Part shown: in pieces, positions 1 to 41,664 of the stretch
How the letters are laid out: each line of letters opens with the position of its first letter
Numbering within the stretch: the stretch's first letter is position 1
Origin: Gammaproteobacteria bacterium
Lineage (GTDB): Bacteria; Pseudomonadota; Gammaproteobacteria; CAIRSR01
Assembly: GCA_963575715.1 (NCBI GenBank)
Contig: CAUYTW010000055.1
Location: 1 to 41,664 of the forward strand
Length of the DNA stretch: 41,664 nt
Reading direction: 5' to 3'
Made by a program: the position numbers and the translations under genes
Notes under the pieces: model-generated
Seen by the model: the letters and a program-made list of their open reading frames with translations, nothing else
What the model was told of the DNA's origin: nothing
Databases searched by the model: none

Positions 1-33
1 GGCTGACAGCCGGGAAAGACCGGCGTTTTTACC

Positions 34-53
34 GGACGGTTGTAAAACCGTCC
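34..53. other. Perfect 8-bp hairpin upstream of the receiver gene
   Basis: GGACGGTT and AACCGTCC form a perfect 8-bp stem around a GTAA tetraloop, followed by a C/T-rich run rather than a T-tract. It could be the end of an upstream transcript, a leader hairpin or part of the adjacent IS200/IS605-like end at 63-94. The sequence does not decide between these. Confidence 0.35.
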
Positions 54-62
54 CCCTTTCCT

Positions 63-94
63 CCCCGCCCTAAAGGGCGCGGTTTCTCGGGGAC
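63..94 (-). repeat. Solo IS200/IS605-like end hairpin (E1)
   Basis: CGCCC-TAAA-GGGCG forms a short stem, followed by GCGGTTTCTCGGGGAC. Read on the minus strand this becomes GAGAAACC plus a hairpin with a CCCTTTAGGG core, which is the look of IS200/IS605 (TnpB-type) right ends. No transposase or TnpB gene lies next to it. The element ends about 5 nt before the ATG at 99, so its GGGGA also serves as the likely ribosome binding site of the receiver gene. Similar hairpins occur at 12059, 29119, 30017 and 34257. Confidence 0.45.
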
Positions 95-98
95 ATTG

Positions 99-476
99 AT
101 GAAAAAAATTCTGATTGTCGACGACCAGCCCATCATCCGTAAGATGGTGCGCATGGTTCTCAAAAATTATTTCGCTCTTGATGAGGCCGAAAATGGTGAC
201 AGCGCGCTGGAACAGATTCTGGTTGAGCGCCCCGATGGCATGGTGCTGGATGTCATGATGCCCGGCAACCTCAACGGTTTTCAGCTTTGCGAGCGCATCA
301 AGCGCGACCCTGCGCTAGCGAGTATCCATGTTGTGCTGGTCACTGCCTGTGCGCAGGTGGCTGATCAGGAACTCGGTCGTGCGATTGGTGCCGATGCCTA
401 TTTTATCAAGCCCTTCAGCCCGCTCGCCTTGGTTCGTCATCTCACCGAGGCGTTGAACGGGGGGCCACAAATATGA
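99..476 (+). CDS. Single-domain (CheY-like) response regulator
   Basis: This is a stand-alone receiver domain of 125 residues with no output domain. The acidic pair Asp8-Asp9, the phospho-acceptor Asp51 (in VLDVMMP), Thr82 and Lys104 (in IKPFSP) are all present, so it should accept phosphate from a histidine kinase. I start it at ATG 99, with GGGGA at 89-93 as ribosome binding site; an in-frame TTG at 96 lies directly before. Its stop overlaps the next gene by 4 nt (ATGA at 473-476), so the two are translationally coupled. The histidine kinase at 1890-3956 is the obvious partner. The output is probably protein-protein contact, since there is no DNA-binding domain. Confidence 0.9.
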   Translation: MKKILIVDDQPIIRKMVRMVLKNYFALDEAENGDSALEQILVERPDGMVLDVMMPGNLNGFQLCERIKRDPALASIHVVLVTACAQVADQELGRAIGADAYFIKPFSPLALVRHLTEALNGGPQI

Positions 477-943
477 ACACGAACGACGCACCCCTGGCCA
501 CATTTACGGCCGGGTGGTGGCATAGCCCTTGGGGCATGGCAACCGTTGGCATGGATGGCAACGTCCACGCGGTCAATCCGGCCTTTGAGCGTTGTACTGG
601 TCTGGCGGGCCAAACGGTGCTCGCAATGAGCGAGGCCACGCTGAGTACCTGGTTGAATGCGCACGGATGTGAACACCGACGGGTTGATATACTCAACAGC
701 GAGCCACGCGCTATTTATTATCTCCATGATAATACGGAGGGAAAGACCAACGTGCGGCGCTTGTCGTATGTCGCCGAATTACTGCGCGAGCCGCTTGCCA
801 GTATTTATGGGTTTGCCGAATTACTGCTGACACAGAATTATGACGAAGAAACCCGGCAAGATTTAACCGCCACCTTGCTCGGCGAAATCGAAGCAATGTC
901 CAATATAATCAATGAGCAGCTCGATGTCACCCGTACCATCTAA
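473..943 (+). CDS. PAS protein with degenerate histidine-kinase dimerisation domain
   Basis: The protein has 156 residues. Residues ~15-90 look like a PAS fold (GMATVGMDGNVHAVNPAFER). Residues ~95-156 resemble a kinase DHp/HisKA hairpin: EPLASIYGFAELLL closely matches TPMASIYGFTEVLL of the kinase at 1890-3956. The H-box histidine is replaced: HELRTP of the neighbour reads ELLREP here, with Glu in the His position. No HATPase domain follows; the protein ends after the second DHp helix. It cannot be an ordinary autokinase. It could bind the kinase or the receiver as a dimerisation adaptor, or be a shortened duplicate of the kinase. It overlaps the receiver gene by 4 nt and is followed by the solute-binding protein. 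Confidence 0.75.
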   Translation: MNTNDAPLATFTAGWWHSPWGMATVGMDGNVHAVNPAFERCTGLAGQTVLAMSEATLSTWLNAHGCEHRRVDILNSEPRAIYYLHDNTEGKTNVRRLSYVAELLREPLASIYGFAELLLTQNYDEETRQDLTATLLGEIEAMSNIINEQLDVTRTI

Positions 944-995
944 AGATATTATTTTGTAAACACCATTGACCTTTACCAAAACTGGAGAACAAACA

Positions 996-1886
996 ATGTC
1001 CACTCAATTCCGTTTGCATTGTGTATTCCTGGCGTGTCTGGCTTGTCTGAGTTTAACGGCGGTTAACGCTGATGATCTCAAGGATATCCAGGCGCGGGGC
1101 GAAATCCGTCATATTGGAATTCGCTACGCTAATTTTGTTACTGGAGCCGGAGATGGATTGGATGTCGAATTAGTCCAGGGTTTCGCTCGTCAACTCGGCG
1201 TACGTTACACACTGGTTTATTCTGATTTCTATAATGTCATTCGCGATTTATTGGGTCAGGAGGTCATGCGTCAAGGTAACGATGTCACATTGACCGGAAA
1301 ACATCCAATTCGGGGCGACATGATTGCTACTGGTTTCACGAAATTGCGCTGGCGTGAAAAAATACTGATCTATTCTGATCCCACCTTTCCCTCGCAGGTG
1401 CTGTTAGTCGCTCGCTCCGAATCGGAACAAAAACCAATTCAAGGCAGTGACAATTTGCTCCAAGATATCGCAGAAACGAAAAGTCTCATTGGTCATAGAA
1501 GTCTACTGGTTATGGAAAGAACTTGCGTCGACCCCGCTAATTATGGTCTGAAAGCCATGGGGATTGATCTCAAGGCGTATACGAAAAGCACCAATCTGAA
1601 CGAAATGGTGCCCGCCTTATTAAATAAGGAGGCGGAACTCACCCTGCTCGACGTGCCCGACGCCGTGCTCGATCTCCAAAAATGGGCCGGTCGCATTAAA
1701 GTGCTCGGGCCGATTTCCGAAGAACAAACTTTAGCGGCGGCCTTTCCGAAATCAGCTACAGCGCTGCGTGATGCCTTTAATGATTATCTGCGCAAGGTTC
1801 GTGCGGATGGTACTTATGATCGACTTGTACGGAAATATTATCCCGGCATCCAACAATATTTTCCGAATTTTTTTGCCAAAAAATAA
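996..1886 (+). CDS. Periplasmic solute-binding protein (SBP_bac_3-like)
   Basis: This is a 296-residue exported protein. I chose ATG 996 because GGAG at 983-986 is well placed and the product then begins with a normal signal peptide ending near AVNA; an upstream TTG at 966 only adds a polar tail. The mature part has the pattern of family 3 amino-acid-type binding proteins: an early GEIRHIGIRY strand, GLDVELVQGFARQLGV, and a C-terminal LRDAFNDYLRKVRADGTYDRL helix region. No ABC transporter permease or ATPase is nearby. The stop lies 3 nt before the kinase start, so it is more likely the ligand-sensing partner of the kinase than part of an importer. The ligand cannot be told. Confidence 0.8.
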   Translation: MSTQFRLHCVFLACLACLSLTAVNADDLKDIQARGEIRHIGIRYANFVTGAGDGLDVELVQGFARQLGVRYTLVYSDFYNVIRDLLGQEVMRQGNDVTLTGKHPIRGDMIATGFTKLRWREKILIYSDPTFPSQVLLVARSESEQKPIQGSDNLLQDIAETKSLIGHRSLLVMERTCVDPANYGLKAMGIDLKAYTKSTNLNEMVPALLNKEAELTLLDVPDAVLDLQKWAGRIKVLGPISEEQTLAAAFPKSATALRDAFNDYLRKVRADGTYDRLVRKYYPGIQQYFPNFFAKK

Positions 1887-1889
1887 CGA

Positions 1890-3956
1890 ATGCTGATACA
1901 CCTGCCTGCGCCGCTACGCCGTATTTCGCCAAGATGGCCTTTGGTGATGGCCGTGGCCTTTGGTTTATATTCGGCTGCGTTACTCACCTATTCCATTAGT
2001 GCGTGGCGGCAGATTAAGGAGGATGCCAATAATTTTCTCGTCGCAGATAGCAAACGGCGTGCTGTAACGTTGGGTGATTTGGCGCTGGAATTGCGTGACA
2101 ACGCGTTGGGCTATACCAATCTCCCCGAGATGTATACCTATCTTACAAACCGTGATTTGGGTATGTCGCCACGTTATGGATTGAATTATTCAATCCAAAT
2201 GATCAAGGAACGTTTCACCAGTCGTGCGGTACAGGATGCTCAACGCTGGGGTACGAATCCACCCCGGATTATTTATTTCCTAGAAACCGGTGCGCCGCTT
2301 GTCGATACGGGTCCGCCGGATGCACCATTTGATTTTGTCGCCTCTTTGGACGAACAAGTCAAATTACTGATCGATCCCGCGCATGGCTGGGTGCTGGCCG
2401 TGGCGCAGGTTGATTTTAAGGAACGACGGGAAGGACGGGTGGTCGTAGCCACACCTATTGAAGTGTTGTATCGCAACCTACTGTTGCGCTCGGAGTCTGC
2501 TACGGGCTACCGCGAATTGTTGCTGACGAACGATAGTACGGTACTGCCGACCCGCGTTCCCAATACCATGCAATCAGAATGGCTTACCCAACTGCTCCCA
2601 AACAGCGTCACACCTGTGGATGCAGAGGGCGAATTATTCGCGATTATGACGCCAGTCCCGGGCCTTGCGCTGCGCCTGATGACCCTGGTACCACACGAAC
2701 GGGCTTATGGGCACATTGTTTCGGCGAGCGTGTTGTGGGTTGCCGCCGTGGTGCCGTTACTGATGCTGTTCGTGGCCTTCCGGCTGGATCGCCTACGCAT
2801 GCAGACAGAGCGTTTGCAGGTGGCGATGGCCGCTTCCGAACGGGAACGACTACGGGCCGAGATTCGCAATTACGAGCTGGCGGAGGAAATCCAACGCCGC
2901 GAGACGTTGGAAGCGCATCTCAAAGAACGTACCGAACAACTCGAGGCCATTTTTACGTTAAGTTCCGATGGTTTCGTAACCTTTGGGCCAACTCATCGCG
3001 CCAGCTACATTAGTCCAGGGTTTTGGAAAATTACCGGATTGGCAGACGCGATTAGCGTTGGACTGACGTTTGACGATTTCATAGAACGGATTGCCGCGCA
3101 CTGTGCCACCGGCAGCCTGGAGCCTCTCCGGGGAGGGCACGGATCGGGGCAGACCCGCATTGAACTGCGTCAACCCGGGAGTCCGGTGCTGACGGTTGCA
3201 GTCCGCTTCGGCGCGGGTGATGTGGTCGCTGAGATTTTGTATTTCCGCGACATCACTCACGAAACCGCAGTAGAACGAATCAAAAACGAATTTCTCGCCA
3301 TGGCAGCCCACGAACTGCGCACCCCAATGGCCAGCATCTATGGTTTTACGGAAGTCTTGTTAAGCCAGGATCTCTCTGCGGAAATACGGGAATTACTTGA
3401 AATCATTTTTCATAGTTCCGAATTGGTCATCACCATCATCAACGAATTGCTCGATTTGGCCCGCATTGAGGCGCGACAGGGCAAAGATTTTCATCTAGAG
3501 CGTATCGATGCCCGCGCCCTGGTGGACGAAATCGTCATCCATTTCAAGGTACCAGCAGGCAGCACTTCGCCGCTTAAATCTGTGATGGAGCTTGATCATT
3601 ATTGGATCCGTGCGGACCACAAAAAGTTGATCCAAGCGCTTGGCAACGTGCTCTCTAACGCCTACAAGTATTCGCCGCATGGCGGCGCAGTGACCATTGA
3701 ACTGCTCGCGACTCCGCCCCGGGTTGGTATCTGTATCACCGATCAAGGCATCGGGATGACGCCACAACAACTTAACAGGATCTATGAACGTTTTTATCGC
3801 GCCGATACATCAGGAAAAATTCCTGGTGCCGGGTTGGGAATGAGTATCGTCAAAGAAATCATCGAACTCCATGGTGGGGTGATAGAAATTGTCAGCGAGT
3901 TGGGTATTGGTACCCGTGTAACATTGTGGCTACCCATGGCCAACACTGAAGTCTAA
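1890..3956 (+). CDS. Membrane sensor histidine kinase with PAS domain
   Basis: The protein has 688 residues. A transmembrane segment at ~16-36 and a second at ~280-298 enclose a periplasmic sensor region of about 240 residues without a recognisable name. A coiled coil (~300-345), a PAS domain (~346-455), a HisKA domain with phospho-acceptor His474 (HELRTP), and a HATPase_c domain follow. The ATPase has an N box around 585 (NVLSNAYKYSP), a G1 box near 617 (DQGIGM) and a G2 box near 646 (GAGLGMSIV). All catalytic motifs are intact. It lies 3 nt after the solute-binding protein, which may dock on the periplasmic domain. The likely target is the receiver at 99-476, three genes upstream. Confidence 0.9.
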   Translation: MLIHLPAPLRRISPRWPLVMAVAFGLYSAALLTYSISAWRQIKEDANNFLVADSKRRAVTLGDLALELRDNALGYTNLPEMYTYLTNRDLGMSPRYGLNYSIQMIKERFTSRAVQDAQRWGTNPPRIIYFLETGAPLVDTGPPDAPFDFVASLDEQVKLLIDPAHGWVLAVAQVDFKERREGRVVVATPIEVLYRNLLLRSESATGYRELLLTNDSTVLPTRVPNTMQSEWLTQLLPNSVTPVDAEGELFAIMTPVPGLALRLMTLVPHERAYGHIVSASVLWVAAVVPLLMLFVAFRLDRLRMQTERLQVAMAASERERLRAEIRNYELAEEIQRRETLEAHLKERTEQLEAIFTLSSDGFVTFGPTHRASYISPGFWKITGLADAISVGLTFDDFIERIAAHCATGSLEPLRGGHGSGQTRIELRQPGSPVLTVAVRFGAGDVVAEILYFRDITHETAVERIKNEFLAMAAHELRTPMASIYGFTEVLLSQDLSAEIRELLEIIFHSSELVITIINELLDLARIEARQGKDFHLERIDARALVDEIVIHFKVPAGSTSPLKSVMELDHYWIRADHKKLIQALGNVLSNAYKYSPHGGAVTIELLATPPRVGICITDQGIGMTPQQLNRIYERFYRADTSGKIPGAGLGMSIVKEIIELHGGVIEIVSELGIGTRVTLWLPMANTEV

Positions 3957-3982
3957 AAATAACGTAACTGCCCAGGTACCGA

Positions 3983-4345
3983 TCATCTCCAGGGCAATCG
4001 CGCTATGTTGCTTCGGCTACCACGTAGGGTTTTGCCGTCCAGGCAGATCTGTTCGTCCACCATGCGCGGCACGGCCGTTTGTGTCCACGGCAGGAACACC
4101 TCCGCGAAGGCACCGGGGGCCAAACGCCCGATGACGTCACTGAGTGTGTCGTGCGAAGGGATGTCGCTGGGCAGCAACAGGAATTGTCGGAACCATTCCT
4201 CTTTTTCGCGGGCGAAGGTTTCCATTCCCACCCAGCCCTCAATTCCGCTCAATACTGCACAAAAAACGATTATCAGGATGTCTTGGCGTAGGTGTAGTTT
4301 GTTTTTGGTTTCCCGTCGAGGATCGGCGAGTGCGGTAAACTAGGG
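3983..4345 (-). pseudogene. Remnant of ISAs1-family transposase (N-terminal part)
   Basis: The minus strand reads DPRRETKNKLHL, LIIVFCAVLSGIEGW, ETFAREKEEW, IPSHDTLSDV and CLDGKTLRGS. This is the order seen in the N-terminal third of ISAs1/H-repeat transposases, through the first DDE aspartate region (DGKT). After LRGS the reading frame loses similarity and stops at 3983; towards the 5' end an in-frame TAG precedes the fragment. Two thirds of the protein and both terminal inverted repeats are missing, so this is an old, inactive relic between the kinase and the TPR gene. Confidence 0.7.
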
Positions 4346-4558
4346 TCTGGGATCAGGCAGTATGGGAGTTTAGGGGGGAAGTAACGAAATCGCCATCCTC
4401 TCCTTCCTTGTCAAGGTGGTAGATAGCATGATTGCCCTGAAAACTTACCCTGGGGTACTTTTTCAACTTCCGGTAGTTGAAAGCCATCGGGATCGAAGAT
4501 TTTTTCACACGTAATTGTACTTATTTGATTGAATACTATTTTCTAATTAAAATAAATC
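4346..4558. other. Intergenic stretch, no gene seen
   Basis: I see no convincing gene here. A short minus-strand open stretch between about 4420 and 4510 (FDPDGFQLPEVEKV) may be a scrap of a coding region, but it is too short to name. The last 60 bases are AT-rich and hold the possible promoter at 4525-4553. Confidence 0.4.
4525..4553 (+). promoter_or_regulatory. Possible sigma-70 promoter of TPR/TpsB operon
   Basis: TTGATT (4525-4530) and TAAAAT (4548-4553) are separated by exactly 17 nt and resemble -35 and -10 boxes. Transcription would begin almost at the ATG at 4559, and no Shine-Dalgarno sequence precedes that ATG, so a leaderless mRNA is conceivable. A weaker alternative pair lies about 10 nt upstream. 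Confidence 0.3.
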
Positions 4559-6055
4559 ATGTTTTCAAAAATTAAAAAAATTTTTTGGATTCCCTTCCTT
4601 GGTTTCATCATATTGATTCCGGTCCTCAGTGCAGGAGATGATCATGATGCTGGCACGGAAAAAATCGATGAAGTATTGAAAGATTCCATAACCATAGAGA
4701 GCCATATTGTCCAGCTCAAATCTTTTCTTCAGCGTAACCCATTGCGAGTACGAGAGCGGATTTTGCTTGGTCATCTTTATTTAGAACAAGACAAACCAGC
4801 GGCTGCGGAACAAGAATTTGAAATTGCCCGAAAAGTAGGAGCAGATCCAAGGGAAATCCTGCCATTGCTTGGATACTCTCTTTTGGCTCAAGGTAATGCG
4901 CTTGGCTTGCTAGAAAGGATTAAGCCACCCAATCCGGTTCCATCTTACTTGCGGGCGCAAATAGCCTTGCTATATGGTCAGGCCCAACTTATGTTGGAAC
5001 AATTCAACGCAGCGGTAGCGAGTTTCAACGAAGCGCTAAAATGGGGCGGCGTGTCGAATGCTGCGCGCATCGGTTTGGCGTGGACAGCATTGGCGGAAAA
5101 TGACTTTGAAAGGGCTGAAGCCGAAGTGACTCAGGCATTCGCTGGTGACCCCCGCTCCGCCGATGTCTGGTTGGTTAAAGCGGAAATTTTGCGTTTACGC
5201 GCTAAACCAGATGAAGCGCGAGATGCCTTCGCCAATGTCCTCGCTCTTGAACCACGTAATCTTTCGGCGCGTCTCGGCAAGGCGGCCATGGAGTTGGCTC
5301 AACACCAAACCGATTTAGCGGCTAAAGATTTGCGCGTCGCATCTCAAATGGCACCACGACACCCTCTGGTCAATCGGTTGAATGTACTGCTCGCAGCCGA
5401 GCGTGGCAATCCTGGCTTGGAGGAAATCCTCAATTTCCTTACGAGCGTAGATCAAGAGAAATCTTCTCCCACATTTCTTTTCGCGCTAGGTAAGTTGATG
5501 GCGCGAGAAATCAAGACCGGACATCATCAAGCAATATTATTCGCCGCACGTCGCCTTCAGAATCAAGCGCCAAAGTTAGCCCTGGGTTACTCAATGGAAG
5601 GAGCGGTACGAATGATTCAACAAGATTGGGATGGCGCTGCCCGTGCCCTGGACTCGGCCTACTGGCGAGAACCCAGTGGCCTGCTCGCGGTGGATTTTTA
5701 TATTGCGCGGATGAATAGCGGGAAGGAGGGTGCGGAAACAATCCTGGAAAATTGGTTTTCCACGCATCCCGACGACCTTGAAACTCGACTGGCGGCGGCA
5801 ATTGCTTTCCAGCGTAAAGAACAGTTCTACATGGCCCAAACTTATTATGAAAAAATATTGAAAGTTCAACCGAATCATTTCGTTGCATTAAATAATTTAG
5901 CGTGGCTTTATTTTATAAAGCATGATCCACGGGCAATAGCATTCGCGGAACGCGCATATCAAATTACACCAAATAATTCGCAAGTCTTAGATACTTATCA
6001 CCAAATTTTGTTAAGCAAAAATAATTTACAACGTGCAATTATTCCATTGCGATAA
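4559..6055 (+). CDS. Exported TPR-repeat protein
   Basis: The protein has 498 residues. A hydrophobic N-terminus (FWIPFLGFIILIPVLSAG) looks like a signal peptide or anchor. The rest is a string of tetratricopeptide-type helical pairs, for example around LLGHLYLEQDKPAAAEQEF, FNAAVASFNEALKWG, AEILRLRAKPDEARDAFANV and the C-terminal YYEKILKVQPNHFVALNNLA. Such repeats are protein-binding scaffolds. The pattern resembles the large TPR proteins found with exopolysaccharide or protein secretion systems. It lies 65 nt upstream of the TpsB porin, same strand, and may serve it as a periplasmic partner; that link is inferred from position only. Confidence 0.75.
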   Translation: MFSKIKKIFWIPFLGFIILIPVLSAGDDHDAGTEKIDEVLKDSITIESHIVQLKSFLQRNPLRVRERILLGHLYLEQDKPAAAEQEFEIARKVGADPREILPLLGYSLLAQGNALGLLERIKPPNPVPSYLRAQIALLYGQAQLMLEQFNAAVASFNEALKWGGVSNAARIGLAWTALAENDFERAEAEVTQAFAGDPRSADVWLVKAEILRLRAKPDEARDAFANVLALEPRNLSARLGKAAMELAQHQTDLAAKDLRVASQMAPRHPLVNRLNVLLAAERGNPGLEEILNFLTSVDQEKSSPTFLFALGKLMAREIKTGHHQAILFAARRLQNQAPKLALGYSMEGAVRMIQQDWDGAARALDSAYWREPSGLLAVDFYIARMNSGKEGAETILENWFSTHPDDLETRLAAAIAFQRKEQFYMAQTYYEKILKVQPNHFVALNNLAWLYFIKHDPRAIAFAERAYQITPNNSQVLDTYHQILLSKNNLQRAIIPLR

Positions 6056-6120
6056 TTTAACACATCATTTTTTCGGTAGCTATTAATTACGTTTCCTGGA
6101 AATATATCTGAATTAAATTT

Positions 6121-7836
6121 ATGAGATCTCTTAGCGAAAATAAAATAGCGATGGTTTTGGTTGCAATGGTAATTATATTTTCAACCTCATGGGCGGGAAC
6201 CATTCCAGACGCAGGAACAATATTGCGAGAAATCGAACGATCCACCGGAAAGCAAGAAATGGCACCGGCACCATTAACCATTATTGATCATCCACCTGCC
6301 AGTGCGCCTTTGCCAGAAAAAGCGGGAGAAACCGTATTGGTAATTTCGTTCCGTATCAAGGCGACTCTTTTTTCGGAAGATACATTGCGTTCGTTACTAA
6401 AGGATTATGTTGGTCGAGCACTAACCCTTGCTGAATTACAGGAAGCTGCGCGTAAAATCGGTGACTATTATACTCAACACGATTATTTGGCCCATGCCTA
6501 TCTTCCTCCTCAAACGGTACACGATGGCGTGGTCGAGATAGTGGTAGTCGAAAGTCGTTTGAGTCAAGTGAAAATTGATCCTTCAAGTACCACGCGCCTG
6601 AATTACTCGCTCGCCACTGGATTGATCCAATTCCGTGCCGAGGTTGGTCAATTGCTACACCCATCTAAATTGAGTGAATCTATGGAGATTTTTAATGAGA
6701 TTCCTGGTGTGCGGGCTACGAGTACTCTGGCGCCAGGTCTTGTTGAAAGTGAAAGCGTTGCAATTTTGAAAATTGAGGATGGGCCATTGCTTGGTGGCAT
6801 GTTTACTCTGGATAAGGGAGGTTCTCACACTACTGGCGCAAAACGAGCTTTGCTGACCACGGCGATAAATGATTATTTTGGTCAAGGAGATCAGTTTTCG
6901 GTTGTGGGGCTAAAATCCTCGGGCAGTTCTTACATACGTCTGGGCGCAACAATGCCGGCGGGCATTTCTGGTCTGATGCTCGGAACTAATGGATCGGTAC
7001 TGGAATATAAAGTCGGAGGTGCCTTAACACCGCTTGACTTACATGGTCATGCCTGGACCATGGGTGTGAATGCTGGTTATCCGATTAAACGTAGTTCCAA
7101 TTTTTCCCTCACCGCAAATGCAACTTTCGATCACAAGCGGATGGTTGATTTTGGAAATGAAGTGATGCTTGGCGATAAACAAATTGAAGTCTTTACTTTT
7201 GGTTTATCGGCAATGATTAAGGACGGATGGCTGGGTGACGCAACCAATCGTCTGGGAATCACGTTCAACGCGGGACGTCTAGACCTTTCCAGGCAAAAGG
7301 AAAAATTCAAGGCTGACCAATCCACCGCGCGGACTAATGGTGTTTTCACAAAGTTGGCTTTCACCGCAGCGCGTGAGCAGCTTTTATGGGAAAAAATAAT
7401 CCTGGTAGATAATTTTCGTGCTCAGGTGGCGCGTCCCAACTTGGATGGTTCCGAACAATTTTCCTTGGGAGGTCAGGATGGAATTCGTGCTTATCCGGTC
7501 AGCGAAGCCGCCGGAGATGCTGGTTGGATTAATTCACTAGAATTGCGTTGGCAAAAGATGGATCAGCTTCAGTTATTTGGATTTTACGATATCGGTAGAA
7601 TTCACCAACATAATCATCTTTGGGATGGATGGCAGTCCGTTCCTGGTCAACCCAATGGTTATCTGCTTCATGGAACTGGGATAGGAATGATGTGGTCGCC
7701 ATTTTCTTATTTACAAGTTAAAGCAACGCTGGCGCGCACAATTGACGATAATCCAGGCCATGATGTTGCTGGCAATGACAGCGATGGCACTCAAGATAAA
7801 ATGCGGAGCTGGATTCAGGCTGTGATCAATTTTTAA
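6121..7836 (+). CDS. TpsB-type two-partner secretion outer-membrane protein (ShlB/FhaC/HecB family)
   Basis: The protein has 571 residues, the usual size. A signal peptide (~1-26) is followed by a polypeptide-transport-associated region: a POTRA domain at ~70-150 (FRIKATLFSEDTLRSLLKDY, AARKIGDYYTQHDYLAHAYL) and a second, ShlB-type region to ~220. The rest is a 16-strand-type beta-barrel; FSLGGQDGIRAYP corresponds to the conserved region near strands 11-12, and the chain ends in an aromatic residue (VINF), as outer-membrane proteins do. It should export a TpsA protein with an N-terminal haemagglutinin-activity domain. No TpsA gene adjoins it; the only one in the window is at 22082-24493 on the other strand. 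Confidence 0.88.
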   Translation: MRSLSENKIAMVLVAMVIIFSTSWAGTIPDAGTILREIERSTGKQEMAPAPLTIIDHPPASAPLPEKAGETVLVISFRIKATLFSEDTLRSLLKDYVGRALTLAELQEAARKIGDYYTQHDYLAHAYLPPQTVHDGVVEIVVVESRLSQVKIDPSSTTRLNYSLATGLIQFRAEVGQLLHPSKLSESMEIFNEIPGVRATSTLAPGLVESESVAILKIEDGPLLGGMFTLDKGGSHTTGAKRALLTTAINDYFGQGDQFSVVGLKSSGSSYIRLGATMPAGISGLMLGTNGSVLEYKVGGALTPLDLHGHAWTMGVNAGYPIKRSSNFSLTANATFDHKRMVDFGNEVMLGDKQIEVFTFGLSAMIKDGWLGDATNRLGITFNAGRLDLSRQKEKFKADQSTARTNGVFTKLAFTAAREQLLWEKIILVDNFRAQVARPNLDGSEQFSLGGQDGIRAYPVSEAAGDAGWINSLELRWQKMDQLQLFGFYDIGRIHQHNHLWDGWQSVPGQPNGYLLHGTGIGMMWSPFSYLQVKATLARTIDDNPGHDVAGNDSDGTQDKMRSWIQAVINF

Positions 7837-7914
7837 TCTCCATCTGAATAGAATTTTCAGAGTTAAAGACTGCATATTGATTTAAGGACAAAATTAGACT
7901 ATCTTGAATATTAT

Positions 7915-7985
7915 TAGGAGATATGCTGTTAAATTTATAACTCCATAAAGGATTAAGTTTCTTTCTGTCATTCTGTGCCGAGGGC
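7915..7985. repeat. Truncated copy (left half) of the MITE-like element
   Basis: TAGGAGATATGCTGTTAAAT, followed by CCATAAAGGATTAAGTTTC and CTGTCATTCTGTG, parallels the left half of the element at 9689-9849. The right half and right terminal repeat are missing. The copy has diverged more than the others. It sits in the 227-nt gap between the TpsB gene and nagZ, which otherwise shows only AT-rich sequence and a small GGGCG/CGCCC hairpin near 7980-8000. Confidence 0.6.
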
Positions 7986-8063
7986 GTATTAGCGCCCGTG
8001 TAAAAAAAAATGTCTAATTACCTGGATGCCCAATTAATTCTAAATTTTAGGAGCAGTCATATT

Positions 8064-9110
8064 ATGTCTCTGGGACCAGTAATGGTGGATATTCAAGGTA
8101 CGACGCTGACCGCTGAGGATCGAGAATTGCTGTGCCATCCCAAGGTTGGGGGAATGATTCTTTTTTCACGTAATTATCATTCACCGGAACAACTTCAGGC
8201 ACTATTAGTCGAAGTTCATGCGCTGCGTAGCCCGCGATTGTTGGTGGCTGTAGATCATGAGGGTGGACGAGTTCAACGTTTTCGGAAAGGTTTCACCTGC
8301 CTGCCGGCAGTGGCGCGTCTGGGGGAAATTTATGATTTCGATCCCAGTCGTGCTCTACACTTGGCAGAACTTTCGGGCTGGTTAATGGCAGCCGAGCTAC
8401 GGTCGGTAGGAGTCGATTTCAGTTTCGCCCCGGTATTAGACTTGGGAAGGGGAGTCAGCACGGTAATCGGTGATCGTGCCTTCCATGCCACTCCTCAAGG
8501 CGTAGCACGGCTTGCTCGGGCCTATGTCACGGGAATGCAACGGGCTGGAATGGCTGCTACGGGCAAACACTTTCCTGGCCACGGCGCAGTGGTCGCGGAT
8601 TCTCACCTGGCGCTACCAGTAGATAATCGTTCCCTAGACGAGATCGTTACCGAAGATCTTTACCCCTTTCGGACACTGATAGCCCATGGCTTGTCAGGTA
8701 TCATGCCCGCTCATGTAGTCTACTCGCGCGTGGACACTGCGCCAGCGGGTTTTTCACGTTTCTGGCTCCAGGAAATATTACGCGATCAGTTGGGTTTTCA
8801 AGGGATAATTTTTAGCGACGATTTATCCATGGCGGGTGCAGAGGGGGTAGGTGGCTATGGTGCGCGTGCCTATGCAGCCCTGGAAGCAGGATGCGACATG
8901 GTATTAGTGTGTAACTGTCGAGAGGGTGCTCTGGAAGTATTGCGTGCCCTGGAAAGTCATGATCAACCTTTTACCCATCTTTCCTTGGTGCAAATGTACG
9001 GACGAGAAGGAATATATCCAGATTTTCCAGACCGTGATAAAGCATGGCGTGATGCCGTGGCTGAACTTTCCCACGCTTTTGGCGATCTCGCTCTTTTTCC
9101 GCTAAGTTAG
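8064..9110 (+). CDS. nagZ: Beta-N-acetylhexosaminidase NagZ
   Basis: This is a GH3 enzyme that removes N-acetylglucosamine from anhydromuropeptides during peptidoglycan recycling in the cytoplasm. Family marks are GPVMVDIQG at the start, the substrate-binding [12 protein letters not shown], the mobile-loop KHFPGHG with the following DSH, and the nucleophile region [11 protein letters not shown] start at ATG 8064, which matches the family's usual first residues and has AGGAG at 8049-8053; an open frame reaches back to 8010 with a non-conserved extension. The product has 348 residues. The stop codon overlaps the rnhB start by one base. Confidence 0.93.
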
Positions 9111-9691
9111 TGGCATCCATGGATGCTTGGGTAGCTGGAGTGGACGAAGCGGGGCGTGGCCCCTTGGCCGGGCCGGTCTATGCGGCGGCGGTAATTCTGG
9201 ATCCGACACGCCCAATTATCGGACTTGCCGATTCAAAGAAACTCTCGCCACTACGGCGTGAAGTTTTAGCCGTAACCATCCATGACTGCGCACTTGCTTA
9301 TGCAGTGGCGCATGCGGAAGTAGCAGAAATCGACCGCTTGAATATCCTCCAAGCATCCCTGCTCGCCATGGTTCGTGCGGTTGCGGGTCTGTCCATTGCT
9401 CCACAATTGGTCTTGGTGGATGGCAATCATTGTCCGAGCGGACTCACCTGTCCTTCTCGCGCTATTATCAAGGGAGATGTCATAGAGCCTGCGATCAGCG
9501 CTGCTTCAATTCTCGCCAAAGTAGCCCGAGACGCTGCGATGCTAGAGTTGGACGCAGCTTGGCCTGGCTACGGTTTTGCCCGTCATAAAGGCTATCCTAC
9601 CGCTGATCACCGCTTGGCTCTGACGCGACTCGGACCATGCCCGGAACATCGACGATCTTTTGCTCCGGTACGAAAGTTTGATAAACAGTAG
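9110..9691 (+). CDS. rnhB: Ribonuclease HII
   Basis: It cleaves the RNA strand of RNA-DNA hybrids and removes misincorporated ribonucleotides. [14 protein letters not shown] holds the first catalytic Asp-Glu pair, LVLVDGN the third acid, and [16 protein letters not shown] the last aspartate. Length (193 residues) is typical. The GTG at 9110 overlaps the nagZ stop (TAGTG); ATG 9119 is an alternative start three codons later. The stop codon TAG at 9689-9691 is made by the first bases of the inserted MITE-like element, so the original last residues may have been replaced. Confidence 0.93.
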
Positions 9692-9849
9692 GAGTTACGC
9701 AGTTGAACTTGTAATTCTATAAAGGATTGAGTTTTTCTGTCATTCTGCGCGCAGTCGCAGAACGCAGAATTTCTATAAATAAATGGATTCTGCGACTTCG
9801 CTTCGCGCAGAATGATTTAAATTTTCAATTTTCAACTGCGTAACTTCTA
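9689..9849. mobile_element. MITE-like inverted-repeat element, copy 1
   Basis: Terminal repeats of about 19 nt, TAGGAGTTACGCAGTTGAA on the left and TTCAACTGCGTAACTTCTA on the right, enclose 120 nt without a gene. The inside carries its own palindromes built from TCATTCTGCG and CGCAGAATGA. Ends begin and finish in TA. Further full copies lie at 20904, 36024, 36954 and 39610. The size, shared ends and lack of a gene fit a non-autonomous element moved by a transposase encoded elsewhere. Confidence 0.7.
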
Positions 9850-9854
9850 GATCT

Positions 9855-10448
9855 ATGAAATTATCTGATGTAGATATTATCGAACGTTTGGGGCGCGATA
9901 TCGTCATCGATCCTCCACCCACTTCTGAATGCTTCGGGTCGTTTTCCATCGATCTGCGATTGAGCAATACTTTTCGGATATTTGAACACAGTCGTTTTCC
10001 TTATCTGGATTTAGGAAAAACAACAAGCGCTCATGCTATGTCCGAACAGGTGATGCGTGAATTATTAGTTCCCGAAGACGGAGCGTTTTATTTGCACCCT
10101 GGCGAACTAGCATTGGGAATGACTTTAGAGCGGGTAACCCTGCCCAACAATCTCGCAGGTTGGCTGGATGGCCGCAGTAGTCTTGCCCGGGTAGGATTGA
10201 TGGTTCATCTCACTGCGCATACGATTGATCCAGGTTGGGATGGATGTATTACCCTGGAATTTTTCAACAGCGGTCGACTTCCGTTGGCCTTGTATCCACG
10301 CATGCGCATTTGCGCCATCAGTTTCGAGCCACTTACAACGCCTACCAGTCGCCCCTACTATAGTAAGCGGGGTGCTAAATATATCGGTCAAGATAACCCT
10401 TTACCAAGTCGCATCTCCAAGGACGGTGTTGACTCCATAGAAAAATAA
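9855..10448 (+). CDS. dcd: dCTP deaminase
   Basis: It deaminates dCTP to dUTP for thymidylate synthesis. The 197-residue protein follows the family along its whole length: MKLSDVDIIERL, GSFSIDLRLSNTFRIF, FYLHPGELALGMTLE, the nucleotide-binding LDGRSSLARVGLMVH, HTIDPGWDG and the C-terminal KYIGQDNPLPSRI. Catalysis uses the Glu in ITLEFFN. The start codon lies 5 nt after the MITE-like element, so its original upstream region may have been displaced. Confidence 0.94.
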   Translation: MKLSDVDIIERLGRDIVIDPPPTSECFGSFSIDLRLSNTFRIFEHSRFPYLDLGKTTSAHAMSEQVMRELLVPEDGAFYLHPGELALGMTLERVTLPNNLAGWLDGRSSLARVGLMVHLTAHTIDPGWDGCITLEFFNSGRLPLALYPRMRICAISFEPLTTPTSRPYYSKRGAKYIGQDNPLPSRISKDGVDSIEK

Positions 10449-10604
10449 ATAAAATTTATCAATAGGTTAGTTCATATTCATGGAGCTGTCCTTAAAGTTG
10501 CGTTACTATATTAAGGATATTCGTTTATCCAAATCTTCTCGATTGTCTTGCTAATGAGCAAAAAAACAATTCGATTAAAAATCAGTTACTTCATGGAGAA
10601 TAAC

Positions 10605-11423
10605 ATGTTGCGTTATTGTGCTGTATTAATTTTGTCAAGTTTGCTGTTTAACGTGGGAACTCCGGCGTTAGCGGCTGGTTCAGCGAAGAAACCAGTTTTT
10701 TCAAATAATACTGTCGAAAAAAATTTCGCCGCCAAGGTTAATGATGCGATCATTTCAAAGAGGGATGTGGACCAAGTATTTAAGGGCAATCCAAATTTAA
10801 CCGATAATAAACAGAACCGTCGTGCGATCACAGATGAGTTAGTGGCGCGTGAACTTATCATTCAAGCCGCGAAGGAAAAAAATTTGGATAAAAATTCCGA
10901 AGTGCGGGACGCCATCGTCGCGAGTACCCATCAAATATTATTTGCCGCCGGTGCGGATGATTACCTAAAAGAAAATCCCATCAGGGATTCAGCAGCGCGC
11001 GAGCAATACGAAAATTGGGTAAAGAATTATCCAAAAGAAGAGTTCAAGGTTCGTCGTATTCTTTTAAAAACCCAAGAAGAAGCAGAACGGATTGCTTCTC
11101 GCATCAAAGAAGGAAAACCATTTGCTGAATTAGCGTCGCAGTCCTTAGACACTGAAAGTGCAAAAAATGGAGGTGATATCGGCTGGATTGCCCCGATGTC
11201 GCCCGAAACTGCACAACAATTGTCCAATCTCAATGTGGGCAAGGTTTCCGATCCAATTGAAGCAACCAATGGCTGGGAGGTTGTGGAAGTAATGGACAAG
11301 CGTCCTGCCCATCCTCCAGAGTATAGCCAAATTAAGGATCGTATCCTAAACGCTATGAAACAAGAACTTCTCCGACGTTATGTTCAAGAACTGCGCACCA
11401 AAGCCAATATCATCATTCCTTAG
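10605..11423 (+). CDS. Periplasmic parvulin-type peptidyl-prolyl isomerase
   Basis: A signal peptide (MLRYCAVLILSSLLFNVG to ALAAG) is followed by a SurA/PpiC-like N-terminal helical part (~35-130) and a PPIC parvulin domain (~150-245): FKVRRILLKTQEEAERI, GKPFAELASQSLD, NGGDIGWIAPM, GWEVVEVMDKR. It should help fold envelope proteins. I start at ATG 10605, preceded at 6 nt by GGAG; the open frame continues upstream to 10548 but would bury the signal peptide. An FKBP-type isomerase follows 44 nt downstream, so two unrelated proline isomerases probably form one transcript. Confidence 0.9.
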   Translation: MLRYCAVLILSSLLFNVGTPALAAGSAKKPVFSNNTVEKNFAAKVNDAIISKRDVDQVFKGNPNLTDNKQNRRAITDELVARELIIQAAKEKNLDKNSEVRDAIVASTHQILFAAGADDYLKENPIRDSAAREQYENWVKNYPKEEFKVRRILLKTQEEAERIASRIKEGKPFAELASQSLDTESAKNGGDIGWIAPMSPETAQQLSNLNVGKVSDPIEATNGWEVVEVMDKRPAHPPEYSQIKDRILNAMKQELLRRYVQELRTKANIIIP

Positions 11424-11467
11424 ATTTCTTTAAATATCATTACATCTCGCACTTTAGGAATGAATTG

Positions 11468-11920
11468 ATGAACAGATCTATTCTTATTCCGCTGGCATTT
11501 TTGTTAGCTTTTACAATTTATTCAATCGCCACGCGACCTGACCAGGCCACGCCAAAAATAGAGGCAAGTAATGTGACTGAATTAGTCAAGACAGATATAA
11601 AACCTGGAGAAGGTGACTTAGCAATATCAGGCAAGAATGTAACCGTGCATTACACCGGGTGGTTATATGATATGAACGCTTCCAATCACTATGGTTACAA
11701 ATTTGATAGTTCGCGTGATCGCAATCAACCGTTTTCTTTTCGGCTGGGTGCCGGCAAGGTTATCATGGGTTGGGATCAAGGACTGGTGGGCATGAAAGTT
11801 GGCGGACAACGCGAGTTGATTATTCCTTCGGATCTCGGCTACGGTGCGCGCGGGGCGGGGCGGGCTATCCCGCCGAATACCGCATTAGTATTTGAGATTG
11901 AACTATTGAAAGTTGATTAA
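11468..11920 (+). CDS. FKBP-type peptidyl-prolyl isomerase, membrane-anchored or exported
   Basis: The protein has 150 residues. A hydrophobic N-terminus (ILIPLAFLLAFTIYSIA) acts as signal or anchor. The FKBP domain (~40-150) shows VTVHYTGWLYD, KFDSSRDRNQPFSFRLG, VIMGWDQGLVGMKVGG and LGYGARGAGRAIPPNTALVFEIELL, all conserved. I use ATG 11468 with AGGA at 11456-11459; a TTG directly before is also in frame. The stop codon lies inside a 14-nt perfect palindrome (11912-11925). Confidence 0.92.
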   Translation: MNRSILIPLAFLLAFTIYSIATRPDQATPKIEASNVTELVKTDIKPGEGDLAISGKNVTVHYTGWLYDMNASNHYGYKFDSSRDRNQPFSFRLGAGKVIMGWDQGLVGMKVGGQRELIIPSDLGYGARGAGRAIPPNTALVFEIELLKVD

Positions 11921-11933
11921 TCAACTACCTCGG

Positions 11934-11987
11934 CCTGAAGACTGGAATTTGTTCTTCCAGGTTTCAGGCCATCCACTCCCTGTGGAT
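11934..11987. other. Two tandem hairpins after the FKBP gene
   Basis: CCTGAA (11934-11939) pairs with TTCAGG (11963-11968) and CTGGAA (11942-11947) with TTCCAG (11955-11960), giving one 12-bp stem with a symmetric 2x2 internal loop. ATCCAC (11971-11976) pairs with GTGGAT (11982-11987). No T-tract follows, so this is not a classic terminator, though it sits between converging genes. It may be a structured RNA or part of a decayed IS end that continues to 12093. Confidence 0.4.
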
Positions 11988-12058
11988 ACGCAGATGGATA
12001 CCGGAACGACAAACAATAGGCAGATTGGCAACGGCCCTGTTCAGACGGATGGCGTGTA

Positions 12059-12093
12059 CTCACCCGCCTAAAGGCAGGAGGTTTCCGCGTCGA
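12059..12093 (-). repeat. Solo IS200/IS605-like end hairpin (E2) at the end of trpC
   Basis: On the minus strand this reads GACGCGGAAACC, then CTCCTGCCTTTAGGCGGGTG, the typical GAAACC plus CTTTAGG-hairpin design of IS200/IS605 right ends. It supplies the trpC stop codon (TAG within CTTTAGG) and the last eight or so residues of TrpC. No transposase gene is adjacent. Confidence 0.5.
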
Positions 12094-12907
12094 ACATGTT
12101 GGATGAACCAAATAACGCAGTTAAGCCTTTGCCCGGATCAGGCACGCGCATGAAAGCCTCTCCCACCAGAAAGGCATTTACTCCCCACGTCCGCATTAAG
12201 GTTACGTCGGCAGGAGTAAGAATGCCGCTTTCAGTAACCACCATGGTACCTGATGGTATTTGCGATAGAAGATCTATCGTGGTTCGTAGGTTTACCTGGA
12301 AAGTACGCAGGTCACGGTTGTTGATCCCAATTATCGGCGTTTCTAGGTCTAACGCCAAAGCACGGGTTAGCTCCTCAGTGTCGTGGACTTCCACCAGCAC
12401 CGCCATTCCCAGCTCTTCGGCCAAATATGCCAATTCCCGTAACAGCGGATCGCCCAAGGCGGCGACGATGAGTAGGATACAGTCGGCACCTAGACAACGC
12501 GCTTCGTAGACCTGATAGGGATCGAGAATGAACTCTTTACGCAAGATCGGTAATGAACAAGCGGCGCGAGCTTCGCGCAAATGTTCATCACTACCCTGAA
12601 AAAAATCGTGATCCGTCAATACCGATAGGCATGCAGCTCCAGCTCGTTCATATGAAGCGGCAAGCGCGGCGGGTTGAAAATCCTTTCGAAATAGTCCTTT
12701 ACTGGGAGACGCGCGTTTAATCTCGGCGATCACCGCTGAACGTCCACTAGCAACGCGCCCGCGCAAGGCCGCCGCGAAATCACGCAACACAGGCGCGGCG
12801 GTTATCTGCTCTCCAAGAAGACGTAGCGGCAGCTTCGCTTCCCGCTCCATTACTTCCTCGACTTTGCGTGCGAGAATTTTTTTAAGAATGTCTGGAATAT
12901 CGCTCAT
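12068..12907 (-). CDS. trpC: Indole-3-glycerol phosphate synthase
   Basis: It closes the indole ring in tryptophan synthesis. The 279-residue protein shows the family's TIM-barrel marks: [71 protein letters not shown] and VTESGI. Its start overlaps the trpD stop by 4 nt (ATGA). The family normally ends near LTALFG; here a tail [12 protein letters not shown] follows, encoded by the inserted hairpin E2. The tail is unlikely to harm the barrel but shows a real insertion at the gene's end. Confidence 0.95.
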
Positions 12908-13926
12908 GGATCAAAACCGCGACTCATGCGCGTTAGGTTATCGAAACATTCCTGGGCGGTGCCGTTGGCGATGACCTGGCGTGCCCGCGCCACGCCATTT
13001 TCCAGCGTGGGGACCAAATCAGCCGCGTAAATTGCCGCGCCGGCATTAAGGGTAACCACGTCCAATGCCGGGCCTGGAACGTTGGACAAGGCTTGTTGAA
13101 GCAACCTAAGACTTTCTTCCACGCTACCGACCACGATAGTTGCCAAATCCGTGCGGGTTATTCCGAAGCGTTCAGGGGTCACGGTGTATCGGGTCACTCG
13201 ACCATGATGCAATTCAGCTACTTGCGTTGCGGAACCCATGCTGATTTCATCCAGGCCATCCTCGGCATGAATCACCAGTACATGACTGCTTCCCAATCGA
13301 TGTGAAACCTCGGCGAGGGGAATGAGCCATTCATTGGAAAACACGCCAAGCAGTTGATGAGGCGCTCGCGCCGGATTGGTAAGGGGGCCAAGGAGATTGA
13401 ACAAGGTACGGATTCCCATCTCCCGACGTGGCCCCACCGCGTGGCGCGTGGCACCATGATGGCGGGGCGCGAACAGGAAGCCGACTCCTACTTGTTCGAT
13501 ACAAATGGCGACTTGCTCGGGTGTTAATTCCAGATTAATTCCAGCGGCTTCTAGGACATCGGCGCTCCCGGAACGGCTGGAAACCGAGCGGTTGCCATGC
13601 TTGGCCACTTTCGCGCCAGCGGCGGCGGCCACGAACGCAGCGGCGGTGGAAATATTGAAGGTCCGCAAGCCATCGCCGCCAGTGCCACAGGTATCGAGCA
13701 CGGGATTACCCGCTACTTGAACCGGAATGGCAAAGGAACGCATGACGGTCGCCGCCGCTGTAATTTCCTCAATGGTTTCACCCTTCATGCGTAGTCCCAC
13801 CAGAAATCCGCCGATTTGGGCCGGCGTGGCTTCACCAGCCATGATTAGGGTCATTACCTCTTGCATTTCAGCGTCCGAGAGGTCATGGCGATCAATTACC
13901 TTTCGGAGAGCGCCAGGCATGTCCAT
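12904..13926 (-). CDS. trpD: Anthranilate phosphoribosyltransferase
   Basis: It joins anthranilate to phosphoribosyl pyrophosphate. The 340-residue protein has [13 protein letters not shown], the PRPP-binding [49 protein letters not shown] and [14 protein letters not shown]. It overlaps trpC by 4 nt. A GGAG ribosome binding site lies about 9 nt upstream of the ATG. The region just upstream is repeat copy B, which separates trpD from the broken membrane-protein gene. Confidence 0.95.
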
Positions 13927-13947
13927 CGTGTTTTACTCCACTCTCTA

Positions 13948-14011
13948 ATTTTTGGAAGAACTCTCGAAAATAGAAAGTTTAAGTTATCCGACCCGCTGAT
14001 TTTTAGCCTCG
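13948..14011 (-). repeat. Interspersed repeat in the trp cluster, copy B
   Basis: On the minus strand, GAGGCTAAAAATCAGCGGG, TCGGATAACTTAAAC and CTATTTTCGAGAG match copy A at 14418-14478 nearly base for base. It lies between the broken membrane-protein gene and trpD and supplies the TAA stop of the former. The two copies are direct repeats flanking that gene. Confidence 0.65.
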
Positions 14012-14416
14012 GCGGGAAAGTTTACCAAGCTGTTTCCAAAAAATTCCGGTATATGGATATGGCTCCCAAAAAATTTGCCAGAGAATCAATCCAATTTTCA
14101 ATGATTCACAAACCGGAAGCACCCACCACCAGAACCTTTCCAGATCGAAAAAACCCACCAATGCCAGCGGCACGAAAATCATGTATCAAATTTTTTCAAA
14201 CCAACTTCGGATCTGGAATACATTGCAAAAAAGAAAAAAGGTTCCGCCGACATAAACCGGAATAAGGTACAGTCCTAGGTATGGAAACCAAAGCCAGATC
14301 CACCATGATAATAACGCCAATCCAGAAAGAAATAGGAGGTCGGTTAAACTTACCCGGAAACCAGGTTGATCACTGGCCTGAAAGAGTGCTTTCCACGTTA
14401 TGGTTGTAGTATCCAT
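14003..14416 (-). pseudogene. Small multi-span membrane protein interrupted by one in-frame TGA
   Basis: From ATG 14416 the frame gives 76 residues with hydrophobic segments (LTDLLFLSGLALLSWWIWLW, LGLYLIPVYVGGTFFLFCNV) and ends at TGA 14186-14188. The same frame stays open for another 60 codons: YMIFVPLALVGFFDL, FWWWVLPVCESLKIGLILW and YPYTGIFWKQLG, also strongly hydrophobic, to a TAA at 14003-14005. The two halves read as one roughly 137-residue protein of a type I recall downstream of biosynthetic genes in gammaproteobacteria (FFLFCNVF... CE.LK pattern); its function is unknown to me. TGA may stand for a former TGG. Copies A and B of a repeat flank it. Confidence 0.6.
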
Positions 14417-15050
14417 GATTTTTTGGCAAATCTCGAAAATAGCGGTTTAATCTATCCGACCGTTGATTTTTGGCCTCGACGAGGAAGTTACGCAGCAGGT
14501 CATGACCATGCTGGGTGAGAATGGATTCGGGATGAAATTGCACGCCTTCCACTAAATATTCTCGATGACGCACGCCCATGATTTCGTCCTGGTTCCCGTT
14601 CGCGTCCACCGTCCAGGCCGTGACCTCCAGACACTCTGGGATAGTTGGCCACTCGATGACTAAGGAATGATAACGAGTAGCCTCAAAGGGATTCGGTAAT
14701 CCCCGAAAAACTCCTAAGCCTTTATGATGAATTTTGGAGGTCTTACCGTGCATAATCTCCTTAGCATGAATAACACGCCCACCAAAGGATTGACCAATGG
14801 CTTGATGACCTAGGCATACCCCCAAGAGAGGAATGCGCCCGGCGAAGGCACGAATAGTATCCAGGGATACACCAGCCTCGTTTGGGGTACAAGGTCCTGG
14901 CGAGATGACAAGATATTCCGGTGCTATTGTCTCGATATCTGCCAGCGTGATTTGATCATTACGAAAAACTTGGATTTCTTCTCCAAGCTCTCCAAGGTAT
15001 TGCACCAAATTATAGGTAAAGGAATCATAATTATCGATCATCAGCGGCAT
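14370..15050 (-). CDS. trpG: Anthranilate synthase glutamine amidotransferase subunit
   Basis: It supplies ammonia to anthranilate synthase. Class I amidotransferase marks are [31 protein letters not shown], the nucleophile Cys in [15 protein letters not shown] and the catalytic His-Glu in FHPESILT. The family normally ends close to LLRNFLV. Here 36 further residues follow ([20 protein letters not shown] and on), encoded by repeat copy A and by sequence overlapping the next small gene by 47 nt. The large subunit gene trpE is not in the window. AAGGA lies 12 nt upstream of the ATG. Confidence 0.93.
14418..14478 (-). repeat. Interspersed repeat in the trp cluster, copy A
   Basis: On the minus strand, GAGGCCAAAAATCAACGG, TCGGATAGATTAAAC and CTATTTTCGAGAT match copy B at 13948-14011. 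It is read in frame as the C-terminal tail of TrpG and ends 1 nt before the ATG of the small membrane protein. The repeat probably inserted at the 3' end of trpG. Confidence 0.65.
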
Positions 15051-15564
15051 ATTATGGCTATCCTTTTTTTTCTGTATCGATTACGTTCAAGATGATCAGG
15101 TTTAATACTCTAGTGCCGATGATCTAGAACCAAATGTACGTAAGTTATTATCAATTGTTATCCAAGTTTCATAGATCTTCGGCGTAGAAAACATTCGATC
15201 TCGTAAGGTCGAAGAGAGGCAACGTTGCCAATAACAGCGAAAAGTCACGAATCTTCGCATAAAAATAGATTCCTTTCCTATCCCAACGCTGAAGAGTATT
15301 AGTGGATTTGGCAATTAGTTTTGCACATTTATATGATATATGTATTCATAATATATATGATTATATATATTCGAATATATTACAAGTTACTGAGTAGCAG
15401 ATCCACACACGGCGTCATACCCGCCTAGCAAAAGACGGCAAGATTTAGGTGTCAAAATACTCTATATAACGTGAACTCGACGTAAGTTATATGATAAACT
15501 ATTGTATCATTTAATTTATAATTCCATGAGACCTCACCATGAACACATTTTTAGAGGATTCCCT
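15051..15564. promoter_or_regulatory. Divergent intergenic region between trpG and the macroglobulin gene
   Basis: No convincing gene is seen in these 514 nt. A minus-strand open frame at 15102-15314 has no recognisable features; fragments in other frames there (FSLLLATLPLFDLTRSNVFY) faintly recall a PIN-type toxin, too weakly to call. 15330-15385 is extremely AT-rich with alternating AT runs, a likely promoter zone for one or both genes. ATGATA (15491-15496) and TATCAT (15505-15510) form a 6-bp dyad 55 nt before the macroglobulin start and could be an operator. Confidence 0.35.
15411..15454 (-). repeat. Degenerate IS200/IS605-like end (E6)
   Basis: On the minus strand AAATCTTGCCGTC-TTTTG-CTAGGCGGGTATGAC has the layout of the other solo ends (AAATC then an imperfect GC-rich hairpin), with mismatches in the stem. 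It is the weakest of the six and may be coincidental. Confidence 0.25.
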
Positions 15565-18500
15565 ATGCTTCGTTTCATGCTGTCGTTATTTTTCTTAATC
15601 TTGCCTAGTTTCATCGTCCAGGCTTCTTTTGAATTAGAAGAATTGGCAAACGACGCAACTGCTTATTTCACATCACTGCGTGTCAATGTGCCACCGCAAT
15701 CCACATCGATTCAACGTGAAACGGCGTTCAAGCAGGCGCGGGCGGCGCTTGCGCAAAAGGACGCAGCCAAGGCCATCACTGCCTGCGAGTCGGCGGTGGC
15801 GTTGGGTGTCAATAACACCATGATCTGGTTGACACTCAGCGAGGCGTGGACAACGGCGCCCAAGCTTAATCGTGAACGCGCCCTGCATGCTGGCTATCTC
15901 GCCTACCGTGTGGCGACAAAGCCTGAAGATCGCGTCGCGGCGCTGTGGCGATTGGTCGAGGTATTAGCGGAGTTATTTAATCGACCTGATCAGGCACTCC
16001 AGGCCGCGCTAGAAATTCGCGCCATTATTGCGGATAACCGCACGGCAGCGTCCGTCGTTTCTGGTCTTGAACCCCGGATCGAGGCCCTGCGTCAGCGCGT
16101 TGGCTTGACGTTGAAATCAGTGGAGGTGCTGTCCGACGAAGCGTTGCCAAAGGTCTGCTTGCATTTTTCCGATCCATTGAATCAACGCAAGGAAATCCGC
16201 TTCGCAGATTTCATCCGTTTGCAACCCGTCGTCCAAAATGCTCCCGAAGTCCGTGATGAAACGTTGTGCCTGACTGGCCTCGATCATGGCACGACCTACC
16301 GCGTCACCGTGCGTCAAGGATTACCGGGCGAAAACGGTTTGACGGTGAAAAAGGATGAAATCCAATCCTTCCGCGTTCCCGACCGCAATCCTTTGGTGGC
16401 TTTTCGTGGCACGGGTTTTATTCTGCCGCGCGTTGGTAGTGAGGGCGTACCTGTCACCACCGTCAATCTCGACCGCGTTACTGTCAAAGTGTATCGGATT
16501 AACGACCGCAACCTAGTCGGCGCAATCCGCGATGGCGACAACGAACGCCGTTTTACCGAGCAATTAAGTGAGTATCGCGCTGAGGAAATCGCTGACAACC
16601 ACGGCGAGTTGGTCTGGGAAGGTGAAATGGCGGTGAAAAATGAGCGCAACCACGAAATCACCACCGCGTTGTCGTTCCATGAAGTGGTCGCTGATCCCAA
16701 TCCAGGTCTTTATGTCGTGACCGCCGAGCCGCTTGATGTCTCTAAGGATTTTCATGCATATGAAAAAGCGACCCAATGGCTATTGGTGTCCGATATTGGC
16801 CTGTCGGTCTTTCGCGGCGCTGACGGCATCACAGCTTTCGCGCGCGCCTTCTCGACCGCCAAGCCACTCGCCGGAGTTGAGATCGCGCTAGTGGCGCGCA
16901 ACAACGCTGAACTCGCACGCGCTACGAGTGATGCGCTGGGTCGCGCGCGGTTTCCGGTCGGTCTGACTCGTGGCACCGGCGGCAAGGCACCGATTGCGGT
17001 AATGGCCTATCAAGGCGCGGATTTCGCCATGCTCGACCTGACCAGCGCTGCCTTCGACTTGTCCGACCGAGGCGTCGGTGGGCGCGCTGCGCCAGGTCCG
17101 ATGGATGCCTACCTTTACACTGACCGGGGTGTTTACCGCCAAGGCGAAACCGTCCATCTCTCGGTGCTGCTGCGCGACGCCAAGACCGTAGCGGTAGATA
17201 ATTTTCCATTAACCGTCAAGGTATTACGACCTAGCGGCACCGAATATTACTCAGGCGTCCTGCCTGTTGGCCCCGCCGGTGGTTTCTTTCTGCCATTAAC
17301 CCTGTCGAAAACTGCACCGCTTGGTGCCTGGCAGGTTCAAGTCTTCAGCGATCCCAAGGGTCAACCCGTGGGTCAAGTTGGTTTTCAGGTGGATGATTTT
17401 GTCCCGGAACGGCTGTCCCTGGAATTGACGCCCGCGACGCCTTGGCTCGAATCTGGCAAGCCCTTTGATTTGCTAGTCAAGGGGCGTTTCCTCTACGGTC
17501 CACCCGCAGCCGGGCTGAACGGCACGGCGGAATTATCGTTACAGGTCGATCCCCAGCCGTATCCGCAATATAAGGGTTACCGTTTTGGGCTGGCGCAAGA
17601 GACCGTCACTCAAAAGCTCGAACAACTTGAATTTCCTATCACGGACGCCGAGGGCGGGTCGCGCGTGGCCGCCAAGCTGCCGCCGCTGCCCGATACCACT
17701 CAACCCTTGCGCGCTGAATTTCGAGTGACCTTGAGCGAGCCGGGCGGTCGGCCCGCGCGTCAATCGCTGACCGTGCCCGTGCGTACCCAGTCCTACGCCA
17801 TTGGCATTCGTCCGCGTTTTGAAGGCGGCGCTATCCCCGAGGGACAAGACGCAAATTTTGAGATTATTGCCGTCGCCCCCGACGGCGCGCCACTCGCCAA
17901 GCCCGATCTCGCCTGGGAATTGGTCGAGGAGCGCACCACCTATCAGTGGTATTTCAAAGAGGGGCGCTACAACTACCAAGGGGTGACTCGCGCCATTCCC
18001 AGGCGTTCCGGCAAGCTAACGCTCTCCTCGCTCGACAAACCGGCAACCGTCGCGCTGAATGGTCTGGAGTTTGGACGTTATCGCTTGGAAGTGGTGGATA
18101 AGGCAACGCGTGTTGCTTCGTCGTTGCGCTTCTCATCGGGCTGGCAAATGAACGACGCCGCGAGCGATACCCCCGACAAGCTAGAAATCACCGCCGACAA
18201 GCCGGCTTACGCAATGGGCGAAACCGCGCGCGTCCGGCTGACTCCGCCGTTTGCAGGCGAGGTGCTGCTGACGGTCGCCACTGACCGCCTATTCGACGCC
18301 CGCGTGCTGAGTGTCCCGAATAGTGGCGCGACGGTTGAAATTCCCATCGATCCGGCCTGGGGGCCGGGTGCTTATGTCACCGCGACGGTCTTTAGGCCGC
18401 CGGTCAAGGGCCGCGAGCGCCAGCCCGTGCGCGCCATTGGCTTGACCTGGCTGACCATCGATCCGGCATCGCGTACCCTGGCAGTGGCGTTGACCGCGCC

Positions 18501-20778
18501 CGAAGTAACCCGCCCGCGCCAGGCGTTGACGGTCGATCTAAAAGTCATGCCCGCCACCGGAACAGCCGAGGAAGCGTGGATCACGCTCGCAGCAGTGGAC
18601 GAAGGCATTCTGCAACTGACCGATTTTGTTTCGCCCGATCCGGGTCGTCATTTATTCGGTAAACGGATGTTGGGTCTGGATATCCGCGACGATTATGGTC
18701 GGCTGATTGACGTCCTGGATGGACCCTTCGGCGCGTTGCGTCAGGGTGGTGACGCCAGTGGTGCCGGGTTGCCGGTGGTGCCGTTCACAGTGGTGTCGTT
18801 GTTCCACGGACCGGTCAAGATCAGCGCAACGGGCAGCGCCCGCGTTACCCTCGATATTCCCGACTTCAACGGCCAACTGCGCCTGATGGCGGTGGCCTGG
18901 GGACAAGCCCGGGTGGGATCGGCCTCGGCGCGGCTGATTGTCCGTGACCCGCTGGTGGCCAGCGCCACCCTGCCGCGCTTCCTTGCGCCTGGTGATGACA
19001 GCCGCGTGACCGTCTCGCTGCATAACGTCGAGGCACCCGCAGGACGTTACACAGCGCGACTACGCGGCTCCAACGCCGTAGCCAGCGAAAATAGTGAATT
19101 GAACTTTGAGCTGACCACCGGCGAGCGCCGCGACGCCGTGGTGCCGATCAAGGGATTGGGGGTGGGGATTGGCAAAATCGAGCTATCGGTCATGGGGCCA
19201 GAGGGACTTGCCATTGAGCATTCTCACAAAATCACCGTACGGCCTGCGCGTCCGGTCGAGACTCAATTTCTGAGCCAACCGATGCCGTCCGGCGACACGC
19301 TGCGACTCTCCGCTGCCCAGCTTGCCGGTTATGTTCCGGGAACGGGCCGGATTGCCGCGACCTTCAGCTCGGGACCGCCGTTCGATGTCGCGGGCATTGC
19401 CCAGGCGCTCGACCGTTACCCGCATGGCTGCTTAGAGCAGACCATCAGCCGCGCCCTGCCGCTGTTGGTCGTGCGCGACGTGGAAACCGCGCTAGGCGTC
19501 AAGCGTAAACCCGACGCCACGCTGGAAGGGCGAATCCAGCAGGCCATCACCCGTGTCCTGGATAAACAACGTTATGACGGCTCGTTCGCAACGTGGGGGT
19601 CAAGTGGCGAAACCCATCCCTGGCTAACCGCTTATGCTGTCGAATTTTTAACCCGCGCGCGCGGAAAAGGCCATCCGGTGCCGGAAAAGCCGCTCCAGGA
19701 CGCGCTCGGCTGGCTGCGCAACCACGCGGTGGACGGCGGACGCGAGCCGGGCGAATTGACGAGCCGCGCCTATGCCCTGCACGCACTGGCATTGGCGGGA
19801 GAGCTGTCGGGTGGCCCGGCACGTTATTTCCACGATACCTACCTCGATAAATTGCCGACTCCGCTGTCGAAGGGACAACTTGGCGCGGCGCTGGCGCGCC
19901 TCGGTGACCGAGAACGCGCCCAAAACGCCTTCGCCGCCGCAACCGCTAACCTCGCGCGTGACTATTGGCAGATGGATTATGGCTCGACCACCCGCGACGC
20001 GGCGGCGCTCGCTGCGTTAATGAGCGAGGTTGATCTGCTCGGCGATCAACTCCGCAAGCTGCTCGACCGCCTCCCCGCCGCCAGCGTGACCGCGAATGCG
20101 ACCAACACCCAGGAGCAAGCCTGGCTGATGCTGGCCGCCAATGAATTGATGCATGGAAACGCTCCGCTGGAACTCACCTGGTCGGGCGGCACCCGTCTCA
20201 AGGGCGATCCGGTGACGCTGACTCCAACTCCGAAACAACTGGCTGCCGAGGGGGTTTCGATCACCAATGTCGGCAAGTCGAACGCCTGGCAGGCATTGTC
20301 ACTGGCTGGCGTTCCGATGGAACCACGCCCAGCGGCGCGCGAAGGTCTGCGAATTAAACGTAATTTCCTTGACCGCCAAGGCCAGCCGATTAACCTGGAC
20401 CATGTCCGTCAAAATGACGTTTTTGTCGTTTTGCTGGAAGGCGAGGCCAGTACCAAACTCGATCACCAGATCGTCATCACTCATCCGCTGCCAGCAGGCT
20501 GGGAAATTGAAAAGATCGGCATTGCCGGCGGGGAAGGCAGCGATTTTCCCTGGCTGACCGATCTCACCACCACCGCCACCGTCGAGGGCCGCGATGATCG
20601 CTACGTCGCCGCCGTGGATCTCTCGCCAAGCGCGCAAGCATTTAAGTTGGCTTATTTAGTGCGAGCGGTGACCATCGGTAATTATGAATTGCCCGGCGCG
20701 CAAGTCGAGGATATGTATCGACCAAGATTTTTCGCGCGTCAGGCAACGGGGAGGATTGTTGTTTATCCAGTCGAATAA
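15565..20778 (+). CDS. Bacterial alpha-2-macroglobulin (YfhM type) with thioester motif
   Basis: This is a protease-trapping envelope protein of 1737 residues. I start at ATG 15565, preceded by AGAGGA at 6 nt and followed by a signal peptide ending near IVQA; the open frame reaches back to 15502. There is no lipobox cysteine, unlike E. coli YfhM, so it should be soluble in the periplasm or secreted. The usual order is visible: N-terminal TPR-like part, MG domains (DAYLYTDRGVYRQGETVHL, PERLSLEL), bait region, then the thioester domain with CLEQ at Cys1289 (nt 19429-19440) in YPHGCLEQTISRALPLL, and the C-terminal receptor-like domain. The usual neighbour pbpC (penicillin-binding protein 1C) is absent. 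The gene is visibly richer in G+C than its flanks. Confidence 0.92.
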   Translation: MLRFMLSLFFLILPSFIVQASFELEELANDATAYFTSLRVNVPPQSTSIQRETAFKQARAALAQKDAAKAITACESAVALGVNNTMIWLTLSEAWTTAPKLNRERALHAGYLAYRVATKPEDRVAALWRLVEVLAELFNRPDQALQAALEIRAIIADNRTAASVVSGLEPRIEALRQRVGLTLKSVEVLSDEALPKVCLHFSDPLNQRKEIRFADFIRLQPVVQNAPEVRDETLCLTGLDHGTTYRVTVRQGLPGENGLTVKKDEIQSFRVPDRNPLVAFRGTGFILPRVGSEGVPVTTVNLDRVTVKVYRINDRNLVGAIRDGDNERRFTEQLSEYRAEEIADNHGELVWEGEMAVKNERNHEITTALSFHEVVADPNPGLYVVTAEPLDVSKDFHAYEKATQWLLVSDIGLSVFRGADGITAFARAFSTAKPLAGVEIALVARNNAELARATSDALGRARFPVGLTRGTGGKAPIAVMAYQGADFAMLDLTSAAFDLSDRGVGGRAAPGPMDAYLYTDRGVYRQGETVHLSVLLRDAKTVAVDNFPLTVKVLRPSGTEYYSGVLPVGPAGGFFLPLTLSKTAPLGAWQVQVFSDPKGQPVGQVGFQVDDFVPERLSLELTPATPWLESGKPFDLLVKGRFLYGPPAAGLNGTAELSLQVDPQPYPQYKGYRFGLAQETVTQKLEQLEFPITDAEGGSRVAAKLPPLPDTTQPLRAEFRVTLSEPGGRPARQSLTVPVRTQSYAIGIRPRFEGGAIPEGQDANFEIIAVAPDGAPLAKPDLAWELVEERTTYQWYFKEGRYNYQGVTRAIPRRSGKLTLSSLDKPATVALNGLEFGRYRLEVVDKATRVASSLRFSSGWQMNDAASDTPDKLEITADKPAYAMGETARVRLTPPFAGEVLLTVATDRLFDARVLSVPNSGATVEIPIDPAWGPGAYVTATVFRPPVKGRERQPVRAIGLTWLTIDPASRTLAVALTAPEVTRPRQALTVDLKVMPATGTAEEAWITLAAVDEGILQLTDFVSPDPGRHLFGKRMLGLDIRDDYGRLIDVLDGPFGALRQGGDASGAGLPVVPFTVVSLFHGPVKISATGSARVTLDIPDFNGQLRLMAVAWGQARVGSASARLIVRDPLVASATLPRFLAPGDDSRVTVSLHNVEAPAGRYTARLRGSNAVASENSELNFELTTGERRDAVVPIKGLGVGIGKIELSVMGPEGLAIEHSHKITVRPARPVETQFLSQPMPSGDTLRLSAAQLAGYVPGTGRIAATFSSGPPFDVAGIAQALDRYPHGCLEQTISRALPLLVVRDVETALGVKRKPDATLEGRIQQAITRVLDKQRYDGSFATWGSSGETHPWLTAYAVEFLTRARGKGHPVPEKPLQDALGWLRNHAVDGGREPGELTSRAYALHALALAGELSGGPARYFHDTYLDKLPTPLSKGQLGAALARLGDRERAQNAFAAATANLARDYWQMDYGSTTRDAAALAALMSEVDLLGDQLRKLLDRLPAASVTANATNTQEQAWLMLAANELMHGNAPLELTWSGGTRLKGDPVTLTPTPKQLAAEGVSITNVGKSNAWQALSLAGVPMEPRPAAREGLRIKRNFLDRQGQPINLDHVRQNDVFVVLLEGEASTKLDHQIVITHPLPAGWEIEKIGIAGGEGSDFPWLTDLTTTATVEGRDDRYVAAVDLSPSAQAFKLAYLVRAVTIGNYELPGAQVEDMYRPRFFARQATGRIVVYPVE

Positions 20779-20809
20779 TTTTTTATTGATCCAAATTCGA
20801 ATAATAATT

Positions 20810-20900
20810 AACCCAAGTTGCTACCTATTTGCCTTTCTCCCCTCTCCCTTTGGGAGAGGGGCTATTTGGTTATCCATCATAATAGGTAGCAACTTGGATT
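20810..20900. repeat. Palindromic repeat family 2, complete copy
   Basis: AACCCAAGTTGCTACCTATT at the left and its complement AATAGGTAGCAACTTGGATT at the right (one mismatch) enclose a CCCCTCTCCC/GGGAGAGGGG hairpin. The right part reappears in reverse orientation at 41560-41621. Short pieces of the terminal motif occur at about 35974, 39588 and 37126. It may also end the macroglobulin transcript, but there is no clear T-tract. Confidence 0.6.
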
Positions 20901-20903
20901 AAT

Positions 20904-21009
20904 TAGAAGTTACGCAGTTGAAAAATACGAAGTCATTCTGTGCGAAGCGAAGTCGCAGAATCCATCTACATACTACTTAGGAATTACAAGTTCAACTGCG
21001 TAATTCCTA
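20904..21009. mobile_element. MITE-like inverted-repeat element, copy 2 (short)
   Basis: TAGAAGTTACGCAGTTGAA on the left and TTCAACTGCGTAATTCCTA on the right bound a 106-nt copy of the family first described at 9689. Only one internal CATTCTG/CAGAATC palindrome arm pair remains, so this is an internally shortened copy. It abuts the repeat at 20810-20900. Confidence 0.65.
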
Positions 21010-21221
21010 CTAAATTCGAATTGCCACCTATCCAACGGATAACAAAACAAACCCCCTCTCTCGGAATGCGAGGGAAGAAAGGCGAGCATGTGGCAACTTG
21101 CGTTTGATCTTAATTCGAGTGACAATACCACTCGAATTTGTATCGACTAAAGTAAAATTAGCGTTATGGCGGCAATCGTACAATTTTATAAATTACTTGA
21201 CAACTCACTGAGAACAATAGA
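21010..21221. other. Gene-free stretch with a 19-codon ORF before the pentanucleotide run
   Basis: The first ~100 nt resemble a decayed palindromic repeat (GTGGCAACTTG, CCCCCTCTCTCGG). ATG 21166 opens a 19-codon frame (MAAIVQFYKLLDNSLRTIE) that stops at TGA 21223-21225, overlapping ATG 21222 as ATGA. If translated it could couple ribosomes to that ATG; this is only a possibility. TTGACA at 21197-21202 resembles a -35 box, with TAGAAT 15 nt further, a short spacing. Confidence 0.3.
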
Positions 21222-21364
21222 ATGAAGAACAGAACAGAACAGAACAGAACAGAACAGAACAGAACAGAACAGAACAGAAAGACAATCGATTTGAATTCGG
21301 GGCCAATTGGGAAAGATTTTTAACTACTCTAAATGATGCACGCATAGTTGAAGCTGAACAATCC
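21222..21364 (+). other. Out-of-frame 5' part of the methyltransferase gene (phase-OFF)
   Basis: ATG 21222 opens a frame (MKNRTEQ, then NRTEQ units) that runs through the AGAAC repeat and stops at TAA 21321-21323. In the methyltransferase frame the bases from 21281 read DNRFEFGANWERFLTTLNDA and RIVEAEQS, joining directly to the protein at 21365. This segment is the normal N-terminus of the family, yet that frame has no ATG, GTG or TTG before 21365 and a TAG at 21218-21220. Removing one AGAAC unit (or adding two) would put ATG 21222 in frame and give a protein of about 281 residues. Confidence 0.65.
21226..21275 (+). repeat. Pentanucleotide tandem repeat, (AGAAC)x10
   Basis: Ten perfect AGAAC units are followed by one imperfect unit, AGAAA (21276-21280). 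The run starts 4 nt after the A of ATG 21222, inside the 5' coding part of the methyltransferase gene. Perfect short tandem repeats of this length are prone to slippage in replication. Because 5 is not a multiple of 3, each gain or loss of a unit changes the reading frame. Confidence 0.95.
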
Positions 21365-22072
21365 TTGAAAAGGATGTTAGGCATGGATGATTTATCAGGA
21401 AAGCGATTTTTGGATATTGGATCTGGTAGTGGCCTATTTAGCCTTGCGGCAAAACGTTTAGGCTGTAAAGTCCATTCATTCGACTATGATTCAATATCAG
21501 TAAAATGCACAAAAGAATTAAAGAAACGCTATTATGAAAATGACAGTGATTGGTTTATTGAGGAAGGATCGATTTTAGATGAAAAATATATTGCTTCACT
21601 TGGTAAATTTGATATCGTTTATTCATGGGGGGTACTCCACCACACTGGAAATATGAATAGAGCCTTGAATAATGCAATGCTTCCAGTAGTTGATCAAGGT
21701 ATTTTGTTTATTGCCATTTATAATGATCAAGGAATTTCATCTAAACTTTGGAAAAAAATAAAAAAAACATATTGCTCAACCTGGCTAGGAAAGATATTGG
21801 TGAGCTGTGTTTTTATTCCATTATTTACATTACAGAGCATCATAATAGGATTAATTAAGTATAAAAATCCTATGGGCCACTTTTTTAATTACAAAAAAAA
21901 TCGAGGCATGTCTATATACTACGACTGGTTTGATTGGCTTGGAGGATACCCTTTTGAAGTGGCAAAACCAGAAGACATCTTTCATTTTTATAAGAAGCAT
22001 GGTTATATTTTAAATAATTTAATTACAACGAACAGGTTGGGATGTAATCAATTTCTATTTTTAAAGAAATAG
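21365..22072 (+). CDS. Class I SAM-dependent methyltransferase (phase-variable candidate)
   Basis: The intact frame gives 235 residues from a TTG at 21365. Motif I is FLDIGSGSGLFSLAA, followed by the acidic HSFDYD strand end, and FDIVYSWGVLHHTG is the motif IV/post-II region. The C-terminal part (FDWLGGYPFEVAKPEDIFHF) fits a family of small-molecule or glycan methyltransferases. Conserved N-terminal sequence continues upstream in frame to about 21281, so TTG 21365 is probably not the natural start. With 10 AGAAC units the natural ATG (21222) is out of frame and full-length protein should not be made. The gene is AT-rich compared with the macroglobulin gene, which suggests separate acquisition. 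It ends 9 nt from the convergent TpsA gene. Confidence 0.85.
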   Translation: MKRMLGMDDLSGKRFLDIGSGSGLFSLAAKRLGCKVHSFDYDSISVKCTKELKKRYYENDSDWFIEEGSILDEKYIASLGKFDIVYSWGVLHHTGNMNRALNNAMLPVVDQGILFIAIYNDQGISSKLWKKIKKTYCSTWLGKILVSCVFIPLFTLQSIIIGLIKYKNPMGHFFNYKKNRGMSIYYDWFDWLGGYPFEVAKPEDIFHFYKKHGYILNNLITTNRLGCNQFLFLKK

Positions 22073-22081
22073 ACTGGTAAT

Positions 22082-24493
22082 TTACGGAATCCCTACCATT
22101 ACACTATCCAATACAGGCGCAGGAAGTCCGCCCCGTCCGTTAATTCTGAGGTTAGCGCGTTTTTTATGTTCGATGCAGGGAGTAATGATAGGATTGATGT
22201 CGAAATGATGTTCCATCGTAACTGCTGTCAATCCCGCAGCAGTGCTGGTATCGGGTGAAGTGAGCATAATCTTCCCACTGACTCCATCTGGAGCAGCAGC
22301 CTGAATTACATTTTTTGCTGAATCAGGTATAAAGATTTCACGCGTTTTTGCACCAACGGCTACCAATCCAGCATTGGTGATAACACCAGATTCATCAATT
22401 ATAATGTTGCCACCCTTGGCGCTAGTTGCTTCTGTATTAGCTTGAATAAAACCAGTATCCATTACAAGATATTTGCCATTAATCATAATGTCTCCACCAT
22501 TACCCCTCGTATCCACCGAGGTAATAATTCGACCATTATTCATCATTAATATTGGCACAGTAATATGAATTAGTCCACCATTTCCAGATTTCGCTGAGGT
22601 TTCAACTACTCCACCAGTAAGAAAAAGTTTTTTTCCAACGGTTAAATAGATGGCTCCCGCATCATTAGTTCCATAGTTCGCGCTAGAAATTCCTCCAATT
22701 CCAAAATTGTTGTTAGAGATTGCATCATTCCATAATTGGGGAGTTCCGATCACATGGGCATCGTGCGTCACGCTTACATTGATCTCACCCGCGTTTCCAG
22801 TAGAGCCAAAAAAATTTCTGGACGCGATGCCAGTATCCATGTTTGTAGTACCTTGATCAATGATTAAACTTCCTGTTTTTATATGTACGGTTCCCGCGTT
22901 CATTGAATTACCAGTACTACTGGATACACCTCCACCATTTAACAGCCGTATTTCATTTTTGACATCAATTTCAACATTCCCCGCCTTTCCCGTGGAACCA
23001 TTATTGGCTTGTGATCCAATGCCCGTTCCCCATTCGGTAATTCCATTACCATTAATAACTAGGCTTCCTGTTTTAACATTAATGGCACCAGCATTTCCTG
23101 CGCTAAAGGTACTACTTGATACTACGCCTTCATTCAATACCGCCATTTCGTTGTTAATGCTGATTGAAATCGTTCCCGCATTGCCCGTAGAAAAAGAGTC
23201 AGAAGCAATTCCAGTTCCCCAATGATTGACTCCTTTTCCGTCAATAGTTAAAATTTTTGCTTGTACACTAATCATTCCTGCTTCGCCCGTACCACGGGCA
23301 TTACTTGATATGCCACCTCCATTTAAAATTTGTATTTTCTGATTGATATTTATTTCGATAGTACCTGCTGTTCCTGTTGAAAAAGAATCAGAAGCAATTC
23401 CTGGTCCTGTTCCCAGTCCCAATTTAGAACCATTACCATCAATGGTTAAATTCGCGGCGTTGATAGTAATTGCTCCAGCATTACCTCTTCCATGAGTAGT
23501 AGTAGCTATTCTCAGATCAGGACTTAAAATTTTCATATTGCCATTTGTGTTAATCACTAAATCAGGGCCTTTTCCTTCTTTTTGTGCATCGTTTTCAATG
23601 CTCGCATTATGAAACAGCAACGTATCGGCATCAATACGAAATTTTCCCATAGCATCCTTGGTACCCGTATTATGGTCATAAAGATACGTGCGTTCGCTAA
23701 TACTAAGCGCGCCGCCGCTGATAAAAAAATTCCCACCGCCATTTCCACTCACATCCAATTTTCCACCATTAATAGTTACTACACCATTACCCGCGAATAA
23801 ATTACCGTCAATCGGTAACGCGCCAGATATTGTTCCTTGTCCATGGATCCGTAAACTTCCTCCCGGAGCTATTAACACCGCCCTATCCACGATTACTGAT
23901 TCTGCTGCGAACGTGAGTGGGTACCCGTCATGAAGAGTCAATTGGCTATTATTTATTTGAATGGAGCCTGTCGATCCCAAGAACCCAAACGCCTCCGGGG
24001 GAGCTGAGGTGAAACTACTGCCTGCCGGCATTGTTGCACGGTAACGGGTACCGTCGGTAAAGCGTAACTCCTGGGCGGTGCCAACATGAAATGCCGCTGG
24101 CACATCCAATGCAGCGTGTTCTCCGAAAATAATACCCGCTGGATTTACGAAGAAAAAATTGGCATTACCAATTTTAGAACGGATGGTACCATCAATCCTA
24201 GACGCCTCTCCACCTGTAACGCGGCTAATGACATTTTGTAGGGAATTAGATCCAGTAAATTCGGCGATATCGCCTTTGCTTAGGTTAAATACACTAAAAC
24301 TGTGGAACAAATTATTTCCAACAATGGTGCCAATAGTTTGTGGGATGATGTAATTAGGACCACTTAATGAAGTAGCAATACCAATAGTACCGTCGGTGAC
24401 AATCATTCCCGCACGTATATCGGACAGGTTAACAAGAATAAGACTACCAAGACTAAACGTGATTAAGCTTTTTAAAAAATAGCTAATTTTCAT
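22082..24493 (-). CDS. TpsA-type filamentous haemagglutinin-like exoprotein
   Basis: The protein has 803 residues. A signal peptide (~1-29) precedes the haemagglutinin-activity/TPS domain (~30-270): GTIGIATSLSGPNYIIPQ, LFHSFSVFNLSKGDIAEFTG, NVISRVTGGEASRIDGTI and ANFFFVNPAGIIFGEHAALD are classic. Residues ~330-600 hold at least four repeats of about 55-60 residues built on IDGNG...GTGIASDSFSTG and LNGGGVSSST, as expected of a right-handed beta-helix. The end GRGGLPAPVLDS is the C-terminal signature seen in many such exoproteins. It should be secreted by a TpsB porin; the only one in the window is at 6121. The glycosyltransferase gene ends 17 nt upstream, so they are probably co-transcribed. 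Confidence 0.88.
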   Translation of the reverse strand: MKISYFLKSLITFSLGSLILVNLSDIRAGMIVTDGTIGIATSLSGPNYIIPQTIGTIVGNNLFHSFSVFNLSKGDIAEFTGSNSLQNVISRVTGGEASRIDGTIRSKIGNANFFFVNPAGIIFGEHAALDVPAAFHVGTAQELRFTDGTRYRATMPAGSSFTSAPPEAFGFLGSTGSIQINNSQLTLHDGYPLTFAAESVIVDRAVLIAPGGSLRIHGQGTISGALPIDGNLFAGNGVVTINGGKLDVSGNGGGNFFISGGALSISERTYLYDHNTGTKDAMGKFRIDADTLLFHNASIENDAQKEGKGPDLVINTNGNMKILSPDLRIATTTHGRGNAGAITINAANLTIDGNGSKLGLGTGPGIASDSFSTGTAGTIEININQKIQILNGGGISSNARGTGEAGMISVQAKILTIDGKGVNHWGTGIASDSFSTGNAGTISISINNEMAVLNEGVVSSSTFSAGNAGAINVKTGSLVINGNGITEWGTGIGSQANNGSTGKAGNVEIDVKNEIRLLNGGGVSSSTGNSMNAGTVHIKTGSLIIDQGTTNMDTGIASRNFFGSTGNAGEINVSVTHDAHVIGTPQLWNDAISNNNFGIGGISSANYGTNDAGAIYLTVGKKLFLTGGVVETSAKSGNGGLIHITVPILMMNNGRIITSVDTRGNGGDIMINGKYLVMDTGFIQANTEATSAKGGNIIIDESGVITNAGLVAVGAKTREIFIPDSAKNVIQAAAPDGVSGKIMLTSPDTSTAAGLTAVTMEHHFDINPIITPCIEHKKRANLRINGRGGLPAPVLDSVMVGIP

Positions 24494-24510
24494 ATATACG
24501 ATAAAATGGA

Positions 24511-28729
<4,219 letters not shown>

Positions 28730-29118
28730 GGGCTTGCCTCGATTGGATGGTGTTCTGCCGGGTCCAGTGCCACCAGCCGCAATTTTGCGGACGGGAGTAG
28801 CGACTGACTACTGCTGGCAAAACAGATTGAGTAGAGAATTGGTCGTCTACCTACCGTCAGTGTCTGAAGTACGATTGATTTCAGGCATACAATTTGCATT
28901 CTTTTCAATGACCGCCATCCATAGAACCGCGACTACATTGAACGGGAGGATAGGATAGTATAATTTGCACTCGCTTCAATAACAGCCGTCTAAAAGATGC
29001 ACATTGGCGCTGAGAACGCACGCAGAGTCAGGCGTCACGCTGCTCTTACAAGCCCGAAACTGAGAAAGACTCGGCCAAAATCAACTTCAATTTCAAAAAA
29101 TTAGGAGGTCGGTGCTTC
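28730..29118. promoter_or_regulatory. Divergent intergenic region with a direct repeat
   Basis: No gene is seen between the minus-strand lipoprotein and the plus-strand barrel protein. A direct repeat of about 34 nt occurs at 28887-28920 and 28957-28990: TACAATTTGCATTC/TTTTCAATGACCGCC versus TATAATTTGCACTC/GCTTCAATAACAGCC, 70 nt apart. TATAATTTGCA contains a good -10-like box in the second copy. These could be paired regulator sites or a tandem duplication of a promoter. Confidence 0.35.
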
Positions 29119-29154
29119 ATCCCTGCCCGTCTGAAGGTGGGGATTTTCACGCCG
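29119..29154 (-). repeat. Solo IS200/IS605-like end hairpin (E3)
   Basis: On the minus strand GGCGTGAAAATCCCC, then a stem of about 9 bp with G-T pairs closing on CCTTCAGACGGG, has the form of a TnpB-type IS right end. It sits between an AGGAGG-like site at 29103-29108 and the ATG at 29162, so the best Shine-Dalgarno sequence is now about 55 nt from the start codon. Confidence 0.5.
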
Positions 29155-29161
29155 AATTTTG

Positions 29162-29977
29162 ATGAAAAATTTTAAAAAAATTATATTCCTTACAGTAATT
29201 GCAACGACTCCTTGTTTTTCCTCCGCAGAGGAAACTTCGAGTAATGAACCATCTTTTGTCCCCGGACGGCCTGGCAATACGGAAAGCGCAATCGCCGTGC
29301 CCAAGGGTTATTTTCAGATTGAATCAGGGCTGGTGAATTATACGCGCGACAAAGTAGATGACGAGCGTACAAAATTCTTGAGCTTGGCACAAACTGCCTT
29401 TCGTTATGGAATCGCGGAAGGCACCGATGTTCAACTCGTTATTCAGCCTTATTCCAAACTTAATATAAGCGGCGCGGGTATCGACCAAACCTTCCAAGGT
29501 TTTGGCAATACTACCCTTCGTGTGCTACATACTTTTTTAGGAGCGGATGGCAATAGTCCATCTTTTGGCATAATCGGTTTCATAACTTTGCCTTCTGCTG
29601 ACAAAGAATTAAAAGATAACGGAGTTTTTGATGATCGTACTACTGGTGGCGTAGTCGCCACGGGTAGCATCAATTTAACCGATAAAGCAAGTGTTACCCT
29701 TACTTTAGGTGATGGAACAAAACATTCAAGCGGTTCTTCTTATTTGAATGATATCTACGGCGGAATTAATTTAACCTACGCGTTAACCGAACAATTCAGC
29801 ACCTATATTGAGGCATACGGTGATCACGTCAAAAATAGTCAAACCCAATCAACCATTGACCTTGGAATGACGTATCTTCTTTCACATGTTACGCAACTGG
29901 ATGCAGGTGTAAACATCGCTGCTAATCACGCCGCGCCTGATGCGAGTTTTTTTATTGGTTGGTCGCATCGTTTTTAA
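29162..29977 (+). CDS. Outer-membrane channel-like protein (phenol-degradation MetA/transporter-like family)
   Basis: The protein has 271 residues with a signal peptide (~1-22). FVPGRPGNTESAIAVPKGYF and QIESGLVNYTRD at the N-terminus, followed by alternating amphipathic strands (FRYGIAEGTDVQLVIQPYSK, FGIIGFITLPSADKE) and a C-terminal GWSHRF with terminal aromatic residue, fit the small-barrel family often named for a phenol-degradation operon. The natural substrate is unknown. I start at ATG 29162 (TTG 29159 directly before). No good ribosome binding site lies close by. The OprB-like gene follows 85 nt downstream on the same strand. Confidence 0.75.
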   Translation: MKNFKKIIFLTVIATTPCFSSAEETSSNEPSFVPGRPGNTESAIAVPKGYFQIESGLVNYTRDKVDDERTKFLSLAQTAFRYGIAEGTDVQLVIQPYSKLNISGAGIDQTFQGFGNTTLRVLHTFLGADGNSPSFGIIGFITLPSADKELKDNGVFDDRTTGGVVATGSINLTDKASVTLTLGDGTKHSSGSSYLNDIYGGINLTYALTEQFSTYIEAYGDHVKNSQTQSTIDLGMTYLLSHVTQLDAGVNIAANHAAPDASFFIGWSHRF

Positions 29978-30016
29978 TAACATATATCTGAAACCATTGG
30001 AGATACTGGTCAAGTG

Positions 30017-30056
30017 CCCCTCGACCCTTTGGGATCGAGGGTTTTCCACGCCGAGG
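30017..30056 (-). repeat. Solo IS200/IS605-like end hairpin (E4)
   Basis: CCTCGA-CCC-TTT-GGG-A-TCGAGG forms a strong stem with a single-base bulge, followed by GTTTTCCACGCCGAGG. On the minus strand this is GGCGTGGAAAACCC plus hairpin, as in E3. It ends just before the OprB-like start codon, and its GAGGA (30053-30057) acts as that gene's ribosome binding site. Confidence 0.5.
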
Positions 30057-30061
30057 ATCTT

Positions 30062-31366
30062 ATGAATATTATAAAGGTCTGGTTTTATCTTTCGATCACC
30101 GTGGTATTGACTAACCTGGCTTGGGCAGATAGCGAAATTGACTCCTTGCGTACCGAAATTCAGCGACTGACGCAACGTTTGGAACAAATTGAGGCGCAAC
30201 GCGCCACAGAGATTACACATCGGGTAGAAAATCAGGAAAATGCAGCAGCAGAACCTAAAAAAATCAGCAGACTGGAAGAAACATTGGAAGGAGTTTCTGT
30301 CGATGCCAGCCTAATCATGGTAGCGCAAAAAGTACAAGGACTTTCCATGAGCGGTACCAGCCAGCTGAATACCCGCGCTGATGTAGCAATAAAACTGCCT
30401 GGTGGTTCCATCGGTAGCGCTACGGGGAAGATTTTTACCCATTTCCGGGCCGGTGATGGTAACGGTATCAATACGAATGCGTTCATGACTTCCAATGCGA
30501 CAGTTTTTAATAACGCCGCACAGCCTGTATTGGTGCAGGCATGGTATCAACTCGATATACCCTTAACTGGGGAATTTGGTCGAATCGAAATGACCGTCGG
30601 AAAAATTGATTTGGGTAATTTTTTTGATGGTAATAAAATTGCCGACGATGAATCGGAAGGCTACCTAAATGTTGCCTTCGTGCATAACCCATTACTTGAT
30701 GTTGGTGATTTTGGCAATGGTGAACATGATACTACTCCTGGTATACGCTTGGGCTATATCAGCGATATTAATAAAAGCAATCATGTCACCATCTCAGCTG
30801 GTATTTTTGGAGCAGGTAATGGTGCCAGTTACAACAATTCTTTCCATAAACCATATGCTATCGCTCAACTAGAATATGCTGGAAATATTTTTTCTGGCAT
30901 GGACGGAACTTATCGCATTTATACCTGGAACAACGCTCAAGCCGATGATCGAACGAATATCAATAACAATGACGGCCATGTCACACAAGAAAGTCATAGG
31001 GGGTGGGGAATATCCCTGGATCAAGAAATTTTGGATCACGTTACCTTATTCGCGCGTTATGGTCATTCGATTCATGGTCACATGAACTTTGATCGTGCAT
31101 TCACTTTGGGAGGCCAGGTTGCGGGTGCGCATTGGGGACGCGAAAATGATCGAGTTGGATTGGCGTATGGTGAATTAAAAACCAGCAATGTATATAAAAA
31201 CGCTGGCATAGGATCAGGAAACGAAAAAATTCATGAATTATTTTACGCATTGCAGGTGAATGAACATCTACAAATTATGCCAAGTATTCAACACATCATT
31301 AATCCATCAGGAACCCACGGTGATGATCTAACCGTTTATGCTATGCGCGCCAAGGCTGTGTTCTAA
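30062..31366 (+). CDS. OprB-like carbohydrate-selective porin
   Basis: The protein has 434 residues. A signal peptide (~1-23) is followed by a short coiled coil (EIDSLRTEIQRLTQRLEQI), which in such porins can contact the peptidoglycan or form a trimer stalk. The barrel part has QAWYQLDIPL, GRIEMTVGKIDLGNFFDGNK, LNVAFVHNP, the GWGISLDQEILDHVTLFARY motif and a final aromatic residue (AKAVF). These are marks of the OprB family. Start ATG 30062 has GAGGA 4 nt upstream; the open frame begins at 30014 within the E4 hairpin region. A strong terminator follows. Confidence 0.82.
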   Translation: MNIIKVWFYLSITVVLTNLAWADSEIDSLRTEIQRLTQRLEQIEAQRATEITHRVENQENAAAEPKKISRLEETLEGVSVDASLIMVAQKVQGLSMSGTSQLNTRADVAIKLPGGSIGSATGKIFTHFRAGDGNGINTNAFMTSNATVFNNAAQPVLVQAWYQLDIPLTGEFGRIEMTVGKIDLGNFFDGNKIADDESEGYLNVAFVHNPLLDVGDFGNGEHDTTPGIRLGYISDINKSNHVTISAGIFGAGNGASYNNSFHKPYAIAQLEYAGNIFSGMDGTYRIYTWNNAQADDRTNINNNDGHVTQESHRGWGISLDQEILDHVTLFARYGHSIHGHMNFDRAFTLGGQVAGAHWGRENDRVGLAYGELKTSNVYKNAGIGSGNEKIHELFYALQVNEHLQIMPSIQHIINPSGTHGDDLTVYAMRAKAVF

Positions 31367-31375
31367 ATAAAGATG

Positions 31376-31407
31376 CGCCGCACGATAAAATCGTGCGGCG
31401 TTTTATT
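31376..31407 (+). terminator. Rho-independent terminator after the OprB-like gene
   Basis: CGCCGCACGAT and ATCGTGCGGCG form a perfect 11-bp stem around an AAA loop, followed by TTTTATT. It begins 10 nt after the OprB-like stop codon. The stem is also A-rich on the 5' side, so it may work for the minus strand too. Confidence 0.9.
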
Positions 31408-31499
31408 CGTGCTTTGATTTAGGAGTTACTTTTAATATTATCTTGGAAAGCATCTCCATATAATTCCCACCAGGTTGGCTGCTTCTCCATCGAGTAAAA

Positions 31500-32963
31500 T
31501 TAATTAGCTCTTCCCTTGAGTATTCCAAACAGATCATCGCGTGATCGTCCGTTTATATTGATTTTCCCTTTTATGAGCGTTGCCTGTGTACTATACCGAT
31601 CATTAGAAAGCAACAGTAAACGCTCTCCAACTAAGGCTGCAAGAGATTGTTCAGCCGTGTTGCGCGCCACCTGAATGAGTTGCTCCCTGTCGATGGATTT
31701 ATCGTTAAATTCACTTTGTCCGATTATTTCATTAATGGCTCGCGCCTGGAAAAAATCTGTCACTATGGGTGATGGAGCACTCAACTCCATTTCAACTCCC
31801 AGGCGTTGCAAGATTTCCAATGGAGTAATGCTCCAGGTATGTTCTTCACCGGAGATGACCATGCGGAACTTGCCCTGAATCTCACCGCGAGGTGTTTTCA
31901 AATTCAGACGGGTGATTCCTACTTCGGGAGAATGACGCATTAAACCTGGAAGTTGCTCGGTAATAATTTTTTTAACCTCATCATCAATCTGCGAATTATT
32001 AATCTCTGGTTGTCGTTCCAGATACCGTAATTTATCATAAAGGCGACTAAACGAAAAAAAATCAACACCACGCAATTCTACGGTGAATCCGCTGGAACCA
32101 AGCAAATATCCTCCCAGTGACAATTCATCAAGATCAATGGCGATTAAGGCATTCAGCGTGTTTTTTTCTTCCCGCGAGGTACTCGCAGCATTGAGACCAG
32201 AAAAAGAAAATCCTTGCCGCTCCGCTTTTTCTGGAAAAATAAAGTTTAATTTCTTGAGGTCGAGATCGATATCACCCAGCCACAATCCTGCTTGGTGACG
32301 CTGGTAATCAAGCCGGATTTCGAATTGCTCAAACCGAAGCTGACCGGCGTCATTCGTTAATTCTAACAACGGTATTTTCAGTCCGCCACGAAGCGTATTT
32401 CTAGCGCTGCCTATTTCCAGTGTTCCACCCATACCTTGCCAGTTTACTTTAGCGCCTTCTTTTGGCTCTCCTTGCACTTCAGGAGATTCGATACGACTAA
32501 TCATTTCTCCATCCAGTCGTACCAAAGTACGCAAGCGCAGTGGTGACTCCTTACCAAACAGCGCTTGGAACCATTGCCGGGTATTTGGTGAAAATTCTAT
32601 ATCGGTCTCAACCAGAGCCGCAGCGGGCAGCAGGGAAGATCGCCCCATATCGAGCACCGGACCGTGCTTAATGCGATGGACCAACGTAACCTGGAACGGT
32701 TCCGAATCGCCTGAAGGGCGCACTTCCTGTATTTGTTTCGCCAATTCGCCTTCAAAAGTCAAAATCGAACGTGACTCGGAATTGAACCAGCCGCGCCTGA
32801 ATTCCGCTTCAACCAAAGACCAGCGGTTTGGTTCGGATAAAGCCCCCAGGATGGATCCGAAATCACGCTCCAGCACCAAACCACTCACTAAAGGTCCTAT
32901 CAAAATAATAGCACCCAGGATTAATACCACAATAATCGTGACAACCTGTTTCAATCGGTTCAT
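31500..32963 (-). CDS. DUF945 (YdgA-like) family protein
   Basis: The protein has 487 residues. An N-terminal membrane anchor or signal (VVTIIVVLILGAIILIGPLV) is followed by the DUF945 start pattern, DFGSILGALSEPNRWSLVEAEFRRGWFNSES. The long rest is predicted beta-rich, with LTLVHRIKHGPVL-type strands and a C-terminal region ending in KGKININGRS. The family is common in gammaproteobacterial envelopes, but its function is not established. It lies 21 nt downstream of the DUF1015 gene on the same strand. Confidence 0.82.
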   Translation of the reverse strand: MNRLKQVVTIIVVLILGAIILIGPLVSGLVLERDFGSILGALSEPNRWSLVEAEFRRGWFNSESRSILTFEGELAKQIQEVRPSGDSEPFQVTLVHRIKHGPVLDMGRSSLLPAAALVETDIEFSPNTRQWFQALFGKESPLRLRTLVRLDGEMISRIESPEVQGEPKEGAKVNWQGMGGTLEIGSARNTLRGGLKIPLLELTNDAGQLRFEQFEIRLDYQRHQAGLWLGDIDLDLKKLNFIFPEKAERQGFSFSGLNAASTSREEKNTLNALIAIDLDELSLGGYLLGSSGFTVELRGVDFFSFSRLYDKLRYLERQPEINNSQIDDEVKKIITEQLPGLMRHSPEVGITRLNLKTPRGEIQGKFRMVISGEEHTWSITPLEILQRLGVEMELSAPSPIVTDFFQARAINEIIGQSEFNDKSIDREQLIQVARNTAEQSLAALVGERLLLLSNDRYSTQATLIKGKININGRSRDDLFGILKGRAN

Positions 32964-32984
32964 AAAATTTTTCAGCTTGAATAC

Positions 32985-34220
32985 CTAAAGCATGTGGGAA
33001 AGCAATCCATCCGCCAACTTGGGTTCAAACCAGGTGGACTTAGGCGGCATAATTGCGCCTGCATCAGCCACCGCCATGAGATCCATCATGGTGGTTGGAT
33101 ACAAAGCGAAGGCCACCGCCATTTCTCCACTGTCTACCCGTTTCTGTAACCCAGACAAACCTCTAATTCCTCCAACAAAATCAATGCGTTTATCACGACG
33201 TGGATCGCCAATCGCCAATACTGGTGCTAGGAGGCGATCTTGCAGCAGGCTCACATCCAAACGTGCGACGGGGTCAACGGGCGATTGGTCCGAATTAAGC
33301 GTGAGCCGATACCATTGCCCAGGCAGATACATCCCATATTCCCCGGATCGACCTGGGCGTACCTCGGTTTCCACCGTTTCGACGCGAAATGATTGCGCCA
33401 CGCGTGCCAAAAAATTTTCCCGCGACAGGCCATTAAGGTCTTTAACTAATCGGTTGTAATCCAGAATGCGCATCTCACGGTCAGGAAATGCCACTGCCAA
33501 AAAATAGGCATGAGCAGCAGTGGCGATTTCTTCCGCTGAATTAAATCCACGCCGTGCTGCTACCCGAGCGGCGGCGGCCGAGCGATGATGGCCGTCCGCG
33601 ATGTAGAGTCGTTCCATTCCCTCGAAAAGCGTCGTCAATCGCTGGATGGTAGCGGAATCCTTGATGGTCCATACTAGGTGACGCACGCCATCGGCAGCGG
33701 TTACATCCATTTCCGGAGTTTCCCGTGTAAACGTTGCGAGCAACGCTTCGACTTCCGGTTGATGGCGATAGGCCAGGAGTACCGGTCCCGTTTGGGCATT
33801 CAGGGCATCAATCTGATGCACACGATCATCTTCCTTGTCAGGCCGGGTCAACTCGTGACGGCGAACGCGCCCGGTATCATAAGCCGCTACCGCCACGGTT
33901 GCCGCCAATCCGGTTTGGACATGCTCCCCCATGACTAGGCGATAAACGTAATAACAGGGGAGTGCTTCTCGCACCAATATCCTCGTATACTCCATTTCTT
34001 GCAAATTATCCCGTGCGCGCGCGTACACTTGCGGAGAATAAGGATCAGTTCCGGCAGGTAAGTCAATTTCGGCGCGGGAAACGTGAAGAAAACTCCAGGG
34101 TCGGCCGCTCGCGTGGACGCGGGCTTCTTCCAGAGATACGACATCGTAGGGTGGAGCCGCAACATCGGCGGCGCGGCCAGGCGCGGGGCGCAAGGCGGCA
34201 AAGGGGCGGAGCATGGACAT
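32985..34220 (-). CDS. DUF1015 family protein
   Basis: This soluble protein has 411 residues. Family marks are MLRPFAALRPAPGRAADVAA with PPYDVVS, the centre GLAATVAVAAYDTG, RRHELTRPDKEDDR, RLYIADGHHRSAAAARVA and the end DAGAIMPPKSTWFEPKLADG. The motif HELT.P.KEDDR and DGHHR look like a catalytic or metal-binding core (ParB/Srx-like), but no activity is assigned with certainty. It probably forms an operon with the DUF945 gene. Confidence 0.9.
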   Translation of the reverse strand: MSMLRPFAALRPAPGRAADVAAPPYDVVSLEEARVHASGRPWSFLHVSRAEIDLPAGTDPYSPQVYARARDNLQEMEYTRILVREALPCYYVYRLVMGEHVQTGLAATVAVAAYDTGRVRRHELTRPDKEDDRVHQIDALNAQTGPVLLAYRHQPEVEALLATFTRETPEMDVTAADGVRHLVWTIKDSATIQRLTTLFEGMERLYIADGHHRSAAAARVAARRGFNSAEEIATAAHAYFLAVAFPDREMRILDYNRLVKDLNGLSRENFLARVAQSFRVETVETEVRPGRSGEYGMYLPGQWYRLTLNSDQSPVDPVARLDVSLLQDRLLAPVLAIGDPRRDKRIDFVGGIRGLSGLQKRVDSGEMAVAFALYPTTMMDLMAVADAGAIMPPKSTWFEPKLADGLLSHML

Positions 34221-34256
34221 GGAATTTCAGATCGATCAGGTAAGTTATAAAAATTA

Positions 34257-34294
34257 GTCAAGAACCCCACGGCTTTAGCCAGGGGATGAATCGC
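34257..34294 (+). repeat. Solo IS200/IS605-like end hairpin (E5)
   Basis: GTCAAGAACCCCACGGC-TTTAGCCAGGGGATGAATCG is the familiar end of TnpB-type insertion sequences: AACCCC, a hairpin with a CTTTAG core, and GGGGATGAAT. It is the only copy in plus orientation. It lies in the 144-nt divergent gap between the DUF1015 gene and prfC, with no transposase nearby. Confidence 0.55.
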
Positions 34295-34364
34295 GTACAA
34301 TTCCCTTGGTGTCAAAAAAATAAATTAACTTCAAAAACAATTCATTATTCTTAAAATCCATCTT

Positions 34365-35975
34365 ATGCCCGATCCCAGCGATACATTGAATATCACCGTG
34401 GCCCGGCGTCGCACCTTCGCCATTATTTCCCATCCCGATGCTGGCAAGACCACGCTAACTGAAAAATTGCTGTTGTTTGGGGGCGCCATTCAGCTCGCGG
34501 GCACCGTTAAGGCGCGCAAGGCCACCCGTCACGCCACCTCAGACTGGATGGAACTGGAAAAACAACGCGGGATCTCGGTTACAACCTCGGTGATGCAGTT
34601 TCCTTATCAAGATTATATCGTCAACTTGTTGGATACCCCAGGTCACGAGGATTTTTCTGAAGACACCTATCGTACCCTGACTGCGGTCGATTCCGCGTTG
34701 ATGGTCATTGATGCCGCAAAGGGAGTCGAAGAACGTACCTTGAAACTCATGGAAGTGTGTCGGTTACGCAATACGCCGATCATCACTTTTATTAATAAAT
34801 TGGACCGGGATGGACGTCCGCCGATTGATTTGCTTGACGAGGTTGAACGCGTATTAGGCATTGCCTGCGCTCCGATTACCTGGCCGATTGGCATGGGCAG
34901 GAGTTTCAAAGGAGTGTTTCATCTTTATCAAAATGCCGTGCATTTATTTTCTCCGCAGCACGGCGGGCGGATTATTGCCGGGGAAAAAATTCCGGGCCTA
35001 GACAATCCCCGTCTTGTCGATCTGCTTGGTGAAGACACCATGAAGGAATTGCGCGAGGAAATTTCATTGGTTCGCGGCGCAAGTCATCTCTTTACTCTGG
35101 AAGAATACCGCTCTGGACGTTTGACGCCCGTTTTTTTTGGTTCCGCTCTCAATAATTTTGGCGTTCATGAGTTACTGGATGCTTTTATCGAACACGCGCC
35201 GCCGCCTCACGCGCAACCAACCACTACCCGCCCAGTCATGGCGGATGAAATTCCGTTTACTGGTTTTGTTTTCAAAATTCAGGCTAACATGGATCCTGCT
35301 CATCGGGATCGGATTGCTTTTTTACGCGTTTGCTCGGGACACTACGAACGCGGAATGAAGCTCCACCAAGTGCGCCTGGGACGAGAGGTAACCATCGCCC
35401 ATGCGCTAACTTTCATGGCAGGTGAGCGCGAGCATGTCGAGGAGGCATGGCCAGGCGATATTATTGGACTGCACAACCACGGCACCATTCAAATCGGCGA
35501 TACCTTTACTCAGGGTGAAAATCTGCGCTTCATCGGTATTCCTCATTTCGCCCCCGAACTTTTTCGCCGCGCCCGATTACGCGATCCCCTCCGAATGAAA
35601 GCCTTGCAAAAAGGATTGGAACAGCTCTCAGAGGAAGGGGCCACTCAGGTATTCCGTCCCCTGGACAGCAATGATTTAATCCTCGGTGCCGTGGGCGTCC
35701 TGCAATTCGATGTCGTCGCTTATCGACTCCGCAATGAATACGGAGTAGATTGCTTCTTTGAAAAGGTCAATGTTTACGGTGCGCGGTGGATAGACAGCGA
35801 TCAGCCGAAAAAACTTGAGGAATTTCGGAATAAGGCCCGGGAACATCTGGCCTTTGACGGTGCTGGTGATCTTGCCTATCTCGCGCCCACACGCGTAAAT
35901 TTGGCCCTAATCATCGAGCGATGGCCAAACATCCGTTTTCATACCACCCGCGAGCATTTAAGTTCTGGCAACTAA
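34365..35975 (+). CDS. prfC: Peptide chain release factor 3
   Basis: This GTPase recycles RF1/RF2 after translation termination. The 536-residue protein has the P loop [16 protein letters not shown], the switch region [28 protein letters not shown], and NKLDRDGR. Domains II and III follow ([33 protein letters not shown]). No feature is missing. The ATG at 34365 gives the standard N-terminus; a clear Shine-Dalgarno sequence is not seen. Confidence 0.96.
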
Positions 35976-36023
35976 CCCAAGTTGCAAGCTTCTTTCAAAG
36001 GGATATTTGTTTTTTCAACGATT

Positions 36024-36141
36024 TAGGAGTTACGCTGTTGAACTTGTAACTCTAGACAGGATTGAGTTTTTTTCTGTCATCCTGCGACTCCGCTTCGCTT
36101 CGCGTAGAATGACTTACTATTTTTCAACTGCGTAACTCCTA
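36024..36141. mobile_element. MITE-like inverted-repeat element, copy 3
   Basis: TAGGAGTTACGCTGTTGAA on the left and TTCAACTGCGTAACTCCTA on the right bound a 118-nt copy of the family described at 9689. It lies between the converging prfC and LpoB-like genes and ends 3 nt from the latter's stop. A partial family-2 repeat terminus (AACCCAAGTTGC) lies just upstream at about 35974. Confidence 0.7.
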
Positions 36142-36144
36142 CGA

Positions 36145-36795
36145 TTATGATCGCTTTCTTTTTTTAGTCACTTTATTAGTCGTCGGTTGATTGATGACAG
36201 GTTTATGTTCCACATTTTCTTTTTCTTCAATCCATATCAACTCTCCGCTATCTGTGTCCAGTAGGCTCAGGGTCATCCGAAAATATTTTTCCGTCATATC
36301 ATATTTTTTCGGTGGTGTATCGTGGATGACTGCAATTAGACGATAATTTTTTGACTTGAGTTTATCGAAGCGAAATTTTGGCGGTCGGTTGTTATCGCGT
36401 AAGCGAAAATTTTTGTCTTCGTTTATTTCATTTCCTCCGTCATCATCGGTTATACGCACCACTTCTGAATTTATGAGCCGTGACTTAATTTGATTGCCGA
36501 TTTCCTTGACATCCAAGGAGGCGTTAGTTTTATCCTTGACCTCGCCAACAGCAATTAATGGTTTATGATTACCGATGGCACGACTCTCCAAAAGGGCATC
36601 CACGACATGATCAACGAGTGTTCGCAGGTCAATGGGAAAAACACGCTCAATCGGAGCCGTTGTCGTTGTGGTTGAGCCTGGCTCTTCTCCTGTGGTTGAT
36701 TCCTGCTCAGATTCTGGGGGAGTGGTAGCGCAACCGGCAATGAAAACGGCGAACAATATCGCCAATACCCGGTAAGGATATCTGTTTCTATTCAT
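36145..36795 (-). CDS. LpoB-like lipoprotein (penicillin-binding-protein activator family)
   Basis: The protein has 216 residues. I start at ATG 36795: CGGAGA precedes it by about 7 nt, and the chain then begins with a lipoprotein signal ending in VFIAGC. A Thr/Pro/Glu-rich linker (~25-50) is followed by a domain with ALLESRAIGNHKPLIAVGEV, NQIKSRLINSEVVRITDD, NYRLIAVIHD and MTLSLLDTDSGELIWIEEKE, the layout of LpoB/DUF-type activators that open up penicillin-binding protein 1b. The open frame extends to 36852 but lacks a signal. The C-terminus is a Lys/Arg-rich tail. The partner PBP is not in the window. Confidence 0.72.
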   Translation of the reverse strand: MNRNRYPYRVLAILFAVFIAGCATTPPESEQESTTGEEPGSTTTTTAPIERVFPIDLRTLVDHVVDALLESRAIGNHKPLIAVGEVKDKTNASLDVKEIGNQIKSRLINSEVVRITDDDGGNEINEDKNFRLRDNNRPPKFRFDKLKSKNYRLIAVIHDTPPKKYDMTEKYFRMTLSLLDTDSGELIWIEEKENVEHKPVINQPTTNKVTKKRKRS

Positions 36796-36953
36796 CCAAA
36801 TCTCCGAGAAACACCTTGTTTTAGCTGTGTGAGGAAAAGAGACAATTTTCATAAGAATAATTGTCAGTCATAAAATTAAACCACGATCATAACATGGCGG
36901 CAAATAATTTCCAGCATCAAATTGTGAACTGTCTTTATATAACTCAAATTGCT

Positions 36954-37125
36954 TAGGAGTTACGCAGTTGAAAAATAGCAAGTCATTCTGCGCGAAGCGA
37001 AGCGTAGTCGCAGAATCTATCACATAGATTCTGTGACTACGGTCGCTAACGCACCCTCCGCGCAGAATGACAACAAAAAAACTCAATTCTTTAATAGAGT
37101 TGCAAGTTCAACTGCGTAACTCCTA
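36954..37125. mobile_element. MITE-like inverted-repeat element, copy 4
   Basis: TAGGAGTTACGCAGTTGAA and TTCAACTGCGTAACTCCTA are perfect 19-nt inverted terminal repeats of this 172-nt copy. The inside has two CATTCTGCGCG/CGCGCAGAATG arms and a GGTCGCTAACG segment like those in copy 5. The rest of the 512-nt gap (36796-37307) shows no gene. Confidence 0.75.
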
Positions 37126-37178
37126 TTGCTACCTATGCACCTGAAGTTGTATTCGACTGTAGGTGTTGTGGCATAAAG

Positions 37179-37201
37179 ATTGTCACCACGAAGGTGACAA
37201 T
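37179..37201 (+). other. Perfect 9-bp hairpin in the leader of the lectin gene
   Basis: ATTGTCACC (37179-37187) and GGTGACAAT (37193-37201) pair perfectly around ACGAA. It lies about 105 nt upstream of the lectin gene's ATG in otherwise AT-rich sequence and has no T-tract. It could be an operator dyad or an mRNA leader structure. Confidence 0.4.
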
Positions 37202-37307
37202 GGGTATTTATATATAAAGTAATATAAATTAATTTTTGTTTTCAACAACTAATGGTTTGCTTTTTTATTTTTTATCAATTTATTTCTGTTTAAAGGAGTA
37301 AACTTTC

Positions 37308-39515
37308 ATGAAAAACATAACTTTCATTACAACTTTTTCAATCTCATTATTCTTATCTTTTCCTCCCATCGTCACCGCTGAATCTCCGACAGGAATATTC
37401 AACCCAAGCAATAACCATACTTACACCTTTTTTAATACACCCCTAGATTGGGGTTCAGCGCAATCTGCTTGCGGTCAATTGGGTGGTTATCTGGCAACCA
37501 TTACCAGCCAGGAGGAAAATGACTGGATTACAACGAATATAATAGCAGCGGTGAATTCATCGGTATGGGTGGGTGGCACAGATGAAGGGCACGAAGGAAC
37601 CTGGACCTGGGTTACGGGTGAAATATGGGATTATAAAAATTGGAATCCAGGAGAACCAAATAATCTTGGTGGAAATGAAAATTATTTAGAAATAGCTAGT
37701 GCTCGACTTCCCAATGGAATATGGAATGATGGACAAGGTTATTACAGCCTGCCTTACCTTTGTGAGTCAGATTCATTAAATCAAATATATTCAAACGATT
37801 TTAGTGCTGGTGCAGATTCAAGATGGTCGGATCCGAGAACAGCGACGGCCAACGGTGAATCTTTCCTTGGCGCGAGCGCCTATGGCTTTGGCGCTGGTTC
37901 CAACACATTAACCTTGACCAACCTTCCGCCACATACCAGTGTGACAGTCACTTTTGATTTGTACCTTATTCAATCGTGGGACGGGAATGGGCAAGATGGA
38001 GGTGGCCCAGATAATTGGCAATTGACTGCGGATGGAAATACCCTGTTGTTGACCAATTTTGCTAACTGGGTCGGTAGCAATACACAAGCCTATCCTAATC
38101 AATTGCCTCCCTACGGTCCTGGTGGTTCCTTTTTGCCACGCACGCGCGCCTTTGAAAATGGTCATCTCGGTTTTGGTACGGGTAGTTCTGGCGATTCGAC
38201 ATATCGCTTGACTTATACTTTCGCACACACAGCAGCCACCTTGGCGCTGACTTTCACCGGGCAAGAAAATCAATCTCCGGGAGATGAAGGATGGGGCTTG
38301 GACAACGTGCGAGTGAGCATTCCCAACCACAAATTAATCATTACTAAATCAGGCACGGGGAACGGGACGGTTACCAGCGCACCAGCGGGCATTAACTGTG
38401 GCGTGGATTGCAGCGAGGATTTCGCTCCCGGTGCCAAGGTTACCCTGACCGCCAAAGCTGCCACGGGTTCGACATTCGCCGGCTGGAGCGGCGTTGACAA
38501 TTGCCCAGGAACCGGCACCTGCACGGTGACCATGAACGCCGGTGCCACCGTGACCGCGACGTTTCATCCCATCATCTATTCCTTAATTGTCCTGAAAACC
38601 GGAGCAGGCACGGTGACCAGCAATCCAGCGGGGATTAGCTGCGGAAGCGATTGCAACGAAAATTTTTCGCCCGGCGCGCCCGCGTTTACTCTGACTGCAA
38701 CGCCCGCTACGGGATCGATTTTCGCCGGCTGGAATGGAGGCGGTTGTTCAGGAACGGGTACTTGCGTGGTGACCACGACCAGCAGCAAAACGATCAAGGC
38801 ACCTTTCAAAAGCACCGACTTCATAATCACGGCTGTTACCCTCAATCCAGCGGCGGGACTGTCGGCCAACAGTGCCTTTAGTGCAGTGGTGACGATCAAA
38901 AATCAGGGAACCATCGCCGGAGATGGTGGGCAATTGACGGTGTGGGCCGACAAAACAGCCGTTCCCGCGTGTGGCACCAGTGGCGGTCAATCGGCTGCGG
39001 TGGGCGCGTTGGCCGCCGGTGCCAGCAAGACACTGACCATCACCGGATTAACACCGGGGACAAGAGGTATCAAGTCGCTGCGCGCCTTCGTGGATAGTAG
39101 TTGCGCCATCACTGAGTCCAGCGAGACGAATAATCAATTCACCAAGCAATATCGGGTAATGGACTTCCCTGATTTCGTGGTCACAAATGTTATGTTGAAT
39201 CCGGTTAGCCCTACGCATAATGGCACCTTCAAGGCGACGGTAACGGTCAAAAATCAGGGCAGTCTGAGCGCGGAAGCTGGTTTTCTTGATGTCTGGACCA
39301 ATCAACCCACAACTCAAGGATGCGGTGCCCTGGGTAATAAATACCTTGATATTGGCATCCTGGCGGCGGGGGCTGCGAAAACCGTGACCGTCTCCCTACC
39401 AGCAGGCGTGGCGGGCGAAAAAACTTTACGGATTTTCGTGGATAGCTGGTGCGAAACCAGTGAATCCGGCAACGAGGGCAACAACCAGCTCGTCAAAACC
39501 TATACCGTGCAATAA
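37308..39515 (+). CDS. Secreted C-type lectin-like protein with bacterial repeat and CARDB domains
   Basis: The protein has 735 residues, with signal peptide ~1-25. Residues ~30-155 are a C-type lectin domain: WGSAQSACGQLGGYLATI, WVGGTDEGHEGTW, then WNPGEPNN and GIWNDGQG. EPN plus WND is the calcium and mannose-type sugar-binding set. A beta-sandwich-like region follows (~160-345). Two repeats of a bacterial surface module, each with AGINCG.DC or AGISCG.DC and FAGW, span ~348-500. Two CARDB-like domains (FIITAVTLNPAAGLSANSAF and FVVTNVMLNPVSPTHNGTF) end the chain. No sortase or membrane anchor is seen, so it is probably released or held non-covalently. AAAGGAG at 9 nt gives a strong ribosome binding site. 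Confidence 0.87.
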   Translation: MKNITFITTFSISLFLSFPPIVTAESPTGIFNPSNNHTYTFFNTPLDWGSAQSACGQLGGYLATITSQEENDWITTNIIAAVNSSVWVGGTDEGHEGTWTWVTGEIWDYKNWNPGEPNNLGGNENYLEIASARLPNGIWNDGQGYYSLPYLCESDSLNQIYSNDFSAGADSRWSDPRTATANGESFLGASAYGFGAGSNTLTLTNLPPHTSVTVTFDLYLIQSWDGNGQDGGGPDNWQLTADGNTLLLTNFANWVGSNTQAYPNQLPPYGPGGSFLPRTRAFENGHLGFGTGSSGDSTYRLTYTFAHTAATLALTFTGQENQSPGDEGWGLDNVRVSIPNHKLIITKSGTGNGTVTSAPAGINCGVDCSEDFAPGAKVTLTAKAATGSTFAGWSGVDNCPGTGTCTVTMNAGATVTATFHPIIYSLIVLKTGAGTVTSNPAGISCGSDCNENFSPGAPAFTLTATPATGSIFAGWNGGGCSGTGTCVVTTTSSKTIKAPFKSTDFIITAVTLNPAAGLSANSAFSAVVTIKNQGTIAGDGGQLTVWADKTAVPACGTSGGQSAAVGALAAGASKTLTITGLTPGTRGIKSLRAFVDSSCAITESSETNNQFTKQYRVMDFPDFVVTNVMLNPVSPTHNGTFKATVTVKNQGSLSAEAGFLDVWTNQPTTQGCGALGNKYLDIGILAAGAAKTVTVSLPAGVAGEKTLRIFVDSWCETSESGNEGNNQLVKTYTVQ

Positions 39516-39553
39516 AGGCTGGCGTCAGGTAGTTTTTAACTGATTCAACCATG

Positions 39554-39585
39554 GCCCCAGGCTTTTCCTGGGGCTGTTATTTTTA
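39554..39585 (+). terminator. Rho-independent terminator after the lectin gene
   Basis: GCCCCAGG and CCTGGGGC form a perfect 8-bp stem with a CTTTT loop, followed by TGTTATTTTT. It begins 38 nt after the lectin stop codon. Confidence 0.88.
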
Positions 39586-39609
39586 ATGATTTAATCCAAG
39601 TTGCCACTT

Positions 39610-39900
39610 TAAGAGTTACACAGTTGAACTTGTCGCTCTATATAATAAGGATTGAGTTTTTTCTGTCATTCTGCGCGGAGGTCGCGTTAGCGACCGTAGC
39701 CGCAGAATTTTATGTGTAGTATGCAGATGGATTCTGCGACTCCGCTTCGCTGCGCGCAGAATGATTTTCTATTTTTCAACTGCGTAACTCCTATTTCAGC
39801 CATTCTGCCACTTCGCTACGCACAGAATGACTGAAATTTTCAATTTTCACTGCGTAACTTCTATCCTGTATAGAATTACAAATTCAACGACGTAATTTTT
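39610..39900. mobile_element. MITE-like inverted-repeat element, copy 5, plus an adjoining partial copy
   Basis: TAAGAGTTACACAGTTGAA on the left and TTCAACTGCGTAACTCCTA ending at 39793 bound a 184-nt copy of the 9689 family. Directly after it comes a further CATTCTGCCACTTCG/CGCACAGAATG palindrome and TTTTCACTGCGTAACTTCTA, then a degenerate outward arm to 39900. So a second, damaged copy is nested beside the first. This fills the gap between the lectin and AAA genes; no gene is seen in it. Confidence 0.7.
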
Positions 39901-39939
39901 ATCTCCGTAGCTTTTATCTCCATTACACACCGCAGATTT

Positions 39940-41523
39940 TTACATTCCCCAAACGGTAAAATTCCGCCCGCGATAGACTTCCTCGCGCCGATAAATTTTT
40001 TCCTCCCAGGGACGCTCGGAACGGTCGAAAATAACCAGATGACCCGCGCCCTGTCCCATTCGATCCAGGTATTCCCAGGTTTGTGCCAGGCCATCGACAA
40101 GGGTTCGTTCCAGACTTTTACGCAATATTTTTAATTCGATGACAATTTTTTGTACGCCGCCGGGATATTTCCAGATAATCATCAAATCCGTGCGTCCCCT
40201 ACCCAGACCATATTCGCGTTCAATTTGTCCACCACCATTAACGATGCGTTGCAGAAATGCTTGTAACAATAATTGTGGCCCGGCCTCGGGATAAGAAAAA
40301 TTTCTTAACCAATGCTCGGAGTTTTCTCTAAAAAATTCCTGAAATGCGGCAATTAATTTATTATCATCCAGTTTTCCGTCGGGTCGAACATACCAGGTGG
40401 TCTTTTGCTCCGCCTCAAAATCGAGTTGATGCACATGGGTTAATTGACGGGGAATAACTTCTCGATAAATTGCGTTGGCGATTTCAATCTGACCACCAAT
40501 GCGATCAATCAATCCTAGATCAAATACATATTGAATATCTTCATCACTTGCAGAATCATACAGTCGCTCGCCGCTCAATAACGATTCAATCACCCGTCTC
40601 ACCCGTGGCTCCTTGAGTTTATCCGTCAATTGATCCAGATGGATTTCACGGCGTGCGATTAGCGCCTCCTTGGCCTCGTCCAGGATTTCGGCGGTGATGG
40701 AACGGCTACGATCTCGGCTACTTCTGGATTCAAAACAGGTTTCATATCCCAGTGCGTTGACCAGCCATGGCTGTCCGCGTGTCAATTCCCACGCCCGCGC
40801 CACCGCATTGTCCGTGAATTGTTGGCCGGTTTCCCTGGTATGTTCAGCGTATAATTCCTCCAATTCGTCTCTGGTAAAATTTCCTAAACGCAAGGATCGC
40901 GCCTTGATATTAAATGCACTCCCGCCCGTAATAATTTCTTTTGTGGTATTTGAATGAATCCGATAATCACGGACATCACGCACGCCACACAAAATCACCG
41001 TTTGCGGAAAATTAGCAGGACGATCTGCATAGCCGGTGCGTAATTGTCTCAATATGGAAATCAGTGTATCTCCAACGAGAGCGTCAATTTCATCTATAAA
41101 TATAACCAGCGGTTCAGATAATAATTTACTCCACAATGCCAGTAATTGATTCAGTGCTTCATGCGCTCCCCATTGTTTCATGTCATCCATAATTTTTTTC
41201 CCAACGATGACATCACCAAATATCCTCCTTCCCTGAAGAACAAATTGCCCAATAATTGCCTGCATCGCCGCTGCTACGTCCTCGCGGGCGCTTTGCGCGA
41301 TCTCCACATTTACATACACGCAACGATATTTCTTTCCCGCGTTCAAATAGTCGCGCAGCGCCAGCAAGCAACTCGTTTTTCCGGTCTGGCGCGGTGCGTG
41401 AAGCACAAAGTATTTTTTTTGTTCAATCAATGGTAAAAGGTTATCCAGCTCAATTCGACGCAACGGATCGAGCAGGTAATGATCTATCGGATTCACGGGG
41501 CCGGCAGTATTAAAAAAACGCAT
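39940..41523 (-). CDS. AAA ATPase fused to a PD-(D/E)XK nuclease-like domain
   Basis: The protein has 527 residues. The ATPase (~1-300) starts RFFNTAGPVNPIDHY, has a Walker A near 43-51 (APRQTGKTS), a Walker B LVIFIDEIDAL near 137-147 and a sensor-like VILCGVRDVRD. A winged-helix-like part with REIHLDQLTDKL, RVRRVIESLL and FDLGLIDRIGG follows. The C-terminal ~100 residues show GRGRTDLMIIW (Asp ~443) and IVIELKI (Glu-x-Lys ~462), the core of a PD-(D/E)XK fold. Families of this type occur in many copies in repeat-rich bacterial genomes; their job is not established (defence or mobile-DNA maintenance are suggestions). It stands alone between repeats. Confidence 0.82.
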   Translation of the reverse strand: MRFFNTAGPVNPIDHYLLDPLRRIELDNLLPLIEQKKYFVLHAPRQTGKTSCLLALRDYLNAGKKYRCVYVNVEIAQSAREDVAAAMQAIIGQFVLQGRRIFGDVIVGKKIMDDMKQWGAHEALNQLLALWSKLLSEPLVIFIDEIDALVGDTLISILRQLRTGYADRPANFPQTVILCGVRDVRDYRIHSNTTKEIITGGSAFNIKARSLRLGNFTRDELEELYAEHTRETGQQFTDNAVARAWELTRGQPWLVNALGYETCFESRSSRDRSRSITAEILDEAKEALIARREIHLDQLTDKLKEPRVRRVIESLLSGERLYDSASDEDIQYVFDLGLIDRIGGQIEIANAIYREVIPRQLTHVHQLDFEAEQKTTWYVRPDGKLDDNKLIAAFQEFFRENSEHWLRNFSYPEAGPQLLLQAFLQRIVNGGGQIEREYGLGRGRTDLMIIWKYPGGVQKIVIELKILRKSLERTLVDGLAQTWEYLDRMGQGAGHLVIFDRSERPWEEKIYRREEVYRGRNFTVWGM

Positions 41524-41559
41524 GACTGATTCCTGTTTTTTTGAATTCTTTTTTAATTT

Positions 41560-41664
41560 AACCCAAGTTGCTACCTATTATGGTGGATAACCAAATAGCC
41601 CCTCTCCCATTGGGAGAGGGGTTGGGGTGAGGGACTTTTGACTAATGTTGAGGAATTATCCCTC
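41560..41664. repeat. Palindromic repeat family 2, inverted copy at the window edge
   Basis: AACCCAAGTTGCTACCTATT, then GGTGGATAACCAAATAGCCC and the CCCCTCTCCC/GGGAGAGGGG hairpin (to 41621), repeat the complement of 20839-20900 with few mismatches. It continues with GTTGGGGTGAGGG and is cut by the window end. It lies 37 nt upstream of the AAA gene's start. Confidence 0.6.

Follow-up and report, generated by a model that had tools for sequence, protein, structure and literature searches.

Known systems and position of the protein

In Spo0B/ChpT-type phosphotransferases, a phosphorylatable histidine is carried on a helical hairpin. DivK, the receiver partner of the Caulobacter protein DivL, has no output domain. 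DivL itself has a Tyr at the acceptor site; it acts neither as a kinase nor as a phosphatase and binds DivK~P; its PAS domains determine phospho-selectivity, and the exchange R553A, at the position equivalent to the Arg three residues after the acceptor (+3), lowers DivK~P binding (PMC4211667, available part of the text). Non-enzymatic histidine kinase-like proteins with a HisKA domain and no HATPase domain have been described in archaea; the stand-alone ones keep the His, a phosphatase role has been suggested for HisKA domains of this kind, and REC-PAS/GAF-HisKA proteins lacking HATPase, e.g. AF_1472, had not been studied experimentally as of that source (PMC5847659, excerpted text). Two further comparisons are LvrB, a REC-controlled histidine kinase that is active, has a CA domain and carries its REC domain ahead of the DHp domain (PMC13269768, excerpted text), and the plant pseudo-HPt AHP6, a phosphotransfer module that has lost its His and inhibits its pathway (PMC3572949, excerpted text).

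The protein considered here, a pseudo-DHp, is encoded at positions 473..943 (+) of the window, i.e. of the whole 41,664-nucleotide stretch analysed, which belongs to a Gammaproteobacteria bacterium (GTDB lineage CAIRSR01; assembly GCA_963575715.1). Its hairpin differs from that of Spo0B/ChpT-type phosphotransferases by a Glu in the column of the phosphorylatable His. It resembles DivL in combining (i) a HisKA-type DHp domain without acceptor His, (ii) a preceding PAS region, (iii) a single-domain receiver partner, here a presumed one, and (iv) an Arg at +3. Unlike DivL, a large multi-PAS protein with Tyr at the acceptor site and a CA domain, it is not a DivL orthologue and has Glu at the acceptor site, a second Glu at +4, a single reduced PAS region, no CA domain and a receiver gene that is coupled or fused to its own. 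It shares with the archaeal proteins the association of a sensor region with HisKA without HATPase, and the existence of REC-fused versions, although the PAS region is weak here and absent from one relative, and the His conserved in the stand-alone archaeal proteins (PMC5847659, excerpted text) is always Glu here, in 8/8 family members. The order of domains in the REC-fused member is that of LvrB, and LvrB chains are among the top Foldseek matches of the hairpin, none of which reaches E<=0.001; like AHP6, the protein is a phosphotransfer-type module missing its His, but it is a HisKA and not an Hpt domain in Pfam, whereas AHP6 is an HPt protein of a plant phosphorelay. Since HATPase-less HisKA proteins have been described in archaea (PMC5847659, excerpted text), the kind is already known; judged by its sequences, the version that combines an invariant Glu/Glu pair with a single type of receiver is new as a variant, and no report of such a family was found among the papers listed by searches of open-licence PMC for DHp/HisKA proteins without His or HATPase.

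Gene and protein architecture

The open reading frame opens with an ATG and encodes 156 aa. It comprises a reduced PAS-like region (residues ~17-86; 521..730, +) and a DHp helical hairpin (residues 97-154; 761..934, +), which matches Pfam HisKA with an E-value of 2.7e-8 and passes the curated cut-off. At residues 17-55, PAS_4 reaches 18.4 bits where its cut-off is 23.1, which makes the PAS assignment weak when taken alone; PAS_4 is matched at E<=0.1 by 6/7 family members. According to BLASTP, this PAS region is without a stretch that is found in the PAS of the kinase encoded in the same operon. No HATPase domain was found in the protein by Pfam, nor in a six-frame scan of the 2 kb downstream, which detected both control kinases at E<=1e-59; a frameshifted kinase with its HATPase further along is ruled out over these 2 kb. 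Of the features of a HisKA histidine kinase, the protein has the hairpin and lacks the acceptor His and the HATPase domain, as the first-pass annotation had proposed. No dedicated model exists in NCBIfam, where kinase models were matched far under their cut-offs and the sensory_box model just under its own.

The AlphaFold model of the full protein, built from a 3-row alignment, has a mean pLDDT of 53.5 (~53 or less in the PAS part), and the hairpin alone gives a confident two-helix model with a mean pLDDT of 92.2. The top Foldseek rows of this hairpin model are mostly histidine kinases; as none has E<=0.001, these matches back no more than a kinase-like hairpin. Mean identity over 15 pairs of family members is 39% in the PAS region and 67% in the DHp hairpin. 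The hairpin is thus the constrained part and the core of the protein, because the PAS region is less conserved and one member, L017, is without it.

The phosphoryl-handling motif is altered at two positions. The H-box of the operon kinase aligns without gaps with that of the pseudo-DHp (HELRTP / ELLREP, BLASTP), which bears out the relationship already noticed between the two hairpins. In the ELLREP box (776..793, +), Glu102 stands at the His site, Arg105 (+3) is kept and Glu106 replaces the Thr at +4.

Relatives and conservation of the Glu/Glu pair

A first relative, L017, was found by a genome-contig search in an uncultured Sterolibacterium MAG. There, a receiver gene overlaps by 4 nt the following gene, whose 90-aa product is little more than the hairpin; the segment AELLREPLASIYGFAELLLTQNYDEETR of this product is identical in the window protein. 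Profile A1, built from these two sequences (window protein and L017), was run against 297 genomes of L017's family and gave six genomes at >=99 bits, namely G095 (L017's own genome), G172, G336, G111, G140 and G299, the next scoring <=69 bits. The seven-row profile A3 added one more member, G791, among 399 genomes of the order and no others among 5 genomes of the genus and 117 of G791's family; it matched 1/369 genomes of the class and 1/398 of the phylum, in both cases the window's own genome (G000). A single-protein search of 95 genomes (G000 and relatives) gave only partial kinase-type matches outside G000, a search of viral_contigs with the DHp domain gave no relative, and a plasmid collection gave only low-identity matches (29-44%, 3 records). 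Some genomes were sampled in more than one search draw, and the E-value cut-offs of the genome searches (1e-8 to 1e-20) could hide divergent members; the members found across these draws point to a genuine family that is thinly distributed. A simple truncation unique to the window genome is ruled out by L017 and the six further loci.

The acceptor His is replaced by Glu in 8/8 family members, and so is the Thr at +4. The invariant columns of the seven-row alignment are E102, R105, E106, P107, L108, A109 and 16 others, and the box of the eighth member (G791), AEALREP, agrees with the invariant E/R/E. Among 58 distinct DHp sequences, which cover the loci brought in by the searches of this study, the pair at the acceptor and +4 positions is (His,Thr) in 49, (Glu,Glu) in 8 and (His,Asn) in 1, with no intermediates; for this tally every match to an HMM made from profile A3 was aligned, and the kinases were not selected by motif. 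No HATPase domain follows the pseudo-DHp in any of the 8 loci, within ~2 kb or up to the nearer contig end. The earlier annotation had argued for a kept gene over mere decay, and had named homologues with a His and a HATPase domain as the finding that would speak against it; the opposite is seen.

In a tree of 57 rows (the 58 sequences minus one gappy row) and 54 columns, with the three catalytic columns removed and 24 open forks, the eight pseudo-DHp hairpins form one clade with a support of 98/98. This clade sits beside, and not inside, the kinase group that holds the operon kinase; a recent derivation from the operon kinase is ruled out by this separate position. Non-synonymous differences are rarer than synonymous ones (pN < pS) in 28/28 pairs, with means of 0.20 and 0.67, respectively; between the window protein and L017, pS is 0.81 and pN 0.14 over 56 codons. 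Sequence comparison shows that these proteins form a conserved family, which is a single clade and evolves under purifying selection. Given eight intact members in this one clade, pN < pS throughout and an invariant Glu pair, there is hardly any chance that the gene is a functionless, decaying remnant of a truncated kinase, for which its reduced and low-scoring PAS region might speak.

Receiver partner and docking face

Directly upstream of the pseudo-DHp gene, positions 99..476 (+) encode a 125-aa single-domain receiver (REC; Pfam Response_reg, 1e-21), the presumed docking partner. The TGA of the receiver gene (474-476) and the start codon at 473 share an ATGA, so that the predicted 4-nt overlap of the two genes is present. 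The same receiver type is found directly upstream of the pseudo-DHp in 8/8 loci, with a 4-nt overlap in five, gaps of 16 nt and 27 nt in two others and a fusion in one. Indeed, in G111 (locus L065), receiver and pseudo-DHp are fused in-frame into one 299-aa REC-PAS-DHp protein. The residues of receiver phosphorylation (D/E8 D9, D51, T/S and K) are kept in 8/8 sequences of an 8-way alignment.

Helix 1 of the pseudo-DHps retains R+3, P+5, A+7, S/T+8, I+9, G+11, F+12, E+14 and L+15, the Arg at +3 being invariant across the family; in this comparison the kinase rows were picked by a pattern that fixes H[ED]LRTP and some of the positions after it, so that these kinase columns are conserved by construction, and the pseudo-DHp side is unaffected. 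Six of the offsets (+7, +8, +11, +12, +14 and +15) are docking positions taken from the work of Capra et al. on partner choice by EnvZ (PMC2991266, available part of the text). At these six offsets, in a comparison of 45 H-boxes from 48 loci of the window genome (three loci being without an H-box), the operon kinase equals the window protein at five, and the next best sequence at three. The retention of docking residues is explained in part by shared descent with the sister kinase clade.

Operon and genomic neighbourhood

The pseudo-DHp gene is followed by a gene coding for a solute-binding protein of the SBP_bac_3 family (966..1886, +; PF00497, 6.7e-15; with the ATG at 996 as a possible true start) and by a gene coding for a sensor histidine kinase with an HELRTP box and a HATPase domain (1890..3956, +; HisKA 6.4e-19, HATPase_c 1.4e-27). 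The latter is a candidate phospho-donor for the receiver; its DHp domain is the best match of the pseudo-DHp in the window genome, with 42% identity. This arrangement, which the first-pass annotation proposed to look for in other genomes, recurs in G111/L065, where a solute-binding protein and a kinase directly follow the REC-PAS-DHp fusion. Pairs of this kind are also nearby in G299 and G791, where the solute-binding protein is of the phosphonate-binding family instead of the SBP_bac_3 family of the window.

In 7/7 relatives, the start of the receiver gene is overlapped by 4 nt by an upstream gene that we take to be of the HD-GYP type from its DG[SG]GYP motif. Pfam HD_5 is found in six of these seven genes, five of which also have an N-terminal REC domain and the sixth of which (L047) is cut off by its contig end; the seventh, in L017, is incomplete as well and shares 83% identity over 210 aa with the L047 gene. 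HDOD genes lie downstream in at least two loci (L047 and L063), and a third, in L066, is recognised only by its sequence similarity. A 108-121 aa protein without Pfam match is encoded just before the HDOD gene in L047 (1098-1424) and in L040 (1619-1984).

The start of the window coincides with the first base of its contig (C55), hence the gene before the receiver is out of view and the HD-GYP coupling is not seen here. The best REC-HD-GYP match of the window genome (L095, contig C334, 8353-9489) ends 131 bases before its contig end and matches at 65% the gene beside the G791 pseudo-DHp. Contig C334 may precede the window, in which case the operon may have this REC-HD-GYP gene as its unseen first member; no overlap joining C334 to the window was found.

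Several other elements were observed in the window. In brief, bases 1-98 correspond to the terminal part of a dispersed repeat rich in hairpins, with ~40 near-full copies in the genome, presumably resembling IS200/IS605-type ends; the conserved end of the repeat, ..GGGACATTGATG, provides the ATG of the receiver (window 1-101), and the same repeat ATG opens a reading frame in L133 and L138, perhaps in L132 and L134, and not in L135, L136 and L137. A short open frame (IEGWVGMETFAREKEEWFRQFLLLPSDIPSHDTLSDVIGRL...) at 3983-4252 (-), between the operon and the next gene, reads like what we take to be a fragment of an ISAs1-type DDE transposase. Further along, two genes ~14 kb apart presumably encode a ShlB/FhaC-type two-partner-secretion transporter (6121-7836) and a filamentous haemagglutinin-type adhesin (22082-24493, -). 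Rfam gave no match anywhere in the window.

Possible function

On balance, the protein would be a non-catalytic DHp docking partner dedicated to the receiver encoded just before it. As the phosphoryl-handling residues are lost, the docking face is kept and the receiver is always alongside, it is best read as a protein that would read or sequester the receiver, by analogy with Caulobacter DivL and DivK. The hairpin would dimerise like other HisKA domains, the dimer would bind the receiver on the usual DHp-receiver face, and the pseudo-DHp would neither donate a phosphoryl group to the receiver nor accept one; with no transfer either way, it would bind one phosphorylation state of the receiver, so as to read or sequester it. 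Bound and free receiver would then differ in their effect on a partner, for which the adjacent REC-HD-GYP protein or the sensor kinases are the likeliest candidates, and the PAS region would tune the dimer in those members that have one. Given the REC-HD-GYP neighbour, control of cyclic-di-GMP could be the first candidate output. The strict linkage and the natural fusion speak for an earlier, putative suggestion, in which the protein holds the receiver. Against such a role, shared ancestry with the sister kinase clade also accounts for the kept docking residues, members are rare (the window's own genome being its sole carrier among the class and phylum genomes), two acidic residues near the acidic pocket of the receiver could weaken binding, and the HD-GYP coupling is not seen in the window genome, where the contig ends.

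A more specific and quite tentative version is that of a so far undescribed 'anti-receiver' family of stand-alone HisKA dimers, in which the two invariant carboxylates, standing where the acceptor His and the phosphatase Thr would be, would enter the acidic Mg2+ pocket of the receiver, making binding dependent on its phosphorylation state; the HD-GYP/receiver/pseudo-DHp triad would then be a partner-switching circuit leading from two-component input to cyclic-di-GMP turnover.

Mixed dimers with the operon kinase, as suggested in the first-pass annotation, or with a related kinase are rather unlikely. Such half-active heterodimers between the pseudo-DHp and a kinase DHp would damp or retune the kinase, and would be consistent with the common HisKA subfamily, with the operon kinase being the best match in the genome and with the presence of a kinase in the operon of the window and in that of G111. 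Nothing specific was found in their favour: two of the seven other genomes, G172 and G140 (genome completeness not given), gave no subfamily kinase at E<=1e-8, 35 of the 41 genomes with subfamily matches are without a pseudo-DHp by score, and the linkage in 8/8 loci is to the receiver, not to the kinase.

There is less still to be said for a dimerisation scaffold that serves other proteins, e.g. of the REC-HD-GYP or HDOD type, the receiver being no more than a neighbour. The HD-GYP-type genes upstream in all seven relatives and the downstream HDOD genes would fit this improbable role, against which stand the kept docking-face residues and the natural fusion to the receiver.

A phosphatase or other catalyst, in which the Glu pair would orient a water molecule to dephosphorylate the receiver, is very improbable. 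Both Glu residues are invariant, as expected of catalytic residues, but Glu stands here at +4, where HisKA phosphatases have Thr or Asn, and an acidic side chain next to a phosphoryl group is unfavourable. Although a phosphatase role has already been proposed for HATPase-less HisKA domains (PMC5847659, excerpted text), the nearest precedent, DivL, has neither kinase nor phosphatase activity (PMC4211667, available part of the text).

Significance

DivL, one large protein, is the sole precedent found for a pseudo-kinase that reads a receiver, and the family described here would be a compact version, reduced almost to the hairpin alone. The fixed substitution pair, the fixed receiver partner and the natural fusion make for a clean and testable question, namely whether a DHp domain could act as a pure reader of phosphorylation state, and what role the acids at both catalytic positions could have. 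The family is also a caution that short genes of the 'HisKA without HATPase' kind are not all truncation debris, and it links a HATPase-less HisKA protein to a gene of the cyclic-di-GMP phosphodiesterase type.

Follow-up and report, generated by a model that had tools for sequence, protein, structure and literature searches.

The window, by which we mean the whole 41,664-nucleotide stretch of DNA analysed (contig CAUYTW010000055.1 of the Gammaproteobacteria bacterium assembly GCA_963575715.1), carries on its forward strand a methyltransferase reading frame whose 5' part runs into a perfect array of ten AGAAC pentamers (Table 1). An alpha-2-macroglobulin gene lies upstream, and on the other side are a convergent TpsA exoprotein gene and, beyond TpsA on the opposite strand, one glycosyltransferase gene. 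On the 5' side of the methyltransferase, positions 20800-20980 contain dispersed palindromic intergenic repeats (REP- or MITE-like); the sampled part of the genome has dozens of similar copies, and G001, a genome of the same genus, has one related copy. Elsewhere in the window (37308-39515), a large protein with a C-type lectin domain, a divergent InlB B-repeat and CARDB domains is encoded.

Table 1. Features at the 5' end of the methyltransferase gene (window positions)
Feature	Position	Strand	Support
19-codon open frame, its TGA overlapping ATG 21222 (ATGA)	21166..21225	+	translation
TAG that closes the methyltransferase frame 5' of the 10-unit repeat	21218..21220	+	
ATG, the only start able to feed the methyltransferase frame (unit number a multiple of 3)	21222..21224	+	comparable homologue starts
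(AGAAC)x10 simple sequence repeat, followed by partial AGAA to 21279; NRTEQ coding	21226..21275	+	
Class I SAM-dependent methyltransferase frame, off-frame to ATG 21222 at 10 units	21276..22072	+	Pfam, 17-sequence alignment, fold
RFEFGANW motif codons, 5' of TTG 21365	21287..21310	+	17-sequence alignment
Stop ending the 33-residue OFF product at 10 units	21321..21323	+	

The array begins one base 3' of the ATG and ends in a partial eleventh unit; Tandem Repeats Finder delimited it at 21226-21279 (10.8 copies, score 108), in agreement with the ten perfect units that an earlier note on this DNA had placed in the 5' coding part. ATG 21222 is the sole start in its own frame 3' of the preceding stop, and a frame scan found no ATG, GTG or TTG in the methyltransferase frame between the upstream TAG and the array, as that note had also stated. 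When the number of units was changed in silico, 6, 9, 12 and 15 units gave an intact enzyme of 276, 281, 286 and 291 residues, respectively, whereas 10 and 11 units gave truncated products of 33 and 25 residues. The simulation thereby reproduced the arithmetic proposed earlier, namely that ATG 21222 is off-frame at 10 units with a stop at 21321, reads into a methyltransferase of about 281 residues at 9 or 12 units, and is ON for one unit number in three. Because the unit length of five shares no factor with three, each of the three frames through the array yields the same residues, N-R-T-E-Q, and none contains a stop; the pentamer is stop-free in all six frames. Its position within the 5' coding region means that unit changes shift the frame between a full-length and a truncated product. 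Control of a promoter via the repeat was rejected, since a consensus scan at the repeat and ATG 21222 scored no better than shuffles, and no clear Shine-Dalgarno sequence was found at this ATG. The short open frame that overlaps it could possibly couple translation of the methyltransferase.

The product of the frame is predicted to be a class I Rossmann-fold SAM-dependent methyltransferase. Pfam matches above cut-offs were Methyltransf_23, Methyltransf_12, Methyltransf_31 and Methyltransf_11, SAM motif I reads DIGSGSG (DxGxGxG; D45, G47, G49 and G51 invariant), and the structure predicted from a three-sequence alignment has the class I fold (mean pLDDT 71) and matches UbiG, COQ5, ChlM and similar enzymes. 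The best NCBIfam match, UbiG, reached 46.4 bits relative to an equivalog cut-off of 102.95, and the gene was therefore not taken for UbiG (ubiquinone O-methyltransferase) proper. A phase-variable DNA methyltransferase of the phasevarion Mod type was likewise rejected, since the Pfam matches include no DNA-methylase family. Sequence profiles built on the family match UbiG and phosphoethanolamine methyltransferases; weaker matches are the O-antigen methyltransferase WbdD and a D-glucose O-methyltransferase. The fold search returned generic class I enzymes only, for which reason no substrate was called from the fold, and our searches found no characterised member of the enzyme family, which is marked by an N-terminal FxFGxNW. 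A sugar or glycolipid is our best guess for the substrate.

Homologues were gathered from named genome contigs and whole genomes, and their starts were taken from open frames rather than from annotation. All 16 homologues with a covered 5' end have a start codon 4-27 codons (typically about 10) upstream of the residue at 21281, the point from which family sequence is recognisable in the window, and none of these 16 needs a start at the position of TTG 21365. The FxFGxNW motif (F4, F6, G7, N9, W10) is invariant in 17/17 aligned sequences and lies entirely upstream of this TTG, which upheld the earlier suggestion, to be checked by aligning homologue N-termini, that conserved family sequence extends upstream of the first possible start. 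Relative to the closest homologue (L008, 75% identical), pN was 0.21 in the 28 codons before TTG 21365 and 0.15 in the rest of the gene (about 0.15-0.21 overall), with pS at approximately 0.8 (saturated) in both parts. Since the motif and the homologue starts lie upstream of TTG 21365, the native protein is not the short form that begins there. Homologue starts, invariant motif and coding conservation before the TTG together place the natural start near ATG 21222, and from the sequence the gene is judged to be OFF as assembled. The coding frame is intact through 263 codons: no further stop or frameshift interrupts it, and every family-invariant residue is retained. None of the homologues examined has a simple repeat at its 5' end, and the switch would thus be lineage-specific as far as the comparison reached.

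In several genomes the homologues are neighboured by glycosyltransferases of several families, EpsG, one or more ABC transporters and other methyltransferases, and the Azospirillum homologue lies beside glycosyltransferases and a second methyltransferase; this glycan-gene context is absent around two homologues from named contigs, L008 and L009. The surface or glycan modification proposed earlier from the genes next door accordingly drew support from the glycosyltransferases beside many homologues, but not strongly from the neighbours in the window (one glycosyltransferase, on the other strand and beyond TpsA). Methylation of a sugar on a polysaccharide or glycolipid of the cell surface is something we infer more weakly than variation of the unit number in the population. 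In G001-G003, three genomes from the same genus and family, the macroglobulin and CTP synthase genes that flank the stretch are present but the methyltransferase is missing, and no counterpart of the window's TpsA or glycosyltransferase was found at those places. Because the flanks are kept and the three genes between them are not, the stretch at approximately 21.2-25.7 kb looks lineage-specific, and by the same comparison the methyltransferase was probably acquired. A phage origin was rejected for lack of any match in 50,697 phage records; matches on plasmids were at most 51% identical.

The array is far removed from what chance or the genomic background would produce. Four tandem AGAAC units were never matched in dinucleotide-preserving shuffles of the window, and a search of 368 other genomes of the class found no run of five tandem units. 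In a repeat census of 1,601,871 bases of the source genome (43% of 3.70 Mb, window included; a 363-contig draft, the contig ends of which may hide further repeats), it was the only array with a unit of at least 4 bases and at least 5 copies, the other pentamer arrays being three of 3 copies each. In phasome surveys, phase variation has been taken as likely from five pentanucleotides upwards (PMC6321876, PMC5953494), a threshold that the ten perfect units exceed, as they far exceed the genome background. The AGAAC repeat seems to be the only one of its kind in the sampled sequence, and a broad contingency repertoire, also considered, was not seen in this 43%.

We therefore regard the locus as a translational contingency locus, caught OFF, in which slipped-strand ON/OFF switching would control the class I methyltransferase (probability about 0.78). 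Replication slippage would add or remove AGAAC units directly 3' of the start codon; every third unit number (6, 9, 12, 15 and so on) would put ATG 21222 in frame and yield a methyltransferase of approximately 280 residues, while the other numbers would yield short peptides, the assembled 10-unit copy being of this OFF kind. With a surface sugar as the substrate, switching would alter the outside of the cell, perhaps as a defence against phages or grazers. Frame arithmetic, the position of the array, the native start and a repeat far outside the background all favour slipped-strand phase variation, the reading that the earlier note had put forward. Most Haemophilus tetranucleotide loci likewise have their array directly after the start codon, pentanucleotide switching rates can be high, and the four-unit GACGA tract of H. 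influenzae hsdM switches as fast as tetranucleotide tracts that are much longer (PMC2651432). Three related phage genes for C5 DNA methyltransferases (L207, L214 and L220) have 8, 7 and 17 AGAAC units, respectively, at the corresponding place, so that AGAAC arrays differ in length in nature. The number of units presumably varies in the population, although in a draft assembly the ten units counted may reflect a majority call or an error. It also speaks against a switch that none of the homologues examined has a repeat and that neither a clear Shine-Dalgarno sequence nor a consensus promoter was found at ATG 21222.

An unlikely alternative is that the gene was recently inactivated by one chance expansion and is now a decaying pseudogene without meaningful switching. 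The assembled copy is OFF, the methyltransferase is missing from the same genus and family, and the repeat is an isolated feature of the sampled genome sequence that homologues lack, all of which would fit; against decay stand the 263 codons free of any other lesion, with every family-invariant residue in place, and the perfect ten-unit array, which is itself mutable and would therefore make the OFF state reversible. A distinctly smaller chance falls to an assembly or consensus error that conceals a number fixed in frame (for example 9 or 12), in which case the gene would be constitutive, with an NRTEQ-rich N-terminus. The draft state of the assembly (363 contigs) speaks for this, as do 12 consecutive G that break the frame of a nuoG-like housekeeping gene elsewhere in it, from which it follows that repeat tracts in this assembly may be miscounted and that their lengths need care. 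However, the array of 50 bases is perfect and shorter than ordinary short reads, and even 9 or 12 units would lie above the length threshold for likely phase variation (PMC6321876, PMC5953494). The G run itself (G000:C319, about 19912; L156 19912-19923), 3' of which the nuoG-like gene is out of frame, is either an assembly error or a homopolymer switch. Hardly credible is a start at TTG 21365 (or ATG 21374 or 21383) that would leave the repeat in an untranslated leader, for although the frame as assembled offers no other start near its 5' end, such a start would lose the invariant FxFGxNW, lie downstream of all 16 homologue starts and leave untranslated 28 codons that are conserved as coding, like the rest.

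AGAAC arrays were also observed in phage genes. Six IMG/VR viral contigs (L207 8890-8929, L211, L214, L217 11640-11709, L220 and L221) have 7-17 units inside C5 cytosine DNA methyltransferase genes (PF00145 shown for L207, L211, L214, L220 and L221; L217 assigned by eye), close to where the target-recognition region of the domain would be expected. A second array lies nearby in L207, L217, L220 and L221 (ACAG x12, GACAA x8, ACAAG x7 and AGAC x7), and L217 has an additional AAAG x6. Conserved segments of these genes are in different frames on either side of the arrays, which suggests that the phage C5 DNA methyltransferases are phase-variable; the arrays perhaps switch target domains. On the complement strand of viral contig L212, an EcoRI-type adenine methyltransferase gene (PF13651) contains an in-frame array of 6 units. 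Twelve other contigs (L204, L205, L206, L208, L209, L210, L213, L216, L218, L219, L222 and L223) have 6-8 units in phage open frames, which code QNRTEQNRTEQ, often just 3' of GAAACG- or GTAACG-rich sequence, and look like a recurrent linker or origin-like stretch. Only tentatively, and with low likelihood, AGAAC might be a recurrent mutable unit that arose independently in unrelated methyltransferase genes (a cellular small-molecule enzyme here, C5 and EcoRI-type enzymes in phages), in a genome with a single dedicated switch on a surface enzyme. Were this so, a stop-free pentamer that codes the same five residues in each frame would be an ideal switch, and the genome would have one dedicated switch on a surface-modifying enzyme rather than a broad contingency set.

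Phase-variable sugar methyltransferases and pentanucleotide switches are already known, and the mechanism is well known from Haemophilus, Neisseria and Campylobacter (cj1426). In Campylobacter jejuni, cj1426 encodes a capsule heptose 6-O-methyltransferase that is phase-variable through poly-G (PMC8437040); the gene described here resembles it in being a sugar or small-molecule methyltransferase gene with a frame-setting simple repeat, a likeness of gene type and repeat, and differs from it in having an AGAAC pentanucleotide and an inferred substrate, where cj1426 has a mononucleotide G tract and a proven one. Campylobacter fetus has several phase-variable SAM-dependent methyltransferases, one of them named 'probable 3-demethylubiquinone-9 3-methyltransferase' (PhasomeIt, PMC6321876), which share with the present case a SAM-dependent methyltransferase under a simple repeat and, in the one so named, a UbiG-type name, UbiG being the best sub-threshold NCBIfam match here; the C. 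fetus set comprises many loci with poly-G tracts in a pathogen, unlike the single array of the sampled genome. Contingency loci based on pentanucleotides are also known from Haemophilus influenzae (hsdM GACGA, hmg-locus TCAGC; PMC2651432) and from Neisseria (PMC5953494); they likewise have a coding pentanucleotide array that is ON for one count in three, the near-start position being typical, although they differ in repeat unit and gene families. AGAAC was not found as a phase-variation repeat in the literature searched. What seems unusual here is the combination of a lone array in the sampled genome with a methyltransferase family for which no characterised member was found. Repeat-driven switches have been described mainly in host-adapted pathogens, and one clear case in a draft genome from a little-known lineage suggests that surface chemistry is reversible outside that group too.
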